This document shows, piece after piece, positions 1 through 46,703 of a DNA stretch of 46,703 nt. A program made the translations under genes and the position numbers. Each line of letters begins with the position of its first letter. Position 1 is the stretch's first letter. The DNA is from Paracoccaceae bacterium. Lineage in GTDB: Bacteria; Pseudomonadota; Alphaproteobacteria; Rhodobacterales; Rhodobacteraceae. The stretch is taken from assembly GCA_024227475.1 (NCBI GenBank), contig JAAEUI010000445.1:1-46703 (forward strand), written 5' to 3'. The notes under the pieces were generated by a model. It was not told where the DNA came from. It made no database searches and saw only the letters and a list, made by a program, of their open reading frames with translations.

Positions 1-47
1 AGGTAGCGGACCTCTGTGCCCGTTTCCCGCTTTACGAGGGAATGTAG
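1..47 (+). other. Second copy of the glyA 3' end
   Basis: The first 47 bases, read on the plus strand, encode the last 14 residues and TAG stop of serine hydroxymethyltransferase (ending ARFPLYEGM). They are an exact reverse complement of the end of the minus-strand glyA that begins at 333. The match starts at base 1, so either a second, convergent glyA copy extends beyond the window or the sequence end folds back on itself. The sequence alone cannot decide. Confidence 0.7.
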
Positions 48-57
48 GTTTTACTTA

Positions 58-322
58 GGGTCAGGACCCATTAATCCTGCACCATCAGCTAACTCTGAAA
101 GCCTTCAACGCCATGAATTCAAACGAAAGTGTAGTGATCTACACCGAGTTTGAATGAAGCAGCGGGGGAGGCTTTCAGAGCTAACTCGAAGGGCGCGGCC
201 GGTTTTTACCTCAGAACGCACAAAAAATTTCCTGTGTAACCCCGTTACACATCCATTTTTTGAACGCTCTGAGCCAAAAACCGATCTCGCGCTGACGGTG
301 CAGGATTAATGGGTCCTGACCC
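58..322. mobile_element. MITE-like element with terminal inverted repeats and nested hairpins
   Basis: The 265-bp element is bounded by inverted termini starting GGGTCAGGACCCATTAATCC (26 bp perfect, about 32 bp with one mismatch). It has no plausible ORF. Inside is a nested hairpin: arms 93-104/169-180 (12 bp), 117-124/148-155 (8 bp) and 129-134/139-144 (6 bp). A second hairpin is TGTGTAAC/GTTACACA at 233-251. Size, termini and lack of coding capacity suit a non-autonomous IS derivative. The parent IS is not identifiable here. Confidence 0.6.
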
Positions 323-332
323 TAAGTAAAAC

Positions 333-1628
333 CTACATTCCCTCGTAAAGCGGGAAACGGGCACAGAGGTCCGCTACCTTACCACGCACTGCTGCTTCAA
401 CCTCGCCGTTGCCGTCTTCGCCGTTGGCGGCCAGACCGTCGACGACTTCAACAATCAGATCGGCGATCTCGCGGAATTCCGATTCGCCGAACCCACGCGT
501 GGTGCCTGCCGGGGTGCCAAGGCGGATGCCCGAGGTCACGGTCGGCTTTTCGGGGTCAAACGGTATGCCGTTCTTGTTGGTGGTGATTTGGGCGCGGCCC
601 AGAGCCTTGTCCGTGATATTACCGGTTACACCTTTGGGGCGCAGGTCAACCAGCATGACGTGGGTGTCGGTGCCACCTGTGACGATATCCAGACCACCCT
701 TGATCAGCTGATCAGCCAACGCTTTGGCGTTGGCGACAACCTGGGTCTGATAGGCTTTGAACTCCGGGCGCAGTGCCTCGCCGAAGGCTGCGGCCTTACC
801 GGCGATCACATGCATCAGCGGGCCACCCTGAATGCCAGGGAAAATCGCCGAGTTGACTTTTTTGGCGATGGTTTCGTCATTGGTCAGGATCATGCCGCCA
901 CGCGGGCCGCGCAGGGTTTTGTGGGTGGTTGTGGTGGCCACATGGGCATGGGGGAACGGGCTCGGGTGCACGCCTGCGGCAACCAGACCGGCGAAGTGGG
1001 CCATGTCAACGTGCAGGTAAGCGCCAACCATATCGGCAATCCCGCGCATCCGGGCAAAGTCGATTTGGCGCGGGATGGCAGAACCGCCGGCGATGATGAT
1101 CTTGGGGTTGTGCTCCTTGGCCAGTTCCTCGATCTGGCCATAGTCGATCAGGTTGTCCTGCTGGCGCACGCCGTATTGGATGGCGTTGAACCATTTGCCC
1201 GACTGGTTTGGAGCGGCGCCGTGGGTCAGGTGTCCGCCCGAAGCCAGGTTTTGGCCCATGATTGTATCGCCCGGTTGGATCAGCGCCTGCATCACGCCCT
1301 GGTTGGCCTGGCTTCCGGAATGCGGCTGAACATTGGCGTACTCACAGCCAAACAGCTGTTTGGCCCGGTCGATGGCGAGGTTTTCGGCCACATCAACATA
1401 CTGGCAGCCACCGTAGTAACGCCGACCGGGATAACCTTCGGCGTATTTGTTGGTCATCACCGAGCCTTGCGCTTCCATTACCGCCTTGGAGACGATGTTT
1501 TCCGAAGCGATCAGTTCGATCTCGTCGCGCTGGCGGCCCAACTCGCCGGTGATCGAGGCGTTAAGTTCGGGATCACGGGTGGCAAGGCTTTCTGTGAAAA
1601 AGCCGGCATCGCGTACGGTGCTTGTCAT
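333..1628 (-). CDS. glyA: Serine hydroxymethyltransferase
   Basis: Cytosolic PLP enzyme that interconverts serine and glycine with tetrahydrofolate, feeding one-carbon units to purine, thymidylate and methionine synthesis. The 431-aa product has the family length. It shows the N-terminal [10 protein letters not shown] block, the [13 protein letters not shown] substrate loop, and the PLP lysine in [19 protein letters not shown] stands 8 nt before the ATG. The gene is complete and ends in EGM-TAG right beside the structured element at 58-322. Its leader carries a degraded copy of the 117-bp palindromic element (1644-1758). Identification is secure. Confidence 0.97.
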
Positions 1629-1643
1629 TGTCTGTCTCCTGCT

Positions 1644-1758
1644 GTAGCGCTATGTGTTTGATCTAAAACAGATTAAACGTATGGCGTTGGCTTATTACTT
1701 AGATGTTGCTGCGTCATGCGCTTCGCTGTCTAGTCCAACAAAACGCCTAACGCTCTGG
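1644..1758. repeat. Degraded copy of the 117-bp two-hairpin element, in the glyA leader
   Basis: The left half can fold as GTTTGATCT/AGATTAAAC within 1654-1678. The right part aligns by eye with the copy at 37421-37537 (shared GCTGCGT, TGCG, AGTC and a terminal AACGCTCT). The termini are eroded (TAGCGC and CTCTGG rather than CTAG). It begins only 16 nt upstream of the glyA start codon, so it lies in the glyA leader or promoter. The rest of the glyA-nadK gap (1759-2017) holds no gene I can support, only AT-rich stretches that suit promoters for the two divergent genes. Confidence 0.4.
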
Positions 1759-2017
1759 TCTGTTCAGGCGTTGGCTGTGTTTCCGATAGGAAACTTTTCC
1801 GCTTCCTACCCCTATTCACGTGCAATTGCATAGTCATTTTTTTCGGATTCGCCAGTCGTGCGACAAAATGCTGTTATTATGACGTTGGGTGTTGGCTGGC
1901 ATTCCCTGCACGATAGGCATCTGTACCATTGCGGGAAAGGTAAAAACCGCTTGCCTTGGTGAGGGCGGGAAGGGAAACTGCATTGAGTTTGTACCGTGGA
2001 TTTAGGAACTGTCGCCA

Positions 2018-2782
2018 ATGACTTACAAATCTTTTTGCTTTGTGGCCAGTTCGGTGCCTGTGGCCAAGCGAGCCTGCCGCGAACTGATCAAGCGGTACGG
2101 CAATGTCCCGGCGCAGGAGGCAGACCTGATTGTCGCCTTGGGTGGCGATGGTTTCATGCTGGCTACCTTGCACGAAACCCAGCACCTGGGTGTCCCGGTT
2201 TATGGTATGAACAGGGGCACGGTTGGCTTTCTGATGAACGCCTACGGCCCAAACGACCTCATGGAACGGCTGGTCGCTGTGGAAGAAGCGGAGATCCATC
2301 CCCTGAGGATGCGGGCCCATTGCGTTGACGATACAGAATTGGTTGCTCTTGCCATCAACGAAGTCTCGTTGCTCCGGCAAGGACCCCAGGCAGCGAAACT
2401 GCGGATACTGGTGGACGGCCGGGAACGCATGGCTGAGCTGGTGTGTGACGGGGCGCTGGTGGCAACACCTGCTGGCTCCACCGCCTATAACTACTCCGCC
2501 CACGGTCCGATCCTGCCGATTGGGGCTGAGATTCTGGCGCTGACCGCCGTGGCTGCCTTCCGTCCGCGGAGGTGGCGCGGGGCGCTGTTGCCGATGAGCG
2601 CCAGGGTGCGGTTTGAGGTTATGCAACCCGACAAACGCCCGGTGGCGGCCGTTGCAGACGGGCAGGAGGCGCGCGAGGTTTGCTGGGTGGAAATCGAAAG
2701 CGCCCCGGATATTGCCCACCGGATATTGTTTGACCCGGGCCACGGGCTGGAGGAACGGCTGATCCGGGAGCAGTTTGTTTGA
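2018..2782 (+). CDS. nadK: NAD kinase
   Basis: Phosphorylates NAD to NADP using ATP, in the cytosol. The 254-aa protein has the LGGDGFML motif (GGDG signature, near residue 42), the NRGTVGFLMN block, and the SAHGPILP-type glycine-rich region of the C-terminal beta-sandwich. The family name ppnK is equivalent. It is transcribed divergently from glyA and followed by a 129-bp gap before the broken AraC-type gene, so it is probably monocistronic. Confidence 0.93.
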   Translation: MTYKSFCFVASSVPVAKRACRELIKRYGNVPAQEADLIVALGGDGFMLATLHETQHLGVPVYGMNRGTVGFLMNAYGPNDLMERLVAVEEAEIHPLRMRAHCVDDTELVALAINEVSLLRQGPQAAKLRILVDGRERMAELVCDGALVATPAGSTAYNYSAHGPILPIGAEILALTAVAAFRPRRWRGALLPMSARVRFEVMQPDKRPVAAVADGQEAREVCWVEIESAPDIAHRILFDPGHGLEERLIREQFV

Positions 2783-2911
2783 GGGCCAGGGTAACATCCT
2801 GACCCGCTTGTTCGCCCGTGTGTAAATACTTTGGTAGCCAGTGGAATAATTGAACTGCAAAATCGGGCGTGAACGAATACCTCCGCCCCTTTATTATGAG
2901 GTCCGGTTCCT

Positions 2912-4053
2912 TTGAGCAGTATCGCCGTTTTTGACATTTTCCTACGCGGCTGCGCTACCTTGGCTCTGTTGTTCGTCGCGGTTGCCTTCGCCTACAAAAG
3001 CATGTCGTCCAGAAAGTCGCTCTCCGTCGCTACTTTGTCTGTGAGTGTCGCCGCCTATTTGCTGGTGTCTTCCCCATTTTTAAAACTTTCCGATGGCTGG
3101 CCGTCAGCCGTGCTTGTTCCGCTGGCCGGGGTTGTGCCGGTTTTTGCATACTGGGCTGGCATCGAGTTGTTTGTAGATCGGCCAGAACTTCGCTGGTGGC
3201 ACTGGTTGGTCGCACTTCTGGTCACGCTTGGCGCATGGTTATTTCCTATCCTACCCGGTGTAGCGCCACTTCGCGGCATTCTGGTCGTCCTTATCTACGG
3301 TCATCTGGTGTACATTGTCATAAGCACTTCATCTGATGATCTGGTTGAAGGACGCAGAAGGTTTCGCGGCTGGTTTTTGGTGGCCATGGCCCTGCTGGGC
3401 GGCGCTATTGGTATCGTCGAACTGTTCAACCTAGGGCATTTCTGGTTTTGTTTGGATCACAAACGAAACCAGAAGCGCAACGACGCCAGATACTTAGATC
3501 GGAGTTTCAGGTTCAATCTGGTTCAACTTAAACCGGAAATGCTCTAGATGCCAATTTGCCGGAAGCTGTGTTTCCGCTGCATGCGGCGGCTTTTTTAGTT
3601 CTTACAACCACGTTTATTTTTTGGGCCCTTCAGGTCAGGGATGATATCTGGAAGTTCCAGGCAGACGACAGTCCTGTGAGACAGCCGCCAATGACACCTG
3701 CTGAAACTGCCATTCTGGAGCGGTTGAACGACGCAATGAAGGAAGGTATCTGGCGCGAAGAGGGACTGACCGTCGGACAGTTCGCCAGGAAATTGGAAAC
3801 CTCTGATCACCGGCTCCGTAAGGTGATAAATCAGTCGATGGGCTACCGTAACTTCGCTGCCTTTATCAATGGGCGCCGCATTGAGGCGGCCAAGGCGGTC
3901 CTTTCCGACGTGCAGAAGTCTGACACGCCGATTCTGACCATCGCCCATGAGGTCGGTTTTGCTTCTCTGGGACCTTTCAACCGGGCGTTTCGTGAAATGA
4001 CAGGCGAAAACCCGACGGATTTTCGTAAGCGAAACACGGTTTCCACCGGTTGA
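2912..4053 (+). pseudogene. AraC-family regulator with membrane N-terminus, interrupted by an insertion
   Basis: Two frames together make one protein. 2912-3547 encodes a hydrophobic N-terminus with about six membrane segments. 3548-4053 encodes a final membrane segment and a C-terminal AraC helix-turn-helix domain (LTVGQFARKLETSDHRLRKVIN, then IAHEVGFASLGPFNRAFREMTG). Between them lies the palindromic element 3431-3547. Removing 113 bp (element plus one CTAG copy) gives GTC GAA CTG TTC AAC CTA GAT GCC and one open frame of 342 codons plus stop, a normal length for this family. The start is a TTG with GAGG upstream. As sequenced, the membrane part ends in 39 element-encoded residues and the DNA-binding half could only be made from a new start. 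It probably once responded to a membrane signal; the adjacent hydroxylase gene is a possible target (inference). Confidence 0.85.
3431..3547. mobile_element. 117-bp two-hairpin element inserted at CTAG in the AraC-type gene
   Basis: Bounded by CTAG at 3431-3434 and 3544-3547. The ends are imperfect inverted repeats (CTAGGGCATTTC and GAAATGCTCTAG). It holds two hairpins, about 3440-3474 (TTCTGGTTTTGTTTG pairing with CAAACGAAACCAGAA) and about 3504-3538 (TTTCAGGTT pairing with AACCGGAAA). The duplicated CTAG and the exact restoration of the host frame on removal show this is an insertion. A YTAG target is typical of several IS5-family elements, so mobilisation in trans is plausible (inference). 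Confidence 0.9.
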
Positions 4054-4169
4054 TTTTGAAAAATACCAGCCGTTTCTGAACTTTTCCGGTCCTTTTTCAA
4101 ACCCGGCGCGATGCGGGCGGCGACGTCTGCGAATCCTTTAGTCAGTTTCAACCTGACACGGAGCTTACG

Positions 4170-5207
4170 ATGTCTGTACTTTCCATCCTTAGCGATCTGG
4201 GCGCTATCTATCCAACAGTCTTCACCACTGATTTCCTTCGCTACGTGATTGGCGCAGGTGGGGTATATCTGATCGTTAACCTGTTACTGTCGAGACACCT
4301 GGCGGGTCGCAAAATCAGAGAGCAATCGCCACCCCTTAAACAAATCCGGCGCGAAATTCAGGCAAGTTTTCGCACGGTTCTGATCTTTGCCCTGAACGGG
4401 ACACTGATCGTCTATGGTGCAGGTTTCGGTGTTTTCACCATTTACACCGATGCTGCTGCCTTTGGCTGGTGGTATCTGGCTTTCTCGACGCTGGTGCTGA
4501 TCGTTCTGCACGACTCCTGGTTTTACTGGGCGCACCGCCTGCTGCATTACCCACCGCTGTTCCGCCTGTTTCACCGCCTGCATCACCTCTCTTACAACCC
4601 AACCCCCTTCACCTCATATAGTTTTGGCGCTGGAGAAGCGGTTGCCAACGCGATCTATCTGCCGCTGACATTGCTGCTGCTGCCGGTACATCCGCTGGCA
4701 CTGCTGATCTTTGTCATCCACATGATGCTGCGCAACGCCATTGGGCATTGCGGGTACGAGATATTTCCGGCAAACCGGCAGCGAATGCCGCTTTTTGATT
4801 GGGTGACGACGGTAACGCACCACGACCTGCACCATTCACATGCCGGTTACAACATGGGCCTGTATTTCACGTGGTGGGATCGCTGGATGGGCACCGAATA
4901 CCCGCACTATCACGCAGAGTTTGCGCGCGTATCACGCCCGGTTGACTGGTGGCCGTATACAACCGCCGTTGCCATTCTGGTGGTGTCAGTAATTCTTGGT
5001 TTCTCACTGGCCGCGGCCTCGGAGTCCGCAGACCAAAACTCAGAGCCACGCAGGGGAATTGACGAGGCAACTCAAGCGATTGCTGGTTCGGGTTGTAACC
5101 GGACTTCGTTGCACTACGCTCTGAGTTCAATGTCGGATCGTGAATATCCAGTTGTGGTGCCCGCTAGCCTGCACCAATGGGTTGCGCAGTGGCCAAACCG
5201 GGAGTGA
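4170..5207 (+). CDS. Sterol desaturase / fatty acid hydroxylase superfamily protein
   Basis: Integral-membrane di-iron oxygenase of the fatty acid hydroxylase superfamily. The His clusters are present in order: HDSWFYWAHR (near residue 114), HRLHH (near 135), HMMLRNAIGHCG, and THHDLHHSH (near 216). Hydrophobic segments lie near residues 25-42, 70-92, 98-115, 155-185 and 268-288. The substrate cannot be read from sequence. From about residue 289 the protein changes to a hydrophilic, low-similarity tail of about 55 residues encoded by a short inverted-repeat stretch (5038-5126). The natural stop was probably near there and the tail may be acquired read-through. It follows the broken AraC-type regulator, in the same direction, after 116 bp. 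Confidence 0.85.
   Translation: MSVLSILSDLGAIYPTVFTTDFLRYVIGAGGVYLIVNLLLSRHLAGRKIREQSPPLKQIRREIQASFRTVLIFALNGTLIVYGAGFGVFTIYTDAAAFGWWYLAFSTLVLIVLHDSWFYWAHRLLHYPPLFRLFHRLHHLSYNPTPFTSYSFGAGEAVANAIYLPLTLLLLPVHPLALLIFVIHMMLRNAIGHCGYEIFPANRQRMPLFDWVTTVTHHDLHHSHAGYNMGLYFTWWDRWMGTEYPHYHAEFARVSRPVDWWPYTTAVAILVVSVILGFSLAAASESADQNSEPRRGIDEATQAIAGSGCNRTSLHYALSSMSDREYPVVVPASLHQWVAQWPNRE
5038..5126. repeat. 89-bp inverted-repeat stretch in the 3' end of the hydroxylase gene
   Basis: ACTCAGAGC at 5038-5046 pairs with GCTCTGAGT at 5118-5126, enclosing 71 bp that also hold GGTTGTAACC. It coincides with the point where the hydroxylase loses its family-like sequence. The gap after the gene (5208-5435) has further small dyads (GGGAG/CTCCC across the stop codon at 5200-5217; CCACAACAGTTGTGG at 5288-5302) and no gene I can support. 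Confidence 0.5.
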
Positions 5208-5435
5208 CAATTCTCCCTGCTTTAAACCCGGCGGAAAGTTTCCTGTCTGCCGGGCTGGCTTCGAACTGGCCTTGATCCCAACCATTGCCACAACAGTTGT
5301 GGTTTCGATTGGATCATCAACGGTATTTCGGCCTGTGTTGCAAATGTGATGGTTAGGCACAACCGGCCATTGGTTCGCTTGCAATCAGATAGCGGGTGCT
5401 AGAAAAAGAGACGATACGTTTCAGCGAGGTCTAAT

Positions 5436-6512
5436 ATGGCTCTTAGTGTTGGAGAACAGGTCAGGTACTGGGGTATTGCTGCCGTAGTGCTGCTGCTGGC
5501 CCTTTGGGTGATGGGCGACGTGCTGCTGCCTTTTGTTGCAGGCATGGCGATTGCCTACTTTCTGGATCCCATTGCGGACCGGCTGGAGGCGATGAAATTC
5601 TCACGAACAGCGGCAACATCGGTGATCACCTTTTCAGCGCTGTTGGTGTTTGTTGTTCTGCTGATCGTTCTTGTTCCTTTGCTGATCAAACAGCTGGTGG
5701 CCCTAATTACTGCTGCGCCGGGGTATTTTGAGCAGTTGCAGGCGGTGTTGATCGAAAAATTTCCGTCGATCATGGATGAGGATTCAGCCATCGGTCAGAG
5801 CCTGGCATCGCTGACTGAAAGCATCCGCAGCCGGGGCGGCGAACTGGCCAATGCCTTGCTTGCTTACGCCTTTACCATAGTGGACGTTGTAGTTTTCGTC
5901 GTCGTTGCGCCGGTTGTTGCCTTTTACATGCTTTTGGACTGGGACCGGATGATCGCCGTGATCGACAGTTGGCTGCCGCGCGATCATCTTGAGCAGATTC
6001 GCGAACTTGCCCGCGAGATTGACGCGGTGTTGGCCGGATTCGTGCGCGGGCAAATGACGGTTTGCGCAATCCTCGGCGCGTTTTACGCCGCAGCGTTGAT
6101 GATCGTCGGCCTGCAGTTTGGCCTGGTCGTCGGGCTGATTGCAGGGTTGCTGACTTTTATTCCTTATGTCGGGTCTCTTATCGGTGGCGCTTTGTCCATC
6201 GGTCTGGCGTTGTTTCAGTTCTGGGACACGCCCCTAATGATCGGGGCTGTGGCGGTAATTTTTGTGATCGGCCAGACCGTGGAAGGGAATTTCCTGACCC
6301 CGAAATTGGTTGGCGGCTCGGTTGGGCTGCATCCGGTTTGGCTTATGTTCGCGCTGTCTGCCTTTGGCACGCTTATGGGGTTTACCGGTATGCTTATCGC
6401 GGTGCCGGTCGCGGCCTGTCTTGGGGTCTTCTTCCGGTTTGGTATCCGCCAGTACAGGGCAGGCAGGCTGTACAAGGGTTTTACAAACCGAGACACCGGT
6501 GAAGATGCCTGA
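5436..6512 (+). CDS. AI-2E family (PerM-like) membrane transporter
   Basis: A 358-aa polytopic membrane protein of the AI-2E exporter family. There are two or three N-terminal segments (residues 12-45, 65-90), a soluble stretch with the amphipathic region 95-140, then C-terminal segments including the family-typical GLIAGLLTFIPYVGSLIGG (near 230-250) and VEGNFLTPKLVG blocks. Family members include a proton antiporter and a quorum-signal exporter, so the substrate is open. Its stop overlaps the hdaA start by 8 bp, implying translational coupling. In related genomes this gene often follows purM-purN, which are not here. Confidence 0.85.
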   Translation: MALSVGEQVRYWGIAAVVLLLALWVMGDVLLPFVAGMAIAYFLDPIADRLEAMKFSRTAATSVITFSALLVFVVLLIVLVPLLIKQLVALITAAPGYFEQLQAVLIEKFPSIMDEDSAIGQSLASLTESIRSRGGELANALLAYAFTIVDVVVFVVVAPVVAFYMLLDWDRMIAVIDSWLPRDHLEQIRELAREIDAVLAGFVRGQMTVCAILGAFYAAALMIVGLQFGLVVGLIAGLLTFIPYVGSLIGGALSIGLALFQFWDTPLMIGAVAVIFVIGQTVEGNFLTPKLVGGSVGLHPVWLMFALSAFGTLMGFTGMLIAVPVAACLGVFFRFGIRQYRAGRLYKGFTNRDTGEDA

Positions 6513-7188
6513 GCAACTTACCTTTGAACTGCCGATAGAAACAGCCTTTGGGTGCAACGATTTCTTTGTGTCCGCGGCCAATGAGTTAGCCGTCAAGGCG
6601 GTTGAGAACTGGCAGAACTGGCCACTTGGCAAAACGATTCTGCTGGGGCCGCCGGGCGCCGGAAAAACCCATCTTGCGCATATTTGGGCAGGATTGGCCG
6701 GTGGTGGGGTTATGTCGGCGGTTGAGTTGGCTGATTCAGGAAACGAAGGCTTGGCAAAAACGCCGCTTTGCCTGGACGATGTTCATCTGATCGCGGGCAA
6801 TTCACAGGCCGAAGAAGCGTTGTTTCACCTGCATAATCTGATGCAGGAAAACGGTACTCCACTTCTGATGACCGGCAGCGGATCGACAGCCCTTTGGGGT
6901 ATTGTTCTACCCGATCTGGCCAGCAGGTTGCAGGGAAGCAATATCGTGGAATTACGGTCCCCGGATGATCCTCTGTTGTCTGCACTTTTGATAAAACTTT
7001 TTTCTGACAGGCAGTTGCGGATTGAACCGGGATTGGTAACCTACCTCTTGCCTCGTATGGACAGGTCCTTTGCGGAGGTCCATAAACTGGTTGCGAAGCT
7101 TGACCAGGAAGCGTTGCAGAATAAACGGCGGATTGGTGTTAGGATGGCAGGAAAGACGCTGCTGGCGCTTCAAAAGGAGACAGTCTGA
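6505..7188 (+). CDS. hdaA: DnaA-related replication inactivator HdaA
   Basis: Hda-like AAA+ protein that, with the loaded DNA polymerase beta clamp, promotes ATP hydrolysis on DnaA and so limits re-initiation. The chosen ATG (227 aa) gives an N-terminus with EQLTFELP, resembling the clamp-binding QL-motif of Hda. Walker A is GPPGAGKTH at residues 48-56 and a Walker B-like LCLDDVH lies near residue 90. The C-terminal lid region is present but the full DnaA DNA-binding domain is not, as expected for Hda. An upstream in-frame extension lies inside the preceding gene and is rejected. The stop overlaps the ppk start by one base. Confidence 0.9.
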   Translation: MPEQLTFELPIETAFGCNDFFVSAANELAVKAVENWQNWPLGKTILLGPPGAGKTHLAHIWAGLAGGGVMSAVELADSGNEGLAKTPLCLDDVHLIAGNSQAEEALFHLHNLMQENGTPLLMTGSGSTALWGIVLPDLASRLQGSNIVELRSPDDPLLSALLIKLFSDRQLRIEPGLVTYLLPRMDRSFAEVHKLVAKLDQEALQNKRRIGVRMAGKTLLALQKETV

Positions 7189-9409
7189 TGGACGGAACGC
7201 CAACGGAAACCAGCCCGGAACAGGACCCGCTACTGAATTCGGATTTTCTGAACGCGCCCCAATGCGCGTCGATTTCTGTTGCCGGATTTGATCCGCAGAA
7301 ACCAGAGCGGTTCTTTAATCGCGAGCTTAGCTGGCTGGAATTCAATTCACGGGTCATGGAACAGGCCCACAACCCGCGCCTGCCGTTGCTGGAGCGGGTA
7401 CGGATGCTGTCGATTTCGGGCAACAATCTGGATGAGTTTTATACGGTCCGCGTGGCCGGGTTGCGTGAATTGGTGAAGAACGGCATTACCACCCCGGCGC
7501 TGGATGGGATGACGCCCTCGCAGCAACTGGCGGCCATTGACCGGCGAGCCCGCCAGCTAATGCAAATGCAGCAGGATTGCTGGGTAGAACTGTGCCGGGA
7601 GATGGACACGGTTGGCATCGATATTCTTAAACGGGATCGGCTGACCGATGACGACAGAGGGTTTTTGCGGCAGGTGTTTGTCGAACAGATTTTCCCGATT
7701 CTCACACCTCTGGCCATTGATCCGGCGCATCCATTTCCCTTTATTCCCAGCACCGGGCTGACCTTGGCGTTGCAGTTGCGCCATAAAAAGAACCGCCGTG
7801 AGTTGCAATCTTTGCTGCCTATACCGCACCAGGTGCAACGCTTCATTTCGCTGCCGGAATTGCGATCCGGTGCCCAGCGGTTGATAAAACTCGAAATGGT
7901 TCTGCTGGAATTTATCGAGCAGCTGTTTCCGGGGTATGAGGTTAGTGGCCATTGTGCGTTTCGGCTGTTGCGCGACAGCGATCTGAGCTTGAGGAAGAGG
8001 CAGAAGATCTGGTGCGCGAATTTGAAACCGCGCTGAAACGTCGTCGCCGGGGCGGGGTGATCCGCATGACAATTTCCCAGAACGCACCGGAAAAATTGAA
8101 GTCAGTGATTTTTGGAGCGCTGAATGTCGGCGCTTCCGAGGTTGTCGAGGTTGATGACTTGCTCGGCGTATCGGACCTCAGTGCTCTCATTCTAGACAGC
8201 CGCAAAGATCTTCAATGGCCCGAGTTCCAGCCGCGGATTCCAGAGCGGGTGCAGGATTTTGAGGGTGATATCTTTGCTGCAATCCGGCAAAAGGATATGC
8301 TGCTGCATCACCCTTACGAGACGTTTGACACAGTAGTGAATTTTCTGCTTCAGGCCGCTCGCGATCCGGACGTTCTGGCAATCAAGCAAACGCTCTACCG
8401 GACCTCAAAAAACTCACCAATCGTCGAGGCATTGTGCGAGGCGGCTGAAGACGGCAAATCAGTTACCGCTTTGGTCGAATTGAAAGCCCGCTTTGATGAG
8501 GCCGCCAACATTCGCCAGTCGCGCCGTCTGGAACGCGCCGGGGCGCATGTGGTTTATGGGTTTCTGGACCTGAAAACGCATGCGAAACTGTCCACTGTCG
8601 TGCGCCGGGAGGGTGAAAAGCTGGTCACTTACACGCATTTTGGCACAGGCAACTATCACCCTATAACTGCCAAGATATATACTGATCTGTCGTTTTTCAC
8701 CTGTGACAAACCCCTGGGTATGGATGTGACCAAAGTGTTCAATTTCATATCTGGGTACGTACAGCCTGAAGGGCTGGAACAGCTTTCGGTGTCGCCGATG
8801 TACATGAAAAAGGACCTTTTGGCCCTGATCAAAGGCGAAATTGATAACGTCAATGCCGGGAAACCGGGCGCGATTTGGGCCAAAATGAATTCGCTGATCG
8901 AGGGCGACATTATTGACGCGCTTTACGCGGCATCTCAGGCCGGTGTCAAAATTGACCTGATAATACGGGGAATTTGCGGCCTGCGTCCGGGGATCAAAGG
9001 GTTTTCAGACAACATCCGGGTCAAGTCCATCGTCGGTCGTTTTCTGGAGCATTCGCGGATTGTTTGTTTTGGCAACGGTTATGAGTTGCCGTCGAAAAAG
9101 GCTAAAGTTTTCATTTCATCAGCTGATTGGATGGGGCGCAACCTGAACCGGCGTGTGGAGTCTCTGGTTCAGATCACCAACAAAACCGTTCACGCCCAGA
9201 TCGTCAGCCAGATCATGGCCGCAAACCTGGCCGACAAGGCAAACAGCTGGGTGCTGCAGCCCGATGGGCAATACGCCCGACATGAGGCCAAGGAGGGTGA
9301 GCGCCTGTTTAATTGCCACAAATTCTTCATGGAAAACCCGTCGCTGTCCGGGCGCGGCTCTGTGGGGGCCAAGGATGTGCCCAAACTGACGCACAGTTTT
9401 GACGATTGA
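7188..9409 (+). pseudogene. ppk: Polyphosphate kinase 1, split by a one-base frameshift
   Basis: PPK1 reversibly transfers the ATP gamma-phosphate to polyphosphate. The N-terminal frame (7188-8036) has the signature RFFNRELSWLEFNSRV and the head domain. The second frame carries the catalytic half, including [11 protein letters not shown], the catalytic-His region LKTHAKLS and [11 protein letters not shown]. The family sequence runs across the break as [19 protein letters not shown]. Restoring one G near 7985 (GATCTGAGCTTGAG to GATCTGGAGCTTGAG) gives one frame of 740 codons, the normal length. One base lost from a GG pair may be a sequencing error, so the gene may be intact in the organism. 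It overlaps hdaA by one base; ppx follows after 11 bp. Confidence 0.92.
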
Positions 9410-9420
9410 CCGAACCGCGC

Positions 9421-10902
9421 ATGGAACACACCGAACTGTCAGCTGAACTGCACCGCGTGGGTGTGATCGACATCGGTTCGAACTCGGTCCGGTTGGTGGT
9501 TTTTGACGGCGCGGCCCGCTCACCGGCCTATTTTTACAACGAAAAAGTGTTGTGCGGGCTGGGTAAGGGGATTTCCGAAACCGGCGTTCTGAACCCCAAA
9601 GGATGGGACCGGGCAATTCGGGCACTGGAGCGCTTCAAGGCGGTTGTTGATCATATACAGGTGCAGTCCCTGACAGTTGTTGCCACTGCTGCGGTTCGGG
9701 AAGCCAGTGATGGCCCCGCTTTTTGCAACGAGGTGAAGGTGCTGACCGGCATAGATGTTTCAGTTGCCAGCGGGCTGGAAGAGGCCCGCCTGTCGGCACA
9801 GGGTGTATTGCTCGGCTGGCCGACGGCCCAGGGTCTGGTCTGCGATATCGGAGGCGCGTCCATGGAATTGGCCGAGGTTTCAGACGGCCTTGTCGGGCGT
9901 CGCGAAACCTCGCCGCTCGGGCCATTGAAACTGGCCGATCTGCGCAGCGACGAAGCAAAATTACAAGCAAAGATCAGCGCGGAAATCCAAACGTTGCGCC
10001 GTAAAATCGACGGGACCTACGGGCACTTGTATCTCGTCGGCGGCTCTTACCGGGCCATTGCCAAAGTCCACATGACGCGGAAAAAATACCCGCTGGACGT
10101 CCTGCATGAGTACAAAATGGACCCGGACGATTTGCAGCAAACACTAGACTGGATTGTTGCGACTCCTTTTGACACGCTGAACGGGTTGACCTCCACATCA
10201 ATCGAAAGAATGAAGTTGGTGCCGGTAGCGGCGCGGGTCCTGAAGGAACTTGTGTCTGTCTTCGCGCCGCCGGTCATCGCTGTGTCGAGCTACGGCTTGC
10301 GCGAAGGGATGCTGTATGAGCGGATGCCTGAAGATCTGCGTAAACGTGATCCGTTGCTTGAGGCATGCAAATGGCACGAACGGACATCCGCCCGCTTTCC
10401 CGGGCTCGGGGGTCCGTTGGCAGACTGGGTGTTGCAGGTTATGCCCCTCGCGGATGCTAAGCTCTGCCGTTTGGTGCGGGCCGCCTGTCTGCTGCATGAC
10501 GTCAACTGGCGTGCCGATCCCAGCTTTCGCGCGGAAGTCTGTTTTGATACGGCAGCCCGCGGTAACCTCGGGGGGCTGGATCATGAGGAGCGGATTTTTC
10601 TAGGTCTGGTATTGCTGCACCGCTACAAAAATAATGGAAAATCAGATCGTTACAACCGGCTCGCCTCGGTGTTGAGCGAAGAGCAAAGCCGCGTGGCGGT
10701 GATCGTTGGGCGGACAATTCGCCTTGGGGCAGTGCTGGCCAGCGGCTCAATTGAGGTGTTGCAGGCAACCCGGCTGGTTCTGAAAGATGCAACCCTTGAA
10801 CTGGAAATCCACCCCGACCACAGCGCACTTAACGGCGAAGTTGTAACGCAGCGGTTCCATGCTCTGACGGAGGTGCTCGACCGGGAACCCGTGCAGCGTT
10901 AA
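9421..10902 (+). CDS. ppx: Exopolyphosphatase (Ppx/GppA family)
   Basis: Releases terminal phosphate from polyphosphate (or pppGpp in GppA members), opposing PPK. The 493-aa protein opens with VGVIDIGSNSVRLVVF (ASKHA phosphate-1 loop). It has VCDIGGASMELAEV (phosphate-2 loop) near residue 140, SYGLREGML near residue 295, and a C-terminal HD-like helical region with LHDVNW. I chose the ATG at 9421. A TTG at 9406 overlapping the ppk stop would add five residues. Neither has a clear ribosome site, which suits coupling to ppk. It converges on pmtA with only a half palindromic element between. Confidence 0.9.
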   Translation: MEHTELSAELHRVGVIDIGSNSVRLVVFDGAARSPAYFYNEKVLCGLGKGISETGVLNPKGWDRAIRALERFKAVVDHIQVQSLTVVATAAVREASDGPAFCNEVKVLTGIDVSVASGLEEARLSAQGVLLGWPTAQGLVCDIGGASMELAEVSDGLVGRRETSPLGPLKLADLRSDEAKLQAKISAEIQTLRRKIDGTYGHLYLVGGSYRAIAKVHMTRKKYPLDVLHEYKMDPDDLQQTLDWIVATPFDTLNGLTSTSIERMKLVPVAARVLKELVSVFAPPVIAVSSYGLREGMLYERMPEDLRKRDPLLEACKWHERTSARFPGLGGPLADWVLQVMPLADAKLCRLVRAACLLHDVNWRADPSFRAEVCFDTAARGNLGGLDHEERIFLGLVLLHRYKNNGKSDRYNRLASVLSEEQSRVAVIVGRTIRLGAVLASGSIEVLQATRLVLKDATLELEIHPDHSALNGEVVTQRFHALTEVLDREPVQR

Positions 10903-10904
10903 TG

Positions 10905-10942
10905 CGTCTAAACTGCTTCAGCTTAAACGCAAGGCGCTCTAG
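10905..10942. repeat. Half copy of the two-hairpin element between ppx and pmtA
   Basis: Read on the minus strand it starts CTAGAGCG, then GCGTTTAAGCTGAAGCAG and a complementary TTTAGACGC arm. This is almost identical to the first hairpin of the copy at 37421-37537. Only one of the two hairpins is present. It fills nearly the whole gap between the convergent ppx and pmtA stops, and its terminal CTAG contains the pmtA TAG stop. As RNA it could fold on either strand and might end transcription, though it lacks a T tract. Confidence 0.8.
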
Positions 10943-11559
10943 GCACTCCGCTTTTCAAGCAGAAGAAATGTCATCATGCCCATTGGCGGCAAGGTTTTCT
11001 GCGCCTCAATCTGCAGGGTTTCTTCGCCCAGAACACGCTTGATATCAAAATCTGAATGCCACCCGATCAGGTTTGCAAAAGGCGCAGTCAGTCTTTCCAA
11101 AAATGAAAGAACGCCAGTATCACGGGCAAAATGGTTGGTGATCACCACCTTGCCACCTGGTTTACAGACCCGGGCGATCTCAGCCATCACCCGTTCCGGC
11201 TCCGGCACGACCGAGACAATGTGCATTGCGGCAACGGTATCAAAATGATTGTCCGGATAATCCAGAGTGCGGGCATCCATCTGGCGTAGCTCGCGGACGT
11301 GAGCGAGCCCCATATCCGACACTTTGGCCTGCGCCTTGGCCAGCATTTCTGCGCTGAAATCAATGCCGGAAACCGTCAGATCGGGTTTGTAATGGGGCAG
11401 CGACAGCCCGGTGCCGATGCCAACTTCCAGCACCGATCCGGAGCGCGTGTTGATATACTCAACAGCCCTTTTTCGCCCGACATTTGTGGCAGCGCCAAAG
11501 GTCCGGTCATAGACCGGGGCCCAGCGGGCGTATGAAGTTTGAACCGACTGGATATCCAA
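10939..11559 (-). CDS. pmtA: Phospholipid N-methyltransferase (PmtA-like)
   Basis: SAM-dependent class I methyltransferase with the motif VLEVGIGTGLSLP (motif I, near residue 45), GIDFSAEML, and a late GMMTFLLLEKR end. Similarity to Rhodobacter-type PmtA (DIQSVQ.SYARWAPVYD N-terminus, about 203 aa) and its place directly after psd and pssA indicate phosphatidylethanolamine methylation towards phosphatidylcholine. The TTG start at 11559 (206 aa) is preferred: AAGGA stands about 10 nt upstream and it begins just after the pssA stop. A longer frame runs through pssA. Ubiquinone/menaquinone methyltransferase activity is a less likely alternative. Its TAG stop lies inside the half palindromic element. 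Confidence 0.8.
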   Translation of the reverse strand: MDIQSVQTSYARWAPVYDRTFGAATNVGRKRAVEYINTRSGSVLEVGIGTGLSLPHYKPDLTVSGIDFSAEMLAKAQAKVSDMGLAHVRELRQMDARTLDYPDNHFDTVAAMHIVSVVPEPERVMAEIARVCKPGGKVVITNHFARDTGVLSFLERLTAPFANLIGWHSDFDIKRVLGEETLQIEAQKTLPPMGMMTFLLLEKRSA

Positions 11560-11560
11560 T

Positions 11561-12316
11561 TCAGTTGTCCTTGTTGAGAGAGGTTTTTGCGGTCCGCCAG
11601 GACCAGATGATGCTGACCAGGTAGGCAACATCCAGCACAACAAGCGTGGCCCAGAGGTAGGTCATCATCGCGGCAACCCCGAAGGCAAATCCGACCAGCA
11701 GAAATTTCACGTTGTCCCGATAGACCGACACCGATTTGAACGACCAGGTCGGTATGCGGCTGATCATCAACAGCCCGACCAAAACGATATGCAGGCAGAC
11801 CAACCCGCCGTTCAGTTGCGGGACCTCGAACCAGGCAAAGGAAAACACCATCGGCAGCAATACCAGCAATGCACCGGCCGGGGCGGGGACACCGGTGAAA
11901 AACCGGGGGTCGGCTTCGTCCTCTTCGGATTTGTTGCCGACGTTGAACCGGGCCAGACGCAGCACGCAACAAACCGCAAACACCAGCACCGATATCCAGC
12001 CTGCACTGCGCATGTCCTGCAACGCCCAGATATAAAGGAGGAAGACCGGAGCAACACCAAAATTGAGGAAATCTGCCAGCGAGTCCAACTCAGCGCCAAG
12101 GTCACTTGCGCTGTTCATGATCCGCGCAACACGACCATCAAGACCATCCAGTACGATTGCGGCCAGGATCAGTTGAACTGCCAGTTCAAAGTTCTCCTGC
12201 ATACCAAAGCGGATCGCCGTCAGTCCGGCACAGATCGCTGCCACGGTCATCAGATTGGGCAGCAGTTGCACCAGCGGGAGTTCAAATTTGGGCTTGCCGG
12301 ATTCCTCTGTCATCAT
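11561..12316 (-). CDS. pssA: CDP-diacylglycerol-serine O-phosphatidyltransferase
   Basis: Makes phosphatidylserine from CDP-diacylglycerol and L-serine in the inner membrane. The 251-aa protein has the CDP-alcohol phosphotransferase signature DGLDGRVARIMNSASDLGAELDSLAD, read as the DG..AR...G...D...D pattern near residues 60-83, and about six to seven membrane segments. It begins ATGATG directly after the psd stop (TGAATGATG) and ends 1 bp before the pmtA start, so the three genes are tightly coupled. Confidence 0.93.
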   Translation of the reverse strand: MMTEESGKPKFELPLVQLLPNLMTVAAICAGLTAIRFGMQENFELAVQLILAAIVLDGLDGRVARIMNSASDLGAELDSLADFLNFGVAPVFLLYIWALQDMRSAGWISVLVFAVCCVLRLARFNVGNKSEEDEADPRFFTGVPAPAGALLVLLPMVFSFAWFEVPQLNGGLVCLHIVLVGLLMISRIPTWSFKSVSVYRDNVKFLLVGFAFGVAAMMTYLWATLVVLDVAYLVSIIWSWRTAKTSLNKDN

Positions 12317-13009
12317 TCAGCCCCTGCGCCCTGTGCGGGGCTCTTCCAACGCCTGCAAATCCGCCAGCACCGTCTCACCAGCGATCATGGTCTGACCAAC
12401 AGATACCAGCGGATGCACGCCTTCCGGCAGATAGACGTCAAGCCGGGAACCAAAACGGATCAGGCCAAAGCGTTCTCCGGTTTCCATCGCCACGCCTTTA
12501 TCCACAAAACAAACGATCCGCCGCGCCACCAGTCCGGCGATCTGCACCACTGCCAGCAACCGCCCGTCTGTCATTTCCAGGCATATGCCGTTGCGCTCAT
12601 TATCGCTGCTCGCCTTATCGAGCGAGGCATTGAGGAATTTTCCGGGCCGGTAGGCGACTTGCCTGACGATTCCGGCAATCGGTGCCCGGTTCACGTGGCA
12701 ATTAAACACGCTCATGAAAACGCTGACGCGGGTCATGGGTGCTTCCGGCATCCCCAGTTCAGCAGGCGGTACCGCTGGCTCGATCAGGGAAACCACCCCG
12801 TCGGCGGGGCTGACGATCAGCCCCTCGCGGGCCGGTGTTGTGCGCTTTGGATCTCGGAAAAAGTAATAACACCAAATGGTTAAACCAGCTCCGATCCATC
12901 CCAGAGGTGCCCAGAGCCAGAACAGAATCAAGGTCGCCGCCGCAAAAACCGGAACAAATTTATACCCTTCCGGGTGCATCGGTTTGAGGAAAGTGTCGAG
13001 CATTGTCAT
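12317..13009 (-). CDS. psd: Phosphatidylserine decarboxylase proenzyme
   Basis: Pyruvoyl enzyme that decarboxylates phosphatidylserine to phosphatidylethanolamine. From the ATG at 13009 it is 230 aa, the length of the short PSD type. A membrane anchor lies at residues 20-50, followed by SPADGVV (near 67-73) and [11 protein letters not shown] (near 100-110). The self-cleavage site is G187-S188 within [11 protein letters not shown]; the serine becomes the pyruvoyl group. The open frame extends 55 codons upstream, but that part lacks family similarity. It is the first gene of psd-pssA-pmtA and diverges from proS across 207 bp, which must hold both promoters. Confidence 0.92.
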
Positions 13010-13216
13010 GGAAACTGGGGCGCCTGTTTTATTCTTGTGAGACCTCATAAGCAATCGCGAAGTTGGGAGCAATGCGACTCTTTCTGCTGCAAAAACGACC
13101 AGAGGAATCGAGCAACCTATTCCACGAAACCGCCGCAAAACCTGATTTTCAAGGCTTCCATCCCATCGCCGCATGTCCTAGAGCATTGGGCAATAAAGTT
13201 GATGGAGTCTCTCCCC

Positions 13217-14554
13217 ATGCGTATGTCGCGTTATTTCCTGCCGATCCTCAAGGAAACCCCTGCCGAGGCACAGATCGTCAGCCACCGCCTGATGCTGCGT
13301 GCGGGCATGATAAAACAGGCGAGCGCCGGGATTTACAGCTGGCTGCCGCTGGGGTTCAAGGTGCTGCGGCGCTTGGAAGACATCGTGCATGAGGAACAAA
13401 TCCGCGCCGGGCATAATCCAATGCTGATGCCGACCCTGCAATCGGCTGATTTGTGGCGCGAAAGCGGGCGTTACGAGGATTATGGCGAGGAGATGTTGCG
13501 GATCACCGACCGGCATGGCCGCGACATGCTTTATGGCCCGACCAACGAAGAACTGATCACCGACATATTCCGCGGCCATGTGCAGTCCTACAAGGACTTG
13601 CCGCTGACGCTCTATCACATCCAGTGGAAATTCCGCGACGAACGGCGGCCCCGGTTCGGGGTGATGCGCGGGCGCGAGTTCTTCATGAAGGACGGTTATA
13701 ATTTCGACGTCTCAAAAGAGGCCGCGCTGCATGCCTACAACCGTCACATGGTCAGCTACCTGCGCACCTATGAGCGCATGGGGCTGAAAGCCATCCCGAT
13801 GCGGGCGGACAGCGGGCCGATTGGCGGGGATGACACGCATGAGTTTCTGGTGCTGGCGGATACCGGCGAAAGCGAAGTGTTCTATGACAGCGCTATTCTG
13901 GATTTGAAGCTCGGCGACCGGGATGTTGATTATGACAACTGGGATCAGTGTTCCGCAATCAAGGATGAGTGGACAACACCCTACGCCCGCACCGACGAAA
14001 CCCACAATGAAGCAAGGTTCGCCGAAGTGCCGGAAGCGCACCGCAAATCCTCGCGAGGCATCGAAGTTGGCCAGATATTCTATTTCGGCACCAAATATTC
14101 GGACGCGATGAATGCCAAAGTGGTGAATGAGGAGGGCGCGCATGTTCCCGTCCACATGGGCAGCCACGGGATCGGCGTGTCGCGTCTGGTCGGCGCGATC
14201 ATCGAGGCCAGCCACGACGATAACGGCATCATCTGGCCCGAGTCCGTGGCCCCGTTCAAGGTTGGTATCGTCAATCTGAAACAAGGATCTGAGGAAGCCG
14301 ACGGGGCTTGTGAAGCGCTTTACAAAGAACTGAATGCCAAAGGCCTCGAACCGATTTACGACGACCGCAATGAGCGGGCCGGCGCCAAATTTGCCACAAT
14401 GGATTTGATCGGTATCCCCTGGCGTATTACAGTCGGCCCACGCGGGCTGAAAAACGGCGTGGTGGAGCTGACCTCTCGCAAGACAGGCGAGAGTGTTGAG
14501 GTGACACCTGAAGAAGCCGTGGCCCGCTGCGAGGCAATTTACGCGGACGTCTGA
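13217..14554 (+). CDS. proS: Prolyl-tRNA synthetase, short alphaproteobacterial form
   Basis: Charges tRNA-Pro with proline. The start ATG at 13217 has GGAG nine bases upstream and gives [19 protein letters not shown], the usual N-terminus; an in-frame ATG at 13202 is possible. At 445 aa it lacks the about 180-residue INS editing domain found between motifs 2 and 3 in enterobacterial ProS, as is normal in alphaproteobacteria. Class II features include the motif 2 region [22 protein letters not shown] (near residue 140) and [13 protein letters not shown] (motif 3). The HGTP anticodon domain follows. lolC/E starts 31 bp downstream. Confidence 0.96.
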
Positions 14555-14585
14555 GCAACCGACGGCGCAGCTACAGGAGGCCGAG

Positions 14586-15881
14586 ATGAGCAGTTCAGGC
14601 CGGACAACAGCCCCCTTCGCGGGGTTTGAATGGATGATCGCCTGGCGCTATCTGCGCGCAAAGCGGCGCGAGGGCGGCGTGTCCGTCATGACCTGGATAT
14701 CGCTCGTCGGGATCATGCTGGCAGTATTTGCCCTGATCGCAACACTGGCGGTGCGCACCGGGTTCCGGGTGGAATTCACCAACACGATATTGGGCGCCAA
14801 TGCCCATGCTACTGTTTATGTCTCGCCGCATCTGGATGAAGACGGTTTCACGGTCCAGACCTTCACCGGCTACGAAAAACTTGCTGAGTCTCTTGCTGCA
14901 GTGCCCGGTGTCGTGCGCGCGGCTCCTATCGTCAAAGGGCAGGTGATGGTTTCGGCCAACGGGCGCAATGGCGGGGTGGAAGTTTTTGGCGAAAAATACG
15001 AGGATTTGCTGGACGTGCCCCTGATCGTCGATCCGGAAACCAAGATCGGCGCGATCGAAAATTTCAATAACGGCGTGGCCATCGGCACCGGGGTTGCCCG
15101 CGAGCTGGGCCTGACCCTTGGTGACAAAATCACCCTGATATCTCCGGAGGGGGTGAAAACCGCCTTTGGCACCAGCCCGCGGGTCAGTGCCTATGAAGTG
15201 GTCTATATTTTCGGCGTGGGGCGCTATGACATTGACCGGACGCGGGTCTACATGCCGCTGGAAGAAGCGCAGGTATTCTTCAACCGCGAAGGCGAAGTGG
15301 ATGAATTCGAGGTGATGATTGACGACCCGGACAATGTGGATGCCATGATTGACCCACTCAATCTCGCGGTCGGGCCCAACGCGCTGGTCTGGACCTGGAA
15401 AAATTCCAGTGGCAGTTTCCTGCGCGCGCTGCAGATGGAAGACAACATCATGTTCATCATCCTGTCGATCCTTGTCCTGATCGCCTCGATGAACATCGTG
15501 TCCGGCCTGATCATGCTGGTGAAGAACAAGGGCCGCGATGTCGGCATCCTGCGCACCATGGGGCTGACCGAGGGTTCGATCCTGCGGGTGTTCTTCATTT
15601 GCGGTGCTTCGATTGGCGTTGTAGGCACCCTGGTCGGCGTGGTTCTTGGGTGCCTGTTTGCGATCTATATCGACCCGATTTTTGAGGTGGTGAACGGTTT
15701 GGCAGGCGGCGGCGTTTGGGACCCGTCTTCGAGGTTATTGTCGCATTTACCCGCCAAACTGGAGCTGGGTGACGTGCTGAAAGCCGTCGCGCTTTCCCTC
15801 AGCCTGTCCTTCATTGTCACCATTTTCCCGGCCCGCCGCGCCGCCCGGATGAACCCGGTGGAGGCACTGCGTTATGAGTAG
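14586..15881 (+). CDS. lolC: Lipoprotein-releasing ABC transporter permease (LolC/E)
   Basis: Inner-membrane subunit that lifts outer-membrane lipoproteins to the carrier LolA. The 431-aa protein has the expected layout: one N-terminal membrane helix (about residues 33-55), a large periplasmic MacB-like domain (about 56-280), and three C-terminal helices (about 285-310, 335-360, 390-412), with [26 protein letters not shown] and the final [22 protein letters not shown] stands 5 nt before the ATG. One permease gene is present, so it may serve as both LolC and LolE; the symbol is approximate. It overlaps lolD by 8 bp. Confidence 0.92.
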
Positions 15882-16554
15882 TGTTCTGCAACTCGGTGGC
15901 ATCACCAAGACTTACAAGAAAGGTGAGCCGAACGAAGTTTCGGTGCTCTCGGGGGTCGATTTCACACTGAACACCGGAGAGGTTGTTGGCCTGGTCGCAC
16001 CCTCTGGAGCGGGTAAGTCGACACTGTTGCACATCGCCGGATTACTCGACACTCCGGACAGTGGAAATGTTGCCATCGGCGGCCAGGATCTGACCGGTAA
16101 GTCGGACCGCAGACGAACCCGCACCCGGCGCCAGGATGTGGGTTTTGTTTACCAGTTCCACCACCTGCTGCAGGAATTTTCGGCAGCCGAAAACATCGTC
16201 CTGCCGCAGCTGGCCAACGGGGTCGGATCAGCACAGGCAGAGGCACGGACACAGGACCTGCTTGGCACCGTTGGCTTGTCAAACCGGGCAGGCCACCGCC
16301 CGGCAGAACTTTCTGGTGGCGAGCAGCAGCGGGTGGCCTTTTGCCGGGCATTGGCCAATCAGCCGCGTATCCTGCTGGCTGATGAACCTACCGGTAACCT
16401 TGATCCCTCCACATCCGACACTGTGTTTGATGTCCTGATGGATCTGGTGCGCACCACCGGACTGTCTGCGCTCATTGCCACCCACAATCTGGAACTTGCA
16501 AAGAGGATGGACCGGGTTGTGCGACTTGAGGCCGGAAAACTGGTGGCCGTCTGA
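15874..16554 (+). CDS. lolD: Lipoprotein-releasing ABC transporter ATPase LolD
   Basis: ATPase partner of the permease directly upstream. In 226 aa it has Walker [10 protein letters not shown] (near residue 45), the Q-loop region [20 protein letters not shown], the ABC signature [18 protein letters not shown], Walker [13 protein letters not shown], and the switch His in [10 protein letters not shown]. It ends 42 bp before the convergent gene at 16597. That gap has a weak GGGCA/TGCCC dyad that might terminate both. Confidence 0.96.
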
Positions 16555-16596
16555 GGCTGGGCAGTTTAACCCAATTCAAACTAAGCGAAAAGTGCC

Positions 16597-17610
16597 CTAT
16601 TCGTCGCCGCAAATCGCCTGCAGGGCGATCCAGTCGCCGTCTGACATCTTCGGCCTGTAGGAACCTTTGACGGGATCGCCATCCGCGAGATCTCGGGTGG
16701 TTTTGAGCTGATTGTCAAGCGCGTGGGCAAAGGGGCTCGATGTCAGTTCCACCCTGGCAAACAGTGGCAGCAGGGTTCTTGTCTGGGGCCGTGCCAGCGG
16801 GCCGGTCAGATGAGATTTGGCAAAGTTGGCGAGCGCATCATCCCCAAGGTTGCCATTGGCAAGAAAGGTCAGCGTTGCACGCAGACCAAGATGATCAAAC
16901 AGCCGTTTCATGGGTGGCGTTTCTTTCGCCAGCGCCAGCTCCATCAGCACAAACCCGGCAGCGATCTCGGGCCCGGCGTGCTCCTCAACCAATGTGCGGT
17001 TGATCAGGATATGGCCGCCGGGCAGATGGGTGGAGAATTTGGCCCCCATATCAACGATATGAAGTTGCGAGCCCTCTGGCAGCAGCCAGTCGCTGAGTTC
17101 GCTTAGCGCGTTTTGGGCAAGCGGAGCGTTGCAGGGGCGTCCGGTCAGGCGGTTGGTGTGGCGCAGGATGTCCCCGCCGATCTGCTTCTGCTTGGCCACC
17201 GGCACAACCCGCGCGGTGTAATCCGCCGCGATCAAGGGCAGCCAGAGCACCGCAAACAACCCGACCAGAAGCGTGATCGCACCGGTCAGCACCCAACGCA
17301 GTCGCCCGGGATGTGTGCGGGTGACGCGGATCGAATCCCGCACCTTGTCAATCGCCTCGATCATGTGCGGATCGTCGATTTCCAGCGTTTCCTGGGCATT
17401 TTTGTCCGGTGCATAAAGCGTGGGAACCTCACCCTTGTTGAGCGTGCGCACGGCGGCCAGCGACCAATGGGCGATGGGCATGTCGTTCTTGTCGGAGAGC
17501 ACCAGCGACGCCGCCCCGAAAGACACAACAACCTCGCGGCGCTGAGCCGCATCAGACTCGCGCCAGAGCCCGAGAGACTCGAGCCGTTCGTATTCCCTGA
17601 GTGCTGTCAT
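16597..17610 (-). CDS. Membrane-anchored M48-like protein lacking the zinc-binding histidines
   Basis: From the ATG at 17610 the protein has 337 aa. It has an N-terminal cytoplasmic part (about 1-110), one membrane segment near residues 112-135 (WVLTGAITLLVGLFAVLWLPLI), and an extracytoplasmic domain. That domain resembles M48 peptidases by eye: LHIVDMGAKFSTHLPGG-ILINRTLVEE corresponds to the strand and loop before the zinc helix. Where M48 has AAVLAHEIAH this protein has AAGFVLMELALA, so both zinc histidines are replaced while the glutamate remains. I infer an inactive peptidase fold with a binding or chaperone-like role; the function is unknown. The M48 link is a reading by eye. It converges on lolD. 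Confidence 0.7.
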   Translation of the reverse strand: MTALREYERLESLGLWRESDAAQRREVVVSFGAASLVLSDKNDMPIAHWSLAAVRTLNKGEVPTLYAPDKNAQETLEIDDPHMIEAIDKVRDSIRVTRTHPGRLRWVLTGAITLLVGLFAVLWLPLIAADYTARVVPVAKQKQIGGDILRHTNRLTGRPCNAPLAQNALSELSDWLLPEGSQLHIVDMGAKFSTHLPGGHILINRTLVEEHAGPEIAAGFVLMELALAKETPPMKRLFDHLGLRATLTFLANGNLGDDALANFAKSHLTGPLARPQTRTLLPLFARVELTSSPFAHALDNQLKTTRDLADGDPVKGSYRPKMSDGDWIALQAICGDE

Positions 17611-17928
17611 TGCCTGTAGCTGACCTTGAAGTGGCCTTGTTATTGGCGCGCAGTATATACCGGGACGCGCGAGGTGGGTAGGGGGAGAATTTGAGGATGA
17701 CGAATGTCTGGCAGAGGCCGCATTGAGCCCATTTAACTGACCTTCTGCAATACTGCGAATGGCTGCTATGACGGAAGAGGAAAAACCTTCGAAAACTGCT
17801 TTGGTTTTGGACAAGGATTGTGGCGGCGCGAAACAAGATAGTTCCGCCACGCTCCGCAAAGGAGCCATAGCTCGCGGGCTCCAAGTCTGGCATGCGAACC
17901 GGGCGCTTTTGTCGCCCGCGAAACCCAG
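17611..17928. other. Structured intergenic region without a supported gene
   Basis: No frame here looks like a conserved protein. The stretch holds several small stems: TGGCGG/CCGCCA at 17821-17826/17844-17849, GCTCC/GGAGC at 17851-17855/17861-17865, and GGGCG/CGCCC at 17901-17905/17913-17917. The cluster of stems looks like an intergenic repeat or a non-coding RNA rather than a gene. I cannot name a family. Confidence 0.35.
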
Positions 17929-18345
17929 CTATCCGTCTCGTCCGGGTTCGTCTGGATCGCTGGAGAACAATGCGATCTTGTTACCTTGAGGGTCGCGAAG
18001 GTAACCAACATAAAAATGAGGTCCATACGAAGCGCGGAAGCCCGGCTGGCCCTCGTCAAAACCACCTGCGGCAAGCGCGGCGGAGTGAAGCGCACGAACC
18101 TGCATTTGACTGCGCGCCTCGAACGCAATCATAGTACCGTTCCCAGCCGAGGCCGGTCGTCCATCGAAGGGTGATTTAACGTAGAAATCTGGCAGAGCGG
18201 CAGACTGACCAGGTTGCTTGGGCAATAAATAACTCAGGTCCCCATGATACTCCTCTAGCCCGTAACCAAGAGCTGGCAGGAACGCAGAGTAAAAACGTTC
18301 CGCGCGAGCAATGTCGTCAGCTCCAACGGTGACGTAGGCAATCAT
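17929..18345 (-). CDS. VOC-family (glyoxalase/dioxygenase-like) protein
   Basis: A 138-aa protein with the vicinal oxygen chelate fold. MIAYVTVGADDIARAERFYSAFLPALGY is the usual first beta-alpha unit. It ends YGPHFYVGYLRDPQGNKIALF, where the last beta-strand supplies metal ligands in this family. Members include glyoxalase I, bleomycin-binding proteins and extradiol dioxygenases, so the reaction is not predictable. No strong ribosome site is visible. It appears monocistronic, flanked by the structured region 17611-17928 and a short gap. Confidence 0.85.
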   Translation of the reverse strand: MIAYVTVGADDIARAERFYSAFLPALGYGLEEYHGDLSYLLPKQPGQSAALPDFYVKSPFDGRPASAGNGTMIAFEARSQMQVRALHSAALAAGGFDEGQPGFRASYGPHFYVGYLRDPQGNKIALFSSDPDEPGRDG

Positions 18346-18415
18346 TCTGTGTGTACCTTTTCGGAAGTTTGGTTATTGGCACGAGTTTTCCGCATAACAG
18401 ACATTCCCTCTCCCC

Positions 18416-18627
18416 TTAAAAGATATCAGAAACCGGATAGACATGGATCAGGTACAGATAGAAAAACGCCAGCGCCGGGATGATCACTCCCAGCACCGGT
18501 GAGGTGATCTCTATTCCGGCCTTGCCCAATTCAACTGTACCTTCCTTCATATCCGCCGGGTTGCTCACTTTGCGGAACAGCATCCAGCTAAAAAAAGGAG
18601 GCTGACGGACACGATCAGCATCACCAT
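18416..18627 (-). pseudogene. Small membrane protein split by a one-base loss in a T tract
   Basis: On the minus strand the ATG at 18627 opens MVMLIVSVSLLFL and then loses frame at a run of seven T (seven A on the plus strand, near 18590-18596). The other frame continues SWMLFRKVSNPADMKEG and ends VIIPALAFFYLYLIHVYPVSDIF. Adding one T gives a 70-aa protein with two membrane segments. I do not recognise the family. The defect is a homopolymer length change, so a read error or phase variation should be weighed against real decay. It lies just downstream of the acyl-CoA ligase in the same direction. The rest of 18346-18722 holds nothing further I can support. Confidence 0.55.
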
Positions 18628-18722
18628 GGCAAGAAATCATGATGATCAAGGCGTGCTGCCGGGAAACAACTTGTCCTGAAGATGACCAGTCCGCCGGAGT
18701 GCGCCAGTGATGTTCGCCATGC

Positions 18723-20372
18723 TTAAAGTGCCTTTGCTACCTTCCTTAACTCAAACTTCTGAATTTTCCCGGTGCTGGTTTTGGGAAGTTCCTGAAACAG
18801 AGCGGTTTTCGGGCATTTGAACCCGGCCAGTCGTTCGCGGCAGAAGGCGATGATCTCAGCCTCATCCGCCTTCGCTCCGTCCTTCAACTCGATAAAGGCA
18901 CAGGGCGTTTCGCCCCATTTTTCGTCCGGTCGCGCGACAACGGCGCAGAGCAGAACCGCCGGGTGGGACATCAGCGTGTTCTCCACCTCGACCGACGAGA
19001 TATTCTCGCCGCCGGAAATGATGATGTCCTTCATCCGGTCCGTAATGCGGATATAGCCGTCCGGTTCGCGCACCGCGATATCGCCGGTGCGGAAGGCACC
19101 GCCTGCAAAAGCCTCTTCTGTCGCTTCAGGGTTCTTGTAATAGCCTTTCATCACCGCGTTGCCGCGAATGGCGATCTCGCCGATGGTTTTGCCGTCACGC
19201 GGCACAGGTTCACGGGTGTCCTGATCCACCACGTCGATATCTTCCATCATCGGATAGCGCACGCCGATGCGGGCCATTTTTTCAAAGCGCCCGGCGGCGG
19301 GCAGATCTTTCCACGACAAAGGCCGCATGTCGGTCCACACCAGTTCAATGCACTCGGTGACATGGCCATAGGTTTCCGTCAGACCGTAGACTTGCATTAC
19401 GGTAAACCCCAGCGCCTCCGCACCTTCGATGGTGGCGGGGGAGGGCGGCGCCCCAGCGGTTATGACCCGTAGTTTGTGGTCAAACGCTTTCTTCTCCTCG
19501 GGCTTGGCGTTGATCAGGGTGTTGAGCACGATCGGCGCTCCACCGAAATGGGTGATTTTGTGGATGTCGATGGCATCAAAGATCGCCTTGGCGGTGATAT
19601 CCCGGCAGCAGACAATGGTTCCGCCGAGGGCAGGCATCATCCAGGTGTGACACCAGCCGTTGCAGTGAAACAGCGGCACGATGGTCAGATAGACCGGGCG
19701 CAGATCAAACTCCCAGCTCACCGCCGTTCCCATGGTGATCAGATAGGCGCCCCGGTGATGGCAAACCACACCTTTTGGGCGGCCAGTGGTGCCGGAAGTG
19801 TAATTGAGAGCAATCGAATCCCATTCGTCCTGGGGCATGTGCCAGGGCATACTCGCATCGCCTTTGGCAATCAGGTCTTCATAGGTGGGGTGGCGACCGG
19901 TGGCCGGATACCCTGCAGGTGCATCCGGCACTTCAACGATCTGGGGCCCTTTACCCTCGGCCTTTTCTTTGGCGGCCTCAGCGAGCGGCAGAAATTGAGT
20001 GTCAACCAACGCCACCTTGGCCTCGGAATGGTCAAAGATATAGCCAACTGTATCTACATCGAGCCGGGTATTGATGGTGTTCAGCACGGCACCGCTCAGC
20101 GGCACGCCAAAATGCGCCTCGACGATTGCCGGAATGTTGGGGCAGAGGGTGGATACCACATCCCCCGGTGCAACGCCCAGGCTGCGCAGGCCCGAACCAA
20201 GCCGCGTGCAGCGTTCATGAACCTCGGCCCAGGTATGGCGGGTGTCACCATAGATCAGCGCCGGGTGGTCCGGGAACACGTCGCGCGCGCGCAACAGATG
20301 CGACAGCGGTGTCAAAGGTACAAAATTAGCCGGTCTCTTGATCAACCCGGTTTCATCGGCCATTGATGTCAT
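18723..20372 (-). CDS. AMP-forming acyl-CoA ligase
   Basis: ANL-superfamily enzyme that activates a carboxylic acid to an acyl-adenylate and then a CoA thioester. In 549 aa it shows the P-loop-like ALNYTSGTTGRPKGVV (near residue 190), the VYGLTETYG core motif (near 330), YIRITDRMKDIIISGGENIS (near 437), and the catalytic lysine in TSTGKIQKFELRK near the C-terminus. Fatty acids or methylthiopropionate-type acids are possible substrates; the sequence does not decide. GGGAGGAC stands close before the ATG. It would supply CoA esters to the beta-oxidation operon at 23-31 kb, but is transcribed separately. Confidence 0.92.
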   Translation of the reverse strand: MTSMADETGLIKRPANFVPLTPLSHLLRARDVFPDHPALIYGDTRHTWAEVHERCTRLGSGLRSLGVAPGDVVSTLCPNIPAIVEAHFGVPLSGAVLNTINTRLDVDTVGYIFDHSEAKVALVDTQFLPLAEAAKEKAEGKGPQIVEVPDAPAGYPATGRHPTYEDLIAKGDASMPWHMPQDEWDSIALNYTSGTTGRPKGVVCHHRGAYLITMGTAVSWEFDLRPVYLTIVPLFHCNGWCHTWMMPALGGTIVCCRDITAKAIFDAIDIHKITHFGGAPIVLNTLINAKPEEKKAFDHKLRVITAGAPPSPATIEGAEALGFTVMQVYGLTETYGHVTECIELVWTDMRPLSWKDLPAAGRFEKMARIGVRYPMMEDIDVVDQDTREPVPRDGKTIGEIAIRGNAVMKGYYKNPEATEEAFAGGAFRTGDIAVREPDGYIRITDRMKDIIISGGENISSVEVENTLMSHPAVLLCAVVARPDEKWGETPCAFIELKDGAKADEAEIIAFCRERLAGFKCPKTALFQELPKTSTGKIQKFELRKVAKAL

Positions 20373-20465
20373 GTCTGTCCTCCCGCAACAGTCGTGTCTG
20401 CCAGGCGACTTTAGTTCTGCCGGACAAGGACTGTCGACAGAAATTTTAATGCGGAGCGCGCGACA

Positions 20466-21371
20466 ATGCAGTCAGAAACGGCACAGGCGGCAGGGTTGGC
20501 CTTGTTGTGTATGGCGATTGTCGGGTTGATCGACAATTTTGTAGTGATCATCGCCGAGGAGGCAGGCCTGTGGCAGTTTCATCTGGTCCGCGCGGTGATG
20601 GTCTGCAGTTTTCTGGCGGTGCTGAGTCGGATATTTGGCTGGCGGCTTAGGCCGAAAAGCTGGTGGCGCGTGGTGGTGCGTTCGGCCTGTGGCGGCGTGG
20701 CCATGGCGATTTATTTCGGGTCTCTTTCGCTGTTGTCGATTGCCCAGGCCGGGGCCGGTCTGTTCACTGCACCGATCTTTGTTTTGCTGTTTTCGGTTCT
20801 GTTTTTTGGCCAGCGGATTGGCCTGTGGCGGGTGCTTGCGGCACTTGTCGGTTTTGCCGGTGCTGTGCTGGTTCTGAGGCCGGACCCACAGGCGCTGAGC
20901 GCCGTCTCCCTGTTACCGGTGGCTGCCGGCCTTAGCTGGGCCCTTGCCGCCCTGACAACCCGGCAACTCTGTGCCGAAGAAACCACCGCAACGCTGTTGT
21001 TCGGGTTTTTCGGCGCGCTTGGGTTTATCGGAGCGGTTGGGCTTTTGTACATCTCGGTTCAGGGCGCGCCAGCCAATTGGCAGGAGGAAGCCGCATTCTT
21101 TGCCCGCGGCTGGGTGACGCCCACGCCGCGGTTCTGGTTCTGGGTCGGCGTACAGGCCACTGGCTCGGTGATTGCCATCGGCTGTCTGACGCGTGCCTAT
21201 CAGATCGGCGAAACCTCATATGTCGCGCCGTTTGAATATTCCTTCCTGATCTTCGCCGGTTTCTGGGCCTGGGTGATCTGGGGCGATACGCTGGACGTTT
21301 GGGCGTTTTTGGGCATCGGTGCAATTGTTGTGTCCGGCTCAGTGATTGCCCTGCGCACCCGTGATGCGTAG
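20466..21371 (+). CDS. DMT-superfamily (EamA) transporter
   Basis: A 301-aa, about ten-helix inner-membrane protein with two internally repeated EamA domains (roughly residues 8-135 and 145-290). The first repeat ends with the family-typical GLWRVLAALVGFAGAVLVLRP. The likely role is export or uptake of a metabolite; the substrate is not predictable. GGAGCG precedes the ATG. The sulfotransferase gene follows after 9 bp, so the two are probably co-transcribed. Confidence 0.88.
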   Translation: MQSETAQAAGLALLCMAIVGLIDNFVVIIAEEAGLWQFHLVRAVMVCSFLAVLSRIFGWRLRPKSWWRVVVRSACGGVAMAIYFGSLSLLSIAQAGAGLFTAPIFVLLFSVLFFGQRIGLWRVLAALVGFAGAVLVLRPDPQALSAVSLLPVAAGLSWALAALTTRQLCAEETTATLLFGFFGALGFIGAVGLLYISVQGAPANWQEEAAFFARGWVTPTPRFWFWVGVQATGSVIAIGCLTRAYQIGETSYVAPFEYSFLIFAGFWAWVIWGDTLDVWAFLGIGAIVVSGSVIALRTRDA

Positions 21372-21380
21372 CCTGCAGAC

Positions 21381-22025
21381 ATGATTATTTCCCACGGGCG
21401 GCAGTTTATCTTTGTGCATATCCCCAAGACCGGGGGAACCTCGCTGGCTGTTGCGCTGGAAGCCAAGGCGATGAAGGATGACATCCTGATTGGCGATACA
21501 CCCAAGGCCAAAAAACGGCACAGGAGATTGAAGGATGTGAAAACATCAGGCCGGTTGTGGAAACATTCGAGGCTCACAGATGTGTATGGTCTGGTCGACC
21601 AGGCACAAATCGAGCGCTATTTCGTTTTCACGCTGGTGCGGAATCCGTGGGATCGAATGGTGAGCTATTACCACTGGCTCAGCCAACAGAGTTTTGATCA
21701 TCCAGCGGTGGCGCTGGCCCAGACGCTGGATTTCAGCGCTTTTCTCAACCACCGGGCAACCCGCGTAGCTCTGGCCCGTGATGCCGCCGGTTCCTACGTG
21801 AGAGACCAGGCGAGAACCGAGCGCTGCAACCTGTTTCTGCGGCTGGAGCATCTGGCCGAGGATCTGCCACAGCTTGAGGCTGGCATTGGTGTCAGGCTGC
21901 CGACCCTGACACATGAAAACCGATCCGGGCGCGGCGACTACCATGCTTACTACTCAGATGCCGACGCTACGCTCGTTGGGGAAGTGTTTGCAGCAGATAT
22001 TGCCCGGTTTGGCCATAACTTTTGA
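21381..22025 (+). CDS. Sulfotransferase family 2 protein
   Basis: A 214-aa protein with the PAPS-binding elements of the Sulfotransfer_2 family: the 5'-phosphosulfate loop FVHIPKTGGTSL near residues 10-21, and the 3'-phosphate motif LVRNPWDRMVSYYH near 86-99. Such enzymes transfer sulfate from PAPS to sugars or other small molecules. The acceptor is unknown. It follows a DMT transporter gene at 9 bp and converges on the hydroxylase gene at 22065. Confidence 0.88.
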   Translation: MIISHGRQFIFVHIPKTGGTSLAVALEAKAMKDDILIGDTPKAKKRHRRLKDVKTSGRLWKHSRLTDVYGLVDQAQIERYFVFTLVRNPWDRMVSYYHWLSQQSFDHPAVALAQTLDFSAFLNHRATRVALARDAAGSYVRDQARTERCNLFLRLEHLAEDLPQLEAGIGVRLPTLTHENRSGRGDYHAYYSDADATLVGEVFAADIARFGHNF

Positions 22026-22064
22026 TACTCCACAGACCCTAGTAATCGCGACATGACTGCAGTG

Positions 22065-23264
22065 TTACCGCAGGTGCCCCTCAATCCGGGTCAGTTTGTG
22101 CACGATCTGCTTTTTCACCGGGGGTAACAAATGGCCCAACCGCAGCGCAGCGCCGCGCAACAGCCGTGCTGGGGGTGAGGTATCGGTGAACAGACGCACC
22201 AGCATGTTGGTGCCATGATAGAGCGGCAGAACCACTTTGCGATGCGCCGCCTCATAGCGTTTCAGCCCGTTCGTGGCACCGATATCAGATCCGTTGTGAA
22301 CCGCAGCCAGAATTTCACGCGCCAGCACATGTGCACCGCTTAGCCCCAGATTGTACCCATGCGCTGTCACCGGATGCATTCCCACCGCGGCGTCACCGAC
22401 AAGGGCAAAGCGGGTGCCGACAAACTGTTTGGCCAGCACCCCGACCAGTGGATAGGGATGGCGTTTGGTGACCAGCTTCATCGGCCCCAAACGATTTTCA
22501 AACCGCAGGGCGATGTCAGCAGCAAATTCGTCACCGGACAGGTTCATGACAGCCTCAGCCCGCTGCGTCGGCAATGTGACAACCACCGATGATGTATTGC
22601 CAACCATCGGCAGGATCGCCAGCGTCTGATCGTAGTGAAAACACTCGAATGCGGTATCATGGTGCGGCAGGTCATGGGTCATTTCGCAAACGATGACCAC
22701 CCGGCCAAAATCGAGGCTGGAGGCCGCGATACCCATTTTTCGCCGGGTTTGCGAAAACCGGCTGTCTGCCGCTACAACCAACGCTGCCTCAAGCACCGTT
22801 CCGTCTGCCAGCGTAACCCCGCCCTGCGTCATGTCGGTTTTCACGTCAACAACTTCGCTGTCACATAGCAGCGTCAGGTTGGGTTGATCTTTGGCCACTT
22901 CATAGGCTGCTTTCCGGATCAGGTAATTCGGCACGATACGGCCCAGGTATCCGGTTTCACTGCTTCCCTTACTGTCAAAATGCAGTGCAAAGGGGGATCG
23001 CCCGTCGATGACCTTAGCATCCCGGATGGTGCCGACCTGATCCTCAGGAATAAGCGGCCACATACCGAGATCGGCCATGATCTTTTCCGAAGTGTGGGTC
23101 AGCGCAATGTCGCGGCCATCTTCCGGTGGGTCGGCAAGAATGCTCTCGCTTTGCACTTCAACAACGGCGATCTGCAAGGCGCTGTCAGCCAGCGACCGCG
23201 CCAGACCAAGGCCCGCCGGACCGGCCCCGATGATGACAAGGTCAAAACTGCGCATTTTGGTCAT
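22065..23264 (-). CDS. UbiH/UbiM-type FAD-dependent ubiquinone-pathway hydroxylase
   Basis: Flavoprotein monooxygenase of the UbiH/UbiF/COQ6 family (399 aa from the ATG at 23264, with AGGA six bases upstream; an upstream ATG at 23291 is possible). It shows the FAD dinucleotide motif LVIIGAGPAGLGLARSLA near residue 10, an EVQSE ribose-binding region, and VGDAAVGMHPVTAHGYNLGL near residue 290. The variant of that late motif suggests the UbiM subgroup (5-demethoxyubiquinol hydroxylase); this is a recollection of family sequence, not a search. The reaction needs O2, and a perfect FNR-type box stands 53 bp upstream. Confidence 0.85.
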   Translation of the reverse strand: MTKMRSFDLVIIGAGPAGLGLARSLADSALQIAVVEVQSESILADPPEDGRDIALTHTSEKIMADLGMWPLIPEDQVGTIRDAKVIDGRSPFALHFDSKGSSETGYLGRIVPNYLIRKAAYEVAKDQPNLTLLCDSEVVDVKTDMTQGGVTLADGTVLEAALVVAADSRFSQTRRKMGIAASSLDFGRVVIVCEMTHDLPHHDTAFECFHYDQTLAILPMVGNTSSVVVTLPTQRAEAVMNLSGDEFAADIALRFENRLGPMKLVTKRHPYPLVGVLAKQFVGTRFALVGDAAVGMHPVTAHGYNLGLSGAHVLAREILAAVHNGSDIGATNGLKRYEAAHRKVVLPLYHGTNMLVRLFTDTSPPARLLRGAALRLGHLLPPVKKQIVHKLTRIEGHLR

Positions 23265-23317
23265 GGGGCGTCCTTTCGGGGTTTGCGACATGATGCGCTT
23301 GGTGGTGTGAGTCCCTT

Positions 23318-23331
23318 TTGATATATATCAA
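23318..23331. promoter_or_regulatory. FNR/FnrL-type operator upstream of the quinone hydroxylase
   Basis: TTGATATATATCAA matches the FNR-family consensus TTGAT-N4-ATCAA at every fixed position. It lies between the fadB stop (23393) and the hydroxylase start (23264), so it can only serve the latter. If the centre (23324.5) sits at -41.5, transcription would start near 23283, with a weak -10 (CATCAT, 23295-23290) and a leader of about 19 nt carrying the ribosome site. The geometry fits class II activation at low oxygen. NnrR/DNR relatives use the same consensus. Confidence 0.75.
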
Positions 23332-23392
23332 ACCAGGAAAATATACAGGCCCCGCTGCGGACAGTGGGGCCAATTATTGTTCTGAAAGTCGT

Positions 23393-25591
23393 TTATGCCG
23401 CTTTCTTATCCGCAGCAAAACGACTGTAAAATGCCTCGCCGTTTTCTGCCATTTCCCGCAACAGGGCAGGGGTGGCAAACCGGTCGCCGTTAGCGGCGGT
23501 AAGCGCGTCGCAGATTTCCACAGCCTTGGCAGCGCCAATCATGTCGAGCCAGCTGAACGGGCCCCCGGACCATGGCATGAAACCCCAGCCGAGGATGGCG
23601 CCGACATCGCCTTCGCGGATATCCTCCAGCACGCCTTCTTCCAGAGCACGCACAGCTTCCAGGACCTGCGACATGGCCAGACGGTGCTGGACCTCGGTCA
23701 GGGATGGCTGATCCTCGGCAGCGGCCCAGTTTTCCCGCAGACCCTGCCACAGGCCGGTGCGCTTGCCTTTTTCGTCGTAGCTGTAGAACCCGGCGCTGGT
23801 TTTGCGGCCCAGGCGCCCCAGATCGAACAGTTTGAATACCACCTCGTCCGACACAGCGCCGGGATACGCATCCCCCATCGCCGCCTTTGTCGCCTTGGCG
23901 ATCTTGACACCCAGATCAATCGAGGTTTCGTCGATCAGTTGCAGCGGGCCAAGCGGGAAGCCAAGCTGTTTGGCGGCGTTTTCAATCAGCGCAGGTTCGA
24001 CACCCTCGGCCACCATGCGCACGCCTTCGTTGATGTAAGGAATGATGCAGCGGTTGGCATAGAAGAACCGCGCGTCATTGACCACGATCGGGGTTTTGCG
24101 GATTTGCCGCACGTAATCGAGCGACTTGGCCACCGCCCGGTCTCCGGTCTCTTTGCCTTTGATGATCTCAACCAGCATCATTTTTTCGACCGGCGAGAAG
24201 AAGTGGATGCCGATGTATTGCTCGGGCCGCACGCTCGCTTTGGCCAGATCACTGATCGGCAGGGTCGAGGTATTGGTGGCAAAAATGCAGGTATCCGGGA
24301 TTATCGCCTCAACCTTCTTTGTCATCTCCGCCTTCACACCCGGGTCTTCGAAAACCGCTTCGATGATCAGGTCACAGCCTGCAAGCGCATCCAGATCGGT
24401 GGTGGCGTTGATCAGGCCCAGAACGGTTTCCTTCTTCTCTGGCGTTGCTTTTTTACGGGCGATGCCCTTGTCGAGGTAACTTTCGGAATAGGCTTTGCCC
24501 TTGTCCGCCGCGTCCTGATTCTGATCGATCAGCACAACTTCGATCCCGGCCATGGCGGAGACCAGCGAGATACCGGCACCCATCATTCCGGCACCCAGAA
24601 CGCCGACTTTCTTGACCGTCTCGTCGGCCACATCCGGGCGCACCGCGCCTTTTTCCAGCGCCTGTTTGGAGATGAACAGCGAGTTGATCATGGCGGAAGA
24701 AGACGGGTTCATCAGCACGTTGACGAACCAGCGCGCCTCAACCTTCAAGGCGGCGTCAAACGGCACCATCGCACCTTCATAAACGGCTGAGAGCATGGCG
24801 CGGGCGGCGGGGTAAACGCCTTGTGTCTTGCCGTGCACCATGGCCGAGGCACCAACAAAGGTCATGAAACCGGCGGGGTGATACGGTGCGCCGCCGGGCA
24901 TTTTGTAGCCCTTGGCGTCCCAGGGTTTAACGATATCCGCGTCGGTCGCGTTTTTCACCCAGTCCTTGGCGGCGGACATCAGTTCGTCTGCCGGAACCAC
25001 TTCATCCACCAGACCGGCGGATTTGGCCTTGGCCGGGTTGACCAGCTTGCCTTCCAGCAGAAACGGCGAGGCTGACATCGCGCCGAGCTTGCGGGCCAGG
25101 CGGGTGGTCCCGCCAGCACCCGGGAAAATCCCGACAAGCACTTCTGGCAGCCCGAGTTTGGCCTTGGGGTTATCGGCAACGAAAATCCGGTGACAGGACA
25201 GCGGGATTTCAAACCCGATACCAAGGCCAGTTCCCGGCATGGCACAGGCAATCGGCTTGCCGCCTTTGTTCTTGGCATCCATCCCGGCGCGTTCGATCTT
25301 GCGCAGCAGAGCGTGGATTTTCATGATTCCGTCAAACAGCCCCTTGGCCGGATCGTCGCCTGCATTCTCCTTCATTCGGGCGATAACGTTGAGGTCCATA
25401 CCCGCAGCAAAATCAGGCTTGCCGGAGGTGATTACAGCGCCGACAACCGCATCATCGGCCAGCGCTTTGTCGATCAACGCTTCCAATTCCAGAAACCCGG
25501 CCTCGTTGGCCACGTTCATGGATTTTCCGGCCACGTCCCAGGTGATTGTGGCAACACCGTCGCCGTCTACGTCATAGTGAAAATCAGTCAT
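23393..25591 (-). CDS. fadB: FadB/FadJ-like enoyl-CoA hydratase / 3-hydroxyacyl-CoA dehydrogenase
   Basis: Bifunctional beta-oxidation enzyme, 732 aa. The N-terminal crotonase domain (about 1-190) has the oxyanion region PIACAMPGTGLGIGFEIPLSCH and LGLPEVLVGIFPGAGGTTRL. The middle NAD-binding domain opens VGVLGAGMMGAGIS near residue 330. The dehydrogenase C-terminal domains follow, with FFSPVEKMMLVEII and NRCIIPYINEG. AAGGGAAC precedes the ATG. It is the last gene of the operon, 29 bp after the cupin gene. The family also includes FadJ forms. Confidence 0.93.
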   Translation of the reverse strand: MTDFHYDVDGDGVATITWDVAGKSMNVANEAGFLELEALIDKALADDAVVGAVITSGKPDFAAGMDLNVIARMKENAGDDPAKGLFDGIMKIHALLRKIERAGMDAKNKGGKPIACAMPGTGLGIGFEIPLSCHRIFVADNPKAKLGLPEVLVGIFPGAGGTTRLARKLGAMSASPFLLEGKLVNPAKAKSAGLVDEVVPADELMSAAKDWVKNATDADIVKPWDAKGYKMPGGAPYHPAGFMTFVGASAMVHGKTQGVYPAARAMLSAVYEGAMVPFDAALKVEARWFVNVLMNPSSSAMINSLFISKQALEKGAVRPDVADETVKKVGVLGAGMMGAGISLVSAMAGIEVVLIDQNQDAADKGKAYSESYLDKGIARKKATPEKKETVLGLINATTDLDALAGCDLIIEAVFEDPGVKAEMTKKVEAIIPDTCIFATNTSTLPISDLAKASVRPEQYIGIHFFSPVEKMMLVEIIKGKETGDRAVAKSLDYVRQIRKTPIVVNDARFFYANRCIIPYINEGVRMVAEGVEPALIENAAKQLGFPLGPLQLIDETSIDLGVKIAKATKAAMGDAYPGAVSDEVVFKLFDLGRLGRKTSAGFYSYDEKGKRTGLWQGLRENWAAAEDQPSLTEVQHRLAMSQVLEAVRALEEGVLEDIREGDVGAILGWGFMPWSGGPFSWLDMIGAAKAVEICDALTAANGDRFATPALLREMAENGEAFYSRFAADKKAA

Positions 25592-25620
25592 TTGTTTGTT
25601 CCCTTTGATTGGGTGTGTAC

Positions 25621-26079
25621 TCAGAGTTCCGACCCGTCTTTGCGGGTGAATTTGTAGGATGTCGGTGTCGTTGTGACCTTCATGTCGATGTCCGAATACC
25701 AGGCGGTTTCCTCGGCGGCTTTGGTGCCCACCACCATAAACCTGGCTTCGGAGTCCGTATGATTGACGAAGTGATGGCCATTGCCGTCGTTTGCCGGAAA
25801 GGCAGCGCAGTCACCTATCTGCATCAGCGCCTCGCCATTGTCGTCGATCAGCGTGCATTCGCCTTGGGTGATCATCACGAACTCGTCTTCCTTGACATGC
25901 CAGTGCCGCAGCGAAGATTTCGCGCCGGGTTGCAGGATCACCAGATTGGCCCCGAACTGGGTCAACCCGCCAGCCTGACCAAGCCGCAAGGACGAGCGGC
26001 CAGCCATCTCCGCGTCATGCGGGGCCGGGTAGATCGAGCCGGTTTTCACCGGTACGGTATCAAGGTCGATCTTTGGCAT
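25621..26079 (-). CDS. Cupin-domain protein
   Basis: A 152-aa single-domain cupin. Motif 1 is SSLRHWHVKEDEFVMITQGE (metal ligands H, H, E) near residues 55-74, and motif 2 includes AAFPANDGNGHHFVNHTD near 94-111. The ATG overlaps the fadA stop (TGATG), so it is translationally coupled to beta-oxidation genes. Cupins range from metal-dependent dioxygenases to small-molecule sensors; the function is not predictable. A longer frame upstream runs inside fadA and is not used. Confidence 0.85.
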   Translation of the reverse strand: MPKIDLDTVPVKTGSIYPAPHDAEMAGRSSLRLGQAGGLTQFGANLVILQPGAKSSLRHWHVKEDEFVMITQGECTLIDDNGEALMQIGDCAAFPANDGNGHHFVNHTDSEARFMVVGTKAAEETAWYSDIDMKVTTTPTSYKFTRKDGSEL

Positions 26080-27293
26080 CAGACGCGCTCGATAATTGTC
26101 GCGGCACCCATGCCAGAGCCGATGCACAGCGTCGCCAGACCGGTTTCCCGGTCCGAGCGCTCCATTTCGTCGAGCAGAGTACCCAAAATTACCGCACCAG
26201 TGGCCCCCAGCGGATGCCCCATGGCAATCGCGCCGCCGTTCACGTTGAGCCTGTCATGGTCCACGTTGAAATGGGTCTGGAAGCGCAGCACGACCGAGGC
26301 GAAGGCCTCGTTGACCTCAAACAGATCAATGTCGCCGATCTTCATGCCATTGCGTTCCAGAATACGCTCGGTCACCGGCACTGGCCCCGTCAGCATGATG
26401 GTCGGGTCGGTGCCGATCTTGGCCGTGGCTTTGATCCGTGCGCGCGGCTTGAGGCCGGTCTTTTCGCCAAACGCCTTGTCGCCGATCAGTACGGCAGCAG
26501 AGCCATCGGCAATACCGGACGAATTGCCAGCGTGGTGCACGTGGTTGATCCGTTCCAGTTCCGGGTATTTCAGCAGCGCGATATTGTCGAACCCGGGCAT
26601 CACTTCGCCCATATCCTTGAAGCTGGCTTTCAGCCCGCCGAGCGACTGCATGTCGGTCTCGCCCCGCACCATTTCGTCATGATCGAGGATTTCAAGGCCG
26701 TTCTGATCTTTCAGCGCGTAGACCGATTTCGAGAACCGGTTGTCAGCCTGCGCCGCAGCCGCGCGTTTTTGCGATTCAACCGCGTATTCGTCACACATAT
26801 CGCGCGAGAACCCGTATTTGGTGGCGATGATGTCCGACGAAATCCCCTGCGGTACGAAATAGGCTTTCATGGCGAGGTAGGGATCAACCGCAATTGCGCC
26901 ACCGTCCATGCCCATGGGCACCCGGCTCATGCTTTCCACTCCACCGGCGATATAGGCCGAGCCCATGCCGCCCATCACCTGACCGGCAGCCATGTTCACG
27001 GCCTCCAGACCGGAGGCACAGAACCGGTTGATCGATACGCCAGGCACGCTTTCATCAAGTTCAGAATAAAGCACAGCGGAGCGGGCCAGACAGGCACCCT
27101 GCTCGCCAACTTGCGTGACGTTGCCCCAGATCACGTCATCGATCAGCTTGGAGTCAAACCCGGTGCGGGCTTGCAATTCGTTCAGGGTTTCCGCTGACAA
27201 GCGAACAGCGGTCACCTCGTGCAGCGAGCCGTCCTTTTTGCCTTTGCCACGCGGGGTGCGTGTGGTGTCATAGATATAGGCTTCGTTTGTCAT
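26079..27293 (-). CDS. fadA: Acetyl-CoA C-acyltransferase (thiolase)
   Basis: Last step of beta-oxidation: thiolytic release of acetyl-CoA from 3-ketoacyl-CoA. The 404-aa protein has the nucleophilic cysteine in INRFCASGLEAVNMAAGQ (near residue 90), NVNGGAIAMGHPLGATGA (near 350), and the second cysteine in GLATLCIGSGMGAA near the end. AAGGAAC precedes the ATG. It lies between the GST and cupin genes in the operon. Confidence 0.94.
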   Translation of the reverse strand: MTNEAYIYDTTRTPRGKGKKDGSLHEVTAVRLSAETLNELQARTGFDSKLIDDVIWGNVTQVGEQGACLARSAVLYSELDESVPGVSINRFCASGLEAVNMAAGQVMGGMGSAYIAGGVESMSRVPMGMDGGAIAVDPYLAMKAYFVPQGISSDIIATKYGFSRDMCDEYAVESQKRAAAAQADNRFSKSVYALKDQNGLEILDHDEMVRGETDMQSLGGLKASFKDMGEVMPGFDNIALLKYPELERINHVHHAGNSSGIADGSAAVLIGDKAFGEKTGLKPRARIKATAKIGTDPTIMLTGPVPVTERILERNGMKIGDIDLFEVNEAFASVVLRFQTHFNVDHDRLNVNGGAIAMGHPLGATGAVILGTLLDEMERSDRETGLATLCIGSGMGAATIIERV

Positions 27294-27314
27294 ATCCGGG
27301 TTCCTTCGTCGGGT

Positions 27315-27956
27315 TCAGGCGCGGTCAGCAGGGCTGCCGGGCATCAAATCATAGGGGTGTTTCCAACCGGGGAGGGCTGCGATGTTGTTCAACCAGCGGT
27401 CAATCTCGGGCCAGTCGGTGCGGTCAAATCCAAATGGTTCCTCAAAAAACAGGTATCCACAGCAGGAAATATCGGCATTGGTCAGCCCGTCGCCAACAAC
27501 CCAGTCGCGCCCTTTCAGATGGTTGTTCAGCACTTGGTACGCGGCTTTCAGGCGGCCTTGCATAAAGCTAATCACATCCGGGTTTTGGTGCTTTTCGGGC
27601 AGGAAATTGATCAGGAACCGGGTCAAGCCAGCCTGCGAACTGAGCTTGTGGTTGTCCCACAGAACCCAGCGCAAAACTTCGCGCTTGTCTTCTGCCGTTT
27701 CACCACCGAATTTTCCGGTCAGCTCGGTCACATAGGACTGGATTACCCCGGATTGCGTCAGTTTAACGTCGCCTTGCACGAGTACCGGTACTTCGCCCAT
27801 CTCACTAATGTTCTCGCGGAATTCAGGCGAACGGCATTCGCCACCAAAGAAATCAACCCAGACCGGCTCCCAGTCGAGCCCGGATAATTCCAGCGCCAGC
27901 GCCGCCTTATAGGAGTTGCCGCTTTCGCCCATGCAGTAGAGTTTGATGTCAGCCAT
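27315..27956 (-). CDS. Glutathione S-transferase family protein
   Basis: A 213-aa GST. The N-terminal thioredoxin-like domain (about 1-80) has YCMGESGNSYKAALALEL, where a serine or cysteine near residue 12 would activate glutathione, and the conserved cis-Pro in GEVPVL. The helical C-terminal domain has ADISCCGYLF. A perfect AGGAGG precedes the ATG. It sits between an acyl-CoA dehydrogenase gene and fadA, so it may handle glutathione adducts of reactive acyl intermediates (inference). Confidence 0.88.
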   Translation of the reverse strand: MADIKLYCMGESGNSYKAALALELSGLDWEPVWVDFFGGECRSPEFRENISEMGEVPVLVQGDVKLTQSGVIQSYVTELTGKFGGETAEDKREVLRWVLWDNHKLSSQAGLTRFLINFLPEKHQNPDVISFMQGRLKAAYQVLNNHLKGRDWVVGDGLTNADISCCGYLFFEEPFGFDRTDWPEIDRWLNNIAALPGWKHPYDLMPGSPADRA

Positions 27957-27966
27957 AATGTGCCTC

Positions 27967-29121
27967 CTAGAGCGAGCGCGAGGCCAGCTCCTTCATGATC
28001 TCATTGGTTCCGCCATAAATGCGCTGAACCCGGGCGTCCGTCCACATTTCCGCTACGTCGTATTCGGCCATGTAACCATAACCGCCGTGCAGTTGCAGGC
28101 ATTCGTCCACCACCTCTCCTTGGGTGTCCGAAAGCCAGTATTTTGACATCGCCGCCTGTTCCGCCGTCAACTCGCCGCGCAGATGCGCCGCGATGCAGGC
28201 GTCAAGATATGCGCGTGCCACGTGGGTTTTGGTCTGGCACTCCACCAGTTTGAACCGGGTGTTCTGAAACTGGGTCAGTGGCCCGCCAAAGGCTTGACGT
28301 TCCTTGCAGTATTCGATGGTTCGCGAAACCGCGCCTTCCATCATGCCCACGGCACCGCACCCGATAATCAGCCGTTCCTGCGGCAGTTGCTTCATCATCT
28401 GATAAAAACCCTGGCCCTCGCCATCACCCAGCAGATTTTCCGGCGGGATTTCGACGTTGTCGAAAAACAGTTCAGAGGTGTCGGCAGCCTTCAGCCCTAC
28501 TTTGTCGAGGTTGCGGCCCCGGCTGAAACCCTCGGCCCCGTCAGTTTCCACCACGACCAGCGAAGTGCCCTTGGCTTTCTGGCTGGGGTCGGTCTTGGCG
28601 GCCACGATGATCAGATTGGCGTGTTGCCCATTGGTAATAAAGGTCTTCTGCCCGGTCAGGCGGTAAGAGTTTCCTTCCTTGACTGCCCGGGACTTGATGC
28701 CCTGAACGTCAGACCCGCCAGACGGTTCGGTCATCGCCAGCGCGCCGACGAGTTCACCCGACACCATTTTGGGCAGCCACCGTTTCTTCTGATCCTCTGT
28801 ACCGCAGTTCAGGATGTAATGCGCGACAATTCCAGAATGAATGCCGTTCCCCCAGCTTGCCAGATTGCACCGTGTCCCGGCCATCAGGATCACCGCTTCA
28901 TGGCCGAAGTCGCCGCCCGCACCACCGTATTCCTCGGGGATCGACGGGCAGAGGAGGCCGAGTTCCCCGGCCTCTTTCCAGGTCGAGATATCCATTTCGC
29001 CCTGCTTGCGCCATTTATCGAACCGCGGTTCCCACTCAGTGGTGATGAACTGGGTCGTCATGTCCTCGAGCATCTTGTGCTCATCGGTCATCCAGGCAGA
29101 GGGCAGGGCGTTAATGGTCAT
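27967..29121 (-). CDS. Acyl-CoA dehydrogenase
   Basis: FAD flavoenzyme, 384 aa, of the usual length. It has the N-terminal helical domain, the flavin-binding segment [20 protein letters not shown] (near residue 124), [18 protein letters not shown], and the C-terminal [20 protein letters not shown] that carries the catalytic glutamate. It oxidises an acyl-CoA to the trans-2-enoyl-CoA and passes electrons to ETF. Chain-length preference is not readable. AGGAG precedes the ATG. It follows the 591-aa dehydrogenase by 12 bp. Confidence 0.93.
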
Positions 29122-29133
29122 AATCCGGCTCCT

Positions 29134-30909
29134 TTAAAAAGCGTCAGCATCCAGACCCATCACCGTGTCGGCACCGGACTGAATCCGCGCCAGCAACATG
29201 CCCGTCGCGGGCAGTTGGCGGGCCATGTAATAGCGCCCGGTGATCAGCTTGTTCTTGTAAAACTCAGGATCATCGGCGTTGCCATCCAGCGCCTCGGTGG
29301 CAACCTTAGCCATCCGCGCCCACATCAGGCCGAAGCAGACGTGACCGAACAAATGCATGAAGTCGTTGGAACCGGCCAGCGCTGCATTCGGGTTCTTCAT
29401 GCCTTCCTGCATGAAGAACATACCGGCGGCCTGCAAGTCTTTGCTGGCTTGCTTCAGCGGGTCGATGAAATCGGCCAGGGCTTCGTTATCCTTGTTCTGG
29501 GAAATGAAGCTCTTCACCAGCTCAAAGAATGCCATCACGTGCTTGCCGCCATCCGTGCCGAGTTTGCGGCCCACCAGATCCAGCGCCTGCACCCCGTTGG
29601 CACCTTCATAGATCATCGCAATGCGGGCATCGCGGGTGAACTGGCTCATGCCATGTTCTTCGATATAGCCGTGGCCGCCGTAAACCTGCTGCGCCTGCAC
29701 GGTCATGTCGTACCCTTTGTCGGTGATGAAACCCTTGATCACCGGGGTCAGCAACGAAATCAGCCCGTCTGCGTCTTTGTCATTCGACCGGTGCGCCTTG
29801 TCGATCATCATCGCGCCCCAATAGGTGAACGCGCGCGCGCCTTCACAAAAGGACTTCTGGTCCATCAGGCTGCGGCGGATATCAGGATGAACGATCAGCG
29901 GATCGGCTGGCCCATCCGGGTTTTCCGGCCCTGTAACCGCACGTCCCTGCAGACGGTCCTTGGCATAGATCACGGCGTTCTGATAGGCCGCTTCGGCCTG
30001 TGCCAGCCCCTGCATACCCACGCCCAGCCGGGCGTGGTTCATCATGGTGAACATGGCGCGCATGCCTTTGTGTTCGTCGCCCAGCAGATAGCCCGTCGCC
30101 TCGTCATAGTTCATTACGCAGGTCGAGTTGCCGTGGATGCCCATCTTCTCTTCGATGGCCCCGCAGGACACACCGTTGCGCGCGCCTTCTGAGCCGTCTT
30201 CGTTCACCATGAATTTTGGCACGATGAACAGGGACACGCCCTTGATCCCATCCGGGGCGCCGGTAATTCTTGCCAGCACCAGATGGATGATGTTGTCGGA
30301 CATGTCGTGTTCGCCGGCCGAGATGAAAATCTTCTGGCCGGAAATCTTGTAGCTGCCATCCGCCTGCGGCTCTGCCTTGGTACGCATCAGTCCCAGATCG
30401 GTGCCGCAGTGCGGTTCGGTCAGGTTCATGGTGCCGGTCCATTTGCAGGTGGTCATATTCGGCAGATAGGTTGCTTTTTGCTCAGCGCTGCCGTGGGCAT
30501 GGATCGAGGCATATGCGCCGTTGGTCAGGCCCTGATACATGGCAAAGGCCTGATTGGAGGAACTGAGCATTTCACTGACAGCGGTGCCCATCAGATATGG
30601 CATGCCTTGCCCGCCATACTCCGGGTCTGCCGCAATACCGGTCCAGCCGCCGTCGCACAGTTCGTTGAACGCCTCTTTAAATCCGGTCGGCGTGCGCACG
30701 ACACCGTTTTCCAATGTACAGCCTTCCTTGTCGCCAACCACGTTCAGCGGGGCAAGAACCTCGCCGGTGATCTTCCCGGCTTCCTCCAGAACAGCAGAAG
30801 TGAAATCGGCGGACAGGTCATCATATCCTTCGATTTCCTGGTTTTCGACCTCTAGGAGTTCCTGCAAAATGAATTGCATGTCTTTAGTGGGGGCAATGTA
30901 GGAAGGCAT
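29134..30909 (-). CDS. Long-form acyl-CoA dehydrogenase (DmdC/FadE-like)
   Basis: A 591-aa flavoenzyme, longer than classic dehydrogenases because of a C-terminal extension. It has [20 protein letters not shown] (flavin segment, near residue 158), the [23 protein letters not shown] block, and catalytic glutamate region [19 protein letters not shown] (near 445). The N-terminal [19 protein letters not shown] is typical of the subgroup that includes 3-methylmercaptopropionyl-CoA dehydrogenase DmdC. DMSP breakdown is common in roseobacters, but the substrate cannot be assigned from sequence. A MerR gene lies 25 bp upstream. Confidence 0.9.
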
Positions 30910-30934
30910 CGGGCTCTCTCTTGTGTTGTTCGGA

Positions 30935-31333
30935 TTATTCAGCCGCTTTTTCGTTTTTCTGCGAGGCGATGAGTTCAGCGCCCCACTTCAGTTGTTCTTC
31001 GAGTTCAGAAATCGTCAGGTCCAATTCGGCCCGCTGTTCTTTCATCGCTTTAAGACGAGTCAGGCCAAGGTCGTAGGTGCGTTCGTACTGGGTCATCTGT
31101 TGATCGCCCAGATAGTACATGTCCAGTAACTGGCGGATTTCCTCCAGCGAAAACCCGAATTTCTTGCCCCGCAGGATCAGCTTTATGCGGCCGACATCAT
31201 GCTTGCTATAGAGGCGTTTCTGGCCATCACGTGCAGGCCCGATCAGTTCTTTGGACTCATAAAAACGCAGAGTCCGGGGGGTTACCTGGAACAGGTCGCA
31301 CATTTCGCGAATTGTCAGCATTCGTTCAGTCAT
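30935..31333 (-). CDS. MerR-family regulator leading the beta-oxidation operon
   Basis: A 132-aa MerR-type protein. The N-terminal winged helix is [30 protein letters not shown], followed by [23 protein letters not shown] and a long dimerisation coiled coil (about 80-125). There are no effector cysteines of the metal-sensing type, so it probably belongs to the group that controls fatty-acid or branched-chain amino-acid catabolism (LiuR-like), which responds to acyl-CoA. It is 25 bp upstream of the first acyl-CoA dehydrogenase gene and likely co-transcribed with the operon it controls. Its promoter region carries TTACGT-TT-ACGTAA at 31408-31421. Confidence 0.9.
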
Positions 31334-31407
31334 GTCTCACCTTTATCGGTTAGTGAAGGATAGCACCCACGTGGGAAGCTGCCTATCCACCGACAAGATG
31401 AATTACA

Positions 31408-31421
31408 TTACGTTTACGTAA
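31408..31421. promoter_or_regulatory. MerR (LiuR-like) operator
   Basis: TTACGTTTACGTAA is a perfect TTACGT-N2-ACGTAA dyad in the 100-bp gap between the two MerR genes, 75 bp upstream of the operon-leading MerR start. It resembles the ACGT-rich palindromes known for LiuR-type MerR regulators of acyl-CoA catabolism. CCCACGTGGG, a second 10-bp dyad, lies closer to the gene. Autoregulation of the MerR-dehydrogenase operon is the simplest reading. Confidence 0.65.
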
Positions 31422-31433
31422 AAATACGCAACG

Positions 31434-31805
31434 TCACTTTTGCATTTCACCCAAAGTGCGGTCCCTAAGGCCGCGCAGTTCGTCGATGGTTTCTTGCAAT
31501 TGTACCTTGCGCGATTCGAGTTCGTCGATCTGACGACCAGACATTTCAACCCAGATTTCCATCTGCTCGCGTTCGCCGGTCTGGTTGTACATTTCCAGCC
31601 ACTGGCGAATCTGTTCAAGCGAAAATCCAAAGCGACGACCCCGCAGGATCAGTTCCATTCGCGCAAATTCTGTAGGGCCGAAATACCGGGTCCGGCCTTC
31701 TTTTTCGGGAAACAGCAGCTCAATGTATTCGTAGTAACGCAACGTGCGCGGTGTGACGTCGAACTTCGCACACATCTCCTTGAGGGTAATTCGCTCTTCC
31801 GCCAT
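31434..31805 (-). CDS. Second MerR-family regulator
   Basis: A 123-aa protein close in layout to the neighbouring MerR protein: helix-turn-helix ITLKEMCAKFDVTPRTLRYYEYIELLFPEK, then MELILRGRRFGFSLEQIRQWLEMYNQTGE, then a coiled coil. The two are diverged paralogues, probably from a tandem duplication, and might share operators or form mixed dimers (inference). The leader is largely a 117-bp palindromic element (31814-31931) that ends 8 bp before the ATG, so its promoter must lie within or beyond that element. Confidence 0.9.
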   Translation of the reverse strand: MAEERITLKEMCAKFDVTPRTLRYYEYIELLFPEKEGRTRYFGPTEFARMELILRGRRFGFSLEQIRQWLEMYNQTGEREQMEIWVEMSGRQIDELESRKVQLQETIDELRGLRDRTLGEMQK

Positions 31806-31813
31806 GACCTGAC

Positions 31814-31931
31814 CCTGAGCGTTTCATGTTCAATCTGCTTCAGATCAAATTTGAAACGCCACTTTCAAAACCCGTTGTTGTTGCTTTTCACGATTCGACA
31901 CTGAGTCGAAAGGCGCGTGAAAAGCTCTAGT
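31814..31931. repeat. 118-bp two-hairpin element in the leader of the second MerR gene
   Basis: Ends are CCTGAGCGTTTC and GAAAAGCTCTAG, so only one CTAG is intact. Hairpin 1 is formed by GCGTTTCA and TTTGAAACGC (about 31819-31859). Hairpin 2 is formed by GCTTTTCACG and CGTGAAAAGC (about 31883-31928). Same orientation as the copies at 37421 and 37894. A further dyad, TTTCCGTAGCGGAAA, follows at 31931-31945. Confidence 0.8.
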
Positions 31932-31984
31932 TTCCGTAGCGGAAATACTATCGGTCACGGACAGATATTCAACCCCGTGTTGTA

Positions 31985-33160
31985 TCAGAGAAAGTCAGGG
32001 AAGAAGAAAAAGAACGTGTAAGCGACGATGAAAGCCGGGATCGCCGAATAAACCGTAGCCAGCAAAGCCACGCGCGGGTTCAGCGCTATCGCCGGGAATA
32101 ACGCGTCGCCGTCATTGGAAATCGCATTGCCCATCAGTGCGGCAAAGGGCACCAGGCCGTTGATATAAAGCGTGGTTACCAGAACTTGCGGGCCGCAACC
32201 CGGGATGAACCCTATCAGGATACCAATCAGCGGCAGCAGGATGGCGATGGATGAGAACAGCGCTTCCAGATCCAGCCCGCCATAGACCACCACATAATCA
32301 TAGGCGAGATAAGCCCCGATCACCCACACAGAAATAAAACTGGTTTCCTCTGCCAGCCGGGTGATTGGTGAATCCTTGCTGTGGGTCATGGCCTGCAGTG
32401 ATGACGTGGACCAGACGAACAGGCCAATTGTGGTACCGGCCAGGCCAACGTACAGCGGCAGGCTGCCATAGGTCGCTTCGAAATCCACCTGCATCAGTTG
32501 CGAAACACCAAACACCAGGCCCGGAATTGCAACCAGCAGATAAGCATAGTCCTTCCAGCGGGTTCTCCCGATCAGTGGTGCAAGCTCGCAGGTCGATTTG
32601 GCGGAGCTCTGATAATCATCCTTGATGAAGTGGTTGATAAGGTAACCTGTCAAAATCCCCACCACAAAACCAAGGGGCAGAACCACCATCGCGGTATCAG
32701 GACGGGTGGCGATCAAAAGAAACGCCGCATCACCCATGGTCGAGGTCAGAGCCGCGACAACGGCACCGAAACTGACATTGCCCGAACTGTAAGCGGCAAC
32801 CACGACAACAGCGCCGCCGCATCCGGGGGTCGCGCCCATCAAGGCCGCCATCGGCACCTGTGCCGCCTTGGCGTTGCGCAGCGCCGTGCCGATATCAAAG
32901 CGGAAAACCCGCTCTGCCCCGTAGAACAGCAACAGAGTTGCCGCAACAAAGGCGCTGACCTGAACGTAAGCATCCATCATCAGGGTCCGGGTCAGCGCGC
33001 CCAGTTCACCTGGTGCAACGGCCAGAAGGGCAAAGGACAGGGCCACTGCCAGACGTTTGGCGCGAAACGGACCGATCTTGTCCTGCGCGACGAATTCAGA
33101 TGCGCCTGAAACAGCAACGAAGCCGGTGGGTTCAGGCAGGATGTCTGGTGTCTGGGTCAT
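31985..33160 (-). CDS. Putative manganese / heavy-metal transporter (10-TM family)
   Basis: A 391-aa protein with about ten membrane helices in two repeats, each with a proline-glycine-cysteine turn: MGATPGCGGAVVVVAAYS (near residue 105) and IGFIPGCGPQVLVTTLYING (near 335). This matches the putative manganese transporter / 10-TM heavy-metal exporter family, related to ArsP. The direction of transport is not known from sequence. A Fur/Mur-type dyad lies 20 bp before the ATG, which supports a metal role. It diverges from a thioesterase gene across 125 bp. Confidence 0.8.
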   Translation of the reverse strand: MTQTPDILPEPTGFVAVSGASEFVAQDKIGPFRAKRLAVALSFALLAVAPGELGALTRTLMMDAYVQVSAFVAATLLLFYGAERVFRFDIGTALRNAKAAQVPMAALMGATPGCGGAVVVVAAYSSGNVSFGAVVAALTSTMGDAAFLLIATRPDTAMVVLPLGFVVGILTGYLINHFIKDDYQSSAKSTCELAPLIGRTRWKDYAYLLVAIPGLVFGVSQLMQVDFEATYGSLPLYVGLAGTTIGLFVWSTSSLQAMTHSKDSPITRLAEETSFISVWVIGAYLAYDYVVVYGGLDLEALFSSIAILLPLIGILIGFIPGCGPQVLVTTLYINGLVPFAALMGNAISNDGDALFPAIALNPRVALLATVYSAIPAFIVAYTFFFFFPDFL

Positions 33161-33179
33161 GGTGCCCCGGAATTCTGCA

Positions 33180-33198
33180 ATTGCGAATTATTCTCAAT
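33180..33198. promoter_or_regulatory. Fur/Mur-type operator before the metal transporter gene
   Basis: ATTGCGAATTATTCTCAAT has the symmetric form ATTGnGAATnATTCnCAAT: eight of nine pairs match around the central base, in the 19-bp size of a Fur box. It lies in the 125-bp gap between the transporter (start 33160, minus) and a thioesterase gene (start 33286, plus), close to the transporter ATG, where binding would block expression. In alphaproteobacteria the Fur orthologue often acts as a manganese regulator (Mur). A second dyad, GCTTGCA/TGCAAGC at 33211-33232, lies next to it. Confidence 0.7.
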
Positions 33199-33285
33199 AT
33201 CGTATTTAGGGCTTGCACCTCAAAATGCAAGCGAAATAACTGTGGGAGCGTTAACTCGGCAAATTCCCGTCCCACAAGGCACCCA

Positions 33286-33729
33286 ATGACGACAACAAAA
33301 GAAAAAATCGCCCGGCAATTCACCGCAGCGCTGCCGTTTTGCAGCGCGCTCGGTATGCGAATCGATGAAACCGGGCCGGGGATGGCAGCGCTCTCCATGC
33401 CCTATGATGCGAAACTGGTAGGCAATCCGGATACCGGCGTCGTGCACGGAGGCGCAGTTTCTGCGCTGCTTGACAGCTGTGCCGGAACAGCGGTTTTTCT
33501 GCACCCGGACGGTGTTATGCCGACCGCGACCATCGATTTACGCGTGGATTACATGCGCGCCGCCAAACCCGGAGAACGCATCCACGCCCGCGCTGCAGTG
33601 TACCACACAACCCGCACGGTCGCATTTGTCCGGGCCTCGGCCTGGGACGATGATGCTGATCATCCCGTGGCAACAGCAACTGGTACGTTTACTTTTGCCC
33701 AGGCCCAGAATGAAGAGGTCAAACCATGA
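33286..33729 (+). CDS. PaaI-family hotdog thioesterase
   Basis: A 147-aa single hotdog-fold protein. The motif GVVHGGAVSALLDSCAGTAVF (near residues 56-76) is the PaaI/YbgC-like HGG...D active-site segment. TIDLRVDYMRAAKPGE is the next conserved block. It hydrolyses an acyl-CoA or aryl-CoA thioester; the substrate is unknown. The ATG at 33286 follows AAGG. The stop overlaps the next gene's ATG (ATGA). Confidence 0.87.
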   Translation: MTTTKEKIARQFTAALPFCSALGMRIDETGPGMAALSMPYDAKLVGNPDTGVVHGGAVSALLDSCAGTAVFLHPDGVMPTATIDLRVDYMRAAKPGERIHARAAVYHTTRTVAFVRASAWDDDADHPVATATGTFTFAQAQNEEVKP

Positions 33730-34223
33730 GCAATGGCAAAAATGAGTCTTTGCAGGCCATAAAAGAGCGCCGCGACACAGCACTTAAGGCGCTGATCGGG
33801 CGGGTTCCCTATCTGGATTTCATGGGTATTTCCTTTGACCGGCGCGGTGATGAGCTGACGGCAGTGATGCGATTTGACGACAAGCTGATTGGCAACCCTA
33901 CCCTGCCTGCGCTGCACGGGGGGGCTACCGCTTCATTCCTCGAAACGGCTGCGCTGATTGAATTGGCTTGGGCGCGGGCCTGGGAAGCGATGGAACAGGG
34001 CGTTCAGGACCCGGAGGAAATGGCGATCAGGTTGCCCAAGACCATCGATATCACCGTGGACTATCTGCGCTCCGGCCTGCCACGGGACTGCTATGCAAGG
34101 GCGCGGGTGAACCGTTCCGGGCGGCGTTACGCTTCGGTACATGTTGAGGCCTGGCAGGACAACAGAAGCCGTTTGTTTGCCCAGGCGACCGGGCATTTCC
34201 TTATGCCCAGCAAGGATGGCTGA
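33726..34223 (+). CDS. Second PaaI-family hotdog thioesterase
   Basis: A 165-aa paralogue of the preceding protein: PALHGGATASFLETAALIELAWA (near residues 60-82) and TIDITVDYLRSGLPRDCYARARV. The order of motifs is the same, but the active-site acid is E in SFLETAA rather than D. Two coupled hotdog proteins may form a heteromeric enzyme (inference). It overlaps the upstream gene by 4 bp and the MATE gene by 8 bp. Confidence 0.87.
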   Translation: MSNGKNESLQAIKERRDTALKALIGRVPYLDFMGISFDRRGDELTAVMRFDDKLIGNPTLPALHGGATASFLETAALIELAWARAWEAMEQGVQDPEEMAIRLPKTIDITVDYLRSGLPRDCYARARVNRSGRRYASVHVEAWQDNRSRLFAQATGHFLMPSKDG

Positions 34224-35544
34224 CACCGCGGTCAGATCGCTCACCCATAAGCGGGTCCTGAGCATCGCCTTTCCGGTGGTGATTTCCAACGCGACCGTGC
34301 CCATCCTTGGCGCTGTGGACACCGGCGTGGTCGGGCAGATGGGCGAAGCGGTGCCAATCGGCGCTGTTGGCATCGGCGCGATTATCCTGTCCGCGGTCTA
34401 CTGGATCTTCGGCTTTCTGCGTATGGGCACCGCAGGGCTGACAGCCCAAAGCATCGGAGCTGGAGAACGGGCAGAAACCTGTGCCCTACTGATGCGGGCG
34501 TTGATAATCGGTGCGGCGGGTGGTCTGGCGCTGATCCTGCTGCAAATCCCGCTGTTCTGGGGGGCTTTCCGGATGGCCCCGGCCTCACCGGAAGTCGAGG
34601 CGCTGGCCTCTGACTACATGCAAATCCGTATTTTCAGCGCCCCGGCGGCGATTGCGATTTACGGCATCACCGGCTGGCTGGTGGCGCATGAGCGTACAAA
34701 GACCATGCTGGTACTGCAGTTGTGGATGAACGGGTTGAACATTCTGCTCGACGTTCTGTTCGTGCTGCAATTCGGTTGGGGAGTTGAAGGCGTCGCCACC
34801 GCGACCGTGATCGCGGAATGGTCGGCACTGGGCCTTGGACTCTGGCTGACCCGTGATGCGTTTCAGGGTGGGCACTGGAAAAACCGTGCGAGCGTTTTTG
34901 ACCCGGCGCGCCTGCGCAATATGGCAGGTGTGAACCGGGACATTATGATCCGCTCAGTCCTGTTGCAGGTTGCCTTTGTCTCATTCCTGTTTCTGGGTTC
35001 GTCGTTTGATGACGTTACATTGGCGGCCAATCAGGTGCTGCTGCAGTTTCTTTACATCACCGCTTACGCGCTCGATGGTTTTGCCTTTGCCGCCGAGGCC
35101 CTGGTTGGGCAGTCGCTTGGGGCGCGAAACCGGGCCGCCCTGCGCCGGGGTGTGATTCTGACCAGCCAGTGGGGTGCCGCGATAACCCTTTGTGTTACCC
35201 TTGGCTTTGCAATCGGGGGGCCAACCCTTATCCGGATCATGACGACAGCGACGGACGTCCAGCAGGCAGCCGACAGCTATCTGTTCTGGATGGTGTTGGC
35301 GCCTTTGTTGGGCGGCGCGTCCTGGATGTTAGATGGGATTTTTATCGGCGCGACCAGGTCGCGTGACATGCGCAACATGATGGCGGTTTCGATCTGTATT
35401 TACGGCCTGTGCCTGGCGATCCTGATGCCCGCGTTCGGCAATCACGGGCTCTGGGCCAGCCTTATCCTGTTCTTCGTGGCACGCGGGATCACCCTTGGCC
35501 TGCGGTATCCGGCACTGGAACGCGCGGCAGATGAAGCAAATTGA
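34216..35544 (+). CDS. MATE-family efflux transporter
   Basis: A 442-aa, twelve-helix exporter of the DinF-like MATE branch. Two six-helix halves are visible; the first has ISNATVPILGAVDTGVVGQMG near residue 24, and the second has LDGFAFAAEALVGQSLGARN near residue 290. It exports organic cations or other compounds using Na+ or H+ gradients; the substrate is unknown. The ATG at 34216 lies inside the preceding thioesterase gene with AAGG upstream, so the three genes form a coupled unit. A hairpin follows 26 bp after its stop. Confidence 0.9.
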   Translation: MADTAVRSLTHKRVLSIAFPVVISNATVPILGAVDTGVVGQMGEAVPIGAVGIGAIILSAVYWIFGFLRMGTAGLTAQSIGAGERAETCALLMRALIIGAAGGLALILLQIPLFWGAFRMAPASPEVEALASDYMQIRIFSAPAAIAIYGITGWLVAHERTKTMLVLQLWMNGLNILLDVLFVLQFGWGVEGVATATVIAEWSALGLGLWLTRDAFQGGHWKNRASVFDPARLRNMAGVNRDIMIRSVLLQVAFVSFLFLGSSFDDVTLAANQVLLQFLYITAYALDGFAFAAEALVGQSLGARNRAALRRGVILTSQWGAAITLCVTLGFAIGGPTLIRIMTTATDVQQAADSYLFWMVLAPLLGGASWMLDGIFIGATRSRDMRNMMAVSICIYGLCLAILMPAFGNHGLWASLILFFVARGITLGLRYPALERAADEAN

Positions 35545-35569
35545 GGCGCTGGCGCGCCACACCATTTAT

Positions 35570-35590
35570 GCCCCTGACAAAATCAGGGGC
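35570..35590 (+). terminator. Stem-loop after the MATE gene
   Basis: GCCCCTGA-CAAAA-TCAGGGGC folds into an eight-pair GC-rich stem, between the convergent MATE and ArsC-like genes. No T tract follows on the plus strand. A short motif (GATGCCTCCGGCTGAAGTATTT, 35592-35613) follows; I associate this kind of sequence with gene ends in Rhodobacteraceae genomes, from memory only. Confidence 0.55.
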
Positions 35591-35635
35591 GGATGCCTCC
35601 GGCTGAAGTATTTCAGGCTCCAAAAAAGCGCAGAG

Positions 35636-35983
35636 TCAGAGGATATCCAACACGGACTCTGGCGGTCGGCCAAGCGATGCCTTGCCGTTGTGCCAGACCA
35701 GCGGGCGTTCGATCAGGATCGGATGCGTCACCATGGCCGCGATCAGGGTTTCGGGCAGGTTGTTTTTGGACAGGCCGAGGTCTTTGAACACCTGTTCGCC
35801 CGTACGCATCAGGGCTATGGCCTCAACCCTCAAAAGTTCTAGCGCCGTGCGAATTGCAGCTTCGGTCGGTGGCGTCTGCTGGTAGTTGACGATTTCGGGT
35901 GTAAAGCCCCGCTCCTCCAACAAAGCCAGTGTCTGGCGCGATTTCGAACAGCTCGGGTTGTGCCAGATTTTCGGTTGGGTCAA
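35636..35983 (-). CDS. ArsC-family reductase-like protein
   Basis: A 115-aa protein of the glutaredoxin-linked ArsC family: the catalytic cysteine is in [17 protein letters not shown] (near residue 12), and [24 protein letters not shown] is the conserved C-terminal part. Activity may be arsenate reduction or, as for YffB/Spx-like relatives, another thiol reaction; no other ars genes are nearby. It starts with TTG overlapping the pyrD stop, so it is translated after pyrD by coupling. Confidence 0.85.
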
Positions 35984-37038
35984 AGGAAACGCCCCCTGTC
36001 CGTGCCGACCGCATCAGCAACATTTTCAAATCCATCGCGCTCCAGCAGCCGGTCAAGGCCGTGGGCAATATCGCTGACCAGGCTGAAACCGCCATAAACC
36101 AGCGCGGTGTAAAGCTGAACCGCAGAAGCCCCGGCGCGGATTTTGGCGTAGGCCTGTTCTGCCGTGGCAATCCCGCCGACGCCGATCAGCGGGATATCCG
36201 GCCCGACGAGGGTTGAGAGCCGCGCCAGAATGCGGGTGGATTTCTCAAACAGCGGCTGACCAGACAACCCTCCGGCCTGTACCCGGTCAGCAGAAGTCAG
36301 CCCGCCGCGTGACAGGGTGGTGTTGGTGGCGATGATGGCGTCGAGGCCTGAGGCCTTGGCAACTTCCGCAATATCAGAGAGGTCACTCTCACTCAGGTCC
36401 GGCGCGATTTTCAGGAATACCGGAATTTTCCGCTCCAGAGCGTCACGGGTGGTCATCACCCCGGACAGCAAGGCAGACAGTGCCGCCTTACCCTGCAGAT
36501 CGCGCAGTTTTTCGGTGTTGGGGGAGGAGACGTTCACTGCGGCAAAATCGACATACGCACCGCAGGTCTTCAGCACTGAGGCAAAATCGGCGGCCCGGTC
36601 TTCGCTGGTCTTGTTGGCCCCGAGGTTGAGCCCTACGATGCCCTGTTGCGGGCGTGTGGCCAGACGGGCGGCAATTGCTTCGGCCCCCTGATTGTTGAAA
36701 CCAAAGCGGTTGATGGCCGCCTTGTCCTCGCGCAGGCGGAACAGGCGCGGCTTTGGGTTGCCGGGTTGAGGCAGGGGAGTGGCGGCGCCAACCTCGATAA
36801 AGCCGAAACCGGATTTCAACAGCGGCGCTATGGCTTCAGCATTCTTGTCAAACCCGGCGGCCAGACCGACAGGATTGGGTATGGTTAACCCGGCAAACGT
36901 TGTTTTCAGTCTTGGCGAGGTAACTGGGCCGGGCTGGCGGGTCAGACCGGCCTTCAGCGCTCTGATCGACAGGCTGTGGCCGGCTTCGGGATCAATCCGG
37001 TACATCGCGGCAAGGGCGAGTTTTTCGGTCAGCTTCAT
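35980..37038 (-). CDS. pyrD: Dihydroorotate dehydrogenase, class 2 (quinone)
   Basis: Membrane-associated flavoenzyme of pyrimidine synthesis that reduces quinone. From the ATG at 37038 it has 352 aa. The N-terminal amphipathic helix is [32 protein letters not shown] and substrate residues include [22 protein letters not shown] and the catalytic serine region [15 protein letters not shown], the serine marking class 2. [16 protein letters not shown]-type residues end the barrel as [15 protein letters not shown]. The start overlaps the DUF952 stop (ATGA). Confidence 0.95.
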
Positions 37039-37370
37039 TGCATGACTTCCGGGAATATGTGGCCATCCTCGCCAAGTGGCAGCGGTTCGGCCCACAATAC
37101 ATCCGCCATTTGCAGAACGTCATAAAGATGCGGAAAACGGGCGCCGCCGCGCGACACTTCCCACTTCAGCCCTTCCAGCCCATCCGCATCAACCGCGATC
37201 AGCCAGAGATCGTCTTGCCCGGCGAAATGTCTGGTGGCGGTTTCACCGGCCTGTTCTGCGGTTGAGAAATGGATGAACCCGTCCGCCAGATCTACCGGCG
37301 CACCATCACTGTGGCCTCGGGCCTGCATGTCGGTCCATTGCGGAGCCGTGAAAATTTTGTAAATCACCAT
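37035..37370 (-). CDS. DUF952-family protein
   Basis: A 111-aa protein with the family pattern: [17 protein letters not shown] at the start, [34 protein letters not shown] in the middle, and [25 protein letters not shown] at the end. It belongs to DUF952, of unknown function. Its stop overlaps the pyrD ATG by 4 bp, so it is co-translated with pyrD. Confidence 0.85.
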
Positions 37371-37420
37371 ACCTGCCAGATGCAGGCTCTGACACAGACC
37401 GTCAAGAAGAATTGGGGTGT

Positions 37421-37537
37421 TTAGTGCGCTTTGCGTTTAAGCTGAAGCAGCTTAGACGCAAAGCGTCGGTTTAAGCCTTTGACGTGGCTGCGTTTTGCGT
37501 TCACCTTGTGAGTCAAGATAAACGCAAAACGCTCTAA
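37421..37537. repeat. 117-bp two-hairpin element downstream of the 69-aa ORF
   Basis: Starts TTAGTGCGC and ends GCGCTCTAA-like (AACGCTCTAA). Hairpin 1: GCTTTGCGTTTAAGC with the arm GCTTAGACGCAAAGC (37429-37465). Hairpin 2: GCGTTTTGCGTT and AACGCAAAACGC. This copy and the half copy at 10905-10942 have nearly the same first hairpin. The right terminus contains the stop of the 69-aa ORF. Confidence 0.85.
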
Positions 37538-37743
37538 CCGTAGCGCGCCTGAATCATCAGGAACATGTCCGGCGGGGTCATCAGTTCGGCGTCCCGTTCC
37601 GCCTGTTTCCTTGCGTGCTCCATTGCCACCAGCCGTTGCAGCGGGCAGGACATTGTCTCCGACGTGCGGAAGCCCTCTGCGCTTGGGTCGCTGCTGCTCC
37701 GGTCAGGTTCCGAAGGTTTTCTCGGGTCGATATAAGATGCCAT
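37534..37743 (-). CDS. Hypothetical 69-aa protein between two palindromic elements
   Basis: A small, polar ORF that starts MASYIDPRKPSEPDRSSSD and ends MTPPDMFLMIQARYG. I do not recognise the family. The middle (PLQRLVAMEHARKQAERDAEL) could be a helix; the N-terminus looks disordered. The stop (TAG) is formed by the terminal TTAG of the element 37421-37537. A GAGAGCGAG stretch lies 5' of the ATG. It stands alone, 37744-37893 upstream being non-coding, and could be a real small protein or chance. Confidence 0.5.
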   Translation of the reverse strand: MASYIDPRKPSEPDRSSSDPSAEGFRTSETMSCPLQRLVAMEHARKQAERDAELMTPPDMFLMIQARYG

Positions 37744-37893
37744 AGTCCACTCGCTCTCTGTGGCGCGCCCTTTTGGCAGGACGCTTTATTGCCTTCACAA
37801 GAATCAGCGAACGCCCGGATAAGGGCGGAAATGGTGCAGCCCGGAGAGGGCCGCCAGATAAATGTGTTGTATTTTGGTTTTTATGTAACGGTT

Positions 37894-38010
37894 TTAGAGC
37901 GTTTCAGGTTTTAACCGCACCGGTTTTGACCTGAAACACCGTTCCAAGTATCTGGTATTGCTGCTTTTCAGGTTTCATGGGTGATTCCAAAAAAACCTGA
38001 AAAGCTCTAG
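37894..38010. repeat. 117-bp two-hairpin element at the thrS stop
   Basis: Starts TTAGAGCGTTTC and ends GAAAAGCTCTAG. Hairpin 1: GTTTCAGGT and ACCTGAAAC (about 37901-37937). Hairpin 2: GCTTTTCAGGTTT and AAACCTGAAAAGC (about 37962-38004). It aligns with the reverse complement of the copy at 3431-3547 through GAAAC-CCG and AAGTATCTGG. The terminal CTAG (38007-38010) contains the thrS stop codon TAG. Confidence 0.88.
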
Positions 38011-39953
38011 CGCAGATCCGGGGGTGCTGCCTCAGCTACGAAAGAGGCAATTGCCTCTTCCAATGGCACCACAGAAGTCTGTTTCTCACCGAGTCGCCGC
38101 ACGGAAACTGTGCGCTCCCCAACCTCCTTCATGCCAATCGCCAGAATGGCCGGAACTTTGGCCAGCGAGTGCTCGCGGACCTTGTAGTTGATCTTCTCGT
38201 TGCGGATATCTGCAACAGCCCGGATGCCGGCGGCATTCAGCACTGCAACCACCTCGTTCACATAATCATCCGCATCCGACACGATCGAAGCCACTACCAC
38301 CTGTGTTGGCGCCAGCCACATCGGAAAGCGCCCGGCGTGGTTTTCGATAAGAATGCCAAGGAACCGCTCGAACGAGCCCAGGATAGCGCGGTGCATCATA
38401 ACGGGGCGGTGTTTCTGGCCGTCTTCGCCAACGTATTCCGCGTCCAGCCGTTCGGGCAGCACGAAATCGGCCTGAAAGGTACCGCACTGCCATTCGCGGC
38501 CAATCGCGTCGGTCAGTTTGAAATCGAGTTTAGGGCCGTAGAATGCGCCCTCTCCGGGGTCAACTTCATAATCCTCGGTCACGGTTTTCACTGCCGCTTC
38601 CAGTGCCGCTTCGGCTTTGTCCCAAACCTCGTCCGAGCCTGCGCGTACTTCGGGCCGGGTGGAGAACTTGATGTCGAACTTCTCAAACCCAAGATCGCGG
38701 TAAATGGTGCTCAGCAGGTCGATGAACAGTGCAGTTTCGTTCCGGATCTGATCCTCGGTGCAGAAGATATGAGCATCGTCCTGCGTAAAGCCGCGCACCC
38801 GCATCAACCCGTGCAGCGAGCCCGAAGGCTCGTAGCGGTGGCAGGAGCCGAATTCAGCCAGCCGGAGCGGCAGATCGCGATAGGATTTCAGGCCCTGATT
38901 GTAGATCTGAACATGGCATGGGCAATTCATCGGTTTGAGCGCGTTAGTCCGCTTCTCGTTGGCATGTTCCTCGTCGATCTCGGTGGTAAACATGTGTTCG
39001 CGGTATTTTTCCCAGTGGCCTGAGGCCTCCCAGAGCTTACGATCCACCACCTGCGGGGTTTTGATTTCCTTGTATCCGGCTGCGGTCAGTCGACGGCGCA
39101 TATAGTCTTCCAGTGAGCGGAAAACAGACCAGCCATTAGGGTGCCAGAACACCATGCCCGGTGCCTCTTCCTGAAAATGAAACAGCTCCAGGGATTTGCC
39201 AAGCTTGCGGTGGTCGCGTTTTTCGGCCTCTTCCAGCATGTGGAGATAGGCCTTGAGGTCGGATTTGTTCTTGAATGCCACCCCGTAAATGCGCTGCAGC
39301 ATTTTGTTGTCGGAGTTGCCGCGCCAATAGGCGCCAGCGACGCTCATCAGTTTGAAGCAATCGCCCGGAACCTGCCCGGTGTGCTGCAGGTGCGGGCCGC
39401 GGCACAGGTCCTGCCAGTGCCCGTGCCAGTACATGCGCAGGTCTTCATTCCCGGCGATGGCTTCGATCAGCTCGACCTTATAGGGTTCGTCGTTGTCGCG
39501 GTAAAATTGGACCGCACGGTCGCGATTCCAGACCTCGGTGGTGACCGGTTCGCGCTTGTTGATGATCTCGCGCATTTTCTTTTCGACAACGCCAAGGTCT
39601 TCGGGGGAGAACGGCTCGTCGCGGTCAAAATCGTAGTAAAACCCGTTTTCGATCACCGGGCCAATGGTGACTTTCACATCCGGCCACAGTTCCTGCACCG
39701 CGCGGGCCATGATATGGGCGCAGTCGTGCCGGATCAGTTCCAGCGCCTGGGCGTCGTCCTTGATGGTGTGGATGGCGAAACCGGCGTCGGCTTCGATAGG
39801 GCGGGAAAGATCCCGGTGCTCGCCGTTCACCGAGCAGGAAAACGCAGCTTTGGACAGCGATTTGGAGATGTCAGCGGCGACTCGTGCGCCGGTTACCCCA
39901 GCGGGATAGCTGCGCTTTGCGCCATCGGGAAGGGTGAGAGTAATGTCGGCCAT
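38007..39953 (-). CDS. thrS: Threonyl-tRNA synthetase
   Basis: Class II synthetase for threonine, 648 aa, full length. It has an N-terminal TGS domain (about 1-60), an editing domain with [17 protein letters not shown] and [10 protein letters not shown], and a catalytic core with the zinc cysteine in [28 protein letters not shown], motif 2 near [14 protein letters not shown], and motif 3 [17 protein letters not shown]. The HGTP anticodon domain is at the C-terminus. GGAGGTG precedes the ATG. Its TAG stop lies in the CTAG end of the element 37894-38010. It has its own promoter region upstream, where a 269-bp gap holds a REP-like pair. Confidence 0.97.
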
Positions 39954-40108
39954 CTTGTGGCACCTCCATCGGTTTGGCGCCTACAAAACGCCCGGTTGCG
40001 GTTATGTGGGGTGGGTTTAGTCGGTGGTTGGAAGGGTTGTCAACTGCAAGGGACGCCAGAGCGACGGCTGATCAGATTAATACGTGACACGCACGTTTCA
40101 TAATTGCG

Positions 40109-40176
40109 GTAGGCCGGGCTTAAGCCCGGCATCCTTGCTGTGCCTGCCTCATTGCCGGACTTCAGCCCGGCCTACC
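40109..40176. repeat. REP-like inverted pair
   Basis: GGTAGGCCGGGCTTAAGCCC at 40109-40128 pairs with the stretch ending at 40176 (GCCCGGCCTACC), and each half is itself palindromic around GGGCTTAAGCCC or GGACTTCAGCCC. This is the shape of a REP/BIME unit. It lies between the divergent thrS and hydrolase genes. The rest of 39954-40222 has nothing I can support. Confidence 0.75.
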
Positions 40177-40261
40177 AAATACATGTATTCGCTTTGCTGA
40201 ACCTCCCCGAATAATTCAGACAATGCTAAACAGACGCAACCAATCCCGATTCGAGTGTACA

Positions 40262-41026
40262 ATGACTACCCCCCAAACCCTTACCACCCCGCAAAACCGC
40301 AGCATCGCCCACCACCAGATGCCCGGCTCCGGCCCTGGCGTCGTATTCCTTGGCGGGTTCAAATCCGACATGGAGGGAACTAAGGCACTGTACCTTGAAG
40401 ACTGGGCCAAGGCGCAGGGCCGTGCGTTTCTGCGCTTTGATTATTCGGGCCATGGCCAGTCCTCCGGCGACTTTCTTGACGGCTCGATTGGCGAATGGGC
40501 CGAGGATGCGATGGAAGCTATCAAGACCCTCACCGAAGGACCGCAAATCCTCGTCGGCAGTTCCATGGGCGGCTGGATCTCATTGCTGGTGGCCCGCGCA
40601 ATGCCCGGAAAACTTACCGGCCTGGTGGGCATTGCCGCCGCGCCGGATTTCACCGAGGACAGCATGTGGGACGGGTTCAGCAAAATGCAGCGCGCTGAGA
40701 TGAAGGCCAACGGGCAGATCGAACTGCCGTCGGATTACTCGGATGAACCCTATATCATCACTGAAAAACTCATCGAAGATGGCCGCAACCAGCTGGTGCT
40801 GCGCGATCCCCTGCCACTGGCGTTCCCGGTGCGGCTGCTGCATGGCACTGCTGACGTTGACGTGGCGATGTCGGTGCCGTTGCGTATCGTTGATCACGTA
40901 GCTGGTGATGATGTCCGCCTCACTCTCGTCAAGGACGCCGATCACCGGTTTTCCGAGCCGGATCTGCTGGACCTGATCGTCGCGGCCATCGGCGAGATCG
41001 ACACACGTTTACAGGCAGGCGGGTAA
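40262..41026 (+). CDS. Alpha/beta hydrolase (ABHD10-like serine hydrolase)
   Basis: A 254-aa single-domain serine hydrolase. The nucleophile elbow GSSMGGWISLL is near residue 100, the oxyanion strand FLGGFKSDMEGTKA near residue 29, and the catalytic His is in KDADHRFSEPD near residue 224. LLHGTADVDV holds the probable acid. The layout resembles ABHD10-type thioesterases/esterases; the substrate is unknown. An ATG at 40223 would add 13 residues; I prefer 40262, where MTTPQ begins. The stop overlaps the nitroreductase start (TAATG). Confidence 0.85.
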   Translation: MTTPQTLTTPQNRSIAHHQMPGSGPGVVFLGGFKSDMEGTKALYLEDWAKAQGRAFLRFDYSGHGQSSGDFLDGSIGEWAEDAMEAIKTLTEGPQILVGSSMGGWISLLVARAMPGKLTGLVGIAAAPDFTEDSMWDGFSKMQRAEMKANGQIELPSDYSDEPYIITEKLIEDGRNQLVLRDPLPLAFPVRLLHGTADVDVAMSVPLRIVDHVAGDDVRLTLVKDADHRFSEPDLLDLIVAAIGEIDTRLQAGG

Positions 41027-41688
41027 TGAAGGTTTCGCAAGCCGTAGCACAACGCCGCTCCTGCCGGGCGTTTCTGAGCGATCCGGTTGCATCGGACCTT
41101 CTGTGTGGTGTTTTTGAACGCGCCGCCCGCGCTGCCTCGGGCGGGAATTTGCAGCCCTGGCGGGTGTATCTGCTGAACGGCGAGAAAATGCAGGTGTTCA
41201 AGGGCATCATGGCTGACCGGATTTCGGCCGGTCTGGTTGATACGCCGGCATACGCCATCTATCCGCACCCCTTGCACGAACCCTATCGCAGCCAGCGGTA
41301 TGAAGTTGGCGAAACCATGTACGGAGCGGTCGGTGTGGGTCGTGAGGACAAGGCGGAGCGGCGCAAATGGTTTGCCCGCAATTATCAGTTCTTCGGCGCA
41401 CCAGCCGCGGCCTTCCTGTTTGTCGACCGGGCTATGGGACCAGCACAATGGAGTGATCTGGGCGGATATCTTGCCACGGTTCAGTTGCTGCTGGAGGAGC
41501 AGGGTCTGGCCAGTTGTGCCCAGGAATCCTGGGTGACCCAGCACAAATCCGTGCAGTCTTACGTGCAGGCCCCGCCAGAGCAGATGCTGTTCTGCGGTAT
41601 CGCCATCGGCACGCCGGACAGGGAAGCGCCGATCAATCAGTTCATGACTACGCGGGCGGCGGCGGACGGCTGGCTGAGGGAGGTCTGA
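41026..41688 (+). CDS. Nitroreductase-family protein
   Basis: A 220-aa FMN oxidoreductase. The N-terminal RRSCRAFLSDPV and AARAASGGNLQPWRVYLLNGE (near residues 34-53) are the flavin-phosphate binding blocks. LGGYLATVQLLLEEQGLASCAQE and FCGIAIGTPDREAPIN are the other conserved parts. It reduces nitro groups, quinones or similar substrates with NAD(P)H. It is coupled to the hydrolase upstream by overlapping start and stop. Confidence 0.9.
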   Translation: MKVSQAVAQRRSCRAFLSDPVASDLLCGVFERAARAASGGNLQPWRVYLLNGEKMQVFKGIMADRISAGLVDTPAYAIYPHPLHEPYRSQRYEVGETMYGAVGVGREDKAERRKWFARNYQFFGAPAAAFLFVDRAMGPAQWSDLGGYLATVQLLLEEQGLASCAQESWVTQHKSVQSYVQAPPEQMLFCGIAIGTPDREAPINQFMTTRAAADGWLREV

Positions 41689-41773
41689 GCGGGCACGTGA
41701 CGTCAGGTCGGGCTTTGTCAAATGCCGGGTTACAGGTATTCCTCAACAACACTCGCACAAAACAGGTTCGCTG

Positions 41774-42748
41774 ATGCTGAAGTTTCTGAGGAATTCCCTT
41801 GTTGTTGTCCTGGTGCTGGCCGCCGCCGTTTATCTGTTTGGCCCGCGCGAACCAGTAGATACCACTGTCCGGTTTGACCCCACGGTTATCGGGGCCGATC
41901 TTGACCACTATCTGGCCGGGCGCGAAGCCCGGTTTGACGATATCATCCCCGGCGTTGAGAAGCGCATCGTCTGGGATGGGGCAGCGGGTGAAAAGACCGA
42001 TCTGGCGATTGTCTACGCGCATGGGTTTTCCTCGTCCTCAGTAGACATGCGTCCGGTGCCGGGCCGGGTCGCGGCCAACCTGAACGCCAACCTTTACTTC
42101 ATGCGTCTGGCCGGGCACGGGCGCACCGGGATTGCGATGTCAGAGCCCGACATGAACGCCTGGGTGCAGGATATGGCTGAGGCGATGGAGATCGGGCGGC
42201 GGATCGGGGATCGGGTGGTTGTTCTGTCCCTGTCCACCGGGGGCACATTATCGATACTGGCGGCGGCTTCGGAACAGATGAAAGATGGGCTGGCAGGCCT
42301 GGCCCTGGCCTCGCCGAATTTCGGCCCGGTCAATCCTCAGGCAAAACTGGCATACTGGCCTTTCGCCCGGACGTGGGTGCCGATGCTGGTGGGCCAGTGG
42401 CGCGAATGGGAGCCGCAAAACGAACTCCAGCGCAAATACTGGAATACGCGCTATGAAACCGTCGCGGTTTTGCCGATGATGGCGCTGGTGAAATCGGTCA
42501 ACCAACTCGACCTTGCAGAAATCACGACGCCTGCGCTGATCCTATATTCTGAAAACGATGCGGTGGTGTCCCCAGACATGACCGCAGCCGCGGCAGGGCA
42601 ATTGGGCGGCCCGGTGCAGATTGAAAAGCGGGTTATGACGCCATCTGACACCAAACATTCACACGTCATCGCTGGCGATATTCTCAGCCCGGCGCAAACC
42701 GATGAAACGGTTCGGATCGTCACCGATTGGGTCAATGACCTAAAGTAA
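41774..42748 (+). CDS. Alpha/beta hydrolase with N-terminal membrane anchor
   Basis: A 324-aa protein. A hydrophobic N-terminal helix (residues 4-23, FLRNSLVVVLVLAAAVYLFG) suggests a membrane anchor or uncleaved signal. The catalytic domain has VYAHGFSSSSVDMRP (oxyanion region, near 75), the nucleophile elbow VLSLSTGGTLSILAAA (near 153), ILYSENDAVVSP (acid) and the histidine in DTKHSHVIAGD. It is probably an esterase or lipase facing the periplasm; the substrate is unknown. Its end overlaps the convergent small membrane protein gene by 9 bp. Confidence 0.85.
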   Translation: MLKFLRNSLVVVLVLAAAVYLFGPREPVDTTVRFDPTVIGADLDHYLAGREARFDDIIPGVEKRIVWDGAAGEKTDLAIVYAHGFSSSSVDMRPVPGRVAANLNANLYFMRLAGHGRTGIAMSEPDMNAWVQDMAEAMEIGRRIGDRVVVLSLSTGGTLSILAAASEQMKDGLAGLALASPNFGPVNPQAKLAYWPFARTWVPMLVGQWREWEPQNELQRKYWNTRYETVAVLPMMALVKSVNQLDLAEITTPALILYSENDAVVSPDMTAAAAGQLGGPVQIEKRVMTPSDTKHSHVIAGDILSPAQTDETVRIVTDWVNDLK

Positions 42749-42952
42749 TATCCCGATGACAACCGTTGCCAGCCCCATTGTGGCGACAAAGACGGATGCC
42801 AGGTTTATCGGGATCAGGGTGCGAAGCTTGTTGACCAGTTCCTCGCCCTCAAGCCCCGAGGTGCGTAGCTTGTTGGCCTGAATAATGCAGTAGCCAAGAC
42901 CAGCGACGCCGAGCAGGGCAATAATTGCTCCGGGAATGATTAAATAGTCCAT
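42740..42952 (-). CDS. Small two-helix membrane protein
   Basis: A 70-aa protein with helices at residues 3-23 and 47-69, joined by a polar loop ([24 protein letters not shown]). I do not recognise the family by name. GAAGGAAC stands just before the ATG, and the length and regular TM pattern favour a real gene. Its last codons overlap the convergent hydrolase gene by 9 bp. Confidence 0.75.
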
Positions 42953-43076
42953 CGGGTTCCTTCGTTTGGACGCTTGTTACTGCAACCAAACCGATGCCGC
43001 AAGCATGGCCTTGCAGTGCCCGGGCAGGGCGGCTAGGCAGTTGCTCGAAATCGAATCCCAAAAGAGGTCAGAGCAG

Positions 43077-43337
43077 ATGAATGATGATTCCGTAGTAGAA
43101 GGCTCCTATCGCGTCGCCGCTGGTGAACTCCGCGCCTTTGTTGAACGGTTTGAGCGGCTGGAAGCAGAAAAGAAAGACATCGCGGATCAGCAGAAAGAGG
43201 TGATGGCCGAAGCCAAATCGCGCGGTTACGACACCAAGGTTCTACGTAAGGTTGTGGCACTGCGCAAGAAAGACCCGCAGGAGCTGTCCGAGGAAGAAGC
43301 CGTGCTGGAGATTTACAAAGAAGCCTTGGGGATGTGA
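43077..43337 (+). CDS. gapR: GapR-family nucleoid-associated protein (DUF2312)
   Basis: An 86-aa protein with the DUF2312 pattern [54 protein letters not shown]. In Caulobacter, GapR binds overtwisted AT-rich DNA ahead of replication and transcription and stimulates type II topoisomerases. The start ATG at 43077 follows AGAGG. It is a separate unit, followed by a region rich in RNA-like stems. Confidence 0.93.
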
Positions 43338-43379
43338 GCGGGGATGACGATGGGATGCGTTGCGCAAGCCGACACCCAC

Positions 43380-43571
43380 CGACCTGTACCCTAACAATTT
43401 ACAAACCAGGTCGCGCTATAACCTTTCCCGACGACGTCAAAAAGTGGTTACCGGCTCCTCAAAGGGTAGCGTGAGCGAAGATCCCAAAGGAGCCGCCGAA
43501 CACCAATGATCGAAGGTGCAGGGCTAACATCCCTGTCTGGCACTCAACCATAATGGCGGGCCCGTCTTTTT
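43380..43571 (+). ncRNA. Candidate structured RNA downstream of gapR
   Basis: The 407-bp gap 43338-43744 has no credible ORF but shows several stems in order. CGACCTG/CAGGTCG is at 43380-43386 and 43407-43413. A longer stem, TGGT..CCGGCTCC against GGAGCCG..ACCA, joins 43445-43458 with 43489-43505. GTGCAGGG pairs with CCCT and GCAC at 43516-43543. GGCGGGCCCGTC followed by TTTTT at 43555-43571 could be a terminator. I do not recognise it as 6S, SRP, tmRNA or RNase P RNA. The strand is inferred from the T tract. Confidence 0.35.
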
Positions 43572-43643
43572 AGAACCACAGCAAGTAAAGAAACCAAAAC
43601 CCTAGCACCGGAATGAAGCGGTCGCGGGGTGGTTTACTGCGCT

Positions 43644-43721
43644 TGTCATCCCCACGAAAGTGGGGACCCATTGCAGCGTCATACGAGTCCGATGGAGGTC
43701 CCCGCTTGCGCGGGGATGACA
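43644..43721. repeat. Inverted repeat pair of the TCATCCCC type
   Basis: TGTCATCCCCACGAAAGTGG at 43644 onwards pairs with the stretch ending CGGGGATGACA at 43721. Each half is itself a small hairpin (CCCCAC/GTGGGG and CCCCGC/GCGGGG). This is the shape of a known class of intergenic palindromes in many proteobacteria. It lies between gapR and the convergent sulfotransferase-like gene. Confidence 0.75.
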
Positions 43722-43744
43722 CAATCAAAAAAGGTACCCGCAGC

Positions 43745-44635
43745 CTACGAATACATCCTCGGCTGGATAGTCTCGACCTTTTCCATCCGCTCGATGTAAT
43801 ACCAATCGTCCTCGTAATTCTCGGTCATGCCGATGGTCAGATCTTCCGGCCAGGTTGGGTTATAGGTTTCACCTTCAACCGACGGGAACTTCTGTTCAAA
43901 GGCGCGCGAAACCCGGTCAAAATCGCCGATCTTCTTGCCCGAATGCTCGGCTAGGTATTTTTGCATCAGGATTGCACCACGCAACGACATGCCGCTGTTG
44001 ACCGGCGCGATCGTACCCTCCAGCGCTTCTTTGTTTTCGATCCCGGTAATGGCCTGTGCCACCTCGCGCCAGATGTGCGGATAGTCTTCAAACCTCCAGG
44101 CGGTAATGGCCACGTCGTATTTCTTGGTCTGGGCCCGGTGCAGAAAATCCGACCAGCGCAGGTTGTGCAGATTGGTCTTTTCGATGAACTTTTCGAAAGT
44201 TATCTGGTTGGAATGCCGGATCCCTTCAGCATAACACGACGGGATGAATGTTGCGGGGTTGCGCAGGGAAATGAACAGCCGCATCGGCAGGCCGTCCAGC
44301 GTTTCATAAATCTGCGCGATAGTGTTGCCGATGCGCGGGTAGAAATACTCCTTGCCAACCGGGCGCAGCAACGAACCGCTGATATTGGCGTCAATCAGTA
44401 CGATCCTGCGGTACTCCCGGTCCCCGGTCAGGTTGAACAACAACTCAGCGTTGATGTCATCCACTTTGCCGCCCTTGCGCACCGCCTTGACCGCCTTGGT
44501 AAAAACCTGCACGGCGAATTCTTCCTCCGGCAGGCAGATGCCCTGATCTTCCAGAAGGTCCCGGTTTACTTCCAGCATTCGGCGCAGGTGTTTGGTCGCC
44601 GAGCGATGTGCGCCGATATGCAACCGAATATCCAT
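43745..44635 (-). CDS. Sulfotransferase-like protein
   Basis: A 296-aa protein that opens IRLHIGAHRSATKHLRRML, resembling the phosphosulfate loop of sulfotransferases (HR-G/A-T/S pattern near residues 7-15), and has MRLFISLRNPATFIPSCYAEG near residue 120, which fits the 3'-phosphate site (RNP...S). The usual GT after HRS is AT here. The acceptor is unknown; a PAPS-dependent enzyme is likely but not certain. GGAGCAGG precedes the ATG. It diverges from the ABC permease gene. Confidence 0.75.
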   Translation of the reverse strand: MDIRLHIGAHRSATKHLRRMLEVNRDLLEDQGICLPEEEFAVQVFTKAVKAVRKGGKVDDINAELLFNLTGDREYRRIVLIDANISGSLLRPVGKEYFYPRIGNTIAQIYETLDGLPMRLFISLRNPATFIPSCYAEGIRHSNQITFEKFIEKTNLHNLRWSDFLHRAQTKKYDVAITAWRFEDYPHIWREVAQAITGIENKEALEGTIAPVNSGMSLRGAILMQKYLAEHSGKKIGDFDRVSRAFEQKFPSVEGETYNPTWPEDLTIGMTENYEDDWYYIERMEKVETIQPRMYS

Positions 44636-44794
44636 AAACCTGCTCCGTAACGGGCGGGACTTTCAGACGCGCCCTGATTGGTTTGTTGTAGACTGAAAAA
44701 ACCTGAATGCAAACGGGGCCAGTGCGCGCGGAAAGCCAGCCAAGCGGGCAGGCACCGGTAGACAGTGAAATCACGATGGGGTAAGCGCGACGGG

Positions 44795-46459
44795 ATGGCT
44801 GAAATGGCACAAGATAAACTCCCCCGGCGTCGCGGTGGCACCCTGAGCGGCTGGTCCGCAGCAGCGATAGCAATCTCGGTGCTGGTTCTGACACCGATTG
44901 GCGCAGTGCTTTGGCTGGCATTGTTTCCGGCCGAAAACATCTGGGCGCATCTGATCGCCACCACCTTGCCCCGTTATATGACCAACAGCATCCTGATGAT
45001 GGCCGCCGTCGGCCTGATCTGCGCGGTTGTGGGAACCGGCACCGCCTGGCTGGTGGTGATGTACCGTTTTCCTGCCCATCGTGTGCTGGAATGGGCGTTG
45101 TTGCTGCCCCTGGCGCTGCCGGCCTATATCGGGGCCTATGCGCTGGTTGATTTCTGGGAATACGCCGGGCCGTTTCAGACCTGGCTGAGGGGGTTTTTCG
45201 GCTGGTCTTCGCCGCAGGATTACCTGTTCCCCGAGGTGCGCTCGCGCAGCGCTGCCGTGCTTGTTCTGGCGGCTTCGCTTTACCCTTACGTCTATTTCCT
45301 GGCCCGCGCCGCGTTCAAGGAACAATCCGGCTCGGCCCTTGAAGTGTCCCGGGCGCTCGGCTGCGGCCCCTGGGCAAGCTTCTGGCGTGTAGGTCTGCCG
45401 CTGGCCCGGCCCGCCATCGTTGCTGGTTGTGCCGTGGTGATGATGGAAACCCTGAACGATTTCGGCGCGGTGGAGTTCTTCGCCGTCCAGACCCTGACAA
45501 CCGGCATTTTCACCGTCTGGCTGGAAGCGTCCAACCCCGGCGGCGCGGCCCAGATCGCCTGTGTTATTCTGCTGTTTGTGATGCTGCTGGTCACGTTTGA
45601 AAAAATCAGCCGCCGCAAGATAAAATTCCACGAAACCGCTAAGCAGAAACGCCCAATTGTACCGGCGCAATTGCGCCGGGTTCGCGCCCTTTTGGCGGTC
45701 ATGGCCTGCACATTGCCGGTTGCCATCGGCTTTGTGATGCCGGTGCTGATCATGGCAAAACACGCTATGAGTGATGCTGCGGGCTGGGACGCCGGTGCAG
45801 TGTTTCAGGCAGCGCTGACAACCATCTGGGTGTCCGCTCTGGCGGCACTGGTGACGGTGGTGGCCGGGCTGGTGCTGGTTTACGGCGTGCGGCTCTCTGC
45901 CAGCCGCCTGCCACGTCTGCTGGCGCCCGTCACAACCATAGGCTACGCCGCCCCCGGAGCGGTGCTGGCGATCGGCATCCTGATCCCGTTTGCGGCCCTT
46001 GATCACCGGGTTGCGGATCTCTGGCTGGCGCTCAGGGGCACCGATCCGGGGCTGATCGTTACCGGTACCAGTCTCGCTGTGGTTCTGGCCTACAGTGTGC
46101 GGTTTTTTGCCATCGCTTTTGGCTCGATTGACTCAGCCTTTGGTCGCGTTACGCCCCATATGGGCTGGGCTTCGCGCTCGCTCGGCCAGAGCGCCGGAGC
46201 CACGCTCTGGCGGGTCTATATCCCTATCATCCGCGGTTCGTTGCTGACCGCCGGGTTGTTGATTTTTGTCGACTGCGTGAAGGAGCTGCCAGCAACCCTG
46301 CTGCTGCGCCCGTTTGGCATGAATACCTTGGCTACGCATGTTTATGACCACGCTTCACTTGAGGATATAGAAGGCGCAGCCCCGGCGGCGCTGGCGATTG
46401 TTCTGGTCAGCCTGATCGCGGTCGCAATTGTCGCCACCGCCAACCGGACAAAGGGCTGA
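44795..46459 (+). CDS. Iron(III)-type ABC transporter permease with two fused domains
   Basis: A 554-aa polytopic permease of the FbpB/SfuB class: two BPD_transp_1 domains in tandem, with about 12 membrane segments. The EAA-type loop of the first half is LEVSRALGCGPWASFWRVGLPLARPAIVAG (near residue 185) and that of the second is SLGQSAGATLWRVYIPIIRGSLLTAGLLI (near 470). Known relatives import ferric iron or thiamine. No ATPase or binding-protein gene is seen next to it: the sulfotransferase-like gene is upstream and tRNA-Thr downstream. The ATG at 44795 is preferred; a GTG at 44765 would add ten residues. Confidence 0.9.
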   Translation: MAEMAQDKLPRRRGGTLSGWSAAAIAISVLVLTPIGAVLWLALFPAENIWAHLIATTLPRYMTNSILMMAAVGLICAVVGTGTAWLVVMYRFPAHRVLEWALLLPLALPAYIGAYALVDFWEYAGPFQTWLRGFFGWSSPQDYLFPEVRSRSAAVLVLAASLYPYVYFLARAAFKEQSGSALEVSRALGCGPWASFWRVGLPLARPAIVAGCAVVMMETLNDFGAVEFFAVQTLTTGIFTVWLEASNPGGAAQIACVILLFVMLLVTFEKISRRKIKFHETAKQKRPIVPAQLRRVRALLAVMACTLPVAIGFVMPVLIMAKHAMSDAAGWDAGAVFQAALTTIWVSALAALVTVVAGLVLVYGVRLSASRLPRLLAPVTTIGYAAPGAVLAIGILIPFAALDHRVADLWLALRGTDPGLIVTGTSLAVVLAYSVRFFAIAFGSIDSAFGRVTPHMGWASRSLGQSAGATLWRVYIPIIRGSLLTAGLLIFVDCVKELPATLLLRPFGMNTLATHVYDHASLEDIEGAAPAALAIVLVSLIAVAIVATANRTKG

Positions 46460-46540
46460 AGACCCGTCGCAAACACGGGCGGTACAGGGCCAACAAAACA
46501 CTTGCAATCACCCCGCCATTCAAGCAAAAGGCCCGCCAGT

Positions 46541-46616
46541 GCCCCTATAGCTCAGCTGGTAGAGCAACTGATTTGTAATCAGTAGGTCCGCGGTTCGAGT
46601 CCGTGTGGGGGCACCA
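46541..46616 (+). tRNA. tRNA-Thr (anticodon TGT)
   Basis: A complete cloverleaf of 76 nt. Acceptor GCCCCTA pairs with TGGGGGC, the D arm has AGCTCAGCTGGTAGAGC, and the anticodon stem ACTGA/TCAGT holds the loop TTTGTAA with anticodon TGT, which reads ACA. The T arm is CGGTTCGAGTCCG. The discriminator is A, and CCA (46614-46616) is encoded. No gene follows in the remaining 87 bases; they contain AACCGT/ACGGTT and CGTTTA/TAAACG dyads. Confidence 0.97.
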
Positions 46617-46703
46617 TTTTAAACCGTATAATAACAAGAAGTTAACGGTTAACCCTCTAACGAACTGCGTTTACGGCTAAACGTCGTGTCACCAATATGT
46701 CAC

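Follow-up and report, generated by a model that had tools for sequence, protein, structure and literature searches.

A CIR-type palindromic unit interrupting an AraC-type gene is probably a miniature transposon moved by an IS630-family transposase

Introduction

The repeats known as CIR were described in 2003 (Chen and Shapiro) as palindromes with a conserved CcrM site, as related in a 2007 review by Delihas (PMC2229807). In that review's treatment of them, the CIRs of Caulobacter and Brucella are approximately 110 bp long and are made up of two inverted-repeat arms and a linker, with GANTC at the terminal loop of one arm and TA at the termini. They are given as present in many copies that are mostly intergenic, with none inside genes; their target duplication is listed as '?', and the mechanism of their mobility as needing more information. 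The 107 bp RUP of Streptococcus pneumoniae is reported in approximately 110 copies inserted at TA, and its ends are said to resemble those of the resident IS630-Spn1 (passages on RUP in PMC2229807 and PMC3049150). Regulation of transposition by Dam adenine methylation is on record for IS10 (Roberts et al. 1985, as cited in PMC10073500).

Here, we compare with these systems a 117 nt unit found in a Paracoccaceae draft genome. The unit is like CIR in its length, its two arms and linker, its loop GANTC, its terminal TA, its many copies and their mostly intergenic positions, and differs in having inserted into a gene, in duplicating TA and in the likeness of its ends to those of IS630. With RUP it shares approximate size, copy number, insertion at TA and ends like those of a resident IS630; however, the review's summary ascribes no DNA motif to RUP and the two-arm layout to CIR only. 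The comparison with IS10 and Dam involves another methylase and another transposase family, and sets an effect proven for IS10 beside one that is inferred for the unit. At the level of titles and the beginnings of abstracts, none of the matches listed from the open literature joined CIR with IS630, or IS630 ends with GANTC; most subscription papers are outside that scope.

Results and discussion

An AraC-type gene interrupted by a 117 nt unit

The window, by which we mean the whole 46,703 nt stretch that was analysed, is carried by a draft genome of 4.23 Mb in 657 contigs that is 79% complete. The host looks like one of the Rhodobacterales, as the plasmid-borne proteins nearest to its acyl-CoA dehydrogenase are from Paracoccus and Pseudorhodobacter (approximately 71%). 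An AraC-type regulator gene on its forward strand (2912–4053) is split by the unit, which lies at 3431–3547, into pieces at 2912–3547 and 3556–4053, the second of which includes the HTH_18 domain. CTAG is present at 3431–3434 and again at 3544–3547, bounding the unit, and excising 113 nt leaves 2912–4053 as a single 342-codon frame, in which the rejoined junction reads ...GTC GAA CTG TTC AAC CTA GAT GCC.... As the locus stands, the upstream 211-aa ORF reads through the unit and stops at a TAG at its right border (3545–3547).

The preliminary description of this locus had proposed that a mobile, non-autonomous palindromic unit splits the gene and that the gene gives a clean empty site and unit length, and all of this holds. 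Comparison with uninterrupted genes agrees: four same-genus homologues, which are open frames of 334–337 aa with 37–39% identity to the rejoined protein, all align to it without a gap within 20 columns on either side of the junction. That the unit was 'caught in the act' is too strong. As the copy nearest to the window copy differs from it at 5 of 117 positions, the insertion into the AraC-type gene was fairly recent rather than observed.

Among 32 copies to which excision was applied, the window copy alone gave a frame open for at least 500 nt on both sides (533 and 505 nt), and the next best, at 37894, gave 374 and 1012 nt. There was no signal of frame restoration at these copies in general, with 4/32 in the right frame and 4/32 and 3/32 in the two wrong frames.

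Copies of the unit in this and other genomes

A search for further copies, proposed when the unit was first noticed, was productive. The unit itself returned 45 matches in the genome in a DNA search at E up to 1. A covariance model built from 18 copies, here named R1, with 150 of 1362 candidates scored, returned at least 149 matches (E up to 0.1), a count that includes both strands of some palindromes. Hand curation of 147 R1 matches in fetched stretches left 95 places, of which a few are nested or overlap. Second-strand matches, repeated places (L124:106-222 and L047:778-894), a match truncated by its contig's end (L129) and any that were partial or overlapped were left out; the 95 include an overlapping pair (L066 and L124:170-286), an interrupted host copy (L084:217-330) and one copy with a degraded right end (L135). 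Copy length is 117 nt in 74/95 and 119 nt in 9/95, and the per-position tallies and two end profiles used below are based on the 74.

The window copy belongs to the A type. Counted from 1 to 117 on the forward strand it includes its YTAR flanks, with TA at 3432–3433 and 3545–3546 around a 111 bp body, G...C, at 3434–3544. Covariation among 18 copies places hairpin 1 at 3436–3478 (19-bp stem, 5-nt loop at 3455–3459) and hairpin 2 at 3502–3542 (19-bp stem, 3-nt loop), and comparison of copies shows a conserved linker between them (3479–3501). The GANTC position, unit bases 24–28, corresponds to 3454–3458.

Four other copies were found in the window, all on the reverse strand: a diverged one at 1642–1758 (55.3 bits), one at 31814–31930 (69.3 bits), an E-type copy with quite different stems at 37421–37537 (98.8 bits) and one at 37894–38010 (100.7 bits). 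The right half of an E-type copy stands alone on the forward strand at 10903–10942, where it was detected by the end profile (33.0 bits at 10942) and as a repeat pair. Half units consisting of a single hairpin are also present at L010, L016 and L017, and such halves, together with nested copies, could provide more empty sites. In contig C466, an F-type unit appears by eye to lie inside an A-type unit.

The features by which CIRs are described recur in this family. The unit is 117 nt long with two 19-bp stems, and in 18 copies standard pairs occupy 86.4% of the pair cells. GANTC is found at positions 24–28, the loop of hairpin 1, in 70/95 copies, though not in the window copy, which has GGATC. 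TA is present at both ends of 45/95 copies, the window copy among them. Copies are mostly intergenic, as overlap of at least 60 nt with a long ORF was seen for 2 of the 27 other copies that have long flanks, compared with 429 of 492 random places; the window copy, lying within a gene, is the unusual exception.

When R1 was used to search 40 named alphaproteobacterial genomes (40 of 80 named loci were used), six were positive. Caulobacter vibrioides DSM 9893 returned 30 matches (both strands counted; best E 1.4e-11), an uncultured Jannaschia 19, three Phenylobacterium 3, 3 and 4, and Caulobacter sp. B11 a single one. No match was found in the other 34 of the 40, which include five further Caulobacter (one labelled C. 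vibrioides T5M6) and Brucella endophytica. The stem sequences of the Caulobacter copies are quite different from those of the unit. Through R1 and by description, the unit appears to be related to the Caulobacter repeats. R1 matched 11/295 genomes across the family, under stricter filters, and 4/33 across the genus, the unit's own genome being counted in both. A plasmid collection searched with the element returned no match.

In one related genome (G010), an ATG follows within a few bases of the end of copies L075 and L071 (...CTTTAAGGAGCTATTACTATG and ...CCCTAAGAGGAGCACGTCATG), and the end of the unit may contribute to a ribosome-binding region there.

Ends like those of IS630

The IS630-type DDE domain (PF13358) is found at four places in the genome. 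Three of the proteins were scanned with Pfam, and both of those given to NCBIfam scored above the cut-off for NF033545 (IS630). L078 is the only one of these IS630 that shows both ends, a left end that reads CTAGAGCATTGGGCATTCAATTGGAATC and a right end that, read inwards, is CTAGAGCTTCGTGCGTTCAATTGG. The remaining three (L079–L081) are fragments without a left end; TTAAAGC is the terminal sequence of both L079 and L080, and L081 is truncated where its contig stops.

Scored on the unit's end profiles, the left end of L078 reaches 14.0 bits with the left profile and 22.6 bits with the right, and its right end 14.1 bits with the left profile and 9.0 bits with the right, such that the better profile is the unexpected one for each end. 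The better scores of the fragments are 10.5 bits for both L079 and L080 and 15.7 bits for L081, with five bases missing. For comparison, 13 of 93,346 window positions reach 10 bits, and 12 of these are at known copies; the 12 are the two ends of each of the five copies, an inner arm and the half copy at 10942, and the thirteenth is an isolated site near 16600. The spacing TTRAR-N8-GC-YYTAR is common to the unit and the right ends of L078, L079 and L080.

The body of the unit starts GAGC-like and ends GCTC-like and occupies a YTAR site with the TA duplicated on its two sides (see below), its ends have the same layout as, and match in register, the IS630 ends of the same genome, and each end forms part of a hairpin with arms that co-vary between subfamilies. 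We conclude, with a probability of approximately 0.87, that the unit is a CIR-type miniature transposon, non-autonomous and mobilized in trans by a transposase of the IS630 family (Tc1/mariner-type). The transposase would bind the inner part of both ends, cut at TA and insert the unit at another YTAR, and one such insertion would have broken the AraC-type gene and provided its stop codon. If this is correct, the question of how CIRs move is answered at the level of sequence, by IS630-like ends and TA at YTAR.

Movement in trans had already been suggested in the preliminary description, and it remains probable, but IS630 is a likelier partner than the IS5 family named there. The match of IS630 ends to the unit is one of register: no IS630 end nearly identical to the A-type ends was found in the genome, which is 79% complete. 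PF13586, which we take to be an IS5-type domain and which is the sole such domain searched for, gave no match in this incomplete genome. Across the genus, co-occurrence of IS630 (PF13358) and R1 was not seen, each being present in 4/33 genomes and both only in the unit's own.

Two short window sequences resemble IS630 or unit ends. A possible IS end remnant, CTAGAGCATTGGGCA at 13178–13192, immediately precedes an ATG and has the same bases as positions 1–15 of the L078 left end. The isolated site near 16600, on the reverse strand, is a weak end-profile match (14.2 bits; ATAGGGCACTTTTCGCTTAGTTTGAATTGG) for which no partner was seen.

A GANTC site in one end

The 70 GANTC sites at positions 24–28 in the unit's own genome are GAATC (40), GATTC (22), GACTC (7) and GAGTC (1); four of these 70 copies have GANTC at the other end as well, and 25 of the 95 have none at 24–28. 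Outside this genome, GANTC lies exactly 24–28 from one end in 28 of 35 CIR-like copies and from both ends in none, and within 60 nt of an end it is at 24 in 28 cases and elsewhere in two. These 35 are 10 family-scan loci and 25 of 26 named-genome loci (the partial L261 was left out), and 10 of them, mostly near-identical, are from one Jannaschia. Among weaker same-genus copies the site is at 24–28 in 1/8, and in all copies elsewhere in 29/43.

The same position is occupied in IS630. We assembled 27 IS630, consisting of L078 and 26 places from alphaproteobacterial plasmids that were selected by eye, from lists of 40 and 60 rows, to cover diverse hosts, and kept the 20 with TA[AG]AG at both ends (left out were L272, L274, L280, L283, L284, L288 and L290). 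Of their left ends, which precede the transposase gene, 18/20 have GANTC exactly at 24–28, and of their right ends 0/20. L284 and L290, which have the left end only, both carry GANTC at 24 in the candidate end. The two left ends without the site are those of Methylobacterium phyllosphaerae (L294) and Microvirga ossetica (L278), the latter being approximately 40 nt shorter than the other IS630 with poorly matching ends. In 14 of the 20, the two ends match better than in 99% of shuffles, and GANTC is at 24–28 in all 14; in the remaining six the end-to-end match (at most 16 of 26) does not exceed that of the top 1% of shuffles. As many of the copies, and the IS elements, are interrelated, the GANTC counts are not independent trials. 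Compared with the unit, the alphaproteobacterial IS630 (ISRm10-1, ISRm2011-2 and unnamed ones) are alike in their TAGAGC-type ends, YTAR flanks and left-end GANTC at 24–28, and differ in being approximately 1050 bp long, carrying a transposase gene and having ends that are not long hairpins. As GANTC is in the same place in CIR-like copies and IS630 left ends, CIRs appear to be miniature forms of IS630, with GANTC itself apparently a part of the transposon end.

The middle base of the motif varies. In the 18 IS630 left ends it is A in 12, T in 3, C in 2 and G in 1, and in the 19 IS630 other than L278 column conservation is 1.00, 0.95, 0.63, 0.95 and 0.95 for G, A, N, T and C, compared with 0.37 to 0.68 in the four neighbouring columns on either side. 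Because the middle base is free, the pattern points to the CcrM motif itself being kept. In the window copy, GGATC is one change away from the GAATC of the nearest copy, and the mark was therefore lost, before or after insertion.

CcrM-like genes are present in 29/33 genomes of the genus and in 22/22 nearly complete ones; a CcrM-type domain was not found in the draft genome itself (79% complete). For one of the CcrM-like genes (L160), of which only the catalytic part was given, the closest entries are CcrM in NCBIfam, below the curated cut-off, and 6pbd in the PDB. GANTC is rarer in the window than base composition predicts (66 compared with 174 expected).

From these patterns we infer that transposition of the unit and of IS630 could be timed by methylation. 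CcrM methylation of the site would alter binding or cutting by the transposase, and movement would then follow the replication fork, as with Dam for IS10. Put generally, an alphaproteobacterial IS630 subgroup and the CIRs derived from it would carry one CcrM site in one end only, transposition would be on briefly at hemimethylation, GANTC in CIRs would be a feature of transposon ends rather than of cell-cycle regulation, and the methylase would serve as a clock that evolved independently of Dam and IS10. We put this forward tentatively, at slightly less than an even chance. If it is true, a common kind of mobile DNA has its movement timed by the cell-cycle methylase of alphaproteobacteria, and there is no need to take the positions of CIRs for regulatory sites. 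The question of the CIR site also becomes testable, as CcrM methylation of the left end against IS630 transposition.

The most serious competitor, to which we would give somewhat better than one chance in three, is that the transposase reads GANTC as plain sequence, or that GANTC is part of the transposase promoter, with methylation irrelevant. A common register in IS and unit is what this would give, and conservation alone cannot separate direct reading from methylation. However, all four middle bases are seen, exactly as CcrM allows, and the motif is kept in units that have no gene. It is also missing from 24–28 in three IS630 from Deinococcus, Nostoc and Gloeocapsa, one of them with the same TAGAGC ends, which at 33–35% identity are distant and a weak control; the right end of the Deinococcus IS630 has GAATC at 21.

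Three IS630 left ends (L275, L276 and L078) have a second GANTC at 33 in addition to that at 24. The two are mirrored, and the resulting GGAATC-N4-GATTC is a small hairpin with two CcrM sites.

Paired arms and the case for an RNA

Folded as single-stranded DNA, the 117 nt are more stable than shuffled sequences (z -4.6; 0/200 shuffles as good). The best single fold of the window copy pairs its two ends, and the two-hairpin layout derives from comparison of copies. In the 18 copies, the 86.4% of cells with standard pairs under the two-hairpin model compares with 77.5% in shuffles, and 63 cells are changed on both sides compared with 27; sliding the partner strand by 1–3 columns lowers paired cells to 29–44%. 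End-to-end pairing (1–24 with 94–117) has some support, with 74.8% of cells paired and 21 double-change cells compared with 13 in shuffles, which is weaker than that for the two hairpins. The lower stems differ strongly between subfamilies and retain their pairing. These figures come from an alignment (A2) used in place of an earlier one (A1), in which truncated copies were mixed in and no consensus structure was obtained.

This covariation made a structured RNA a candidate, and it is part of the case for regarding the unit as an RNA or a regulatory site kept by selection at each locus, along the lines of the original CIR/CcrM speculation, and not mainly as a transposon. The conserved linker, the GANTC at the loop and the avoidance of genes by the copies would fit such a role as well. 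However, G.T and A.C mismatches are equally common in the lower stems, at 47 and 49 of 1184 cells, and similar in number in both hairpins together, at 155 and 176 of 2812, and therefore no strand is favoured as it would be in an RNA, which led us to reject the structured RNA; taken singly, hairpins 1 and 2 are skewed in opposite directions, due to fixed mismatches. Rfam, searched with the window, returned only tRNA above the gathering score and no match for the unit. Insertions into a gene and into another copy of the unit are further counts against selection at each locus.

The way in which pairs change bears on both sides of this comparison. Of the 65 changed pairs in the 22 copies of the cleanest subfamily, 57 carry a one-sided change, six a change on both sides with pairing kept and two a change on both sides with pairing lost, a predominance of one-sided change that argues against upkeep at each locus. 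On the other hand, two-sided changes that are still paired exceed the chance estimate in all three clusters for which it was made (49 compared with 6.0 in one of mixed types, 6 with 0.7, and 7 with 1.4). Pairing is, we infer, maintained mainly in active lineages, with inserted copies decaying, and there may be some upkeep after insertion or conversion between arms. Overall, we regard an RNA or locus-by-locus regulatory role as improbable, and retain the reading of the unit as an IS630-moved miniature transposon.

Target site and duplication

Where TA is kept at both ends (45 copies), it is preceded by C or T in 43 copies and followed by A or G in all 45. The left and right tetranucleotides are equal in 8/45 and different in 37/45. 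A nested insertion identifies the duplicated bases. In L084, a C-type copy lies in the linker of a B-type copy, and removal of 113 nt restores a full 117-nt B-type copy that is 90% identical to L043. On the strand of the inserted copy, the site was CTAA before insertion and is CTAG...CTAA after it, and it follows that TA is doubled, at YTAR. A second nested case, L107, is by eye consistent with TA duplication. In the window copy, G and C at the ends of the unit itself complete a CTAG on either side, and duplication of TA or of CTAG would give the same flanks. As read from these copies, the duplicated target is TA within YTAR, and the 4 bp CTAG duplication of the preliminary description does not hold as a rule.

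IS711 belongs to the IS5 family. In Brucella, it is reported to insert at YTAR and to duplicate TA (PMC2266754, in its account of the IS711 target), and the target alone therefore cannot decide the transposase family, which falls to the ends. Mobilization by an IS5-family transposase that duplicates 4 bp, CTAG, would account for the flanks of the window copy, and the IS711 target would suit such a family; it is nonetheless very unlikely given how rarely the two tetranucleotides agree, the TA seen in the nested insertion, ends that match IS630 and the lack of a match to the one IS5 domain searched. Most remote is a REPIN, two inverted hairpins moved single-stranded by a RAYT (Y1) transposase beside a tetranucleotide and without target duplication, which the paired hairpins with a tetranucleotide at each foot and two Y1 transposase fragments in the genome might suggest, but which we reject because the L084 insertion shows a duplication and has a target, CTAA, other than its left foot, CTAG, because the last base on the right varies A/G as the first on the left varies C/T, and because the ends match IS630.

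Other repeats in the window

A different palindromic repeat, presumably REP-like, is present at 40108–40176, where GGTAGGCCGGGCTTAAGCCCGGCA occurs with its inverse and GTAG is at the foot; pieces similar to it adjoin a copy of the unit in L089. At the start of the contig (1–379) there is an inverted repeat with 89-nt arms that are 99% complementary and separated by 201 nt, which may be an assembly artefact.
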